Shown: positions 1-64,000 of the stretch, in pieces
Position numbering within the stretch: the stretch's first letter is position 1
Layout: each line of letters begins with the position of its first letter
Assembly (NCBI GenBank): GCA_001986395.2
Contig: MQVO02000038.1
Span: 124,001 to 188,000 of the forward strand
Direction: 5' to 3'
Origin: Irpex lacteus
Taxonomy: Eukaryota > Basidiomycota > Agaricomycetes > Polyporales > Irpicaceae
Length of the DNA stretch: 64,000 nucleotides
The notes under the pieces: generated by a model
What the model was told of the DNA's origin: nothing
Seen by the model: only the letters and a program-made list of their open reading frames with translations
Databases searched by the model: none
Program-made: the position numbers and the translations under genes

Positions 1-329
1 CATGGCTGAGACTTTCTGTGAGGCGGCGTCTAGTAGCTCGTCGGGAACGAGGAACTGGAAGTGCTATAGAGGACTGTTCACTGGCTACGAATCTAGCTGG
101 GGGTTTTGCTTACCGTAAGAACTTTAGGCACGTCCATACTTCTGTATAGCAGAGAGCCCCAAGGTATCAGCGGAATTTCATCCTTGCTCAGCATGGCCAA
201 TGCTGCCTCGACGAGATCAGAGGGTAGTTGGTCGAAGAGGTCTTCGGGCAGTTCTGGTATTTCATGCTTTGTCGATGGAGTGTGTCGTTGAGGTAATGGC
301 ACTGGGAGAGCAGAGATTGTTGTGATCAT
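1..329 (-). CDS. Unknown-family protein, 3' part cut by the window edge
   Basis: This is the 5' part of a gene that continues leftward out of the window. Exon 1 (329-114, 72 codons) starts at the ATG at 329. A 50-bp intron (donor GTAAGC, acceptor TATAG) leads into exon 2 (63-1). The readable protein is clearly paralogous to the two-repeat gene at 42,622-44,357: both have a stretch around LPSDLVEAALAML, then IPWGSLLYR or IAWGSLLYR, with the intron at the same codon and the next exon starting HFQFLVPDELLD. I do not recognise a named domain. The LPSDL segment faintly resembles an F-box start, but I would not call it one. Function unknown. Confidence 0.6.
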
Positions 330-900
330 CGTGGGCAAGGTAGATAATAGTCGACGTTATTAGTCCTTGAGCGTAAACTTGAAGGTCCTGACTCCAAGAC
401 GCAGTAACGAGGCAATAGACGCTAGACAAAACCGTTCCGTACTTGGAAACTGAGTTAAATCAACACGCGTCTATTTCAGCCTTGCTCCTGACTAAAACGT
501 TCTGCATACTCGATTCCAGTTCTGCATTCATATCACCACTAGGAACCAATTGATAGGTCTGTTACTATGGCTTGAAGATGTCTCACACTTCCCAGCAGAA
601 AATAAACTCATCTAAGAGGTAAGCCTGAGTACAGTTCACTCGAGTGCACATCGTTTCCTGATTGGATGTTGAAGAGCACGGTAAGGACATATATGGTCAG
701 CCGCTACATGATGGCATTAAAATTCTGTGCTCCACTTTGCTATGTGTATCTCGACAATGAACAACTCTCGCGCATGCGGTCGGGTCCTGAGAACGGCTCC
801 GAGTCTTCGACAACGTTCATACCGTTACGGTGCACCGTATGTTGCCGTTGCTTCATTCAGAGTAAAGACGTACTCTAATCTAACGCTTACAAGATCTAGA
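330..900. other. Intergenic region
   Basis: No gene that I can support. The region separates the unknown-family gene (minus strand) from the DHH gene (plus strand), so it should hold two divergent promoters. Short open frames at its right end carry no recognisable domain and overlap the expected leader of the DHH gene. Confidence 0.5.
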
Positions 901-2465
901 ATGTCCAGCCACAGTTCGAGTGTTACTCAGCCGACTCAATGGCCTGCCAGCGAGGAAGCTCTACAAGCTGCTCGTGTGTTTCTTCGTCAGTGGTGAGTTG
1001 CCGCTGTTCTCCTATCTGCCCCATTAATTCATGCCTTACTTAGTGCGAAATCCAATTCCCGAACGCTTCTGCTGCCGGACAAAGACGCAGACGGCCTCTG
1101 TGGTTCCATGATAATATACCGCACTCTGGTGTCCCTAGGACTTCCGAAAGAGCAGATCTCCGTCCACTTCGTTGCCAAAGGATCAAACGTCCACGCAGAG
1201 TCCGAGCGAGAACGTATGGAAGCCTACGATTCCAAGTTTGTCATCGTGGTCGACCAAGGTAGTCGTCCAGGAGGACCAATCGTACGTGGAAAGGACGTTC
1301 GTACCCTCATTGTTGACCACCACTGGACAGACAAGGACGACGACTTCCCGGAAGGTGCTCAGGTGCTTTCTGCGGCTCGCTACGAACCGGTAGCAACGTC
1401 AAGCACCCTTGCGTATGTCCTATGCAGACCTGTGATTGGGGAAAGCCATCGAGAGGAGATTGACTACCTTTGCGCGGTCGGGACGTACGGAGACTTGGGG
1501 ACTTCGTTCAGCTTCAAACCGTCGCCACCGTGGCCGCTCGGCGATATGCAAGCTTGCGTGCGGCGGTGTACGAAGAAGGTTCTAGGTGACGCCGTCAGTC
1601 TGCTCAACGCACGTAAGCATCATCGAAAGCACTGGTGTATGAGAATGCCACACTGATGAAGGATATACAGCTCGCAGAACCGCAACATACGACGTCCAGT
1701 CTGCCTGGTCTGCATTACTCCAAACGAAGACTTCTCCCCGCTCTATAATCTCTTCTGCACGCCTCCTCGCCGCTAGACAAGAGGTAAAGACCGAAATCGC
1801 AAAGGTAGCCCGTAACAGACCTTGGTTCTCCGGAGATGGGCGGATTGCGCTCATTCGAGTCACGAGCGGAGCGCAAGTGCATCCAGTCATTGCGACGCGC
1901 TGGGCTGGGTCGTTGAAGTCGAAGAAGCTAGAGGTAGTGATGTGTGCTAATGATGGGTACTTGCCCGGGATGACGAACTTCTCGTGTCGGGTTGCTAAGT
2001 GTGCCAAGGAAAGGATGGCGGGATCGAGTAGTGCGAAAACTGGGTTAAAGAGGAAAGTAGATGACTGTGAGCAGGAGTCAGGAGAGAAGGAAGTTAATAT
2101 TATAGCGGTTCTGAACGAGTATGCCAGTCGGGAAAGCGGCTTGCGAGAGGCGATGGGTGATAACTTTGCACGGGGACACAAGCAGGTATGTCGATACTTA
2201 TCGTCTATATTGCGTGTCATAGATTCTCATGCTCGTCGGTAGGCTAGTGGTGGCATAGTGCGCACCGAGGAATTCGAGCAGCTCTGGCGAATCATGCAGA
2301 ACTCTGCATCTGGTAACGGTGGATCAGGTATGCACTGTTTTTTCACATGTTTCGATTGTCCAGCTCACGGTTCGTTTAGGTGAGCCTGCGACGAAACGGC
2401 GAACGAAGGCCTCCGATCCCCCTGCCCAGAGGAACACGCTGGAAGGATGGTTGAAGAAGGCTTGA
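901..2465 (+). CDS. DHH-family phosphoesterase
   Basis: Five exons (901-992, 1044-1612, 1671-2185, 2243-2327, 2380-2465) join to a 448-residue protein. The N-terminal half shows the metal-binding motifs of the DHH superfamily, which covers RecJ-type nucleases and related phosphoesterases. They are LLPDKDADG (motif I, D-x-D), VIVVDQGSRPGG (motif II) and LIVDHHWTD (the DHH signature). A C-terminal region with THPVIATRWAGS-like and GYLPGMTNFSCR segments is the probable substrate-binding part. The last residues (RNTLEGWLKK) resemble a PCNA-interacting peptide with Arg in place of the usual Gln. It probably hydrolyses a phosphodiester bond in a nucleic acid or nucleotide. The exact substrate cannot be read from the sequence. 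Confidence 0.8.
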
Positions 2466-2608
2466 TGTTCAATATATGGATCACGTTTATGGAGTCTATA
2501 TTCCTACCTTGGCTGGTTATGAATCTTGATGACTTGATATAGGATATCGCGTCTCGCTTTCCACACCGCGACCTTATCACTTAAACGGAGGCCGATTCCC
2601 AAGTCACT

Positions 2609-2614
2609 AAAAAA
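2609..2614 (-). terminator. RNA polymerase III terminator of tRNA-Val
   Basis: Six T residues on the minus strand immediately downstream of the tRNA 3' end match the usual oligo-dT stop for RNA polymerase III. Confidence 0.75.
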
Positions 2615-2615
2615 C

Positions 2616-2704
2616 TGAGTCGACCCAGGATCGAACTGAGGACCTTCTGTGCTTACGACGAATGAATGTAAAACAGATGCGATAACCGACTACGCCATCG
2701 ACCC
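2616..2704 (-). tRNA. tRNA-Val (anticodon UAC) with an intron
   Basis: On the minus strand the sequence folds as a full cloverleaf. The acceptor stem GGGTCGA pairs with TCGACTC (one G-U), followed by discriminator A. There is a D arm with GGCGTAGTCGG, an anticodon stem TCTGT/ACAGA, a five-base variable loop AGGTC and a T arm CTCAG-TTCGATC-CTGGG. The anticodon loop reads TT-TAC-A and is then interrupted by an intron of about 15 bases in the usual place after position 37. The spliced loop TTTACAC gives anticodon UAC, decoding GUA valine. The 89-base length and trailing T6 fit a nuclear gene. Confidence 0.85.
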
Positions 2705-2888
2705 TTGAAGCTTGAAGGAGAGTTCTGCGAGTGCGTTTGAGATAGATTTCGAGGAAGATTATCATTGGGCGCCTCTTTGAATACGCGATTAATCTGGCGT
2801 CTATCAGAAAACTTTGAGATTGCGTTCGCCAGCAGGCTTGTAAACACCTTTACCTCCTCCCTTCCTCTTTATTACTTGTATCACTGCC

Positions 2889-4993
2889 ATGGCCGCTTCA
2901 AATCAACAAAATGGTAGTGCTGAGGCTCCCATTGACCTCGCTAACCCTACTGTTGTCGGTATCAACTTTGGCAACTCCTACGCCTCGATTTCCGTCTTGA
3001 ACAAGGTACGGGGGTCTTGTATAGGAATGGGGGTCGGGAACTATTGGGATTGACGTGGTTATTTTTTGTTCGTAGCAAGGAAACCCGGATTGCATCGCCA
3101 ACGAGGACGGTGAACGTCAGATTGCTTGTGCCGTGAGCTTCCAAGGAGAGGAGATCGTGAGTTGTCCGTCCCTAAATGCATCACATTAATCTTAAGCGGA
3201 TTCACTAGTACATTGGAAACCAAGCGAAACACCAACTCGTAAAGAATGCCCAAAACACGATCACTGGCTTCAGGAACTTGCTAGGCAAGAAGTGAGTTAT
3301 CGTTTACGCATGAATCCGCGCTGGAAAGTGACGGCGTCCTCTACCTAGATTCTCAGAGATCGATACATCGAAGCCCACGACCTCTGCCCCCGTCATTGAG
3401 CATCCCGAGCAGGCAGGCGTCCCCGCATACAAAGTGCAAGTTCTTCAAGCGGCGCCTCTCCCATTGCCCACTTCAACCACTACGACTCAACAAAACACGC
3501 CTCTTGCCTCTCAGGTAGCCACCCCGCGCTCTGAGCCCACACCTGCGACGCGTATCCTCTCCGTCTCCGAAGTCACTACGATCTTCATCAAATCCCTCCT
3601 GCAATCTGCGGAAGATTTCCTTGGCAAGAAGGTTCAGGGAGCTGTCATCACTGTCCCAGCGTGGTTCAACTCTGAACAAAAGAAGGCTTTGGAGGCTGCC
3701 GCCACCGACGCTGGTGTCACTGTCCTTCAACTCTTGGAAGAGGCAGGTGCAGCTGCCGTCGCTGTTCTTTCCAACCCACCAACTCCTTCCGGCCCCGAGC
3801 TCTCAGAGGACCGCACTCAACTCGTCGTCGATCTTGGAGCCTCAGCGCTCGAGCTCTCCTTGTTGAGCATTCGTCAAGGCCTCATCCACTCGCTCGCCTA
3901 TGTCTCGGACCACAGCCTCGGCGGAGACGCTATCGACGACAAAATCATCAAGTTCTTCGCCAAGGAGTTCACCAAGAAGACAAAGGTCCCGCTCACCGTC
4001 GCACCTGCTCCCGCCGACTCCAAGCAAGATCAGCGCGCCGAAGCTAAACTGCGTCTTGCGGTTGAGCACACCAAGCGCACCGTCAGCGCCTCGAGCGGTG
4101 CTGCAACGTGCTCTGTCGAGTCCCTCAAGGATGGTATGGACTACACAGGCTCGATCAACCGTATGAGGTTCGACATCGAAGTCCGAAGCATCTACGCTGG
4201 TGTAGGCGAGCAAGTCAAGAAGCTCGTTGCTTCTGCTGGCTTGGACTTGTTCGACGTCGACGAGATCGTTTACGTCGGTGGAAGTGCCTCTCTTCCCGGG
4301 TTGGACGAACACCTCGCTGGTATTGGTTTCCAGGAGGACGTCGTCACGCCCTTCTCCAACGGCTCAGTCGTCGGAGGCGGTGTCGGAGACCCTACCACGC
4401 TTCTCAGCCGTGGAGCAGTCGTGCAGGCCAAGTTGTTGGCTGGCCTCGGCGAGACTACGGAGGAGGAGAAGGAGGTCAAGGCTGCGTTCCATGAGAAGAC
4501 GGAGAACTGGACGGGTGCAAAGGTCACAAGCAAGAGCATCGGGCTGGTCTTCCCTGAGGCATCTGCTGAGGGACAGGAGGAGAACGCTTTGGGCGGACAG
4601 TGGATCCCTCTTGTGCTACGTGAGACTCCATTGCCGTGCCGAAGGACCGTGAGGTTTGAGGTCGAGGTCGGAGATGAGAACAAGGTTGGGTTCGAGCTGT
4701 GGCAGGTCGACGAGAGTATCAAGGTGACGCTTGAAAAGCCACCGAAGCTCGAGCCTGAGGAGGACGAACCTGAGGAAGAGGAAGAAGAGGAGGAGGAGAT
4801 TGAGGTGAAGGATAAGCTCATCAGCAAGTCTGAGCTGTTGGGCGCAGTACTCTTGGAATCGAAGAAGGCTAGCGGGAAGAAGGCTAAGCTGGAGGTTCAG
4901 ATACTCATTGGAGATGATGGAAGAGTCGATCTGAGTGCGACGGAGGTTGGTGGGGAGAAGGTCACTCTCGCGGTTCCTCCTATCAGCGAATAA
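2889..4993 (+). CDS. SSZ1: Ssz1-like Hsp70 of the ribosome-associated complex
   Basis: Four exons (2889-3005, 3076-3156, 3209-3291, 3349-4993) give 641 residues. The start is the first ATG, in a CCATGG context. The N-terminal Hsp70 fold has VVGINFGNSYASISVLNK, then IANEDGERQIACAVSF, which matches yeast Ssz1 (IANPDGER...) more closely than canonical Hsp70s. Ssz1 is the atypical Hsp70 that pairs with the J-protein zuotin at the ribosome exit tunnel, helps nascent chains fold and does not need ATP hydrolysis. A very acidic run (about residues 555-575) near the C-terminus and an Ala/Pro/Thr-rich loop around residue 110 distinguish it from standard Hsp70. It converges with the GST gene, 184 bp away. 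Confidence 0.88.
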
Positions 4994-5177
4994 GGTCGCT
5001 ATGTGCTAGTACCTGTCTTATACCTATTTGTCTTTCACTCGACTGTCAATGTGAAGTTTCACGGTGATGCTGAGTATTTAGCGTTTATATGCGTGCATTA
5101 TATTCGAAATATACAGTAAGTATCGTTACACTCCACATCGTCCGCACGCTTCCAAGCAAACTGCTTGTCCAGCCCGC

Positions 5178-6384
5178 TTAGGCTTTCAACGCAGGCAAGA
5201 TATATGGTATTGGCCCCCGAGGATACGTCTTGTACTTGAATGTGGCCGCATACCCTCGAATGATCTGTATCACACATCGCATCCCATTAGCACCAGTATA
5301 CGCACAACCATCAATCATACTACCTCTACTCACATGTTCGAAGTTCGTCGTCTTCTTGAAAGCCCCACGCGTGAGGTCCGTCTCATCCCAGTACAACCTC
5401 CTATACCACCTATCCAAGTACGGATACTCGTACCGTATCATCTTCAAATTGGCCTTGAACAACGTAAAGTACCCCACATCGAAACGTGCGATGGTCGTAT
5501 ACAGCCTGATATCAGCCTCCGTGATATGCTGCCCAAACAAGAACGGTCCCTTGCCGCTCTCGACGTTCCCTTTAAGCAGAGCTTCGAGCCTATCGAGCGA
5601 CGCGAACAATGGATAGAGATGAGCCTCGTACGCCTCTTGCGTCGTCGCAAAGCCGGTTTTGTACACGCCGTTATTGACGGTATTGTACACCCACTCGTTC
5701 AACTCGTCGATCTCCTTGCGCAGTGGACCCTCCGGGTAATACCCTCCAAAGCCATGCGCAGACTCCCTACGCTCGGGTGGGAGCAGTCCGTCGAATGCAG
5801 TGAAGAACATACGGATGATCTCGCTCGACTCGTTGTTGACGATGGTTTCCCGCTTTTTGTCCCAGAGGACGGGGACGGTGTAGCGGCCTACGTAGGATGG
5901 CTCGGCTTTGAGGTAGAGCTGTTTGTGCTTGGTGAATCCGTAGAGTGGGTCGTGCGGGTCGGTGCCGTCTACGCCTGTGTACACCCTGGGATGATGGAAG
6001 ATGCACATGAGTAGCCGTTTGAGCTATCGTGAATCGCATGATGCGCACCAGCCCTCCTCTGTCAGTGTATAGTCCATGACTACGAGCTGGATTATATCCT
6101 CTAAGCCTTTCAGAGATCGCACCAGGTTGGTGCGATGTGCCCATGGGCACCCTAAGTTTATATACAAGACCTAATACAACATAAATAAGATCAAGGACGC
6201 ATAAGGAGTACAAGAGACGTACATAACGATCCTTCTCCGCAGGGAACTCTGCGTTTGGGTCTGGGGAGACCCAGCTTCGAAAAGAGGACACTTGTCTACG
6301 GAACTGGCCATCTTTGTCCGCAAAGTTGTGAATGCTTTTCTGTTCAGAGGTATTAGTGGTTTCGCTGGCAGTCATCGTGGACAA
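5178..6384 (-). CDS. Xi-class glutathione transferase / glutathionyl-hydroquinone reductase
   Basis: Four exons (6384-6223, 6170-6049, 5985-5334, 5264-5178) encode 340 residues. The join after KDRY restores VLYINLGCPWAHRT. This is the CPWAxR motif that marks glutathionyl-hydroquinone reductases (the ECM4/YqjG group), with the catalytic cysteine at residue 62. Downstream, YTVPVLWDKK and IVNNESSEIIRMF form the glutathione-binding thioredoxin part, and the C-terminal helical domain includes FLFGQHITEADIRLYTTIARFD. The enzyme would reduce glutathionyl-hydroquinones or use glutathione to detoxify quinones, a common need in wood- and litter-decaying fungi. A skipped exon-2 acceptor would lose the CPWA motif, which supports the chosen splice. 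Confidence 0.88.
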
Positions 6385-6973
6385 GAGAAGATGAGTAGAC
6401 GTGGTGAGTGCTTGGCATGTCTATGGGATGGGAGTGGCTGGTTATATAGGCATCTTCGACCATGATCAAAGTTGAATCTGATCTTATCTCCTCCATTATT
6501 AACGCAGCGTAAAAGACATGAGTAACCTGTAGACGAGCAGTAGAATTACCACGTCAGATTGCACCAGAGCACGGCAATCAGGCACGAGATGCACCAAGCG
6601 CCTGGCCACAACACAACTCACGTACCAGCTGATGACACACACCCCAATAATTGCCTTTTGCGTCTCTACCGAGATTGAACTACCACCCACGCTGCGATGT
6701 ACATAGCAATACGACCACCTAGCTTGGCATAGCTTACTCAGCTGGGTTCCGGAGTATGTGTCTTGACTCAAATATATGAACCAAAGGCCGGATGGAAGTA
6801 TGTCCCATCCGCACAGGTATTACTCAGCATGATCAGCGTACTAATATCGATCTACAAAGGCTCTCGTCAGCTAAATCATACGCTCACAATTCGCGAACTT
6901 ACTACCGCGGTCGCAAAGTCCATCTGCAGCACCAAACCAAACGTCATACAAGAGTGGACAACGAATTCAGTCC
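6385..6973. other. Intergenic region with GST promoter
   Basis: Gene-free space between the GST start (minus strand) and the end of the DENND11-like gene. The part next to 6384 should hold the GST promoter. I see no other structure. Confidence 0.5.
6442..6448 (-). promoter_or_regulatory. TATA-like element of the GST gene
   Basis: TATATAA on the minus strand lies about 58 bp upstream of the GST start codon, a plausible core-promoter position. Sequence match only. Confidence 0.4.
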
Positions 6974-9164
6974 TCAACTAAACCCAAACACAGCGCCCAA
7001 TACGTCTCGCCAACGTGCCCTCCTCACCCTAACTACCGTCCTCCCTCTCCTCGACTCTCCCGGACCGCCTCCCACAACCCCAGGGTGACTATCCGACAGC
7101 CACTCGATCCACCGCGCGTCGATCACACTCAGCGGCCCCAAGTCCAACGACGCCAGGTCCCTCGGGGAGAGCATCACAGTCCTCAGACCCAAATCATTAG
7201 ACTGACCACCACCAACCGACGACTCTTCCACCAACAAACTCAGTCTCTGCAGCAAACGACTATGATATGCGGCAAACGCTCGCGAGACGGATGCAGCAGC
7301 GTTGGCTCGGAACGTTTCGAAGTCTTCCTCGCTACCGTCGACATCCAACGCTGAGATCTCCACCGGTTCCTCCGTAAGCTTTCCTTTGCCTGCCCATGTT
7401 CGACTCGTGAACACCGCCGTCGAACTCTCGCTCATCCGCCTGAACACACGCTCTACCCGCTTGCTCCCATGGGCCGTCGAGTCTGCTCTACTGTCCCCCG
7501 AAGGAGACCGCCGTCTGCCGTGCTCGACTGACATGCTTTTGCTCTTGTCGTAGGTCGGAGTAGCGAGACTGTCGTCTCCGTTGAGCCGTATTCTCCCCTG
7601 ACCTTCTTCTTGCCATGCGGAGGAAGAGGAGTACCACATCCCGGCGCATAGTATACACGCGTCTTCGTATATTCTGCCTGCGTCAAGCCACGATGGTGGT
7701 ACGAGATTGAGAGGTAGTGAGGAGGGGCCCGGTGGAGGCCTGTGGCTGCTAGGTGACGACAAGGACGACGAAGATGCGTGGGAGTGGCTATGTGTATGAC
7801 TATGTGAGCTGATACTTGCGGGGATTGGAACACCTGGAACCGGAGCGAGACGAGCGAGGTCTGTCCACTACATCAAGACTTTGTTAGCGTTGTTGGTGCA
7901 TATCCTAGAGTATAGTACTAACCAGCTTGACATCACTCCACGCAAACCGTAAGGCCTCCTTCTTCCCGCTCTTCCCAGCGCGGTCTCCCATATCGCCATC
8001 GAGGCTCCCCTTGGGAACGTACATCTTCGGTCTTCCCTCGCTACCACTGACGCTTTGACCACCTACAGCTGCCTGAAATGCCAAAGCAGAGAATTCGCAG
8101 GATGTGACGTCAACCAGCAGGTCCCAGCACTTCGTCTTGTCCACAAATACAGAGTCCGTCGTACATGCTATCCATCCCCGTCCATGTCCCTGAGACTGGG
8201 TAACAGAAGCCTTACCGGAACGCTCTAGTCGGTCTATATCGTGTAATGTGACCATACCGAGCACTCTGGGACCCTCTGTGTCAGCCAATTGAGCAGATGT
8301 GGATGCGGAGGGAGCCGCATCAACGCCCTCGGTTGCGCACAGACCTCCGATAGCCCAGCACATTACGCACGCGCCTTCGACTGGAGGTTTGGTTAGGATA
8401 AGCACACGACGACGGGCAAGTAAGAATCGTGAGATGGTTAGGAGGGACGGTCCAAGGGAAGACGCTTGTAGGATGTAGGGCAAGCGCGTAGAAGGATCCG
8501 GGACTGATGTGGGGATTGTGATAGGGGTAGTAAGGTGGTTAGGAGATGATTCACTAGAAGTCGTGGCTAAGGAAGGAAGTCTGTTTTGCTCGAACCACGC
8601 CCGCGCAGGTTCCCAGTCTCGCTCAGTCGGTTCGAGTATGTCCCGATTTTCGAGAGACGAGTAGATAGTTTGCACAAGCAATTTTAGAGAGGGGGCGTGT
8701 AGCCATGGTTTAGGCTGAGAAGTTGTAGACGTAGATGTCGAGGATGAGGAGGCGGATGTCGTAGGCGCAGCAAGGAGGATACCGAGGGAGGACAACCGGT
8801 ACCCGCGGTGACCGTGCTCCTCTGTCCGTCGCCGACGAAAGACGCACAACCCGGGGTGGTCGCCCCGAGAGAAGTACCTTCACACACCGCAGGTTCATTA
8901 GCTGGTTCATGAACGGGGACCGACTCTTTCTCAAATCATAACACTCACACAATATCTTCCTCGATTGTGTGCAGTCCGCTAGGCAGACAGCTGAACTCGA
9001 CGTTGGTAAGGTCGACGTCGTCTGACGCTTTGAGCGACCAGTCTACGACGTTTCCCCGGGTCGGGTGGAATGAACAGTGGAATATAGCCACTTTCAAGAG
9101 CTCAGATTAGCTGTATAATTCATGGTGGAATACACACACCCGCGTCGTGGGGAACGTCGACCAT
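6974..9164 (-). CDS. LCHN/DENND11-like (DUF2347) protein
   Basis: Four exons (9164-9140, 9090-8949, 8877-7923, 7867-6974) give 671 residues. A tiny first exon (MVDVPHDA) joins to VAIFHCSFHPTRGNVVDWSLKA, then LPSGLHTIEEDIVYF, then LCVFRRRRTEEHGHRGYRLSSLGIL. These are the conserved N-terminal blocks, as I remember them, of the DENN-related LCHN family (DUF2347). Middle blocks are RRRVLILTKPPVEGACVMCW and WIACTTDSVFVDKTKCWDLLVDVTS. The C-terminus (DLASLDLGPLSVIDARWIEWL, then ARWRDVLGAVFGF) completes the family pattern. Members are proposed Rab-regulating (DENN-type) proteins; the fungal role is not established. A His/Ser-rich low-complexity linker follows the last intron. The family call is from memory of its motifs. 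Confidence 0.72.
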
Positions 9165-9712
9165 GCTGCCTTGAACACCTTGAAACTGCGACTACTGCGA
9201 TCTACAACCCGCCTTGGCGACTGTTCGATCCGACACAGAGGGTCGAAGGAGCACCAGTATTGTACTGTGGTATATTACAGCCCTAGTGGACGTCGTGAAT
9301 GTCGTGGTCGTGGTCGTCGGTGTCGTCTCCGTCGTTTCGGAGGTCGTGGTTGCGGTTGTAGTGCATCGAGGATCAATTGACCAGGGTGATCCGTAGGTAC
9401 GCCGGGTTGAGCGGAGTAAGGTTAGGGTTTCCCACAACTCCAAGTCCCAGTCTTCACCTCCTTCTTTTTCACTCGACACTCAAGTAGTATCAGGTCTCGT
9501 CGCTCTCTTGCCATGCTGCAAGTATTCAGTGCATGCACTTACTACGTACGAGCATGGCCAAGGTATGCATACTGCACCGGACGCACATATCGTTGACGTC
9601 CTTTTCATGTCGACTTGAAGGCACGTACTTGATACCTACTCGTTCAATGCTGATATGGATCAAGGGAAGATGTGATCTGCTCGCTTAATACCACAGATCT
9701 AGATGTTGTGAG
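9165..9712. other. Intergenic, with a GTC-rich imperfect trinucleotide tract
   Basis: No supported gene. Positions about 9,286-9,366 are a degenerate GTC/GTG trinucleotide tract. On the minus strand it creates an open frame rich in threonine, which I regard as low complexity rather than a gene. Confidence 0.5.
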
Positions 9713-10037
9713 TACTGTAGCAGTATGACCTGATGAACGGCCGTGAACTGAACATCTGGTCACGCGTCACAAGCACGTTTGAACATTCATCTGTCGACGT
9801 GACATGGGCGGTTAGTGATATTTTTTTCAATTTTTTTCTTGTGGCCCTCGCACTCGTCGATTTGCCACTGAAAGACGGTAACAGAGAGAGTAGCAAGCAC
9901 GGTGCTGCAGATGTTCATAGCGCCTACTGAACATGAACGTTCGGTCACAGGTCACAAAGAGCTTTGAACATCAAAAAGTTTGAACATCTACGCGTCACAC
10001 GTCACATGGACGAACATCAGGTCATACTGCTACAGTA
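9713..10037. mobile_element. MITE with 21-bp perfect TIRs and TA target duplication
   Basis: Inverted repeats 9715-9735 and 10,015-10,035 are perfect over 21 bp and begin CTGTAGCAG. They are flanked by TA at 9713-9714 and 10,036-10,037, giving a 321-bp element without coding capacity. The interior carries several copies of a motif near GGTCAC..GTCACA and of TTTGAACAT. TCACGCGTCACA (about 9,760) is shared with the terminal region of the Ulp1-transposase element at 54.9-59.4 kb. The TA duplication and short TIRs fit a Tc1/mariner/pogo-type non-autonomous element. Confidence 0.8.
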
Positions 10038-10658
10038 GTCTACCCATTCATCTGGCGAGGAGAACAGAGAAAACCTCTTGGAATCGGGTCAACTAGTACT
10101 CGGAAGGGCCAAAAACTACATTGACATATGAGTGTCCGTATGACAGTACATTCCTCGATTTATACCAGTCCTGTTAATCTTTCATTGCTATAGAGGTGCG
10201 AACCCCAACCAAGGCAATAAGTCTAATCACTCCAGTAATAGAAAGCCGACGAGCATTGACAGCTATATTTCACTGTTCTCCGAATCTCTCCTATTAATTT
10301 CTCTAGGACGTCTATAAGGTTACGCCGACCTATATTCTGAACAATGACTAGGCTGTGCTATCGCCTCAGCCGTGGAAGTAGACGGTCTGCTGATCAACAG
10401 GCATCGTTTATGACGATGACAGGCTCTGTCGGTTGCCAGAGCCTGTAATTATCATACTGCGCTTACACGTCCACAGGCAAAGGTCTCTTAGTATCCTCGC
10501 ATTCAAGGCTTGCCGGATAAGCACTCGATCCGTTGATGATCGAGCGATTATTGCCAAATACAGCATAAGTCCCACCAGTACGTCTTCCGCTGATCGTCCG
10601 CGTGAGTCGTGCTCTTTTGGCCTATGGTTCTAGTAGGGAACTGATATTTGGCTTTATC

Positions 10659-10746
10659 ACAGCAATTGGTGCATGACGACAGATACGGCAGTGTGTGCGA
10701 CATACATATTGTACTGCCGTATCTGTCGTCATGCACCAATTGCTGT
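10659..10746. repeat. Perfect 34-bp inverted repeat with 20-bp loop
   Basis: Arms 10,659-10,692 and 10,713-10,746 are exact reverse complements over 34 bp, separated by a 20-base loop that starts GTGTGCGACA. The sequence immediately outside the arms does not pair. A transcript through it on either strand would form a long unbroken hairpin. It could be a microRNA-like precursor, a collapsed remnant of a foldback element, or a replication-generated palindrome; the sequence does not decide between these. Confidence 0.85.
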
Positions 10747-11244
10747 ACGCTTTACACGCCAATTAGCATATACGAAACCTCGAACAACTTCGTGTATGAT
10801 GATCGGCGTGTAGACTGGCGATCGCGTCGATCATATGCGCAAGTGATCGAGTTGTAGATATAATCTGAAAACGCAGCAACGTATCCGCAGGTTCAGTCAC
10901 GATTAGAACCTGAATCTCAAGCGCAATGGGCTTGCGGCGTGTTATATGCATGAGCCGGCCAACATTCGACTCAGCCTGAAAAAATAACAGACATGTAGAG
11001 GTATCTTGTTCACGAAGGTATGCATCTTACCCAAAGCCGAACACACGCAGTAGCATTGACGACATCGAATATACGATTCTTACACTCTAGACAGATTGCC
11101 CGGTCTCGATTAAAATCCCTTTCATGGATGTTCCCCGCATTGCTCCGCCAACTCGATCACCTCTAGCTGGATCGATCACAAGGTACGCATCCGCTGCTGC
11201 ACTTACGTGCTATGCATCCGCGTACAACTGGGATTCGAAAAAGG

Positions 11245-11251
11245 TATATAA
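11245..11251 (+). promoter_or_regulatory. TATA-like element of the kinase gene
   Basis: TATATAA lies about 155 bp upstream of the kinase start codon and is followed by a pyrimidine- and CA-rich leader, as is common in fungal promoters. Sequence match only. Confidence 0.4.
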
Positions 11252-11403
11252 GGCCTCATGCCTCCCTGCTTCAAACCTCCCATCACATCTTCCAACTTCA
11301 ACTTCACTCAAATCAAACGTTCAAGTGCGCTGGTCACTCTTGAACACACTCGCATCTCGTCTTATCACACACATTCGCTTCACTCTCCGTCACTTCTTCC
11401 ATC

Positions 11404-12863
11404 ATGGCTGTGCCTAAGAAGAGCTCCACCATCCCCGACCTTACTGGTCGCACCATCGACCAGGGCCGTTTCAAGTTCGTCGAAAAGCTTGGAGCCGGTG
11501 CCTTCGGCGTCGTCTACCGCGCCACCTTCACCCGACGTGCTGCGTCTCACCCCACCTCGCGTGAAGGAGACAACATCATCGACTCTCTCCTCCCCTCCAC
11601 CGTCGCCATCAAGGTTCTCCCCGGCACGGGTGAGCACTCGCGCCCATGGAGGGAGGCCAGGCTGCACAACTTGGCCTCCGAGCACGATGGTGTCGTCTTC
11701 CTCTATGACTTCATCATGGAGGGAGATTATTCGTACATGATTATGGACTTGTGCCCTGGTGGCAGCTTGTCCAGCAAGGCCAATGAACGAGATGCCAAGA
11801 CGGGCAAGTTGACGTTCTGGAGAGAGGACGCGCTGGTCAAGAGCGTCTTCCTCCAGATCCTCGACGCCGTTGAGGGCTGCCATCGTACTGGCCTGTATCA
11901 TCGTGACCTCAAATTGGAGAACATCTTGTGTGATGCTTCGGGCACAAAGGTGCACATCTCCGATTTTGGTCTGGCCACGAATCACACGACAAGTTCAATT
12001 CACAAATGTGGTACATCGCCTTACATGAGTCCTGGTAAGCTTCTTTGTCTCGAGTCATGAACAAGCGCCCTTACTTATCAATCAATTTCTTCTCGTTTAT
12101 AGAGTGCATTGGAGATGGCCAGTTTGCTGGTCGGGCGTACAGCAACGCCGCCAATGACACCTGGGCTCTAGGCGTCATTCTCTTCAACCTTGTCACGGCG
12201 CACCTTCCATGGAACAAAGCTGTCTACAAGGACAGGTTCTTCCATGCCTTCCTCAAAGACCAGGATCCTCTCCACTTCCAAAAGGCCCTCCCCATCTCCG
12301 AAGATGCCGCCAAACTCTTCTACACCCTGTTCAGGTCCACCCAGAGATCACGACCGTCCATCTCTAAGCTCCGCCGCGCCGTAGAAAACATCGACACGTT
12401 CTGGATGTCAAACGACGAGATCTTGCGTGCTTCTGACACGGTCAAGCGAATTGAGTCTTTCTGCAGCGGACAGGAGGTCACTGTACCACCACTGGCACCT
12501 CGTCAGACACCCGCCACCGCCGCGGCTCCTCGACCCAAGCGAGAGGCTGACGTCCGTGTCGAGAAGTGGCTGGCACAGATGCAGATGGAGCCTTCAGCAT
12601 CCTGGTGTAATAACGCTCCACCTGCTACGATCTGCGACAAGGTGGAGGAAGAGGATGATTCGGAGAGCTTCCCCTCTCAGTGGGTGGCACCTATACCCAT
12701 CAAGGTTGAGCTGTACCCGACACCGTCGACGGAGTCGTACAGCGGAGGGCCAATCACGCCCGACCAAATTCCTGTGGTTGCTGGCGCGGTTCACGGCAAG
12801 GGTGGAGTGGAACTAGGGATTGAGGATCCGTTGTCGGCTTTGGACTTGGATGCGTCGAGATGA
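11404..12863 (+). CDS. Ran1/Pat1-like serine/threonine protein kinase
   Basis: Two exons (11,404-12,034 and 12,103-12,863) encode 463 residues. All kinase landmarks are present: the glycine loop GAGAFGVV (from residue 30), the AIK lysine at 70, HRDLKLEN with catalytic Asp168, DFG at 187-189, and CGTSPYMSPEC across the splice junction. The activation segment with CG(T/S)..YMSPEC is typical of the fungal Ran1/Ksp1/Vhs1 group, which couples nutrient state to growth and sexual development. A loop of about 20 residues sits before the AIK lysine. The C-terminal 170 residues are Pro/Ser-rich without a known domain and may be regulatory. Paralogues of this type are numerous in mushrooms, so the specific role is open. 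Confidence 0.85.
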
Positions 12864-13537
12864 TAGATAGAGGATGATATGTGAAACCATTTTTACAGAT
12901 ACCATACTGTTCGGTTGATGCTTGTAACGTGCTCCGGTAGCATAACATCATCGGATTCGAATGTACCCTGATACCCGTTCTCTCGTTTGCCAGTGTGAAA
13001 TTCGTCACGGTATGAGACAGCCTTTTGATGCCTCTTGGTGTGTGCAATTCACTCGTCAACCTTTCATCTAAGCTTGAAGTTAGGAGCCTCTGAGTCCTCT
13101 CAGCGGCCATGGCAGCGACGCTAACGCCAAACAGCCTTTTCTTCTAAAAGACTAAACCTCTCAGCCTAACACTCCTCCCATTCAACATTTTGCGGTCACA
13201 ATGCGATTTATGAGTTATGGCTTATCATCAATCTACGAAAGGCCCTAACATGCTACAATATCGATAGCATGAGCACCTACTCATTGACTGAGGCAGGCCT
13301 CAGGTCTACAAAATTAATATGCACACCGCATACTAGGGATCCAAATCGTGCAGCTTCGGTTCCGAGTCTGTCGATCGTCAACTTTTCACTCGGCCGCGGA
13401 GCCAACTCAGGGGTTATATCGAGACACGGATCTGCGTACAAATTATAGTATCTCTGGCAGGAATTTCGTAAGACGTTCTCTCATTTTTTTACAGGTCGAC
13501 ATCCCACCGAGCGTATCCTCAGGTTCTACTAGTAGCT
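12864..13537. other. Intergenic region
   Basis: Gene-free interval between the kinase and the first nucleotidyltransferase-like gene. Nothing recognisable beyond the expected terminator and promoter regions. Confidence 0.5.
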
Positions 13538-14710
13538 ATGAACGTCACCCGAGATCGCACTCTCCAGCTGCGTGCAGCAAAAACTCTAACCACCCAGTCG
13601 GTATTTCCGTGCCTTACATAGTACCAGCGCTGAGGTCTATCCAACCGTCTCTGATCTTTGTACACGCTATAGCTTGACCAACTTGGGATGCAAGCACGCA
13701 TACATTGGAGGGTTCGCATGGGCTCTCCTCGGCAGCACGCGTTCAACCGAGATGAGTAGTACACCACCACCTATTTCTTAACTTGCGTATCTTATCAGTC
13801 TGACCGACGTGACGTTCAATCTACGATATAGACGTGCTGGTGCAACTCGGCGAGGGGCAGGATATGATGGCTGTCAGGAGACGTCTTGTCGAGATGGACG
13901 TGCACTTTGCCATGACCACTCTGAATTTTTTCTTTGTCCAGGTCCGTACCACCAGTATAGCCTTTGATTCGATGCGCATCGGCCAAGGAATCTTCGAGCT
14001 CACACTCAGGCTGGCATTGGCTATCTCCTTGTCTAGGTATGATTGTCATCTTTATCGGGAGACAACGTCAACTTGAGTTCACCTTACAATTGGGATTTAA
14101 CTCAGAGCCCAGACGCGGACCCTCATCTCCCAGAGGAAGAGCTCCTACGCAGGAGCAAGGGCAACTCGTCTGCATCGAGACGCTCGCAGCAGGCACACTA
14201 GGCCTCCCGTCCGTCGTCAGCCCCACCTACGAGACAAACGGTAAGCCAATCAACCCACCATACATATTCACTCATAGATTCCACTTTACCTGCCGTCCTC
14301 CCTCACTTTCATGGCCACGGGAAGGCCTGACTATCCTACACCCCACCATCCTGATCTTCACAAAGCTCAACCGCTGGTGCAACACGCACCGCTCCACACG
14401 GCTCAAGACACTCGCGAAAGTGCGCACCGACACACAGGACATCCGGTTCCTGCTCCACTTTCTAGATGAGAAGGCGTGGAAGATTGAGTTTGAGAGATAC
14501 GCTGTCAGTGGGAAGGGGGTGGGAGGGAAGAATGGGAAGACGAAGGAGGAGTTGCTTCGGATGGTGGCGCAGTTCTCCCGTGCTGAGGAGGAGGAGGGAG
14601 AGGAGGAGGCGCGTGTTTTGAAGAGGGTGATGTACCCTGATGATTGGGACGCGATGAGGGCTTTGCCTGTGGTGGAAGAGGTGTCTATGATGCCTCCTGT
14701 GGACGAGTAG
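13538..14710 (+). pseudogene. Nucleotidyltransferase-like gene, copy 1, with a relative frameshift
   Basis: This copy is exon-for-exon parallel to copy 2 (44,456-46,337). Exons are 13,538-13,596, 13,673-13,751 (79 bp in both copies), 13,825-13,941 (117 bp in both), 14,106-14,240 and 14,325-14,710. YIGGFAWALLGS-R-TE followed by DIDVLVQLG resembles the nucleotidyltransferase (pol-beta-like) GG/GS...D-x-D motif. The second intron (13,752-13,824) starts ATGAGT and ends TAC instead of GT-AG. Exon 4 is 135 bp, against 133 bp in copy 2; two extra bases near 14,165 shift the frame before IETLAAGTLGLP. A downstream acceptor (CTACGCAG ending at 14,152) would restore frame by skipping 47 bases, so the gene may still be expressed in shortened form. 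Unlike copy 2 it ends after PPVDE with no repeat domain. Confidence 0.6.
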
Positions 14711-15071
14711 ATTCCGGGCTTCGATGATCGAGTATAGCTTAATGTTGGTCCGGCCGCGGGCATATATAATACGTATTGACGACTGTAGCATACACCCAGC
14801 GTTTGTGTGATCTCGTAGATGTAGCTTAGTATCCATGTAGACCGCATATATAGTAAGTACCCGCATGAGGGAGTAATTGTTCCAGCTACTTGTCGGATTC
14901 ATGAAGCATCGAACAAGAATACATTTGTACGGTGTAGAGGGCATCATTACTAACCACCTAATCCCCCTATAGGATATCGAGATTAATATCAATTAATAAG
15001 CAGTACCCAGAGTTGGACAAAATACACACCCCCACAAACCCACACATCACACATCTGCATCAAGCCCCACT
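14711..15071. other. Intergenic between convergent genes
   Basis: Short spacer between the ends of nucleotidyltransferase copy 1 and NSE3. I see nothing else in it. Confidence 0.5.
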
Positions 15072-16519
15072 CTAAACAACCACAACACCACAATCCACCA
15101 AATCACCCCCACTGGCCCTCTCAACCCCCCTCAACATCCCCTCCAAGTCCTTCCTCCTCTTCTCCTCACTGACCTCCTGCTCCTCCTCCTCCTCATCACC
15201 ATCACCATCCCCACCGACCAACGCCCTCCCGACCATAAACTCCGCAACGAACCCCGCCAAGTCCTTCTCCCCCACCTCCGCCATAGCCCGCGGCCCCCAC
15301 CTCCACTCCCACGTCTCGCCCTCCTCGTCGTTGTTCGTGCCCCCTGGAGCACCCCGGCCGCGTTTCTTGGTGGTTGGTTTGGCCTCGCCGATGCGGTGCC
15401 GCTCGAGGTAGCCTTGCCGGGTGCTTTGGGCGAGGAAGGCGTCGATTGTGAGCTGCGTGGGTGAGCGGGCTGTGAGAGGGAGGGAGGCGGTGAGCGGGAT
15501 GCGCAGGCGTTTGAGGAGGCGGCGGAGGTCGGCTGGTGTGTACCGTAACGTATCAGTCGAGCAGAGGACGGAACAGAGGACAACACGCACCGTCGCTTAT
15601 AGCCCGCCCGTGTACGAGCACCAAAGCCAGCACGACGTACAATATCCCGATCGCGCTAAGCTGGTCCGCGTTCTGCCATGCCACGATGGCGCCAGTATTG
15701 GCTGATTTGACCGCCGAGTCGTCTGGGTCGTCGTCCTCGTCACTGTCGGGTTGTTGCTCAACGGCTTTGATGGCGTCGTCGGGGGTGACGGCGGCGGAGA
15801 TGAGACGTGGGTCGAGCACGGAGCGCAGAATCCATGTTTTTGTGCCCGTTGGTGCGGCTGTGTGCATAGGAATGTGTGTAAATATAGGCAAAGGTAAGGT
15901 CAAGGTGTATGAGAGCAAGACGTACCTTTCTTCTTCATGCCCAACGCGTCTGTGTTCTTCTTCGGCTTCTTCCCGTCCTTGTCCGTATCACCGACGGCCT
16001 GTGCGCGTTGTAACTCGACGAGTTCCATGCCAAAGGTTTTACGGAGGATGTGTTGTGCGAACTGCAGCACTTCTGCGAACCTCCTACCTTTTGAGCCTAG
16101 AACTGCAACACGTCCACGAACAAGTTAGAAGGAAAGTACGGTAGAAGAGACGCAACGGCGCACCTTTCTTCGATATCTCGTCTCGTCTCAGCGGAATCCT
16201 ACGTTGTTCGTTGAACAGCGCAAGACGGACGAGCGCATAGGCCCGTCTTTGCAAGTCCTATAACACGTACACACAGTCATTCGACGCGTCTCACACAGCG
16301 AGGATGCACGTTACGCACCGCATCATCATCATTCCCGCCATCGACGTCCATATCGTTGTCGTTCTCTTGCTCCTCTTCATCTGGATCCTCTTCCTCTTCC
16401 TCGTCTGCGTCCCTCCTACGCGCACGCTGTGAGCCTCGCGGAGCACGTTGAGATTGAGATGGTTGAGACTGAGACTGAGATTGTGAGGCGCGTTGTGTAC
16501 GTTGTGTAGAGCGTGCCAT
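15072..16519 (-). CDS. NSE3: Nse3, MAGE-domain subunit of the SMC5/6 complex
   Basis: Five exons (16,519-16,319; 16,257-16,164; 16,102-15,926; 15,857-15,591; 15,532-15,072) give 399 residues. The N-terminus is a Gln/Ser/Arg-rich, then acidic, disordered tail. The MAGE homology domain begins with DLQRRAYALVRLALFNE and RRIPLRRDEISKK and continues FAEVLQFAQHILRKTFGMELVEL. The second winged helix includes TIDAFLAQSTRQGYLER and WEWRWGPRA. Fungi normally carry one MAGE protein, Nse3, which with Nse1 and Nse4 bridges the SMC5/6 heads and binds DNA during recombination repair. The C-terminus is rich in Glu. Family assignment is secure from the MAGE core; the exon joins keep frame throughout. Confidence 0.85.
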
Positions 16520-18086
16520 GGTTGTAATGAGGACTGGAAATATCGCGGTGGAGGATAGAGTCAGGGTGAGAGGGCGCGAAACGCGTTCGGACGCGTTTCA
16601 TTTTGTTCGGCGCGTCTTTTCGATTCCTGCTCGTGCCAAATTATTTCAGGCTAGTGACACTCGACATTGATCTCGGATTGTCTTCAGGTAAGCTACTTGT
16701 ATCTCCATAACTTGAAAAAGGTTCCCAATGAAGATAAATGTTGTGATACACGACATCAGTAAGCTTGTCAGTATTAGAATCAGTTGTGAAGGAGGATGAG
16801 ACGCTGGCTCATTCCAAAATATTACAGGCGCTCGACCTCTCGCCTCTTCCTGGACGGCCACGATGAGCCAGTTCAACAGACTCGTACTATGGTGAAATGG
16901 ATCAGTCTCACGTTTGATTTTAGCTGTGGGTCAGACGTTGTCCAACGGAGCCATTGGGATGCATGACATGTGAAGCTCGGAAGGGAGTGTAAGTATTTGT
17001 GCACTGCGCAACTTCTCGCTGCTTGAACGTACGATGTGTCCAGGTATGTCTCCCTTGCCCTCTGAAGTTTGCTGAAATCGGTGCTGAATTTCATTGCATA
17101 CATAGTAATGTCGTCGCGCTACCTAACGCGCCGACTTATTGTCGTGTACATTCTCCCCCAAGTAACACATTGACTATCTTTCGAACACTTAGTCATCTCG
17201 GTGTTGTCCAATCTTTGCATTCATAGAAGCCTAGCGAGAGTCAAGGGCGACCTTCGAATGCCTGCGAAAGCTACTGCTTCTCGGACACTTTGGGACGAAG
17301 GCGGACCTCGTAGACGGGTAAGTGGCACTTGTAGTGACCTTGCCCTTGGGTCCACAACAGACGCAGCCTCCGGCGTGGTATAAGCACCGTGCACCAGCGC
17401 CCGATTCAGTGACATTGAATCTTTGCTAGCGTAGGAATATGTTTTTTTATCAACGTATACAGTGCAACCGTCCGGATCGCTAATCCCAAAGACACGCACT
17501 CTAGAAAAACGTCCACCACTTAGCAATCGGCAATAGCGTCATCCACAAGCGTAACAGCCTTTCTACGTCGTTTCATACTCGTTTATGCCTAAGCAAAGGC
17601 AAAGGTCGTCAAGGGTCTTTCGTCAACAAACCCGCAGAGTTCAGTGCCGATCAATCGCTGAAATTTGGTCGTCGATGCTTTCGCTCGAGTCTCAGGATAT
17701 TTGATTAAGCAACCCGTTCTTTTGTCCATGGCCATTGTTATACAGCAGCTACAGGATGGAACGAAAGAAGCTGACAATAGGTGAGTCTATCTCCCCTCCG
17801 GTCTAGACAACAAATCTAGATTAAAGCGATCTATATCTCTTGTTTGGCCATCATATTAGGCCAAAATAGCCTTTGTTCCTGGCTGGAACACACGTTACAC
17901 ACGTTCCCTTAGGCCGCATCGTACACCGCGACGTATAAAAGCTCATCGCTTTCGTCTTCGTGCCCACTCTCCTCGAAATCGTCCGAAATACGCTCGCTGC
18001 AGGTTCACGAGCTCGCATCGCCGACCCACTCTCCTTGCCACTCACTACAGTCAGGTTGCAATCATCTTCCTCATATACCAGCAACA
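16520..18086. other. Intergenic region (1.6 kb)
   Basis: No gene that I can support. Open frames up to about 110 codons have no recognisable domain. NSE3 and the next gene diverge from here, so both promoters lie in it. Confidence 0.45.
17934..17940 (+). promoter_or_regulatory. TATA-like element of the serine-rich gene
   Basis: TATAAAA lies about 150 bp upstream of the start codon at 18,087. Sequence match only. Confidence 0.4.
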
Positions 18087-19954
18087 ATGTCTTCCAACCA
18101 AAACCGTAGACGTTTCTCTTTCTCCCAAAAGGTCCGCGATATCCTGCATTCCAAGCCCAAGGAACCTGTAACACCCCCACCAACAATCTCCCACCCGAGC
18201 CGACTGTCCGTCCGTCCGAAACGTAGCTACCGAGAGGTCGATGTCAGCGATTCAGATAAGTCCGACCTGGGAAACGGCTCTTCGTCTTCCGCTGCTGCAT
18301 CTCGTGGTGCGCGTGTACGTCAGCGTACAGACTCCACGTCTTCTGTCGAGACCATACGGCCCTTCTCTCAATCTCTTGACTTGGAGAGGACGTCCAGTCG
18401 AGATACTGTACGTGGAGCTGCTGACACGGCGGAGAAGAGATATACTCGCCCGGCCTCTATGCACCTCAATCCTGGTCGGGCTGGTCCTGCGAGAGCCGCT
18501 CTCACTCGCACGACGTCTCATAACCGAGTGGGCTCAGAAGATTTGCCCAAGTCGTCTCTCAAGGATGGACGGATTCCCTTCCCTTCTTCGAAGACTTCAG
18601 CGACAGCAACAGACATAAAGGCGTCTTCTTCCAAAGTCGAATTCCCGGCAAAGGAGAAGAAGGCGAAACCTCTTGCCCGCCAGTCGTCGTCGATGATGTC
18701 GATTGTAGACGAGGAGAGAGCTCTACGCAGCATGCCAAGATCTTCATCCACCACCACTCGAGCACTCTCTCGCACAAGCTCTTCCATGATGTCAATAACA
18801 TCGGTTCTTGACGAGAATAGTGCTTTACGCAGCATGCCAAAGTCTTCATCTACTACGTCCAGGGCTCTTTCGCGCACCAGTTCCTCCTTGATGTCCATCG
18901 TCTCCGAGAGTGAACCCTCTCGCCCAACTATATCCCATGTTCCCGGAACGTCAACCCCTTTGACCTCCAAACTACCACACCCCTCTGAGTTGGACGACTC
19001 CGAGTTAGCCATAGACCGTGCACTCGCGGAGGAGATTTGGGAGGCGGAGAACGGTGTACACGACTCTGGGTTTGGCGATATGCTCGCATCTGTATCTGAG
19101 GCTCGTCCCGCCGCTGCTTCTGAACGTAAGGCCACTCGCAAGAGTACTGGTCATAAAGCAGCCGCTCTGCGTACGTTCGAAACGGCCTGTACGGAGGATC
19201 CGTCGTTGATGAAGGATTGGAGACGAGGGAGGTTCGACGTCAAAGTCAAGCCTAAGGAGAAACACTTGACGGTGTGGGACGTTAAGACGACGTAAGTGAT
19301 CACAAGTCTTCCACATCTTTGCGAAGCTCACGATATTGTGCTTTCAGAGACATCTTAGCGTGGAAAGGCACAATATTCATCGAAGATACGGCATTCCGCA
19401 CTAACGACTCTCCCCTCCAGTATCATCATCCACCTGTAGAAGACCTGCAGATCGCGTTCTTCTCAATCGAAGATCCACCTTCCGGTGCGCTTCAACCAAT
19501 CACCATTACCCCACCTTCGTCTCCCGGCACCACCCAACCCAGTCCTTCGCGTACTATCCACAAGCCCGAATTCCTCATCACGTACTCTGGCCACGTCCTC
19601 GCCCACCACGAAGAAGTCAAAGTGTCTACCGCGAAAGGTATCGCTATCCGCGAATCATGCGAGTTCGGATACTACGCTGCAGAGTCAGAGCCGGCGAAGC
19701 CACATACGGACAGACCGGTCTTTGGGCTAGACTTCTTCGTCCCCATCCCCATGTCTCTCTTCGCGCGATACGAATACCGTCGGTTCCGTATGAAGGCTCG
19801 TGTCGTCTTTGGCAGCTATGCACTCGATCTATCATCGCTTGTGGAACATTCAGGCGTCGTCGACGTCGCTGTGGAACACCTGAGGAAGGAAACACATATG
19901 GATGGGAAGAAGCCTCTGTTGCAGTTGTCGACACCCCCACCAAGCTCGCCCTAA
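18087..19954 (+). CDS. Serine-rich protein of unknown function
   Basis: Two exons (18,087-19,291 and 19,348-19,954) encode 603 residues. The first 330 residues are Ser/Arg-rich and look disordered, with an internal repeat: RALSRTSSSMMSI occurs twice in variant form, with SMPRSSSTT or SMPKSSSTT between copies. The last 240 residues look folded, with blocks such as WRRGRFDVKVKPKEKHLTVWDVKTT, ILAWKGTIFIED and FGLDFFVPIPMSLFARYEYRRFRMKA. I do not recognise the fold. RSSS and RTSSS motifs could be kinase sites. The chromovirus starts about 240 bp beyond the stop codon. Confidence 0.72.
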
Positions 19955-20195
19955 ACCCTTCCATATTTCTCGATAGCATTGTATACCATCTTCAACCACT
20001 TTTTTGGCCACCTTTATCACACTCACACACTCGTTACCCGCATTATCTTATCATACTATGTGTACCTCTTTACATGTTGTAGATTCGGTTCAAGACCATC
20101 ATTCGCTCCTTTTGTGATCTCACTTGTCTTTGCAGCAACGTTCGCGGAGAAGCCACACGATACCCAAGCATAATATATTCTCAAACTATTCGATG

Positions 20196-20548
20196 TGTAA
20201 CCCTGCGGATCACACAGACGATTATTTCTTATTCAACTTCCTTTTCCGGACGTTATTTCTCTTAGCGCTCACTTGCGTTCACGCTCCTTTTCACGTTCTC
20301 TCATTGGTCCCCCCCATTTCTATTCCCACATTCTCATTGGTCCCCTTCTCGTACCGTACGCTCTTATAAACCCTTCCCCGCCCTTCGAGCCTCCTTAGTC
20401 TCTTTCCCCCGGCTCGAAGGTATGCTTATAGTCTCTCTCTGCGACACCTTGTACTTACTGAGTCTCTTTCCCCCGGCTCGAAGAATAAAACACGTAAAAA
20501 ATCACTTTTCCGTCTGAGTGTTGCCTTGCCATCGTCGGCAGGCTTCCA
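20196..20548 (+). repeat. 5' LTR
   Basis: It begins TGTAAC and ends TTCCA, in the TG...CA pattern. TTATAAA at 20,364-20,370 is a likely TATA box in U3. Downstream, CCTTCGAGCC and GGCTCGAAGG form a 10-bp hairpin. A segment of about 23 bp around CTCTTTCCCCCGGCTCGAAG occurs twice, and AATAAA follows the second copy as a possible polyadenylation signal. This places the R region around 20,390-20,490. Confidence 0.92.
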
Positions 20549-21071
20549 CTTTTTTTTTGATTTTCTTGTGTGTTACGTTCTCGCAGCGTAGGGATTGGTG
20601 CGACGACACCGCGACCCCCACGCACCTACGTTCTGTATCTCTGCCGTACCGTCTCCGTCACCGTCTCCGTCACCGTCTGTCCGCACGCGCCTACAGCGTG
20701 ATCCGTCCGCTCGCTGTCCCTGTCGTTTTGCTTCCGCGAACCTACCTCGATCGCATTTCGTCAACATAGTCAAACTGGAATCCACTCGCCCTCATACTCG
20801 CATCTCCTCTCGTATCAATCTTGAACTCACCAAAGGTCTACCCTTCTGGGAACTTACCGACAACGAGCTCAGTTCTCTCCTGTTCTTGGGAGAACTTAAC
20901 TTGACGCCGACACCTGGACTCTCAGAGCTCTCGGAAACAGATCTTCAAGACGTAGACGACTTGGAACTTGACGAGTACGTGGTTATCACCCCAGTTCCGA
21001 CGCATATACCCGCATCCCCGACCTCGTCCACATCATCATTCGACGAACTCGACTTCTTCGTTAACGCAAAC

Positions 21072-24000
21072 ATGGACCGCAAGACAGCTAAGACCATGGC
21101 TGAAGTAGTCGCGCCAAGTGTCAAGTACGCTCCCATCATGACAGCAGGCGACGTAACGCCAGATGTCCTCTTGACTTTCATGCAACGCTGCCGCCATTAC
21201 TTCAAGGCTAAGGGCATCGCCGAAGCCGACCAAGTTGCAGCTGTTGCGCCTAGCTTTCAGGACTCGGGTATTGCTAACTGGTTCCTCACGAACGAAGCAC
21301 GCTTCCAGGCGATGAAGTTCGGAGACTTCATCAAGGAGTTCCGAAAGCGCTGGTTCAAGCGTAACTGGGCTGACAACATCCGTACGGAGCTCGAACTGTC
21401 CAACATGAACGACGAGGACCACTTCGACCTCTGGATCGAGAAGATCGAGCGACTCAACGAACTACTCACAGACACCGAGTACTTCCTTCCGGCGCAGGAA
21501 CTGCGTAAGCATATCAAGTTCCACTCCTGTCTGAAGCTTCGCTTGGCTGCCTCTTCGATCGACGGCTCCGCTAAGACGACATACGACGATCTCAAAGACT
21601 ATCTCTCTCAGCGCGATGAAGAACGTCGCGAAGATCTCGCTCAGATCCGTGCCGCTGCGAGACGTGCTATTGGCTCTAGCTCGGGCTCTGCCTCTCGCAA
21701 CTCTCAGTCGACTCGTCCTACTCGTGACGAAAACTCTGCGCCTACTGCTGGTCGCCCAGCCTTACCTAAGCTGTCGAACGCCGAACGTCAATTGCTCATG
21801 GACAACAGCGGTTGCTTTAAGTGTCGCCGCCCCTTTGCTGATCACAACTCGCGCACTTGTCCTAATGGCTTCCCTGATGCCCGCTCGTACAAGCCCTTGA
21901 CTGCCTCCGACGTTCAGAACGCTCGCACTGCCGCTGCAAACAAAGCTCCTGCCAAGAATCGTGTTGCCGCCATCGACGAAATCGACGACTTCGACGACAC
22001 TGTTCTCGTCGCCGCCGTGCGCTCGCAACCAACTCGCAACACCGCTCGTGCCTTACCCTCCGCGGTTCTCAGTCGCGCGGATGACGAATTCAGCAGCAGC
22101 GACGAATCCGAGTGCGTGCCTTCTGCCTTCTCTCGTCCCCATTTCATCTTCCGTGCCGCCGTCCATGCTCCCTCTTCCATCTCCGAACCTATTCCCATGC
22201 TGATCGATACGGGGTCCCCCGTTGTTCTAGTTGATAATTCGCTTGTTGATCGACTTCAACTCCGTCGTCGTCAACTACCAACTCAGAAATCGTTCACAAC
22301 AGCATGGGGTGGAGAGGAACAAGTGGCTACGGAATGGGTGAAATTGAGAGTGTCTTCGGCAAATTTGGCTTGGACTTCGCGCAGTGTTCGCGCTATTGTT
22401 GTGTCTGGTCTGTTCTCTCCTGTAATTCTCGGACTTCCCTTCTTCGCTAGCAATGATTGCAATATCGATCCTGTATCCTGTACCCTCCTTGACCGTGCGA
22501 CCGGCTCTGACCTCTTACATCCCTCACCGCCACCGCCGAAGGATACTCGCAGCCCTCGCGAACGCTTACAGGAGAAGAACGAGATGGAACAATTACGGAG
22601 AATGCTCGCTATCACGCAACACCGCGATGTCGTACGCGAGTTACAAATGCTCTTCAGAGATACCGACCACACGGACAACCCAACGCGACGCACACCTCGT
22701 GTCTCTACCGCGCTGCCTCACGAGACCGACGGCCCACAAGTGCTTGCCGCCTTGAAGGACCGTATCGAATCACTTGCGTTCTTAGATACACTGAAACGTG
22801 AAGATTCCCTTCTACGCGCCAAGTTCTCAGACTGCTTCGGTGACATCCCTCCCACCTGCGATCTCCCCACCGATGTGTGGCATCGTTTCCGCCTTCGTGA
22901 TCCCGACATGGTGATTGCAAGACGTCAGTACGAATGTCCTAAGAAGTATCGGGAAGTCTGGAAGGAACTACTCACCGAACATCTCGATGCCGGTCGTTTA
23001 GTACCCTCCTCCAGCCCGTACGCATCGCCCTGCTTCCTCATCCCGAAATCTGACCCCACCGCGAAACCTCGTTGGGTAAACGACTACAGGGCACTCAACG
23101 CTAACACTGTCCCGGACGTACATCCTCTCCCGAGCATTGCGGAGATCCTGTCTGACTGCGGCAAAGGCCAGTTCTGGGCTAAGCTCGATATGACGAATTC
23201 GTTCTTCCAGACCAGAGTTCACCCTGACGATCAGCAATACACCGCCGTTACGACACCCTTCGGCTTGTATGAGTGGACAGTTATGCCTCAGGGCTGCCGA
23301 AATGCACCAGCAACCCACCAACGTCGGATGTACAACGCCTTACGGCCTTACATTGGCAGCATCTGTCATGTGTACCTAGACGACATTATCATCTGGTCAA
23401 GCACACTGGAAGAGCATCGCAAAAACGTTACCTTGGTCCTCGAAGCACTCCGCGCCCACAGCCTTTTTTGTTCACCTAAGAAGACTGACCTCTTCTGTGT
23501 GGAGCTCGATTTCCTGGGGCACCATATCTCTCGACGAGGCATCGAGGCCGACGGTCTCAAAATCGACTCCGTCCTCTCGTGGCCAACGCCCCGCTCGGCT
23601 ACACACGTACGCTCATTCCTCGGACTTGTCCGTTACATTGCTGCCTTCCTCCCTGCACTCGCACAGCACACCCGTGTCTTGAACCAACTGACAACAAAGG
23701 AAGCTGAGAAGGACTTCACCTGGGGGGTGGAGCACGCCTTAGCTTTCGACGCAATCAAGGCCCTCGTGACCTCCCGTCAATGTCTTACCACCATAGACCA
23801 TTCACAGCTGGACACGAAGAAGATCTTCGTCTCCTGTGATGCTAGCGACTTCTGCACTGGAGCCGTTCTCTCTTTCGGTGAAACGGTCGAGACCGCCCGT
23901 CCTGTGGCCTTCGAATCGCAACCCCTACGCGCGGCTGAGCTAAACTACCCTGTGCACGAAAAGGAACTTCTCGCTATTGTTCGTGCCCTCAAGAAGTGGC

Positions 24001-25880
24001 GCGTCGATCTCATTGGCGTTCCCTTTCAAGTCTTCACGGATCACCGAACACTTGAGAATTTCGACAAGCAGAAGAACCTATCCAGACGACAGGCTCGGTG
24101 GCAGGAACAACTCGCTCAATACAACTTCACTATCACCTATATCGAAGGAGAACGCAATTCCCCTGCGGATACTATGTCCCGCCGTCCTGACGTGGTCTCT
24201 GCCGACGTCGTCGGTGCTGTCTGGGTGGCTACTCGCTCGCTGTCTCGCTCTCGGTCTAAATCTACCGCCGCCATCACCGCTGTCAACGCTGTCAATCACC
24301 TAACTGTCTCCAGCGACCCCTCTTGGTTGCAAAACATCCGTGACGGTTACGCAACCGACAACTGGACGGTCAAGCTGCTAGACTCCCTGTGGTCGACGTT
24401 ACCAGCGGAGCGACGTGCTGAAGCTGGCGACAGATCGCCGCTCCAGGCTCTCGACGCCGGACTCTTGGACGAGCACTCTCGCATGGGCATCACTGTACGT
24501 GACCGCCTCCTCTACGTTGGAGAACGCCTCGTCGTGCCTCGCGTCAACAGTCTGCGGGAAGACCTGTTCCAGCTCGCTCACGACGCACTTGGCCACTTTG
24601 GCATGGACAAGTCCTACGGTGCCCTCCGTTCCGGTTATTACTGGCCGCACATGCGTAAAGATATGGAGAGCCTCTATCTACCTGGGTGCGAACAGTGCCA
24701 GCGTAACAAGTCGCCGACGCATAAGCCTCGCGGTCCACTGCACCCTCTGCCTGTACCCGACGGCCGCTGCCAGTCTGTCGCGATTGACTTCGTCGGTCCC
24801 CTACCAGAGGACAACGGCTTTAACTGCATAGTGACTATGACTTGTCGTCTCGGTTCCGACTTCCGCGCTGTCCCAACGCGGACGAACATCTCTGCCGAGG
24901 ATTTCGCTGCGCTCTTCTTTCGCGAATGGTACTGCAATAACGGCCTCCCCTTGGACATCGTCAGCGACCGCGACAAGCTGTTCGTTTCAAAGTTCTGGAA
25001 GGCTCTCACGCGGCTCACCGGTGTCAAACTTAAGATGTCGTCGTCGTATCACCCCGAAACGGATGGCTCCAGTGAACGATCGAATAAGACACTCATCCAG
25101 GCACTCCGCTACCACGTGCAGCGCAACCAGCGCGGCTGGGCTCGTGCATTGCCGCACATCCGTTTCAACTTCATGAACACGGTGAACGCCTCCACGGGTT
25201 TCTCCCCCTTCCAGCTTCGTCACGGCCGCTCCCCCTTACTCATTCCGCCCATTCTCGCAAAGAAACTCGACATTGCAGAAGAAGTGGACGCCGCGGCACT
25301 CGTGCAGCAGCTTGAGGCCGACGTCATGGAGGCCCAAGACAACTTGTTACTCGCTAAGACCGCTCAAGTCACGGCTGCAGATCGCGACCGCGCCCCTGAG
25401 CGAGAATACAAGACCGGCGACCTCGTGATGCTCTCAACTTTCCATCGACGCCGCGAGTACATGCAGAAGGGCGATAAACGTGTGGCGAAATTCATGTGCA
25501 GATACGACGGACCCTACGAAGTTGTACAATCTTGGCCTGACACCTCTGTCTACACGCTCAACCTTCCCGACCACCTCAGCATCTTCCCAACATTCCACGC
25601 GTCACTCCTCAAACCGTTCACTCCTAACAACGTCGATCTTTTCCCCTCCCGCTCCCACCCTGAACCTCCTCCTGTGATCACTCCCGACGGTCCTGAGCAA
25701 TACGTTGACAAAATCCTTGAACGACGCAAAATCGGCCGTGGTTACCGTTACCTTGTGCGCTGGGTTGGCTTTGGCCCAAACCACGACTCCTGGTTGCCCG
25801 GGCGCGAGGTCAAGGATCTCATTCAACTTACCGAGTTCTTGCGAGAACAAGGTATCGATGACCCCGAAGGAGATGATTAG
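21072..25880 (+). CDS. Gag-Pol polyprotein of the chromovirus
   Basis: From the first ATG (21,072) the frame gives 1,602 residues. The order is a retrotransposon-gag domain, a zinc knuckle of the variant form CX2CX6HX4C (residue 248), an aspartic protease with DTGS (Asp379), and a reverse transcriptase with YLDD (from residue 768). RNase H with SCDASDFCTGAVLS follows, then an integrase with an HHCC zinc finger and catalytic Asp1239, Asp1299 and Glu1335 (35 residues between the last two). A C-terminal chromodomain starts at about 1541 (YVDKILERRK, YLVRWVGF, DSWLP). The frame stays open for 159 codons upstream of this ATG, to 20,595, without another ATG, so initiation at a non-AUG codon is possible. 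All catalytic residues are present. Confidence 0.93.
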   Translation: MDRKTAKTMAEVVAPSVKYAPIMTAGDVTPDVLLTFMQRCRHYFKAKGIAEADQVAAVAPSFQDSGIANWFLTNEARFQAMKFGDFIKEFRKRWFKRNWADNIRTELELSNMNDEDHFDLWIEKIERLNELLTDTEYFLPAQELRKHIKFHSCLKLRLAASSIDGSAKTTYDDLKDYLSQRDEERREDLAQIRAAARRAIGSSSGSASRNSQSTRPTRDENSAPTAGRPALPKLSNAERQLLMDNSGCFKCRRPFADHNSRTCPNGFPDARSYKPLTASDVQNARTAAANKAPAKNRVAAIDEIDDFDDTVLVAAVRSQPTRNTARALPSAVLSRADDEFSSSDESECVPSAFSRPHFIFRAAVHAPSSISEPIPMLIDTGSPVVLVDNSLVDRLQLRRRQLPTQKSFTTAWGGEEQVATEWVKLRVSSANLAWTSRSVRAIVVSGLFSPVILGLPFFASNDCNIDPVSCTLLDRATGSDLLHPSPPPPKDTRSPRERLQEKNEMEQLRRMLAITQHRDVVRELQMLFRDTDHTDNPTRRTPRVSTALPHETDGPQVLAALKDRIESLAFLDTLKREDSLLRAKFSDCFGDIPPTCDLPTDVWHRFRLRDPDMVIARRQYECPKKYREVWKELLTEHLDAGRLVPSSSPYASPCFLIPKSDPTAKPRWVNDYRALNANTVPDVHPLPSIAEILSDCGKGQFWAKLDMTNSFFQTRVHPDDQQYTAVTTPFGLYEWTVMPQGCRNAPATHQRRMYNALRPYIGSICHVYLDDIIIWSSTLEEHRKNVTLVLEALRAHSLFCSPKKTDLFCVELDFLGHHISRRGIEADGLKIDSVLSWPTPRSATHVRSFLGLVRYIAAFLPALAQHTRVLNQLTTKEAEKDFTWGVEHALAFDAIKALVTSRQCLTTIDHSQLDTKKIFVSCDASDFCTGAVLSFGETVETARPVAFESQPLRAAELNYPVHEKELLAIVRALKKWRVDLIGVPFQVFTDHRTLENFDKQKNLSRRQARWQEQLAQYNFTITYIEGERNSPADTMSRRPDVVSADVVGAVWVATRSLSRSRSKSTAAITAVNAVNHLTVSSDPSWLQNIRDGYATDNWTVKLLDSLWSTLPAERRAEAGDRSPLQALDAGLLDEHSRMGITVRDRLLYVGERLVVPRVNSLREDLFQLAHDALGHFGMDKSYGALRSGYYWPHMRKDMESLYLPGCEQCQRNKSPTHKPRGPLHPLPVPDGRCQSVAIDFVGPLPEDNGFNCIVTMTCRLGSDFRAVPTRTNISAEDFAALFFREWYCNNGLPLDIVSDRDKLFVSKFWKALTRLTGVKLKMSSSYHPETDGSSERSNKTLIQALRYHVQRNQRGWARALPHIRFNFMNTVNASTGFSPFQLRHGRSPLLIPPILAKKLDIAEEVDAAALVQQLEADVMEAQDNLLLAKTAQVTAADRDRAPEREYKTGDLVMLSTFHRRREYMQKGDKRVAKFMCRYDGPYEVVQSWPDTSVYTLNLPDHLSIFPTFHASLLKPFTPNNVDLFPSRSHPEPPPVITPDGPEQYVDKILERRKIGRGYRYLVRWVGFGPNHDSWLPGREVKDLIQLTEFLREQGIDDPEGDD

Positions 25881-25899
25881 TTCTTAAAGGCTGGGAGAG

Positions 25900-26252
25900 T
25901 GTAACCCTGCGGATCACACAGACGATTATTTCTTATTCAACTTCCTTTTCCGGACGTTATTTCTCTTAGCGCTCACTTGCGTTCACGCTCCTTTTCACGT
26001 TCTCTCATTGGTCCCCCCCATTTCTATTCCCACATTCTCATTGGTCCCCTTCTCGTACCGTACGCTCTTATAAACCCTTCCCCGCCCTTCGAGCCTCCTT
26101 AGTCTCTTTCCCCCGGCTCGAAGGTATGCTTATAGTCTCTCTCTGCGACACCTTGTACTTACTGAGTCTCTTTCCCCCGGCTCGAAGAATAAAACACGTA
26201 AAAAATCACTTTTCCGTCTGAGTGTTGCCTTGCCATCGTCGGCAGGCTTCCA
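25900..26252 (+). repeat. 3' LTR
   Basis: Identical by eye to the 5' LTR over 353 bp and followed by the second CGATG target copy. It also supplies a promoter (TTATAAA) directed toward the 3' end of the neighbouring CDCA7-like gene, which is read in the opposite direction. Confidence 0.92.
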
Positions 26253-26335
26253 CGATGATAGGGATGTTTCGAGGATTAAGTATGTATTACAGATATGATT
26301 ACCAAAAATATCGTCGTAAGACCAAGAACGAGGAA

Positions 26336-29300
26336 TCAAGGTGGCGCGGAGGGTGTTCTATCATCGGCATCGTGTTGAGATAGCGTTCCAAGTAGGTCTG
26401 CAAGGGTAAAAGACAGCTGAGCGGCATCGAGTGGCTTAGATGGGGAATCCAGGTTCGCATTCGTCTCGTCTCCTTCTTCGGCATCCAGGGAAGGTGGTGT
26501 AAGCGGTCCCTCGAAAGACGTCAAAGCGTCAAAACTCTTGTATGCCGCGACATTGAACAATGGACCCCGCTTGCCAACGTATGCACGACCGAGAAGGGGA
26601 TCAGCAGGCTCTTCAGCCACAGTCGAGCGCCACTTGGGACGAGGTTGACCGATAAACTGACGCTTTCTTATTGCCTTCTTGGCGGAGGGCTGAGGATCGT
26701 TGGAGACGAGAACGATCTTCTGACTAGGTCCGTCTGCGACGATTCCTACGCCGATACGCTTGCGGCCGGTAAGGTCGTAAACGGCGCCGAAGGTTTGTCC
26801 CACTGGGAGTGCAGCTGGGACCGGTATCTGTACGTCAGAGTACCCATCCTCAGTGTATCCGTAGTCACTGTCATCGCGTTCGTCGTCGTCCCGTCTCTTA
26901 GCTTTCTTCTTCGTCCTAATCTCGAGGGCTGTCTTGACATGTTTGGTGGAAACATAGACTTCGCCACGCTTGCGAGCACAAGTTGTGCAATTACAATAGT
27001 CGTCGCACTTGGGGCATATAAAGTTCGGAGTGTCGAGATCGAAGCGAATCTGCGAATCCGGATACCTAGTACCGTGCGAAGGAACAAGGCGGACCCAGCA
27101 TAGCGTCAGATTCGAGCACCTGCCTGTAGAATTAACTGAACAACAGCTTACCGCTTGAGAATACACTTTTCACAAAAAAGCAGGAGACAGGGCTGGCCAT
27201 CAGAGGCCCGCATGCCACGACACTGCATCTTCGCGTAGTTGTTGTTGCCCCGACACTGATGACAGAATCCACCCTCGAAGTTGGGGCCAATCTTCCTGAT
27301 AGGTTTCGGTTTAGGGCCCTTCGTTGGCTTGAACGAGCCATCAACGGACTTCCGTACGACTTTGCTGGAAGATTGAGCTGCGCCTGACACTGATAGCCCG
27401 CGAACGCGAACGCTGCCTGGGTCAACTGACTCCCTCGCCTCGACAACCTTCGCAGTCGGCTTTCGGTCGCGCCTTCCAACGACTCGCTGTGTCAGCGAAT
27501 CAGGGTCCGCCTCCGCCTGTCGAGCGCGAATACCGACATCACTCGCCCGCTCTTTCCCTTTACTCTTCTTCTGACGAGGACTGAAGTCCTCGTCCTGCGA
27601 ATCGCTCGTAGCATCAGATTCTACAGCAAAGCTTGAAGCCACGTCCTCGAAGATACTAGTAGTAGCTCGCGAGAGTGACGTGCGCAAAGGCAAATCCAGG
27701 GACGACGGCGTGGGTGAAGGAGACGGCGTACGGAATTGGTTGATAAGGGCAGGCGGCGGCGCAAGGAGCGTAGGGTCAATCGTCCCGTCCGTACTGTAGA
27801 ACACCGCGCCTTCGTGGCCGAAATTTGGAGTTATGTATGATGGGCCTGTATACGATGTGTTCGGTGCCTCGTCGAAATGGGGTGACGAGGATGACGGGTG
27901 GCCATAGGCTTCGACGCGTGTGTCATCCTTCTCGACATGGGGGCTACGTATGAATGACCCGCCATCGTATGGCTCGTCCTGGACACCAAGGAACGCGTCG
28001 CGGTCCCTCACCACAGTCAGACGGTCCAGACGGTCCTCAGCGGGAGGAGGAAACACCTTGAAGTCGGGATGAACGGCAAAGGCATGCGCATTGGACTGTG
28101 CGATTTGAGACGAGGGCTGGTGTTGTACAGTGGCTGGAGGCTGATGTTGCACAGTGGCTGAAGACTGATGTTGTACTGTGGTTGAAGACTGATGTTGTAC
28201 AACGGTGTCAGGCCGCTCTGAGCTTGGACCAGGCTTCGGTGGAGGGGCAGGTTTCAGAACTCGGCGTCGAGACGGGGACTTCTGCGAGGCGCCAGCAGTC
28301 GAGCGCCCAACGTTCGTCTTGGAAAGCCTCGCAGGAGTCGCAAGTGTGGTAGAAGTCACAGAAGGAACAACAGCCAAAGCTTCCTTCCTCCGTTCCTGCA
28401 AGTCCCCAGAGAAACCAAACCTACGAAACAACACCAGCCTAAGTATCTTCTCCAAGCGCGCCTCACCACCATACCGTTCCTCGAACCTGTCCGTATCCGT
28501 ATTACAGTCAATCTCCACCTCGAGATACTCGAGATACCGCGCGAACACATCGCGCGCCTCTGGCCCCAGCGACTCCAGCCCGATCTCATAGGGGGATGAT
28601 TCCGGGAACGCAGGCGACTTAAGCTTGTCGTTGAGACGAGGCTTCTTGGGACGTAGAGGATGAGACTCTGAGCGTTTCCGTTTCTGCGGTGGGTGTGTTT
28701 GTGGGCCTGGCTTTTGATTTTTGGGAGGTCGACCGCGTTTTCTGGGCGGAGGTAGCTCGTGAATATTGGGAATGTACGCCGATATGGGGCGGGCTTGCTC
28801 TCGGGTGTGGTGTGCGGACAGCGGAGGAACGTCGACGCAGAACGTTTTCGTACCGGGCACAGGCAATGGCTTAATCGGCGAAGGCGGTGAAGATAGGGGC
28901 GACGAGACAAACTGTCGCTCGCCACTCTCTTTGTCTCCCTGCGGTGACCGCGAAATCGCCTCGCTAGTCACCTTCTGCGAGACCTAGACCATTATTGAGT
29001 CATCGAGAAGACATCATTGGGATTTTCTTTACCTGATGCGATTGCTGTTCCACGAGCGTACTTTCACCGGTACTTCTCGACCCAAATGGACCCGAGTTCT
29101 CACCACTGGCCGGTGAGTCACTATGTGATATACGCATAGGTGAATCCGATCTCATGTTGACGTCCTCTCGCGCAGGAGAATGCGAAGGACGTGGGGCATC
29201 AGGAGAGATGGGAGAAGTAGCTTGTGGCGTCTCTGGTACAACCGAGAGCTCCTATACGTGTAAACAGTTAATTGTTAATGTGAAAGTACACCCTTCATGA

Positions 29301-30831
29301 TACATGCAAACTCACCCTTCGTGATGCTGCAGGTAGAGACACTGGGATCGGAGTAACCTTGGACGAAGTAAGCTGTGGGCTTTGACGAGCGGCCTCAACG
29401 CGACTGGAGTCAGAATCCTGGATGTTACAACCTAAGCATACGCAAAAAACGACCAACCCGCATAGAACACACCTGTATCGACTGACCGTCTTGAACGGAA
29501 GTGTGGACTTGCAAATCCGGTCGAGCCACCGTAGGGTCTGAACCTCCCTCAGCTCCTTCAGACAGCTGTGGGACACAACCCATAGCCAGAGCAACGAATG
29601 CTTCCTTATCCAGCCCCGTCCAAAAACTAGCTGGGCCAAACAAACTGGTATTAGGTTGAGGATCCGCATTCGGCTGTAAAAGCGGAAAGGCCATAGAAGC
29701 TTCGGGTGATAGGCGTCGCGGGGAAGTGTTAAAAGCGTCATGGAAAGAATCCAACAGTGACGTGGGCGTCGGAGGTGCGATGGGATCAGATTCAGGGCGG
29801 GAAGATTTGTGTTCCTATTCGGTGGTGTGAGCAAGCTCAGTTGACTGTATGCTAATGAATAAAATCGTGACACTGACAGATACAGCAGCAGATATGCTGT
29901 CTTGTTGGTTAGATTGTGAATCGAGAGTCATATCTTCGCCGAGTAAGGCGGGTAGCTCAGAGGTGGGGTAGTGGGAAGGTGAGAAAGACAAAGCTGGAGG
30001 TACTGAGCGGCGGGCCTCTTCGTCCGAGGTTGAAATATTCTGGAGGCCTTCTGGCTCGCTACTGGACTTTCGTTTCGAAGAAGAAGACCCTTGGCTTGTG
30101 GGACTCATGGCAGGGCCGACAGGAGGAGGCAAAGACGAAATGACGTCCATCAACGTCAATTGTCCATGCTCGTCAAGTAAAGCGGGTGGTATTGCTTGAA
30201 GCCAGCTTACAGAGCTTGACGGCGACTATGATAGGGATGACGGGTGAGATATGATGCTATCAGCTGGGCGTACATACCTTGTGAGATTGAGGATTCCAGG
30301 TATTACTCTCGTCTGCCATCTCGGGAGTTAACACAGTCGCCGGTACTTGCCAGTGGTGTTCAAGCTATACATCCGTCAGATGCCTACCAACGCACCAAAG
30401 AATATCTCTAAACGCACCTTTGGAGGAGAAGACGCCATCAAGTCGTCCGACGTAAGTAACATACCCTCCACACGCCGACGCTCCTCGTCGTTATTAGAGA
30501 AAGACGAGTCCGACGAGATCGACATGGCCGACCAGCTGTTACGCCTGAGAGGATCGTAGCTCGAAGCATGAGCCGTCCACTGAGAGCTCGAGCCTCCGCC
30601 GCGCACAGGAGTCTGCGGCACCGGCGGCGGCGGCATAGCCAACGCACTTTGCCTCCGCAACTCCTCTTCGGCCACTCGTTGTTCCTCAGTAGTACGCTGC
30701 GCCCCCTGGTTCAAGTTCACCGCCTGTCTATGCGCGGAGGAGGACGAAGATGCTGTTGCTGATGCAGAGGACGCAGGCTGGTTGAGACTGCCGTCCCAGT
30801 TGGCCAGGGTGAAGAATTGGTTGGAGGACAT
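26336..30831 (-). CDS. CDCA7/R1-type zinc-finger (zf-4CXXC_R1) protein
   Basis: Eight exons (30,831-30,418; 30,364-30,278; 30,225-29,878; 29,814-29,473; 29,417-29,316; 29,251-29,033; 28,983-27,152; 27,065-26,336) give 1,357 residues. The first 1,070 residues are mostly disordered, rich in Ser/Pro, with an AT-hook-like KRGRPPK. A tandem repeat of an eight-residue unit (TVQHQSSA-like, four copies) lies near 28,100-28,210. Residues 1078-1150 form the cysteine-rich domain: CHQC, C..C, FCEKC, CPKC, CNC, CTTC. This is the zf-4CXXC_R1 fold of CDCA7, the partner of the HELLS remodeller in vertebrates, linked to DNA methylation. By analogy this protein may recruit an SNF2 remodeller to chromatin; that is inference. 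The last exon junction lies inside the zinc finger. Confidence 0.8.
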
Positions 30832-31638
30832 GGCGACGAGGACGACAGCTTCTTTCGTTTACGTTCACGTGGAGGCGGACTTTGATGTCTTCTCATACGC
30901 GACAGCCCTGTCCTACGCGAATGCGACCCCAATCTGCCTGGATCGCGGTGAACTGAGCCGGTCGTTTGTTACGCGTTTGCAGCTCAAGTTTCCAAGTTTC
31001 TTCTTGCCTCCTTTTGGCGCCGTGCGATCAAGTGCGAGCTGAGGGAAATAGGCTGTGTCTGCTCGTCGTGAGATGAGATGTGCTCGCCGACGAACGAGAG
31101 TAGGCTGCTGAGAGAGAAGAGCACAGAGGCGGTTTTCCCAAACCATTTGATGCATTGCAAGCGACGCCAGAACGCGACCTGACTCTGCACACGAGCCGGC
31201 AAATGCCGAGCACGACATGGACACACAAACACCGTGGCGGCGATCTCTGAGAAGGACATTTATAGCAGTTTCAAGCTTATTTCCTGGGACGGTGGAAAAG
31301 CAGATACATGTATTGTTTATTGATGGAAGTTCATATACAGTTTCAAGATATCCCAAGACCGCGATACACAACCTACGACAGAAACTAAACCTCCACGAGG
31401 AGGATCCAACGACGCTTCACCTTGATCAGAGGACGGAAATCGTACCAAGAGGATACAGCATACAAGTTACACGCATAGTGAGAACACTATGTACAAATTA
31501 ACAACGTAGTTTTATCGAACGTGGAGCAGATGCAGCGGACACATGCACATTGTTCAGGGGAGGGAGAGTGGGAAGTGGAGACGCCAATTTGCAAGAGAAA
31601 CGGAGGGTTATGTGCATGACAGGTCAGAGCTACCAAGC
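30832..31638. other. Intergenic region
   Basis: Promoter of the CDCA7-like gene and 3' flank of NAP1. I found no supported gene in these 800 bp. Confidence 0.5.
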
Positions 31639-33228
31639 TTACTGCTGCTTGCACTCCTGAGCATCGACGTTGTCCGAGGCGGCCGCACGTCGGGGAGGTC
31701 CGCGTCTCCTGGTAGGCACATCGTCGTCCGAATCGTCCTCCTAATCATCATCCTTGACAGTCAGTCACTTTCCTGTGCTCGTTCGAATGAGAACAAATAG
31801 TACTTACATCCTCGAAACGATCCTCATCGTCGTCATCGTCCTCAAGAGACTCGAAGTCATCATCATCCTCGTCAAAGCCCTCGAACTCGAGTGCCCGGCC
31901 AGTAAACCAATCAACCGCACGTGGGATGATCTAGAAATGGTCGTTAGCTTTCATACAACTTGAGCACACATAAGGGTACGCACCTTCTCCTTGAGATCCT
32001 CTCCAATCTGATAATCTATCTCAAGCTGCTCTTCAACAGCCTCGAGCTCCTCCTCGTCGATTTCACCGCTCTCGATGGCCTCTTCTGAGGGAGCCTTAGG
32101 AGGGCTGAAGAAGTTGAAGAAGGAATCCACGTTCTTAGCCTTACGAACCAGACGCGTGCGGTTGGTGTCTACAAAAGCCAAGTTAAAAATCATGAAAATC
32201 GCGTTCAGCTATCTACTTACTCTTGTTTCGCTGCTTCTTGATCTCGAACGACTTGGTCAGGTCCTTGTCCTCTTTCCAGTCGATCTTCGTTCCGATGGCG
32301 CCATCATAAGCGAAATCTCCAAAGTATCCGACCTCCTTCTGGTACAAGTACGTCTTCTCAAGGACAGTGTTCGTGAAGAACTCGTTCGGCTGGAAGTGGA
32401 ACAACAACTTGAATCCGAGCTGAGACTCCGAAGTCGGCAGGTACTCGACGGTGATATCAGTGAGGCTCTTCAGGGCGGCTGCGTCACGGTCATTGATTAT
32501 CTCGTTCAATCCGGGGTGATTGCGCAAAGCAGTGAGCCAGAACTCGGGAATAGCAGCAGCCTCCGGCTCGCTGACAGCAGGGAGAGGCGTGTAGTCTTCA
32601 TCGTCCTTCTTCGACTCCTCCTCGCCCACCTTGATCTCTTCCGGTGTGGGCTTGGCCTCACCGAGGACGATCGCCCGACGGCGCTCCCAAAGAGGCTTTT
32701 GAAGCTCAGCGTACTACCATCCGATTTGCAAGATCAGCCGATTGTCACCCCCAACGAAAGAAAAGGACACAGAGATAACGAGATCAGCGAGATCAAACAG
32801 GATATGCGTGTCCGAGGGCCAATAATGATAATGGAACAAGTGTGGATACAGAAAAGACAAACGCGTACCTTTTTCTCGAGCTCGAGACATTCACGCTTGT
32901 ACTGGTTCTGTAGCTCGTTGTGCTTCGCCTGCACGCCCTTGAGAGCCTCGACACTGCGCTTCACCTCGACCGGGAGACTCTCGACGTACCCCGAGCTCCG
33001 GCCGACGAGTCCGGCGAGCTTGCCCTGCACGAGACCGAGCATGGCAGACTGGGCACCAGCAGGAAGCGAGCTTCCTTCAACGTCCTCATCCTCGGGCTCC
33101 TCGCTCTCCGTGATATCTGGGACGGTAGGACGAGAGAGACCTTGGGCGATGGGTGCGTGTGTCAGGGGAGTGTTTTGGGGCGTCGGTGCGGTAGGGTCGA
33201 GATGGCTGATAGGGATGGAGGACGACAT
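31639..33228 (-). CDS. NAP1: Nucleosome assembly protein NAP1
   Basis: Five exons (33,228-32,869; 32,713-32,221; 32,168-31,984; 31,930-31,808; 31,740-31,639) encode 420 residues, close to the 417 of yeast Nap1. Family blocks are YAELQKPLWERRRAIVLGE, IPEFWLTALRNHPGL, LLFHFQPNEFFTN, SFFNFFSPP and IPRAVDWFTGRALEFEGFDEDDDD. Nap1 is an H2A-H2B chaperone and shuttles histones between cytoplasm and nucleus. The acidic tail after the last block binds histones. The protein ends ECKQQ, the same CaaX-like ending as animal NAP1 proteins, which supports the choice of the last acceptor (31,741); the earlier AG would lead straight to a stop. Confidence 0.93.
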
Positions 33229-33689
33229 GGTGCGAAGGTGGTGGTGGTAAGGACTTGAGAGACGTAGAAAACGTTGCAGGTGAAGTTTTGTCTTCCGCGC
33301 GTGCGATGCTCAAAGAAAGTCCTGGCGGTGGCTGAGATCTAATTTGATTGCACAGCGCGTGTAGTATTTTGGGCGGGGTTTCCTGTAGTTGGTCAAATTC
33401 AATCAACTCAGCTGGTCGGAGTTCATAACCACCCGGAACTCGAGAACTCATGATCGTCATCTACAGTTTGCGACGTGAAGTTTACGTTTACTTGTACAGT
33501 GGTTTTAATTCTACATCGATAGACGCAAAGTTCTCTGCATTCCATACACATCGAACGTCAATCATACCCCACATTAGGGGTGGCTGATGGTAATGCATTG
33601 GGTGGCTTTCCATAGATTGGAATACTACTGGATGCCGCAAAGATGAGTACGGCGCCGCAAAACAAAAATAGGCACACACCACTGACAGG
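33229..33689. other. Intergenic region
   Basis: NAP1 promoter and 3' flank of the UBP14 gene. Nothing else seen. Confidence 0.5.
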
Positions 33690-36600
33690 TTATATTCTCT
33701 CGAAGATATACAGATACGCAAGCTTCTTCAACTGCGCAACGCTCTCCGCGTCTGCCTTCACAACCTTTTCGTCATTAAACAGCACCCAGTCATCCCCAAC
33801 CTTTATATGCGCGACATAATGACCCGAATGAACGGTATGGCCCTTATGCGAGATGAAAGCCTTGAGTCTGAACCGCGCGGGCAGCGTCGACGATCCTCCG
33901 ACATTGGGCTTCGCAGGCGCAGCTTCAGCAGATGACGTCGCCTCCTCGCCGGAGTCGTCAGGATGGTTGAACAGCCAGTCGACGGCTCTATCTGGATCTC
34001 CACCCTATCCAACACGCCGCATGTCAGCAAAAGCAGCCGTAGACATAACATAAGGAGACGGAAATGAAGGAGGCACGTACAGTCTCGCGAAGCGCCTTCT
34101 TCACTTGTGCGGGCGTGAATCCCATATCGGTGAGCATGCCAACTACCTCCGGAGACGGCTCAGGCCCTGACGTAGACGAACCGGCTCCAGGTAGTTGGAT
34201 AGGTGCATCGATATCTGTGATAGATGACTCTTAAGTATGATCGTTGTTATTGTGAGTAATGCAGCGCAGACAGACCTGGATCTTCCATGTGTAAGAATAA
34301 CCATTCCATCGCGGCATTTGGGTCGCTGTTCCCTGTGGCAAGAAGCGCCTTTTGACATCTGACAGTGGGGAAGCCCATGCCCTCTAGCTGCGCCATAGCC
34401 TCAGCGTTGAATGTCATCGACGGCTCGGCTGCGCACGATGTCAGTCAAGCTTCAGAAGCGGTAAAGCGAATTTCACTGACCAGCTTGCTCATCTGGCAAT
34501 TCGACCTCGCCCGGCTGGACGCCATGTCCGAGATACTTGTCCAATTCCAGAACGTCGTTATCAGGGAGAATCACAGGGATATCTGGTCATAGTCAATATC
34601 GCTATCTTTATGTAAAACAGACGGCGTACCGAGCTTCGTAGGCACCCAGTTGACAAGCTGGAACTTTCTAGCATGGATAACCAGCACAGATGGGAACGTC
34701 GCCAACTTCGTCTGTCTGTAAACGAAAGATTGTGAGTCGCATTTCCAGGTAGGCAAACCTGAGAAACTTACTTCCTGGCAAAGACCTTCTTTGAACAGCT
34801 CGGGCAAGAATACTCCAGAGCCTCCAAACCCGTCAGGTCATCCAAACACTCGACAAGTCCAACATCCTCAAACGGAGACTCTCCCTTGGCCTTCTGCTCC
34901 TCAGTTAACTCCTGGTTCGGCTTGTCCCTCTTCGGCACAGGTATACTCAAAACATCGCTCCCATCCACCCTGTACCTCACCTTCCCGCACTCACCACACT
35001 GCAACCGCTGTTCCAATCCAAACCTGAACGCCTCGGTGGGGTCCTCGGGTGTACCCTCCTTTCCATCCTTCTTCAGCTGCCTCCTCAAAGAAGTCACGAA
35101 ATGCGTGAAGAACTCCTCCGAGTCCTGTTGCCTCATCGTAGAGAACTCCTCGTGGCCTTTGCCGATGAGGGCCTTGAACGTCATCGGCCGCACTCCCTCT
35201 TGGAACACTGGTGTCGGTGAGTCATGTGCGAGCGGGTTGGTAGTCTTCGGCTCGGAGGGGTCTCGAGAGCCGGCGGGGCGCGGATGGGAGTATCGACCAG
35301 AGAGAAGGCCATCTGCGAGCTTGTATAGTTGGCACTCGAGACATTCGGCGGGAAGTGGCTGAGTGCACGTCTCCCAGTGCTTTTGTGCATCGGAGTAACG
35401 CGCCTGGAAAGATGGCAGCGCAAAAACCGTTTGTATGACAGAGGCCATGTAGCAGCTAGAGTTACAATACGTAAGTACGAAAGACAATGATCAGTTCGTG
35501 GGTCGTGACGCACCTGTTTCCGAGATTTGCAAGGCCAGTGAGACCTGGGCCGAACACTGGCTCAAGGGCGTTTCCAGATTCATCCGTCAAGGAAAAGTCG
35601 TATTGCAGGTTGTGTTCGATTTGCTGGTATTAACCCAAGTCAGAGTCTGCCCTCACAGAAAACAGTCGAAGTTGTTACCAGTTCTGTCATTGACTTTTCA
35701 GTCTTCTTTTGGGTCAAAACGTTGATACCGAACGCGCCCAGATGGTGGGGAAGCTCCGGATCTAGTCTTGCATCATTACAGGCATAACAGTAGATATCTG
35801 GCACAATATATAATCAGTAGTGGTAAATTGAAGAGACAGTAAGACATACCTGCGTTGCCTTCCGGAGTGATGGTACCTAATTTGACCGATACAGGGTGCT
35901 GGGTTGTTTCGTAGTGGTTCAGCGCATGTCCGTTTCCGCCCAGACCTCCGAACTGCGCTCTTCCACAACCAAGTGCGCCACAGGTCAAGCACAGCCATAG
36001 GTTCTCCTTCAGGTCACACCGTGCGCAATGCGCCAGCCCTGTATATCATATGAATATATGTCACTTATAAAGACGATACCATCAATAATACACGCACCTG
36101 AAGCCTCGATAGGACCCAACGGCTCCGGCTGCAAGAGCAGCGTATGCTCACAAGCCTCAATTTCCTCTTCCCATGCCTTCACCTCAGACTGCCTCGCGCT
36201 GCTCAGGCTATGCATGACTCCGTCAACCAGCTCCTTTGCCTTCTGCCCTACGTCCGTCGCCGCATCAGTACTTGTAAGACTAGGAAGCTCAAGGCCGTTG
36301 GAGGGATCGCAACGCCAGCACTTGAGTACAGTTATATGTTCCCATTTGTCTTCTTCGCGTTCCTCGAGGATGGCAAGCTTGGTCATCTTGGCGGGTGGCG
36401 GGGAGTCTGGGTCGGATGAGGCGGCCTGTACAAGTGCGATCAAGCAAGGCTATTCAGTATCAATACATAAAGTTATGGTCTGACGCGCACCCTAGCAGAT
36501 GGTTTTGCTTTCCTCTTCACGTTCAAAGTGAATGCATGCCCCGACTTTGCGACATGTAGGCGCATATGCGATCGGTCGCGATCGAGACACCCGCCTGTGA

Positions 36601-36816
36601 AGCATACGAGACAGACGTCCACACCAAGAGGTTGGTCCTGGGCACGATCAAAAGTATACGTGCAAACATTAAGTCAAAAATCATGGCTATTACAGTTGTT
36701 GGTGGTAGTCGTACCTGGTTATCAAAGCATTGCGTGCACTCCTCGCGGTGAACCTGCTGAGACAAGCGAGGAGGCTCAAGTTTCGTAAGATCGATGAGAT
36801 GAGGACAGGTGCTCAT
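33690..36816 (-). CDS. UBP14: Ubiquitin carboxyl-terminal hydrolase, UBP14/USP5 type
   Basis: Twelve exons join in frame to 822 residues, near the 781 of yeast Ubp14. The N-terminus has a cryptic zinc finger (HREECTQCFD). A UBP-type zinc finger follows (GLAHCARCDLKENLWLCLTCGALGCGR, HALNHYETT). The catalytic domain starts GLANLGNSCYM with the active Cys, split by an intron between Asn and Ser, and ends GHTVHSGHYVAH with the active His. Two UBA domains interrupt it (LEGMGFPTVRCQKALLAT and LTDMGFTPAQVKKALRET). The enzyme disassembles free, unanchored polyubiquitin chains and so keeps the proteasome from being blocked. A degraded copy of its first exon lies at about 39.6 kb. Confidence 0.92.
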
Positions 36817-37110
36817 GTTTGTTTTCCAGTCGCTTGTTGAAGCTATACGTGAGTTTGAGTCGGGTGTTGTACGCGGTTAAGGTAGTCGAGAGAAAGACAA
36901 TTGCACTGAACGCGTACAACGCGCACTGTGGCGCGCCTCATAAATCGCATCTCACCCGATCAAGGTATCCATCGGGCCCAGATAGGCAACTTTAGTGATC
37001 ATCCTCATATAGCACGTTCAAGCTGAAATACATATTTGTTGTACATTTACACATATTTGTTCCTTACAGACATTTGTTTGTAGTAATGCGAAACGCACAA
37101 TTCTCATTCC

Positions 37111-39060
37111 TCACTCCAACGTCGGCGGTGAGTTTCCACTTCCGACAATGGTCTGCACACCCTTGCTTGTCACGTCATCCACCGTTAAGAAGATCGTTGC
37201 GGGTCCGGGAGGATACACTCGTCCGTTCGGTGGAAGCGTGAAAGTAATCGACTTACGGTCCCTAGACACGGTGTGCTCCAGGAATACCAGGCGAGCGCTG
37301 GAGTGGAACGCATGCGAGGAGAACCCAAGGTCCATCAGCGACACTAATCAATACGGAAAGTATTTTTCAGCAACGAGCACAGGGAACCAAAAACATAGCT
37401 CATGAGACACGAACCTTGAACTTTTTCTCCCTTCAGATTATTCGGGATCGTGATGGGTATAGTCACGCTCTTCCCGAATGGGAGCTTGGCCGGTAGGTTC
37501 CCAAGCGTCGGTCTCTCCACGAACATGAAAGGCGGGTCTAAGGTCTCCACTCTGAACTCGCTCGGGAACTTGACACCAGGTCCTGGAAGGACTGTGTGGT
37601 TGTTCGGGTTATTTCCAGCAATAAGGAAGTTTCCCTGAGGAGTTAGAGTCACGGTCGAGTGATACATTCGTGCGATATTGGAGGTCGGCATCCCTACGTT
37701 AGAGATCCGCTTGCCGAGAGGTAGATTTGGCGTGTATAATGAGGGAGTCATGACGGGATGATCAGCGTTGGAGTTACCGACGGGGTCTTTGACCGAGGAG
37801 ATAGCAGCGAAGCCGGTGCCACCGCCGTTGATAATGAGGAGTTGGCCATTAGGCAGGTGAACAAGCTCAGGCATTATACGTCCCTCGAGCATGTGTTCGA
37901 CCTCCCAGCCTTTGGCGATACCCTCTTCTGTCAGAGTGATGCGACTACACTGCGATGTCGCTGGCATCTGAGACGAGAGTTCATCGGATGGCGTCGACGG
38001 GTCCATGGCAGAACCGCCGCAAACGAGAACCTCGGGTGTAAAGTCAGGAGGAGAAAGTGGAAGTAAGATGGCCGATCCGTCGACGGGATTGGTGACACGA
38101 ACATTGTTGGGAATATCAGGAAGGATAGTCTCGGTGTTCTTCTCAATGTCGTAGATTATCGATTGGTTGTTGGCCACAATGAACACTCGTCCATCCGGTA
38201 GAGCAAAGCCTCTGTAAGCAAAGGTTAATTATATGTTTGTGATACAAGACAAGAGCATACCGCGGGAATAAATTCGCAGGAAGAGCCCTCTCCAAGAATG
38301 CCGAAGGTCGAACCTTCCCGCCATCCTTAGGTGGGAAGAACTCGAAAGAGTTTTCAGGGTCGACATTGTAGAATGGGGTAGATTTATGTGTACCTAGGAG
38401 CTGGAACTCAGTAGTGTGTCCACATTGGGATAGTTTATAGCACTTACCTCCAATGATCATCATGCTTCCGTCAAAGATGCGAACGGACGACGGATACCAG
38501 CGAGGAGCGGCGAGACTCAGATGGACGGGATCCTCGAAAACAAGACAGCCATCACCATTGGGCGAAGCACAAGGTTCAAAAATCCGGATAGCGTTGTTCC
38601 CGGGGCGAACAGCTGGGTTGCCGGGGAAAAGATTCTCGTCGCCTCCGATGCTAACCTAGAAGCATGGTGAGAATACAGCAAACGTCAGCTGTATAAGAGT
38701 AATTACCATGGTCCCATTGCTAAGCAGCGCACCACTAGCGCAGAAAGAGTCGGTGAGGACGTCGAGGGCTTTGACGGTGCTCGTCTCGAGATCCCAAAGG
38801 GCTCCCCAGGCTGAGTGGTTGTTAATCTGCAGAGGGTCGTCACTCGCGCCTAAATCGTAGTGGTGAGTTTGTAGACGACTATCTGAGCGTTTGACATGCT
38901 TACGGTCGAACATCAAAACCAGTGTCGGGGAGACAACGATGGCCTCCAATCCGACGATGCCCGAACGAGTCGGCTTGAGATCGAAGCGCCATTGAGGAGC
39001 AGACGGCGCTGCAAGAGCGGGTACAGCGAGCAGTGCTGAGAACAGAAGATGTGACCTCAT
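37111..39060 (-). CDS. Glyoxal-oxidase-like copper radical oxidase, copy 1
   Basis: Six exons (39,060-38,904; 38,849-38,707; 38,655-38,448; 38,393-38,261; 38,211-37,415; 37,343-37,111) encode 556 residues with an N-terminal secretion signal ([18 protein letters not shown]). The radical-copper residues are all visible: Cys89 (DSFCASG), Tyr154 (RWYPSS), Tyr397-His398 (RMYHST) and His490 (FSSHAF). Their spacing (65, 243 and 93 residues) nearly equals that of Phanerochaete glyoxal oxidase. The product is presumably an extracellular enzyme that oxidises small aldehydes and supplies H2O2 to peroxidases. The exact substrate cannot be read. It is one of a tandem pair. Confidence 0.9.
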
Positions 39061-40014
39061 CGTGCCGACTCAAGCTCGTACAGAGTGCAGCTGTAGAACT
39101 ACACGATCAAAAATTCGTTTTCTTAAATAGTTTTCCTGTGTGAGTGGTACGGCCCTCCGTCAGTCGTTTTTGGCAGATTATGTCCACAGCGTACCTGACT
39201 TGGCTTGGCTTGACGTATTGCTGGGCAGAAACGTGGGTAGCATACATTGAGAATATGGCAGACGGCGCGTCCTTTTTGCGGGAGTTACCCATTGTACGGA
39301 TATGTAGTTCGAGCCGAATCATGGCATACTAAAGGGTTGACTGCGGATATGTATACAGAACTCACGGTAGAATAAGCAAACATCACAAGAATATGGTCTG
39401 TATAGTAATACGCATCACTCTGTGAGAACGGGTGCCGGGCTTTGGTACACAAGTACAATCCCGTGGGCCCAAACATGCGCAACGTTCGTCCCTGTGATGC
39501 AGTAATGAGGTCAATTTGGGGCATGTGAAGCTGGTATAGAATGCCACAATAGCCATAACCACACTCACGGAGTCACCCAAGACAGTCAACGGCGATTCTA
39601 TTGAAGCGTTGAGTGAACAGTCGTCCATGAACCTGGTGAGACAAGCCTCGGAGAAGCCCTTAATTTCGTGAGATCGCCGATGCCAGTGGTATACAGACGA
39701 CAAAGTTTGTCGATTAAACAATTATTTCCGTATCATATTTCTGCTGAGTAAGTATTGAGGTCGTGTTAGTCACCACGCAGGTTCCAAGAGAAGACAGAAA
39801 CAAATCGTGTGTCGCGCGCTTGGAAGGTTGGCCTGAGTTGCCGATCAGTCTTTGGCCAAATTAGGCAGCTCTAGTATTTGTTCCTGCATCGGCGCAGGTT
39901 CAGCCACGAGCAATACAATGTTCATTCTGTACGAGTGCATATAGTTATTTTCTTTCCAAATTCACGACACTATTACAATACTGCGTAGAAAGAATGAGCC
40001 GCACTACATACCAC
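39061..40014. other. Spacer between the two oxidase genes
   Basis: It holds the copy-1 promoter (39,061 to about 39,500), which is similar to the copy-2 upstream region at 42,020-42,480. It also holds a relic of the first UBP14 exon (see separate entry) and the 3' flank of copy 2. No intact gene. Confidence 0.6.
39597..39700 (-). pseudogene. Relic of the UBP14 first exon
   Basis: This stretch aligns with the UBP14 first exon at about 36,722-36,822, for example GAACCTGGTGAGACAAGC against GAACCTGCTGAGACAAGC and TTTCGTGAGATCG against TTTCGTAAGATCG. Similarity is roughly 70% by eye, with indels, and the frame is lost. Its position, just beyond oxidase copy 1 and ahead of copy 2, mirrors the real exon's position ahead of copy 1. 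It is therefore a scar of the segmental duplication. Confidence 0.7.
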
Positions 40015-41981
40015 TCACTCCAACGTCGGTGGTGGGTTCCCACTGCCAACGATGGTCTGCACACCCTTGCTCGTCACGTCGTCTACCGTCAGGAAGATCG
40101 TTGCTGGCCCCGGAGGGAACACTCGCCCGTTGGGTGGAACGGTAAATGTAATGGACTTACGGTCCCTGGACACGGTATGCTCTAGGAACACAAGGCGTGC
40201 ACTGGAGTGGAACGCGTGTGAGGAGAACCCAAGGTCCATCAACGAAACTAATGTATGAGTCGGGATAAACCATTCAGCAGTCAGCTTCGCACAAGCTGGG
40301 GAAGAGAGCACAAGACGAACCTCGAACAGTTTCCCCCTTTAGATTAGAAGGAATCGTAATGGGTAAGGTTACGTTGCTTCCGAAAGGAATCTTGGCCGGA
40401 AGACTCCCAAGCGTCGGTCTCTCCACAAACATAAACGGCGGGTCCAGAGTCTCCACCCTAAATTCACTCGGGAATTTTACACCGGGCCCCGGCAGCGTTG
40501 TGTTACCGTTCGGGTTGCTTCCCGCAACCAGAATATTTCCCTGAGGAGTCAACGTCACAGTCGAATGGTACAACCGTGGTACCTCGGACGATGGCATTCC
40601 CGCATTGCTGATGCGTTTGCCAAGGGGTAGATTTGGCGTGTACAAGGAAGGTGTAAGGACGGGGTGGTCAGCGTTGGAGTTGCCGATTGGGTCCTTGACT
40701 TGGCGGATAGCTGCGAAGCCAGAACGACCTCCATTGATGATGAGAACTTGGCCGTTGGGGAGGTGGATGAGCTCTGGCATCGTGCGCCCTTCGAGCATAT
40801 GCTCGATTTCCCAGCCTTTGGCAATTCCCTCGTCTGTGAGTGTCATACGACTGCATTGCGACGTTGCCGGCATTTGGGAGGATAAGTTGGCAGGTTGTAT
40901 GGCAGGGTCGACCGCGACACCTCCGCATACAAGAACTTCGGGGGTATAATCTGGAGGAGAAAGCGGAAGGAGGATGGCAGATCCGTCAATGGGGTTTGTT
41001 ACACGAACATTGTTGGGAATGTCCGGAAGGATGGTTTCGGTGTTCTTCTCGATGTCGTAGATTATCGATTGGTTGTTTGCGACTATGAAGACCCGGCCAT
41101 CGGGCAGAGCAAATCCACTGTAGGGCAAAATCAATACGAGCAGCGATATTACACGTGAAGCAATGTACCGGGGGAACAAATTCGCAGGTAGACTCCTCTC
41201 TAAGAATGCAGAGGGCCGGACGGCGCCGTTGTCCTTGGGTGGGAAAAACTCAAAAGAGTTCTCGGGATCAATGTTGTAGAAATTGGCCGATACGTGTGTC
41301 CCTGACATGAGATGAGGAGACCGTCCTATACTATACCGTACCAGAAGTTTCTTCTACTCACCTCCAATAATCATCAAACTTCCGTCGAAGATCCGGACAG
41401 ACGAGGGGTACCAACGGGGAGCCGCAAGGTGCAGATTGACTGGGTCCTCGAAAAGGAGGCATCCATCGCCAGAGGGCGATGCGCAAGGTTCGAAGATGCG
41501 GATAGCGTTGTTTCCGGGGTGTATGGCCGGGTTGCCGGGGAAGCCTCGCTGATCACCACCAATGCTCACCTAGGAAAACGCTTGAGTGATACGGCTAAGG
41601 AAGAAAAGTGAGGTATTTACCATGGTCCCATTACTTAACAAGGCACCACTGGCGCAGAAGGAGTTGGTAAGGACATCGAGAGGTTTGACGGTACTCGTCT
41701 CAAGATCCCAAAGGGCTCCCCAAGCAGAATGGTTATTGATCTGAAGAGGGTCATCGCTCGCACCTGCAAAGGGACACTCAATGTTTAGACAAAAATGTCA
41801 TATCGAAGTAATACGTACGATCGAACATGACCACGAGTGATGGTGACACAACGATCGCCTCGAGAGCCACGATACCAGAACGCGTTTGTTTGAGATCGAA
41901 GCGCCATTGAGGAGCTGACGGCGCCGCTAGAGAGCATGCAGCGAGGAACGTTAAGAGAAGAGGGATATGCAGCCACTTCAT
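40015..41981 (-). CDS. Glyoxal-oxidase-like copper radical oxidase, copy 2
   Basis: Six exons (41,981-41,819; 41,763-41,621; 41,569-41,362; 41,301-41,169; 41,117-40,321; 40,247-40,015) encode 558 residues. Exons 2-6 are exactly the same length as in copy 1; only exon 1 differs, by 6 bp. The signal peptide is [19 protein letters not shown]. The radical Cys (FCASG), Tyr (RWYPSS), Tyr-His (RLYHST) and distal His (FSSHAF) are conserved. Differences from copy 1 cluster in surface-like stretches and in introns, so both copies appear to be under selection. Expected role as for copy 1. Confidence 0.9.
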
Positions 41982-42621
41982 CACGTCTGAGCCACTGCGG
42001 GGTGCAGCGTTGTCTCGTGTATGCCAACGGAATCGGTTAAGTAGTTCCTCTGTGCGAGTGGGACGGCTCTCCGTCGGTCGGTTTTTCCACACCACGCATG
42101 TATTATTCTCGGCATGCATATCTTGGCGTACTGACCTGGGTAACATCCATTGAGATCACAGTTACGGCCGAGTCCATTGTGCGAGCATTGATCACTGTAT
42201 GGTAGTTGGCATCAATCCGAGCCGTGGCTTGCCAGAGGTTAACTGCGGATATGCATTCAAACTACCCACGGTAGTGTAAATGGCCGTTGCGGCAATAAAA
42301 TCTGACGAGAAGACGTACCAATTTGTGAGAATGTGTGCCGGGGTTGTGTGGAAGGATGGTACCGGTAGCCGAAACACGAGCGAAGTGCGTCACTATCATT
42401 CTTTCATGAACATATGAGGTAAACATGTAGACGTTGTTTCCTTGATCTTGGCAGAGTTGACTCCCTAGGGCGTTGCAGGCCATGGATGGCGTCCTGAGTC
42501 ATATAGTATGCACGACGACACACGCCTGGCCGCTGTGTCAAGAGAGGAGTTGGCGATGACGATGCTCGTAGTGTACTATATTAGCTGGTTATATATACAA
42601 GATATCTGACAGTCAGAAAAC
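41982..42621. other. Intergenic region
   Basis: Upstream region of oxidase copy 2, similar in its first 450 bp to the upstream region of copy 1. No gene seen. Confidence 0.5.
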
Positions 42622-44357
42622 TCATCGACGACCGTTCCAGGGTAAATAATCGGAATCACCAGAGTCTCTTAGCAAAGCAATCAACGCATCGCCCATCCAC
42701 TCCTCTCCGTCCCTCCATTCACCATCAGCGCCCCAATTACGCACGGTACACACAGCCTTCTCCACTCGTGAGTCCACATCAAGCGCGGTTCTTGCTTCAT
42801 CATCGTCTGGGTCGATGTAGCCTAGCTGCAAGTCAAGTAAATGGTAATCGAGAAGAAGCTCGAGTTCTGCTTCGAGGGACGAGCGAACAGCGCCTTTACG
42901 AGGGTAGGAGGCCATTATTCGCAGAATGGCAGCGTAGGCTGCGGAGGGTCGAGGGACGAAGACGGTGTAAGACGGGTGGCGATCCGTAGTCCATTCGGAC
43001 GGCTCAAAGCCAGCAAAGGAGAGGGGGAGCAGATGGAGATATTGCACGGACCCCGGCTCTGTGTCGCGAGTGAGGCGGTGGAGACGGCCTTTGCGTATCA
43101 GATCCCCCTGAGTCTTGAGAAGCAAGGATGGGGGTGATGTGAGGGGTAGTTGCATCGCTGATACTTTGCGTGAGGCGATGTCCAGTAGCTCATCTGGCAC
43201 GAGAAACTGGAAGTGCTATGTAGAATTCTTCAGCACTAGCAATGAACTAGAGTTGAAGTGAGCATACCATGAGGACTTTCGGCACGTTCATGTTTCTGTA
43301 TAGCAGAGAGCCCCAAGCAATCAGCGGAATGCTCTCTTTGCAGAGCATCGCCAATGCCGCCTCGACGAGATCAGAGGGTAAGTTGTCAAAGGGATCGTGT
43401 AATATAGGCTCCTCTGGTACTGCAGTCTTCGTATTCAGAGTAAGCCATGGAGGAGATGCTTCTGGGAGTATAGAGGTGGCTGTGATGGTCGTAGACATGG
43501 TGGTTGACTCTAACCCTATAGAGTTTCTTAGCAGAGCAATCAACGCATCGCCCATCCACTCCTCTCCGTCTCGCCATTCACCATCAGCGCCCCAATTACG
43601 CACGGTACACACCGCCTTCTCCACTCGAGAATCTACATCAAGCGCGGTTCTTGCTTCATCATCGTCTGGGTCGATGTAGCCTAGCTGCAGGTCAAGAAGG
43701 TGGTAATCGAGAAGAAGCTCAAGTTCGGCTTCAAGAGACGAGCGGACAGCGCCTTTGCGAGGGTAGGAGGCCATTATTCGCAGAATAGCTGCGTATGCTG
43801 CGGAAGGTCGAGGGACAAAGACGGTGTAAGACGGGTGGCGATCCGTAGTCCATTCAGATGGCTCAAAGCCAGCGAAGGACAGGGGGAGCAGATGGAGGTA
43901 CTGCACGGACCCCGGCTCTGTATCTCGAGTGAGGCGATGAAGACGGCCTTTGCGTATCAAATCCCCCTGTATCTTGAGAAGCAAGGATGGGGGTAATGTG
44001 AGGGGTAGTTGCATCGCTGATACTTTGCGTGAGGCGATGTCCAGTAGCTCATCTGGCACGAGAAACTGGAAGTGCTGCGTGGAATTCTTCAGCGGCAGCA
44101 ATGAAACAGAGTTGAAGTGAGCATACTATGAGGACTTTCGGCACGTTCATGTTTCTGTATAGCAGAGAGCCCCAAGCAATCAGCGGAATGCTCTCTTTGC
44201 AGAGCATCGCCAATGCCGCCTCGACGAGATCAGAGGGTAAGTTGTCAAAGGGATCATGTAATATAGGCTCCTCTGTTATTGCAGTCTTAGTATTCAGAGC
44301 AAGCCATGGAGGGAGTGATTCTGGAAGTACAGAGGTGGCTGTGATGGTCGTAGACAT
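42622..44357 (-). CDS. Unknown-family protein made of two fused tandem repeats
   Basis: Three exons (44,357-44,127; 44,074-43,268; 43,215-42,622) read in frame for 543 residues. Each half is a complete family member: MSTTITATS..., FDNLPSDLVEAALAML, WGSLLYRNMNVPKVL, intron, HFQFLVPDELLDIASRKVSAMQLPL, a region with LRIMASYPRKGAVRSSLEAELELLLDYHL and LGYIDPDDDEARTALDVDSRVEKA, ending WMGDALIALLR. The first half has lost its stop codon and runs via RNSIGLESTT into the start of the second. The paralogue at 1-329 shares the fold and intron position. I do not recognise the family. Two separate genes with readthrough remain possible. Confidence 0.65.
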
Positions 44358-44378
44358 GGTGGTTGGCTCTAACCCTAT
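42661..44378. repeat. Tandem direct duplication, 859-bp period
   Basis: Segments 42,661-43,519 and 43,520-44,378 are near-identical direct repeats. Matching landmarks lie 859 bp apart along the whole length (for example 43,139 and 43,998, or 43,341 and 44,200). Differences are scattered single bases, so the duplication is fairly recent but not brand new. Confidence 0.85.
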
Positions 44379-44455
44379 AACCCACGATAAGCGCTTTGAG
44401 CTGCTATATGACAAACCGTCCGAATTTGGAAGTATCTCGAGTCACGCCTTGCACC
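44358..44455. promoter_or_regulatory. Compact divergent promoter
   Basis: Only 98 bp separate the start codons of the two-repeat gene (minus) and the nucleotidyltransferase-like gene (plus), so they must share core regulatory DNA. No TATA box is evident. Confidence 0.5.
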
Positions 44456-46337
44456 ATGTCGTCGACCATCGCAATCACAACCTCGCATACTCATCAACGT
44501 CAGGCAGCGAAGTCACTTTCAGAACAGTAAGCAATCGAATCTGACATAGTGATGTGCGTGTTTCATTGCTGTATGGTACAGGTTGGTCGAGCTTGGATGC
44601 AATCATGCGTACATTGGAGGATTCGCCTGGGCTCTTCTTGGCAGCTCGCGGCCGACAGAGATGAGTACCATAACAATCCTCATACCAGCATATATGTCTA
44701 ACTAACCTGTGGGACTATACGATATCGACATCCTGATACAGCTAGGTGAAGACCAAGATATAATGGCCATCCGCAGACGTCTCGAAGAGGCCAATGCACA
44801 TTTCGCGACTGCCGGCTTCAAACTATTCTTTGTTCAGGTTTGTATCCGCATTTTTGCGATACCACTCATAGCCATCTCATGGCTCGGGGGCCGATCTGTA
44901 GAGCCCCGATCCCCGCTTTCGCAACGCAGAACTCGTGCGCAGGAACAGAGATAACGTCCTCATTGAGACTCTCAAGGCGGGTACACTAGGCCTGCCTAAA
45001 GTCGCTGGTCCAGTGTATGAAGTGAGCGAGGAAGGTAATCTCAGCCCTCTTTCTCCACCGTGCACACCTAACGGAGCGCTCATGTCCCTGTTTTAAGGCA
45101 TACGAATCCTCCACCCAACGATACTCATCCTCACCAAATTCAACCGCTGGTACCACACGCACCAGTCTACACGCCCTAAAACGCGCTCGAAAGTACGCAC
45201 CGACACCCGGGACATCACGTTCATGCTCGATTACCTTGCCGATAAGTCGTGGAAGATCGAGTTCGAGAATTATACCGGCAATCCAAAGGAGAAGCTTCTA
45301 CGTATGGTAGCAATATTCCACGGCAAGCTCGTCGAGGACGAGGAGGACGAGGTCGTGCAGACTTTGCAAGAGGTGATGTACCCGGGTGACTGGGATGCGA
45401 TGAGGGCTCTTCCCTCCGTTATGGAGGCAGAATCTACGATGCCTCCCGCAGACAAGTAAGTAGCAGATACATTTATCTTGCGAGTTCATTATTTACCGTG
45501 CTCGCCTTCGTCTCCAGCGATGATAGCCAGCAGCAGCAGCAGCACCAGGCGCGCGAGCTCGTAGAACTCTTGGCCCCCCTGGACTTGAGTCAAAGAACCG
45601 GAGACGCGGGATTAGACCAGACTCAAAGCTCGAACGTAACTGACGTTCAAGGTCAAACCAGCGGTTTCACCCAGCACGATGGTTTGCGTCAAGCCGCTGG
45701 ATTGAACTCGAACGGAGGTTTGGGGCAGAATAGTGGGTCAAGTCAGGAGCGTGCTTTGGATCGCCAAGCGGTCTCCTTTGGTACCCTTGACCAAAACGCG
45801 GTCGCCCGTCTCGAAAACGGCACTTTCACCCAGCACGATGATTTGCGTCAAGCCGCTGGATTGAACTCGAACGGAGGTTTGGCGCAGAATAGTTGGTTAA
45901 GTCAGGACAAGAAAGCGGTCTCCCTTAGTACCTCTGACCAGGGCGCGGTCGTCCCCCTCGATACTTCGAACCAGACCGAGGATATCCCCCACAATACTTC
46001 CGCCACTGCACCCTCACTGGTAGTCGGTGGCGGTATCACCATGTACTCGGAGGGCAGTGTCCAGCAGCAGTGTCCCATCGAAGATGGTCTCCTTGACCAG
46101 AGCGAGATTGGCCCCCTCGATACTCCGAACCAGAGCGGGGCCGCCCCTCTCGACACCCCCGCCACCACCTCCTCACTGAGAGTCGAACACTCAGAGGACG
46201 ACGTCCAGCAGCAGCAGGAGCAGTCCCTGGCTCACACAGAAGAGGGAGAGAGGGACTCTTCTTTCCCTTCCAGGTCGCACAGCGAAACTGTGGGCGACCC
46301 AGAGGAAGAGATCCAGGGATGGATTGTACTCTCATGA
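44456..46337 (+). CDS. Nucleotidyltransferase-like protein with Gln-rich repeat tail, copy 2
   Basis: Six exons (44,456-44,526; 44,582-44,660; 44,721-44,837; 44,902-45,034; 45,098-45,455; 45,518-46,337) give 525 residues. YIGGFAWALLGSSRPTE plus DIDILIQLGED resembles the GG...S-x-R-x-T-x-D-x-D signature of the pol-beta-type nucleotidyltransferase superfamily (Gly36-Gly37, Ser45, Asp51, Asp53). Later blocks are LIETLKAGTLGLP, RILHPTILILTKFNRW and a conserved end VMYPGDWDAMRALP. Intron 2 appears to be AT-AC (ATGAGT...TATAC). The last exon adds 273 residues of Gln/Ser/Asp-rich sequence with a 54-residue tandem repeat (FTQHD-LRQAAGLNSNGGL). If the last intron is retained, a TAA directly after the donor ends the protein at the same point as copy 1. 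Confidence 0.65.
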
Positions 46338-47069
46338 TCACATGATGCGAACTTACGAGGCCTCGTATCCTCGTCTTCCCCTATCTCCTTTCTATACGCT
46401 CGTTCTGAATCTCGATTGAATTTTTGGACTATGGAAAACTAACACTAACGCCCTCGAGTGCACTGCTCCTCTTCGATTGCAATTCATAGCTACAAAGATT
46501 GACGGCTGATTCCCTAGAACTAACAGTACTAGTACATGCATCTTTTGTGACTGTATCCCGGTGGTGAGGCCTTGAGGCCTTGAGCAGTCATCCTGGGTCT
46601 TCGGTCTCGACGACTTGATCATCGTATGTATAAGTATACCATAAATCACTATTTTACGCTTCGACGTCGAGATGCGCTATTATAGTGTTCGTTTCGAGCG
46701 GATGGCCATTACGACTGGCTGAGGTGCTGTGTTTCTTACAATAATTGGTGTCGGTATCGGGTCAGTGTGGGTTGAACAGCAAGGGTTTCGTCTTTGTTCA
46801 CGGACGATCAGGTTGACTCTTGGTTGGCTTTTGGTTGGGTTGGAGCGAAGTAGGAGTGGGAGTAGGTGAAGTGTAGATAAATTGGGTACCTTGCAAGCTG
46901 CGCTTATACAAGTTCACATTGCTCAAGGCGTAGAGGCTGCGAACGTCAGTGGTGTTAGCTCATGTTTGGTGTGCTCACCAGTCGTGCATTTGGTGCAGGC
47001 AAGGAGATCTGGAGTGTAGGAAAACAAAGCGTGTGTTTGTATTAACCAAGAATCATTGGTGAGTATATC
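46338..47069. other. Intergenic between convergent genes
   Basis: No supported gene. The 3' flanks of nucleotidyltransferase copy 2 and the leucine aminopeptidase meet here. Confidence 0.5.
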
Positions 47070-49257
47070 CTATGATCGCGCATACCCCTGCGCAAGCGCA
47101 ATCAAAGCCCTACTCAAAAAGTCAGCGACATCCATGAGATAAAACACACAACTCACCTAGTTGGACGGCCCGTCATACCCGCCTCCTGATACGCCCCCTT
47201 CCTAGTAGCCTCCATAGTGCCCGCCATATCCACATGCGCCCACCTAACCCTCCCCTCCTGCTCCCCCTCCTTCGGCTCCTCACCCTCAAGGCCAGGGACA
47301 AACGCCTTCAAAAACAACGCCGCCGTACAAGCACCTGCCGACCTACCCCCAACATTACACAAATCCGCATTCGAGCCCCCAATCTGCCACTTATACCCCT
47401 CGCTCAACGGCATCCGCCACACCCAATCGCCCTCCCTCCTTCCGGCATTGTCCAGTTCCTCCCATAGCGTATTAGAGTTCGTGAAGACGCCCGAGTAGAC
47501 GGACCCGAGGGCAATGTCCATTGCGCCTGTGAGAGTGGCGACGTCGATGATTGTGTGTGGGTGGAAGCGGGACGTGGCGTAGTAGAGCGCGTCGGCGAGG
47601 ACGAGCCGGCCTTCTGCGTCTGTGTTGTCGACTTCGATGGACAGCCCGTTCATGGCGTGGATGATGTCACCAGGCTTGGTCGCTGCGGGCCCTGGCATGT
47701 TCTCTGTCAGCGGCGTCACCACGCTCACGTTGATTCTGAATATAGAGTTCAGTTTAATTAAAGATGATTGAATTGAGTGGGAGATGGATGTGATGCGTAC
47801 GGGAGATTGAGTTTGGCGATGGCGAGTAAGGCGGAGACGACCGTCGCTGCGCCGCCCATGTCGCCTCGCATAAGCTTCATACCTGCACCGGGCTTCAAGC
47901 TGATCCCGCCAGAGTCGAACGTCACGCCCTTGCCCACAAACACAAGCGGCGCCGCGTCCTTGTCCTCTGCACCGCGGTAGTGTCTATTCAATTCAAAATC
48001 AGCATCCACACATACAAGTCAAGGGAGAGAGAACGCACATCTCGACAAACTTGGGAGGCTGCGCGCTGCCCCTCGTCACAGACAGAAAACTCCTCATCCC
48101 CTGCTCCTCCGCCCACTCTAGCCACCCAACAAACCTCCATTAATATTTCTCCTTGCTAAATAATAGCAAAACCACTCACCAGCATCCCTAACAACAACCT
48201 CCACACCCTCCAAACCCCCAAACTCCCTCTGCACCCTCTCAGCAAACAACGTAGGCGTAAGCATGTTGCCCGGCAATTCCATCAACGTCCGCGCGAGGTT
48301 CTGCGCCTCAGCGTACACCTCTCCTTCCTTCCATCCCTCCTTCTCCTCCTTCTCCTGTCCCTCTGCCTCTCCCTCCTTTCCCTCTCCCTCCTTGCCATCA
48401 GCCCCAGATACCTCAAACGCAAACGTAAACCCCTTCTTCCCCTTCTTCGCGTCGGTAGTCTTCAAGCTAAACTTATACCCCGCCAAATGTGCGCCTACAG
48501 CCGCCTCCTTCGCATACCACCCATCCCCATCCCCTCCCCCTTCCTCGCCTGAGCCAGCGCGGAGGTGGGACAAGTCAACACTGACGCGTCTCCCTTGGAC
48601 GTTCTCCCCGAGGGCTTTGAGAGCTTGGACGGCGCTCCCGACGGCTGTGCGTACTAGCTCTCTCTTTGCGTTTTCGTGCTCTTCTCTTTTCGCATTCTCC
48701 TTCCTATTCCCATTCCCCTTCTCCTCCTCCTTACTCGTGTTCCCCTTCTCCTCTTCCTTCCCCTCCTTCTCCTCCTTCTCTACCTGCTTCTTCTTACTTG
48801 CAGTCAGGGATGGAGGTTTACACCAACCAGGCCCCAACGACGATATCGCAGTCACGCTCCCCCCACCATAAACGACCCTCACACTCCCAACCTTCGCAGC
48901 CTTCTCGCCCTTTTGAGTCTTTTGTGTGAGGCCTAGGGGGAGTGTGGCGAGGAGGGTTCGTGTGTCTTGTTGTGAGTTCTGGTTTGACTGTGTGGGAGAA
49001 GAGGAGGAGGGAGAAGGGGAGGTTGGAGAGGGAGAGGCTGAAGGGGATGTAGGGTCGAGCGGTAGGATGTATAGTTTCACGTCGTCTTCGTCCTCTTTCT
49101 TTACCTCATCCACGACGTCCTTGCCTGTCTCCGAGGCTGAACTGGTCGACGAGGTCGACGCGAATGACCGTATTCGACGTGTCGAAGTACATCTCCGGAT
49201 CCCAGTGCTCTGGATCGTCACTGCTCGACGGAGGCTGAGCCCGGAAAGGGGAGGCAT
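47070..49257 (-). CDS. Leucine aminopeptidase (peptidase family M17)
   Basis: Five exons (49,257-48,180; 48,117-48,039; 47,983-47,801; 47,735-47,157; 47,109-47,070) encode 652 residues. The C-terminal catalytic domain has the M17 signatures [23 protein letters not shown] and [14 protein letters not shown], with all metal ligands. The N-terminus is Arg/Ser-rich without acidic residues for about 40 positions and looks like a mitochondrial presequence. An N-terminal macro-like domain ([15 protein letters not shown]) is interrupted by a Lys/Glu-rich low-complexity insertion of about 50 residues. The enzyme removes N-terminal residues from peptides, usually as a hexamer. The last exon is tiny ([12 protein letters not shown]) but restores the expected C-terminus. 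Confidence 0.9.
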
Positions 49258-49822
49258 GTCGAGTTACGGAGAGCTCGCAGGTTACTGTAAAGCGAGTGTC
49301 TGGGTCGGCGTCGAGCAACTGGAGGTCGAAGTATTTAGTGACGAGTAGACTAGACGAGACGAAACCAGAGGAGCTCGCAGTCTACTTTAGAGCGAGCCTT
49401 TTTCTCTGCGTCGCCGTCCACGTCGTCCGGTGAGTACTTCAGTACTTGACTCGGAGACTCAGAGATGCTGGTGACGAGCAAGTAGAAGAAGTGCTTAGCG
49501 CTAAGAAATGAAAGTGAGGGCATCAACTAATGTCCGCGGACGTCCGAGTCGACGTTCGAGTCGACGTCCGAGACGTTCAGTTCGACGAAAATCGAACCGT
49601 GGAGGTCGAGCAAGTACGTATACCTTGTATAGTGAGTACGACAATACTTACCATGCAGCAGTACTAGTGCTAGTGTTAGTGATACATCGACTTGTACGAG
49701 CAAATTAGAAATAGACGTGAAATAAGATGAATCCAGATATACTACAACTCTCGCTCTGCCCGTGCCATTATCACTAAACCAAACCTCCTACACCGCTCTT
49801 CCATTAAATTCCCCTTGGCTCA
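49258..49822. other. Intergenic region with short tandem repeats
   Basis: Non-coding as far as I can see. It contains a three-copy 12-bp tandem repeat (CGTCCGAGTCGA variants, 49,541-49,576) and a direct repeat around GGAGCTCGCAG..TACT at about 49,270 and 49,370. Confidence 0.55.
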
Positions 49823-52800
49823 TTAACGCATTAAAGCCCACTCTCCCCTCCTTCTCTTAACCCACCCACTACACACCCGGCCCAAGCCCCAAACTCTCCC
49901 CAACCCTCCCCCCTCCCCCACCCAATCAACCTCCTGCCTTAACATCCCAGTGAGCACCACCTCCTGGCTGTAGATCGGCACACCGGCTTCGGCGAGCGGA
50001 CGCCAGATGGCTATGTCTGCTGGGGAGGAGATTATTACTCGTTTGGGGGAGGGGTGAGTGGAAGAGGAGGAGGTGTGAGAGGTGGTGGAGGGTTTGAGGA
50101 TGCGCAGGGTTGGTGTTTGGGTTGAGAACTACGAACGGGTCGTCAGCTCTCAGTTCAAAGTTCGAGGTTCAAATAGAGAGGAAGGGGAAGAGAGGAAAGA
50201 AGAAGAGAGCAAGGAGAAGACACGCACCACCCCACCCCCACTAACAATAACATTCCTCATCAACTTCGGGTCGACGGGTACTTTGGGCGTGACGTAGAAC
50301 GTCACCCCCTCGAAGAGTTTTCCATTGCGACGGCGGCGGAGGGCGTCGGTGAGTTTGAATGCGAATTTTGCTTCGGAGGTGGGGTCTTTTAGGGTGTAGG
50401 GGTCTGCCGCTGTCCATCCAACGACGTCAGTCGCTTCTAAATTTGTGGTAATAGGAGAGAAAGAAGAAAAGAGAGACACGCACGCAAAATCCTCCCCCTC
50501 TCAACACACATCTCCACCCACCCCACCCCAACCACATACTCCGCCACCGCCATCGCACACAAAAACTTCTCAGTCCTGACGATACTGCGCGCCACGAGGT
50601 GCGTGCACTCGGCGGGTTTGGTGGTGAATCGGCCGCCCAGCTTGGTGAAGGCTTTGGTGAGGTCGTCGGAGAGGGTTACTTGGGTTGTCATTACTACTGG
50701 GTTTGAGGTTGGGTCGGTTGGGGAGCTAGAAAGGTGTGAGTATGTGGAAGGATGGTGGATGGGGAGTTGCGAGACGTACGTGGCTTTAGCAGGCGACCCC
50801 TCCGACTTCCTCCCCTTCTTAACGACACCCCCGCCCTCCCCCTTCAACCTCTTCTTCTCCCTTTCCTCCTTCTCCCCATCCCCCTCCTCCTCCTCCCCAC
50901 CCCTCTTCTTCCCACCCTTCTCCCGATCAACAGACCCCCGTTGAGGCGTAACTGTAACGTCGACAGCAGCCTTGACACTCCCGCTCTTCAGCTCCCTCTG
51001 AAAGTTCACAAGATCAGGCATGACCTCGTCGTGCAGCCTCCGAGTCGCCTTTGTGGCTGCGCTCCTTTTGCTAGACGTTCGTGCTGTCAGTGGTGTCTCC
51101 TCGTGCTCGTGAGACGGTCCAGCTTGACCTTGTGGTTCGGGTGTTTCTTGAGCGGTAGGTATGGACTTGCGAGGTGCCACCTTCTTCGTCTTCGTCTCTT
51201 TCTCCTTTTCTTGTGCCTTAGACTTGCCCTTAGCCGTCACAGGAGGCGGAGGCGGCATAACTTCAACTTTCGCCTTCTCCTTCTCCTTCTCCTTCGACTT
51301 TGGCTTGTCCTCTGGCTCAGATGCAGATACAGCAGGCTTCACAACAGCAGGCTCCTCACTGGCAAGCGGCTTCTTCCTCGGTCGACCGCGCTTTTTGGGT
51401 GCGCTCGCAGGCTCCTTCTCCTTCTCCTCCTTGCTCGTCTTCTGATTCTTCTCCTTACTCGTCTTCTCCTTCTCATGCTTGTCCTCCTCATCTTCACCAA
51501 CATCCATCTCCTCTCCAGCACCACTAACCCTCGCCCCAACCATCGACCGAGACCGCGACGCACTCCTAACCTGCTTCAACGTAGGCAACACAACCGACAC
51601 CTCCCTTCCCTCCCTTCGCTGTTTCCCCTTCTTCTCCTGTTTCGTCGTCAGTAGCGGTAGGAGGAGCCTTAACCTTCCGCGGTCTCCCTCTGCCACGTTT
51701 CCGTCCCCGCTCAGCTTCACTGGCCTCAGCTTCGGTGTCGGTGGGTACAGTCGGCACTTTACGTCTCGCGTACGTCTTTGCTGGGGTCTTCGCGGGTGTC
51801 TTTGCGGGTGTTTTCCTTGCCGTCACATTCTCCTCGTCGTCCTCCTCCTCATCACTAGACTGAATCGCCATCCCCTTCCCCTTCCTCCCCGTCCCAGGAG
51901 TAGCCCCGCGCGACCGACTCTGACTCCTAGACCTCGCGCGGTACGTCTTAATCACGCTTCCCTTCTTCGACGCCGACGCAGGTGTCTTCGCAGACGCAGA
52001 CAGCAGCTGCCCTTCTCCGTCTCCGTCTGACTTGTCGTTATCGTTCTGCTTGGCTTCGTTCGATTTGCTTGAGGAGGGTGGACGGCCGGGCTGATAAATA
52101 TCAACAGCCGTAATTAGCAAGCAATTCATTCGTTGGAGAGGTGAGATGAGGAGAGTTCTGGACGTACCTTCCGTGCGGGCGTCGAGCTCCTCCTCGCGGG
52201 TGTAGATGCCCTCCTAACAGGCGTCCCACTCCTCCTAGCAGGCGTCCCACCCCTTCCCCCACTAGCACCCCTACTCCCACCCCTACTACCCCCACCCACA
52301 CTACTCCCACCCGTACTATTCTTCCTCGGCCTCCCCCGCCCCCTCTTCACAGGCGTCACCGGCCCCTCCCCTTTCCCCTCCTCCCCCTTGTCTCCTTCCT
52401 CTACCGAGACGTCCATGTGATCCTCGGAACGGGATTGGGATTGGGATTGAGAGTGAGATTGGGAGAAGGACTGAGACAACCCCAACCGCCCATCCCCATC
52501 CAACTGAACGTCGATATCCTGGTACCCTCCCAAACTCACCTCCCCTACACCCATCCCTCCTTCCCTCTCCCTTTCCAGATCCCGCGACTGAGAGTACCCA
52601 GCGCGGAAGGAAGACGAAGCGACGTGCTCGACTTCCTCGACGCTCCTACTCGCGTTCTTCAGAATCCCCCTCCTCGGCTTCTCGATCTCTTCGTATTGTT
52701 GTTGCTCGAGGAGGTCGTTGTCCTCACGTTCCATCCGCTCCAACTCCCACTCCTCATACACCTTATGTCCCTCTTTTCCAGTGCCACCAACCACACCCAA

Positions 52801-54527
52801 TCCACGTTCTTCGGCAACAACACCCCCAAAATCCACCGCCGGCGGGAACACCACATACCGCTCCGAACTTGCGGGATCGAGGTCCCTCCAGTGGAGGAAA
52901 CAGTCTTCGAGCCAGAGGTGGTTGACGAGGGGGATGTGCCATGAGGTGGCTTTTGTTGTTTTTGTTCCTGATTGGCTGTATCAACCACAGTCAGCTTTTT
53001 CTCTTTCTCGAAGGAGGGGTGTAGGTGGGAAGAGGGAGATGGTGGGGAGGTTGGGAGAAGAGGTAAGGAGAAAGGGGAAGGGGAGGGAGAAAGAGGAAGG
53101 GAAACGCACAAAGCAGCAACAACAACCGTATTCTTCCCGCTCATGCTCGCCGTAAACTCGGCCCCCATGGTCGTGATGAGCTTCTTGATGTACTCGCGGT
53201 CTTTGCCTGTGTAGTTCGTTACTGTTATTATCTGCATTATCACCGCGTGAGTGTTAGCGTCATCATCATAGAGCGTTAGTACAGAATTGGTAATAAAGGG
53301 AGAGTGATAGCAGAGGAGTGGTGGAGAGAGGGAGAGAGGGCAGGGAGAGAACGTACATGACGGCCAAACCCTTCTATAGGTCGTTTCGGTATGGGATAAT
53401 GCAACAGCTGGTCCACGGGCCTCGTCAACGTCCCCGTAGCACGTACGTACCATAACCACGGGAGTGTGCCTATCGTTTTGTTTAGTCTGTATGCCTACAC
53501 GCACCACCAGCATTAGCACAACCGACGTCGATAGATAGAATAGAGAATAGAGGATAGAGGATACAGATAAGACAAGACGTACCTTGACGAACCCCCGCCC
53601 ACTCCTATACCGCGTAACATACACATCCGCCTCCCCAATCACTTCCAACTCTTCCTCCACCGAGTCGGAGGCGAATTCGAGCACTTGCCCGCCTTCGCGC
53701 TCGATGTCGGCTTTGTGGGCTTTGCGTTGGCTGGGGTTGAGCTGCAGGGAGGAGCCGAGGACTATCTTTTTGTCTTTCCATAGTGCGTTCGTAGACGTGG
53801 ATGTAGAGATGGGGGAGACGGGTGGTAAGTCGCCTGATGCTGGGTCCCCTAGGGCGGTGTCGTACAACGCTTTCTTCTCCTCCGAGAGAGGTTTTGTCTT
53901 ACGTACGGACTTCCCATCGTTAAGGCCGTCGACGCCAAAAGCCTTAAACAACCCCGGCTCAGGCCACTCATACATCCCCGTATCCAACCCCCTCACACCC
54001 AACCTCACAACATCATCAAACCAATGCGGCAGTACGACCTTCATCCCCGTGCCCTCCCTAAAATGCATCGCAGTCTCATACTTCGCGCCCCCACTACTGA
54101 GCGCAAAGACATGCGTGACGTCTTTGGTGAGTGCGGTGCGCCATTGGCCGCCGAGGGAGGTGATACCGGCGGAGAGGACGTCGTTGTCGGAGGAGGAGAG
54201 GGCGCAGGAGGTGGCTACTATCCCGGAGAAGAGCATGCTGGGGTCAGGGGAGTAGAAGGCTGGGTCTTGGGGGGTTGCGAGGATGAGGGTGCGTTCGACC
54301 CAGAGGGGGGTGACGAGGTGGATGTGTTGGGAGGAGGGTGGGAGGGGTTCCAATGAGTCTGAGGTTGGAGGCGTATTAGATATATAATGGGTGAGACGGG
54401 AGTCGGTGAGGGATACGGGGACTGCGCCGTTTATGTCGAGGACGCGCGAGAGCTGGGAACGGCGTTGTGGGGATAAAGACTGGGAGAGGTAGTAGAACAC
54501 GTCGGGGAAGAGGTGCTCGTTTGTCAT
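49823..54527 (-). CDS. Multi-BRCT protein resembling Brc1/Rtt107
   Basis: A long multi-exon gene of more than 1,100 codons; I have not fixed every junction. N-terminal tandem BRCTs run from MTNEHLFPDVFYYLS to VLPHWFDDVVRLG, including LSAGITSLGGQW and DVTHVFALSSGGAKYETAMHF. A third (KIVLGSSLQL...) and a fourth (IITVTNYTGKDREYIKKLI...GAEFTASM, then WLEDCFLHW) follow. A basic, low-complexity linker carries three AT-hook-like motifs (RGRGRPRKN, RGRGRPRKV, KRGRPRKKP), STPARR and KTPA repeats and several SQ sites. Two C-terminal BRCTs follow (VTLSDDLTKAFTKLGGRF, CTHLVARSIVRTEKFL; then LFEGVTFYVTP and a last part near 50,000). This six-BRCT layout is that of Brc1/Rtt107, which reads phosphorylated H2A at damaged forks and works with SMC5/6. 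Confidence 0.75.
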
Positions 54528-54870
54528 CGTCGCATTGAATTTGAAGGATGTAAGCAAATCTGTAATGGTAGAGGTTAGAGTTTGTTGAAGGACGAGGACG
54601 AGGAAGTGGCGGTGGCCGTGAAAGAGGCCGCGAATGGCGTCTCCCAAATGAGGGGAGGCGCGCACGTGATCGTGTTTACCGTGTTCTCTTCACGCGTTCC
54701 TTGGTCATCGTCCCTGTCCTACGTATCGTAGCCAAGTATCGGAGTACAGTAAGTAACTTGGTTAAGTCGGCTAACACTGCTATTTTATAGACTGGTAATG
54801 GCGATGGACCTGTCGTGCGCAAGTCATACGTCAACTTGAAGCTTCATTGTTGTCAACTCGAACTTGAAGT
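54528..54870. other. Spacer upstream of the BRCT gene
   Basis: The BRCT-gene promoter is expected here. The open frame of that gene extends upstream to 54,665 but the ATG at 54,527 fits the conserved N-terminus best. The segment ends at the TA target duplication of the DNA transposon. Confidence 0.5.
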
Positions 54871-54898
54871 TACTGTATAAATCATACCACAGCGGATG
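54871..54898 (+). repeat. Left terminal inverted repeat of the Ulp1-DDE element
   Basis: 28 bp including the TA target site. It is followed by GTCACGCGTAACGCG, a variant of the subterminal motif at the right end. Confidence 0.85.
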
Positions 54899-55075
54899 GT
54901 CACGCGTAACGCGTATTCTATCCTGTCCGCTATTGTCCTAATGTCACACGTCACAAGGATTGTGTCCGGTTGTGACATTCAAAACATGATCGCAGTGTTT
55001 TGAGGCTCTTTGCGCACTTGAATGAACTCTATATAGCAGTTGTAATCTAGTACATTCCATATATAATCACATCCA

Positions 55076-58000
55076 TCATTCCGATTCGTCCTCCGAGGTC
55101 GAAACATTATTGTCCATCCAGTTCGGGTCACCGAACCGACTGTTCAAGGTTCGTGCACGACCAGACTTACGGAGTGGCGCAACCGACTTCACTTCTCCAT
55201 TCACCAATGCTATACCCTCGTATCCCTCTACTCCAGAGTCGTTATCACTATCAGAAAGCACCGGCACTGCAGGCTTGCGCTTCCGGCGGGAAACTTTCAC
55301 GGCTCTCTTCTTCACCTTCTGTACCGGGATACTGACATCGTCACGGGTCTCGTCGTCTTCGCACGGAACCTGATCTTCAACAGGTTCGTCAACAGGTGTA
55401 GGGGCGTCTTGACTACGTCCTGCTGTAATTTCCGTGTAGAATGCCGTCCGGGCGATCCTGTTAAGCTCCTGGCGCATAGCGGGGCTTGAAAGGCTCTTGT
55501 ACGACAGGTTGAACGTTCCGGCCGTGCATTTCTCCCAAACCTATTCGGAAAACGTAAGTTAACTTTCGTGGATACTCAGCTTGAACATATTCTGTGCGTA
55601 CCTTTGTTATAAATTCCTTGTCATTAATGGCCTCGTAGCCTCGTACCATCCACTCAACGGATCGGTCACGCAGCACGCCGATCGACTTGTCGAGTTTGAT
55701 GTCTGGTGCAGGTATGCCCTCGCGAAGCTTCTCCATCGTTTCTTCGACAACATGTTTATGTGCTGATCGTTTTATGGCGTGTTTGAGAGGGCGCTGGATT
55801 CCGACGTCGCAGGGTTGGGCAAGACCGGTACAACCTCCGGGAACATAGTTGATGAGGATCCACGGGTGCGTCTTCTGCATCCACTCCCGGAACTCGCGCG
55901 AGCGATGGACTGACCAAATATCGATAAGCCACAGGCACTTCTGATCAGGTCGCTCGAAGAGGTCCTTCTGTTTGGTAAAGTATGGCGCGAGAATGTCGGT
56001 AACATAGCTGCGCATCGTTTGTTGAGTTGACCAATACGTCTTCGAGTGGGACAATTCAAACTTGAAGCCGAGCTCCGTCGCGCGATCTGTCATGTTCGCA
56101 TTTGAGGAAGGGAGTGAACGTTTTGCTGCACCATGATAGACGGCCTGGAATGGGAGGGCTTCCCCACTCATCGAAACCCCTACGACAAGAGTAAACGCTC
56201 GCTTCTCTTCCTTTCCCTCGACCTGGACTTGCTTCGCTCCTGCAATGTCGTAAGTGAATTTCCCGTCAGTGGAGTAAACGACTTGTGTTTGATCGGTATT
56301 AACAATGAACGGAGCAGTGATGTCTTCGTCACGAATAGCAGCTGCCATGCGCAAAGACAGCCGCCGTATCAGCTCATCTGCGTCTGACGGAACCTTCTGT
56401 CCCGCACGAGTAGCTCGACGAAGTGACCAGCCAAGATTCCGCTTGAGGAAACGACGAACGAAAGCTTCAGAACAAACGAAGCGTTGATTTCCGTGTACAG
56501 GTGTTTCGAAGAGCTCGGGGGCGTGGTGCGTGATGATCCCGATCATGAGACCACGAACGGTAACAAGGTCAAGCTTGACAGATGCCGACCGCAGAGACTT
56601 CAGCAGATCCTTGATTGCGGTGGCGACTTGTGGATGCGCAGCCTGGGAACATCTAAGTGAGTGTCTCCTCCACGTAGAAGAATAGATAAACTAACCAAAA
56701 TTCCTTGCCTAGTAACGTTCCCTCTTGCGAGATTTCCATCTGCTGCTCGTCGCTGCACACTTTCAGTCCATACAAGCTTGTCAGGGAAGTTCTTGTCGCG
56801 CCAGTCCGATATGCGCTGTGCCTGAAACTGGGCAAAGCTGCGGGGGTTGACAGCGCGAAGGCGATCTCGAATCTTGGTAGGCTCCCAGGGTCTTCCCACG
56901 TAGTCGCATGCATCAAGAATCTGTTTCCATAACGCAGGCTGCTGCCAGTTTACGCGACTTGCAGTATTGTTCTTGGTAAGTGTCTTCTCGCTTTTAGGGC
57001 GACCTCGCTTTCCACTCTGAGTCTTCAGTAACGAGTTCTTCAGCTGGCGATAGGGACGTGAATCGTCAGCTACAGTCGATGTGGACTCATTCTGTGATGT
57101 CCCGATATCATCGAAGGCTTTCAGCTTTCGTGTCTAGAGTCATGGGAATTAGTATGGCGTATGACGGTGATCCGCTGCAGATGGTAACGTACCTTTACCG
57201 ACCGGCCCTTCACTGGAATACCCTCTGACTCTCTCTCCTTTCGTTTTGCAGCGCGATGCTTCTGCTGGCGGTTGCGATTCTTTTCTCGCTTCTTGTCTGC
57301 CACCCTCTGCCTGTCCACTTCCTCCGCCTCAAGACGCTTCTCTCGGCGCTCTGCCACGGCAGCCCACTCTCGTGCTTCCTGTACTTCTCTTTCTTCTTTC
57401 GATAGTTTGGGAAAGAAGTCGGTAATAGGCCCAGCCGTCTTCTTCCTAGTACTCAAGTCTTCGACCTGTGCACTAGACTCATTATGGTGAGTGTAAGTTT
57501 CCGAATCATCTGAGATGTCGTCTTCATCCAAGTCTGAGCCAGCACGACTGGAGGAAGAGAATGCGTCGGAGTGGTATGCTCCAGAACGCGCACGCTTGAA
57601 TGTGGGGAGTGCACTATCGGCGTCGAATTCTGCTGCCAGTGCTATCGCCTCATCATCGGAATCAGTCATACGGATTCGTTTCCCCTTAGCAGTGGTCGAA
57701 GGTGACGTATGCTTTGAAGGCGCAGACACAACAGGTATGGAAATCTCCGGTGTACGTCGACTGCTACTTGAAGCTAGCGCATAGGATGAACGCTTGACAG
57801 GGGACACGAACGTGAACTTCGCGCCTACGGCTTTATCAGCAAACGATGCAGATCGGAATGCAGACTGCAACGATTCAACGCGCTACGGGATAGGTGATCA
57901 ATACAAAATGTCATGACTTCGAATTGCTGGTACTCACGTTGTCGAGATGTATCTGACAGATCTCCAGGAAATATCGCATCCGCAGGTGAGCAATGCTCTC

Positions 58001-59122
58001 CTGATCAGGTTGTACCAGCGGGTGGCGGAGTAGAGCTTGCTCAAGACCGTTAACAGCAAGTATTCCACAGGACCAGATGTCCCCTGGCTTCTGCTGTGTC
58101 ACCGGAAGTGTCTGAATAGGCCACTCTCCTCCTCCGTCTTCTTTAGGTACTGCCCCGAGTCCAGCCAACCTGTCAAGCCACCAAGTGAACACTGCCCTGA
58201 TATGAGCAGGCATCTTCCCGCCGAAGGAGTCTCCGTAACCCAGGGTGCGTGCTTTCAAATCAAGTACGAAGAATGTCCAATGGTTCTCATTAATGAATAT
58301 GATGCCACCAACGACCGTTTTATAGCCAGCGATGATGTCTGCCTCGATGCGACGAAGTGTCTTGAGACGTTTGTCACTGTCAATGGTCTTCGGATCTGCG
58401 CTCCGTGCGGTGTCCAAAGCCTCAACAAACTCTACATCCAAGATGGCTTCTGACGATATCGTTCCGGAAAGGGATTGCTTTATGCGTAGCAGCTCTAACA
58501 GCTGACGGATCTGCTCTCCAGGTAAAGGTCGGCTGCCTAGGAATCGCGACAGATCCCTGACAAAGCGACCACTCGTTGCACCTGACACAGAGTCTTCCCA
58601 GCGTAGCTCAGCAAACATACTGAGCACACGCTTCTGTAAGCCTCGGCCCTCTGATGTACCGCAGGCATGCTTTTCGACCCACTGAGCGGCTGCCGCCCAA
58701 TCACGGCGATGCTCTCTTGCTTCGAAGGCTCTCTGCCAGAATGTAATGATCCAGAGCGGAAATCGGCCAGGGATAGTATGATGCAGAGGGTTTAGATGGT
58801 GTGGGATGATGGATTGTAATGAGGTGAGCTTGGACTCTTCAATTGCCTTCGCAAGCTTCGTGATGACTTCAAGTGACGGCAGCGGGACACTTGCCAGTGT
58901 AGCGAGTCCAGTGTCTGCACTGGGCGGAAGATGAGAGAACCATTCTTCGATTTCCAGGGATGAGTCAAGATGTGCGGCTGAGACGTGCGGAAGCTGCTCG
59001 TATCTCAGCAAACTCGTAATCCATGCAGGAGGTAAAGCGACGGATTGGATTGTAGCAGGAACAGTGAGTGCGGTGTCGGGCTTTGGGTCGTCATGAGTAA
59101 GATCTATGGCTGCTCCAGCCAT
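55076..59122 (-). CDS. Ulp1/SENP-type peptidase fused to a pogo-like DDE transposase
   Basis: Five exons (59,122-57,938; 57,882-57,193; 57,133-56,696; 56,642-55,602; 55,540-55,076), all joined in phase 0, give 1,272 residues without a stop. Residues about 265-390 are a C48 (Ulp1) peptidase: His281 (NENHWTFFVLDL), Asp298 (YGDSFGG), Gln344 and Cys352 (IWSCGILAVNGL). A charged linker follows, with a PCNA-box-like GPITDFFPK and a Lys/Arg-rich coiled stretch, then an AT-hook-like GKRGRPKS. Residues about 880-1080 are a DDE_1 nuclease: Asp888 (VNTDQT), Asp1012 (IDIWSVH) and Asp1050 (QPCDVG). The tail is acidic and Ser-rich. The peptidase could cleave SUMO or a related modifier from host or transposase protein; this is inference. 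The start is the first ATG in the frame. Confidence 0.85.
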
Positions 59123-59356
59123 GCTCACTATGCGGGCAACTGCAAGTGTGTTGGGCAAACACGTAGTATTGTCTTCAGAGGCTAAAATTACTGATACATG
59201 ATTCCGATACGCTATTGGCTGGTGAATCGTGACATCCCGCCTCCGTCACTCCATGTCACATTGTCGCGACATCGTCCGCTAACATTGATCCGTCACAGCT
59301 CATCCGTCGCTCGTCCGCTCATCCGCAATGAAACTTTTTGTCACGCGTCACACCTT

Positions 59357-59384
59357 CATCCGCTATGGTATGATTTATACAGTA
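59357..59384 (-). repeat. Right terminal inverted repeat of the Ulp1-DDE element
   Basis: 28 bp including the TA target site, with one mismatch to the left repeat. It is preceded on the inner side by GTCACGCGTCACA and an array of ATCCG/GTCCG motifs from about 59,265. Confidence 0.85.
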
Positions 59385-59466
59385 CCTACAGTGTTCTGGC
59401 AAACCAAAAGGAACTCGTGGCAGGTCAACCGCACAACCCACAACTGCCTCTGGGAGCGCCCATACT

Positions 59467-62400
59467 TTGGATTTCATTGCCGCGCAGCAAGGTTGGGTGC
59501 GGCGCAAAGTCGGTTCTGATTCTCCCTTAACCACCACTCCCTCGAGTCGACCTAGAGTTCGTTCTCGCTCACGATCCCCAGAAATCAAATATCGCTCTGT
59601 TCCCTGTGCTGGCGTGACTGAGGTTGTTGATTCTTTTATTACTCAGTATCTCTCGCGCGCGACCGATGGGACAGGTGGTGCTCGCGCGAAACCGAAGATT
59701 GCTGAAGAGCTCTTTGGTGTTAAATACAGTGCTCTGGATGACGAGAAGAGACGCGAAGTAGACCGGGTGCATCGACATGGAAAGACGTGGCATGTTGACC
59801 GTGCGTTGAGTGCCGTCTTCTCTACGCAATGTTTAAAGAAGGTTCGCGTGCCAGCCACACTTGATCTCTCGTCGAGTTCTTTGCTCGATGAACAACAGAG
59901 GTCTTCGCTCCAGCTTTGTGCAGAATGTAGTAAGCTCTCCAAGGACTCTTACTTCAGATCAGCCATTCGACGTCCCGTGCCTGAGCCTGAAAATCGCAAG
60001 TTTGCTAATAAACAGCATCTTGGCGAGGCAGTGGTTGCGATCTTTGCCAAGTACCGTGGTCTGGAGGATATCCTTGTGGGAGGTAAATCGAAGGTTCGTC
60101 TGTGAATGTTTGTGCTAGTCTTGACATCTCTTTCTCACTATACTTCATAGAAAAACTCTGAGTTCGCACAGCTTGCAGTCGCTCTCATGAACGGAAGCCT
60201 GGGACCTGATACGGATGTACTCAAAGATATATTCACGGCCTTACTGGAGCTAAGGAAACGAGAGGACCGAGGCAAAGGAAAGCAGAATTTCACCTACGGC
60301 CCTGCTCTCCTAGAGTTTGCGAACGTCGCTCTTCTTATCAGCCCGCAGCTTTACCGTATCATCAAGCAAACACTCGGTGTGTTGCCAAACGAGCGGTCTA
60401 TCAAGTATGTTATTTAACCTCTTAAGTTGGTCATGCTTTTCTGAATCAAACGTAGGCGAGTGCAATCAAGTGTACCACGCTTCCCCATTGGTCTTGTTGA
60501 AGGCGTGTTCGTTCGTGCAGCAGAATACCTGCTGAAACTGAAGTACAATGGCCCACTCGCTTTAAGCTGTGATGATACAAAGCTTCATGCAGCGCTTCGC
60601 ACTTGCTGGGACTCGGAGACTAAGAATCACATTCTCATTGGCGGAGTGGGTGAGCCACGTATTGTTGCAAGCCCGGAAGAGCTTGAGAAGGCTCTACAAG
60701 AGTTGGACGTTCAAAAAGCTTCGAAAGTGAGCCTCTTGACTTATGTTGTTTTACGTTACTAGTACTAAATTGAACTCTTGTAACCTGCAACTCGAAAGCT
60801 TCGGCTTTGGTGCTTGCACATGGTCGGTGTCCCCAAGTTGCCTCCGATCATTCTTGCAGCCAAAGCAATCCCTGACGACCTGAAAGTACCGGAGCTTACC
60901 GAAATGAGCAACTTTATTATTCATGGCTGTCGACGACATAATCTTAATGTCGTTTCTTATTCTTGCGATGGAACAGATACCGAACGAGGAGTGCAGAATA
61001 GTCTCGTCGAACTCGCACCTCAACATCGTACATACACCCTCCCACATCCTGTGTCCGGCTGTAAGGACATTGTCATCAAGATCGCTCTTGTCGACGCAAA
61101 GCCCATCGTTATGATACAAGACTCGAACCACGGAAGGAAAACTCTTCGCAACAACCTTATGTCCGGTGCTCGAGTGCTGAATCTCGGAAACGATGTGGCA
61201 ACATACGAAGATGCTCGCAAGCTCGCGTTTGATGCCGTCCCAGGGCCATGCTACCATCGTGACTTTGAGAAAGTCGATCGACAGGACGACAACGCCGCTA
61301 TTCGCACATTTTCCGCATCCGCAGTTCAATTTCTCGCAGAACAACATCCGGAATGTGTTGGTCTCATTGTATATCTATTCGTTTTTGGGGATCTCATCGA
61401 CGCCTATCAAAATCGACACATAAACCACGAAGAACGCCTTACAATGGCCCTCCGTGCATACCACTTCCTCGACACCTGGCGTGCTTATCTCGCCTTTATA
61501 GGATATCCTGAAGCGCGCTATTGCATCTCCCGCCAGGCCATCGATATCGTCGAACGCCTCGTCTTTGGCATCATTAGTCTTGTCCTCGTGTATCGCGACT
61601 TCCCAGACGACCACTCTAGCCCCTTGCTCCCGTGGTTGCATTCGACTGAGACTTGCGAGCACGTTTTCGGTGAATGTCGCAAATTAGTCAAGGACTTCAC
61701 CTACCTTGACTTCTTATACTCGGTTCCGAAGCTTCATGTTCTCCTGCGGGGCATCATTCATCTGGGGCTTTCTAGTGACGCAAAAGCGAGAGCGTCTGGA
61801 TACTCGCATATATACTTCAGTGGTGAAGTTGATGCTGCCGCGCTGTTGCAATTTCCCTCCAATGAGCGTATTAACGTACTGAATTCTGTCGCTTTCGATG
61901 AACAGGAGTCGCTTTGGGATGTCTTAGGAGTATCTGCCCGACACGTACTTACGACTAGTAGTGCCAGCATTAGTGCCATGGCTCTGCCTAGTATATCCTC
62001 ATGGTGGCAGGACGGCCATGATCCAGCCCATACCTCATCAGCAACAGAGTTCTCAGCGTCGGATGACCCGTTCGACTTCAGTCTCAATGTCCAGGACACC
62101 GACAGCGCATCAGAAGACTACAAGGATAATCTACCACTGGATGATGAAGTCTCGGAGGACGACCTTCGAAACACAATCAACAGCGGGTTGGCAGCGTCTG
62201 GTCGCAAGATGAAAGATGACAACCGTGTCGAGCAGTTGGCATGTGCAGCGGTAATGCTCACCTTAAGTGACACAGCCCGCATGTAAGTCTACTGTTTTGA
62301 TCGGAGTATACATCCGTTAACTAACTTTTGACCTTACCGTCTCAGGCAAGAGATCCAGGACAGCGTGAGTGACGAGCAGCTGGAACGCTTCGAGGCGGAG

Positions 62401-63511
62401 GATCGCAAAATGATCGACCAATTTCGCCTTGCTGCTTCACACCTTCCGCAGCTGAATATTGCGCCAGAGCCTATCAGACCTTTTGACAGGCCGCTCCACA
62501 TCCCGAACTCAACAGACTTCTCACCTCTCATTGCACTGCGCCTTTCTCACCAGACTACATATGCGGCCAAATCAGTACGTGCCAAATCTTCCAAGTCAGG
62601 GGCAGAAGATATCGCGGACTTGCCGGCAATGACCACATCTGGCTCGAAGCCCAAGAAGCCGTCCGCAAGACAGGAGCTGAAAACCAAGCTCGATGAAATC
62701 TCTCGACGCTATGCGCTTTCCGACAGAGGCCCTACTTCTGGACTCACGCGACAGGCACATTGGAAGGCTACGCCGCTGACTGGGAACTCTGCCAACGCAG
62801 CACTAGCGAGTGGACAGCGTGCTGTTGCAGTGAGTAGTAGTTTCGATCTTTCGTCTGCTGGTTCAGAAAGAGACTTCATATCGAAAATTATAGGTGATAC
62901 AACGACGGGCGCGTGTATACGAAAAACATAGGCTCCCTCATCTCGACACTCTGTCCACCGGCCTTGTTGGAAATGCGATTAATCAACCTGGCCACGACGA
63001 ACTACAGCGCGGCAGTCTCTGCTTGGTTGCTGTGAAGAATGATTTATTCATCGGAAAAGGTGAATATCTAATAATTGGACTTTAACTCTAGCAGACGAGA
63101 CTAATCAAAAATCTATTAGTTGTCACACAGTATGTCGGCTCTGGAGGAAAGTCCGTTACGCACGGATGGACTAAAAGTATCACGAACCTTGGCCTTGCAT
63201 CATACGTGGTAGTGCAGCTTTTCGAATACTCCTACGAGAATCGGTTTCGTAGTGATATTGACAAGCACGCGCAAGTCAGAACATCCGCATTCGCTCATCT
63301 CTCGGTAGATTGCATCCTTCGCCGGCTTGCTGGGACAGCAGAACTCAGTCGGGATAGAAAAACTCTCATCGTGGACTCAGCCATTCTACGAACGTTCCTC
63401 GAGTACAACAAGTCTTCAGTACGGTTGCAGGTGTTGGAGGCCGTGAAGGAGCTCGTTAAAGGGCGGCGGCAAGCTGCCAAACGTGCGGGGAATGCAGACA
63501 GCGAGGATTAG
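59467..63511 (+). CDS. Transposase-like protein with P-element/THAP9-like motifs, start undetermined
   Basis: Seven exons (59,467-60,093; 60,151-60,404; 60,456-60,726; 60,799-62,282; 62,346-62,829; 62,894-63,059; 63,120-63,511) stay open for 1,225 codons. No ATG is in frame at the 5' end; the frame opens 83 bp right of the Ulp1-DDE element, so a first exon may be missing or displaced. Motifs are LALSCDDTKLHAAL (candidate first Asp), RLWCLHMVGVPKLPPIILAA, SYSCDGTDTERGVQ, MIQDSNHGRKTLRNNLMSGAR (second Asp, as in D-x-x-H-x-x-K-x-x-RNNL of P-type transposases), KVDRQDDNAA and STETCEHVFGECRKLVKDFT (candidate Glu). I recall relatives as a high-copy family in Agaricomycetes. The superfamily assignment is inference from these motifs. 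Confidence 0.6.
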
Positions 63512-63749
63512 TACGTCCGACTCGGATGTCATATAGGTGGATGGCCAACCGATAGCACTCCGTGTATATCATAGACTTCTCGCTGTATGATCACGAATAC
63601 GAGAAGATATCTACTACGCAGCAAATCATGTCTGTCTCAATACGTCTCACAGAATTCGCGCTTCATGTCAGTACTGGGCGTGAACTGGTGTTTAGGTTCA
63701 TTTCGGCGGCTTCTAGATCTGATACTTTCTCAGCTGTATATTGGTAGCC
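63512..63749. other. 3' flank of the P-like gene
   Basis: No gene seen. It leads into the subterminal repeat array at the window edge. Confidence 0.45.
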
Positions 63750-64000
63750 ATCAGATGTGTACGTTACATGCAAAACCGAGAAAGATGATGCATTTTGAGG
63801 CCTCATTGGCCAATCCGGACGAATATTCAAGATTTTGAGGTCTCTCGCGAAATCCGGATGAAATGGCCGCGGAGCGGCCAGCCCTGTTTGAAATCCGGAC
63901 GAAATCAGCTCAAAATCCGGATTTTTGTCCGGACGAAATTGGCCGATTTCCAGTCAGCCAAAAGAGGCCTATGAGGGAATTGTCAGGGGTCCTGTCCGAA
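63750..64000. repeat. Array of ATCCGGA(C/T)GAAAT motifs at the window edge
   Basis: At least five copies of a motif near ATCCGGACGAAAT (one inverted) lie between 63,810 and 63,950, interspersed with TTTTGAGG and TTGGCC(A/G)AT segments. Such clustered short motifs are usual subterminal transposase-binding sites. They lie downstream of the P-like gene and probably mark the approaching right end of its element, which would be beyond 64,000. Confidence 0.6.

Follow-up and report, generated by a model that had tools for sequence, protein, structure and literature searches.

Can one gene inside a cut-and-paste DNA transposon encode both a Ulp1-type peptidase and a pogo-type transposase, and is such a fusion more than an accident of neighbourhood? 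The question is raised by a locus in the window, by which we mean the whole stretch of 64,000 nucleotides from the basidiomycete Irpex lacteus that was analysed here. An original prediction, made by reading the sequence, had proposed at this locus a five-exon frame holding two complete catalytic triads between matched inverted repeats. We followed this up with searches of the genome (44.3 Mb in 317 contigs; counts given by the search tool are lower bounds), profile and structure comparisons, estimates of selection and a survey of the literature.

Anatomy of the element

The interval 54871-59384 (whole-window numbering) is a 4,510-bp element between TA duplications, and its limits are exact: position 54871 opens the left TA and position 59384 closes the right one. 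The repeats that had been called near-perfect match at 25 of their 26 positions. A single minus-strand gene was reconstructed from five exons and four GT-AG introns of 53-61 nt, all of them in phase 0, giving a predicted protein of 1,272 amino acids and a stop codon. The six catalytic residues stand in the translation at the numbers originally given. The features, in order along the forward strand, are as follows.

54871..54872, no strand: left target-site duplication TA, seen also at the ends of copies and relatives
54873..54898, plus strand: left terminal inverted repeat (TIR), 26 bp, 25/26 matched to the right TIR
55076..55540, minus strand: exon 5, residues 1119-1272 and stop
55602..56642, minus strand: exon 4, residues 772-1118, a helical HTH-like start and then a predicted RNase H-fold DDE_1 domain
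55806..55808, minus strand: catalytic Asp1050, conserved in at least 90% of aligned sequences
55920..55922, minus strand: catalytic Asp1012, invariant in the alignment
56292..56294, minus strand: catalytic Asp888, invariant in the alignment
56696..57133, minus strand: exon 3, residues 626-771, conserved between families; speculatively a first DNA-binding region
57193..57882, minus strand: exon 2, residues 396-625, variable acidic/coiled linker
57412..57435, minus strand: PIP-box-like motif AGPITDFF, residues 545-552, without the Gln; speculative
57883..57937, minus strand: intron 1, 55 nt, phase 0; if retained, it would introduce a stop 8 codons in
57938..59122, minus strand: exon 1, residues 1-395, Ulp1/C48 module (N-terminal extension 1-165, peptidase about 166-395)
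58067..58069, minus strand: catalytic Cys352, invariant in 7 aligned modules
58229..58231, minus strand: catalytic Asp298, aligned with the Ulp1 Asp
58280..58282, minus strand: catalytic His281, aligned with the Ulp1 His
59357..59382, minus strand: right terminal inverted repeat, 26 bp, one mismatch against the left TIR
59383..59384, no strand: right target-site duplication TA, the last two bases of the interval

A TA is also present at both ends of a second full-length copy, of three miniature elements (MITEs) and of two other fusion families. A genome search for an empty site, made with the flanks joined together, returned nothing beyond each flank in its own place and a single partial match of 76%. 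The PIP consensus used for the linker motif comes from the available text of PMC4103810, which also describes a pogo-derived peptide. Pfam, run on the protein, matched no family in the exon 3 region.

The transposase half

The DDE_1 family (PF03184) matches the window copy at 35.7 bits against a cut-off of 22. The 37 residues between D1012 and D1050 make it DD37D, a spacing within the DD29-59D that the accessible part of PMC7386202 gives for the pogo superfamily of IS630-Tc1-mariner elements. As the Fot family needs DD35D, the element is not filed there. With the superfamily as described in that source it shares a DDE_1 domain with three Asp, the TA duplication, a TIR shorter than 40 bp and a Tc1/mariner-type fold; the predicted fold of this part of the protein matches the RNase H fold of Mos1/SETMAR. 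It differs in its N-terminal Ulp1 module, in the lack of a Pfam HTH match and in its length, which exceeds the 300-977 amino acids given there for pogo transposases, a range that is descriptive rather than diagnostic. None of the HTH DNA-binding families (CENP-B_N, HTH_Tnp_Tc5 and others) was matched by Pfam anywhere in the 1,272 residues. The helical start of exon 4 aligns weakly (Prob only 27.5) with the HTH_Tnp_Tc5 region of L059, a canonical pogo-type gene in the same genome with which the transposase region is colinear. Judged by its sequence, the transposase is a divergent pogo-type DDE_1 enzyme.

The peptidase module

The first exon is harder to recognise. Pfam scores Peptidase_C48 (PF02902) in the window copy at 13.6 bits (E 0.058), below the cut-off of 20.7, and a single-sequence search of the PDB reached yeast Ulp1 at E 0.059 only. 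A profile of seven modules found yeast Ulp1 at 2.9e-12, and SENP1, SENP2 and SENP5 as well. The likeness to the Ulp1/SENP family C48 therein consists of this profile match, a His-Asp-Cys triad in C48 order, kept in pogo-type modules down to 27-28% identity, and a predicted fold that matches SENP/Ulp1 (mean pLDDT of the model 53.8). The module differs from that family by an N-terminal extension of about 165 amino acids and by the lack of one tryptophan. Residues 1-165 lie outside the stretch that aligns with Ulp1/SENP; in none of the aligned chains does that stretch start before profile position 155.

The tryptophan in question belongs to the WLND motif that stands ahead of the catalytic His in yeast Ulp1 in the profile alignment. 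Together with the Trp that follows the catalytic His it clamps the SUMO tail. All four pogo-type genes have other residues at the WLND position; the catalytic HW is retained. P-like-type modules keep W-L-(N/D)-D, and a hAT-like module keeps the Trp. The Gln before the catalytic Cys is present in the window copy, two residues farther away than in the L043 module (C-8 vs C-6). With the WLND Trp absent and the Gln shifted, SUMO specificity of the pogo-type modules appears doubtful, so that a different ubiquitin-like tag, or the fusion protein, may be what the peptidase cuts.

Copies and related families in the genome

A second full-length copy lies at C54:259105-263614. It also measures 4,510 bp, is 92.4% identical over 4,527 columns, and keeps five exons in frame, 1,272 amino acids, no premature stop and all four GT-AG boundaries. 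Genome searches with the two ends of the element returned no third full copy, only short elements. Two of these are MITEs of 269 bp (both TAs included), identical at 263 of 269 positions and set in different flanks; another, of 279 bp, carries the ends of a related family, L037.

Two of the more divergent genome matches proved to be complete elements. L037 (C54:672500-682400) has TIRs, TA, five exons and four phase-0 introns at the same places; retention of its intron 1 would bring a stop 3 codons in. L038 (C185:1569000-1578900) has the same architecture, with 1,151 amino acids and junctions that are all in phase 0. Its junctions 2 and 4, when picked by splice score alone, were replaced by the phase-0 sites GTAAGT/ATCTAG and GTGAGT/CGGAAG. 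Identity to the window copy is 43% (L037) and 28% (L038) over the module, and 70% and 48% over the DDE exon. Since L037 and L038 are complete with the same introns, there are three families, four open genes and one architecture, and intron 1 keeps its phase-0 position and GT-AG in all four genes. A doubt attached to the original prediction, that related copies might always carry peptidase and DDE parts as separate genes, is answered by these families, each of which carries the fusion.

The fusion accounts for part of the DDE genes of this type. Of 13 DDE_1 matches found in the genome by Pfam profile search, seven were looked at for Ulp status; four are in Ulp-bearing elements, no Ulp lies near those on C309 (L041) and C1 (L040), and the one on C92 (L059) has HTH_Tnp_Tc5 and DDE_1, and none of its three listed ORFs of at least 150 amino acids contains Ulp. 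Within the 9.9 kb fetched around each of the DDE loci L039-L042, L040 and L041 among them, the Ulp module is absent. The corresponding search with PF02902 gave nine matches above cut-off: L037, the three modules L043-L045, two (L061, L062) that by eye resemble the L046 type, and three at C58:713k, C58:569k and C212 that were not placed. This search misses the window copy, its C54 twin, L038 and L046.

Selection and age

Between the window copy and its twin dS is 0.23 and dN/dS is 0.121. The ratio is 0.120 for exon 1 (bootstrap 0.071-0.201), 0.071 for the peptidase core at residues 231-395 (0.029-0.128), 0.203 for the exon 2 linker (0.118-0.327) and 0.042 for the DDE exon 4 (0.013-0.092). The introns are 79-84% identical by column, and introns 3 and 4 differ by indels of 8 and 6 nt. 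Both halves of the protein are under purifying selection.

The original prediction had also argued that the element is, or was recently, active. Its intact residues and frames stand, and the two MITEs that are so alike speak for the same view. Against it are the fact that there are only two full-length copies, their dS and the missing empty site. A dS of this size means that the two full copies are not products of a recent burst, and later movement is better indicated by the two MITEs, with their near-identity, than by the full copies. Taken together, these points hint at recent activity.

Ulp1 modules in P-like and hAT-like elements

In the same genome the module fronts pogo-type elements with TA duplications and also P-like and hAT-like elements with 8-bp duplications. 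L044 has a Ulp exon, a 61-nt phase-0 candidate intron (GTATGT/CGGTAG) and then a P-like transposase, between TIRs with the 8-bp duplication ACATAGGG. In L046 pieces of Ulp are followed by a P-like transposase. L045 joins its Ulp exon across a 64-nt phase-0 candidate intron (GTAAGC/ATATAG) to a hAT-like transposase, with TIRs TAGTGTTGGGCC and the 8-bp duplication AGTGCGTG; the triad Asp of this module is replaced by Asn. The TIRs of a P-like neighbour within the window amount to only one 10-bp pair. Neither the P-like nor the hAT-like transposase ORFs have a Pfam match above cut-off, and one hAT-like ORF, compared by sequence with the PDB, had no significant hit, so the names P-like and hAT-like rest on the 8-bp duplications, the TIRs and characteristic motifs.

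Two profiles were used to compare the N-terminal extensions. One, of 165 residues, was built from the window copy, its twin, L037 and P0121 (a module from another data source) and scored against 2,800 shuffled decoys. L046 (34.1 bits), P0122 (15.0) and L043 (14.8) exceed the decoy maximum of 11.1; P0123 (9.2), L038 (7.1, itself pogo-type), L045 (6.8) and L044 (3.6) fall within the decoys. The reverse profile, built from L044, L043, P0122 and P0123, places L046 (20.1), the window copy (16.0), the C54 twin (15.8) and L038 (10.8) above its decoy maximum of 8.9, and L037 (8.0), P0121 (6.0) and L045 (4.2) below. By these scores the N-terminal extension of the window type recurs in L046 and L043. 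For the peptidase part, the window-type profile finds L038, the L044/L043 types and L045 above decoys, and not L046 (3.0 vs 11.7); the reverse profile finds every module above decoys. The N-terminal and peptidase scores together suggest that the window and P-like types have more in common than the peptidase fold.

This could reflect transfer of the module from one superfamily to another, or independent captures of related host genes. In the tree of modules the two pogo branches are not joined, and its depth is too great to decide between transfer and separate capture. A common origin of all modules was set aside on account of that split and because several N-termini, the hAT-like one included, do not rise above decoys. 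In the pogo-type genes and in the P-like L044 the module ends at a phase-0 intron just past the peptidase. We offer as a tentative idea, one that we hold somewhat more doubtful than probable, that the Ulp1 module of about 395 amino acids is a portable exon moving between unrelated transposon superfamilies, with tag removal as a shared, exchangeable weapon against host control.

Relatives in other data

The two halves differ greatly in their number of relatives. The DDE exon has 694 at E <= 0.001, the nearest among 120 listed being 92% identical; those named by organism in this list are basidiomycetes, e.g. Armillaria, Agaricus, Polyporus, Rhizoctonia and Trametopsis. The module has 3, of which P0121 is 93% identical to the L037 module. 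None of the best 120 of the 694 DDE relatives carries the module, an argument against the fusion being widespread, although candidates were limited to 0.55-1.75 times the exon length and most are exon-sized ORFs. An Armillaria gene model of 652 amino acids (P0064) has no module either; a homologous linker in this Ulp-less gene was considered and dropped as weak, with 2 of 300 shuffles reaching its score. No homologue of the whole protein was found at E <= 0.001 among 7,990 candidates scored, a search that says little because its words were thinly sampled. Scans of viral and prokaryote contigs with the DDE alignment gave no relative.

In a midpoint-rooted DDE tree of 126 sequences, all close relatives, the Ulp-bearing tips are not monophyletic. 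The window copy, its twin and L037 group with P0001 and P0006 (support 0.987), L038 groups with P0003 and P0011 (support 0.99), and the common ancestor of the Ulp-bearing groups spans 65 of the 126 tips. With Ulp status at hand for a minority of the tips, the tree fits two gains of the module or one gain with losses.

Comparison with known elements

Elements of the KDZ/Zisupton type are among the mobile elements with Ulp1-like domains. The statement that Ulp1-like genes occur in Mutator, CACTA and other transposons agrees with the available text of PMC2836005, PMC2528002 and PMC3212892; across these and PMC7386202, PMC7325037, PMC4103810 and PMC10175614, likewise in their available text, Ulp1 is described in Ginger1 (C-terminal), Mutator, CACTA and Crypton elements. 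According to the accessible part of PMC2836005, Ginger1 resembles our element in having a transposase fused to a Ulp1 or OTU peptidase in one gene; its transposase is Gypsy-integrase-like with a C-terminal Ulp1, whereas that of the window is pogo-type DDE_1 with the Ulp1 N-terminal, which excludes Ginger1 membership. Plant Mutator and CACTA elements also hold a Ulp1-like region inside a cut-and-paste element, and rice proteins that combine a Tnp2 with a ULP1 domain have been reported (PMC2528002, PMC2836005, available text), but these belong to other transposase superfamilies, and to plants. Oomycete Crypton elements carry a C48 peptidase too, yet they use a tyrosine recombinase instead of a DDE enzyme, and the peptidase is an additional protein in some CryptonS; the authors consider that domains may have been shuffled between two Crypton groups (PMC3212892, available text). 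In PMC12730594 none of the terms Ulp, C48, peptidase and pogo occurs. Among the papers listed by our literature searches we found no N-terminal Ulp1-pogo fusion, in keeping with what had been expected. Ulp1-bearing DNA transposons are therefore known; what appears new is a real, well-preserved N-terminal Ulp1 fusion in a divergent pogo-superfamily element, present in three families.

Discussion

The reading we favour, with somewhat better than even confidence, is a pogo-superfamily cut-and-paste transposon whose one spliced gene makes a fusion in which a Ulp1/SENP-type peptidase, acting in cis, is joined to a transposase. The anatomy of this gene, its intact frames and catalytic residues and its recurrence in three families are observed directly, and the folds of both halves are predicted. 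Splicing would yield a single protein with peptidase module, linker, and a region for DNA binding and DDE transposase activity. The transposase would excise the element and insert it at TA sites through its 26-bp ends, and could also move short non-autonomous copies such as the MITEs. The peptidase would most likely work in cis. Being part of the fusion, it would arrive with the transposition complex and there strip a tag (SUMO or a different ubiquitin-like one) off the transposase or off chromatin and repair proteins close by, to the presumed benefit of the element.

That the two halves are chance neighbours or a misassembly is next to impossible given the further copies at C54:259105-263614, C54:675k and C185:1573k and the near-identity of P0121, from another source, to the L037 module. 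The fusion is more than chance, because the second copy keeps its exons open despite indels in introns 3 and 4, and because two other families repeat the architecture. The conserved introns and these indels likewise argue, at the level of gene structure, against two separate genes, and the single gene joining peptidase to transposase appears as it was first described. A variant that we consider fairly unlikely is that intron 1 is often retained, so that one locus makes a free peptidase of 403 amino acids, a complete domain ended by the early stop seen in both the window copy and L037, with the transposase made separately or by occasional splicing. The conservation of intron 1 in four genes of three families is against this, and no separate transposase start was identified in passing.

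Viral CE-clan proteases process polyproteins. By analogy, the peptidase might cut in the linker and release a mature transposase, an idea that we rate as quite unlikely. The module could instead be a host Ulp1 exon, captured without any role in transposition. Transposons do capture host exons, and transduplication of ULP in grapevine is described in the available text of PMC2528002, but the low dN/dS of both enzymes, and of the peptidase core in particular, means that the module has been kept in a way that a passive passenger would not be. As the same fusion recurs in three families and the triad persists at such low identity, we consider this account very unlikely. The cis-acting fusion remains our preferred reading.

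Several kinds of mobile element are reported to carry Ulp1 peptidases, whose job there is not established. In the present case one reading frame, joint purifying selection and a compact 4.5-kb element with MITE partners make the need for tag removal testable by one cysteine mutation. The same fusion in related elements, with relatives of the protease in other kinds of element, suggests repeated use of a tool. That a peptidase exon is traded between superfamilies is a bolder claim, also testable; if true, a module common to these superfamilies would point to a shared host barrier based on ubiquitin-like tags.

Ulp1 modules with other transposases

The pogo-type element is not the only setting in which a Ulp1 module precedes a transposase in this genome. 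At three other loci, related modules precede transposases that are P-like (L044, contig C214; L046, C185) or hAT-like (L045, C58), labels based on 8-bp duplications, TIRs and sequence motifs; TIRs and 8-bp duplications are present in L044 and L045. Two additional Ulp pieces, L061 (C60) and L062 (C58:2396750-2397450), resemble the L046 type by eye.

A P-like gene also directly adjoins the pogo-type element (window 54871-59384):

59374-62283, + strand: P-like transposase ORFs; identity to the L044 transposase that follows the Ulp exon, 28-37%

No TIRs were found for this gene, and no Ulp module other than that of the element was found in the window.

Linker motifs

The linkers of the element and of L037, another family with the same fusion, each carry a PIP-box-like motif, by pattern match only:

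Window 57412-57435: AGPITDFF
L037 protein, residues 529-536: TASLAAFF

Gln is absent from both. A peptide patterned after DNA ligase and the pogo transposase binds PCNA (PMC4103810).

Related and neighbouring features

Short non-autonomous copies carry the ends of both families, and the L007 and L057 copies are nearly identical to each other:

L007, 1070-1338: MITE, 269 bp, ends of the element's family
L057, 196-464: MITE, 269 bp, ends of the element's family
L058, 274-552: MITE, 279 bp, ends of the L037 family

L039 (C18) carries, at 3884-5975, degraded sequence related to the DDE part and interrupted by stops and frame breaks; no Ulp module was found in that locus. The sole Rfam match in the window at the gathering threshold is a tRNA gene:

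2616-2704, - strand: tRNA gene

A Ulp module with no transposase ORF seen beside it

One further Ulp module lies in an open frame:

L043, 3355-4785 (C308): open Ulp module

No adjoining transposase ORF was seen in the 9.9 kb of sequence that covers the locus. Its protein matches in other data are P0122 (100% identical) and P0123 (75% identical). The L043 module may represent either a host gene or a relic that has been domesticated.
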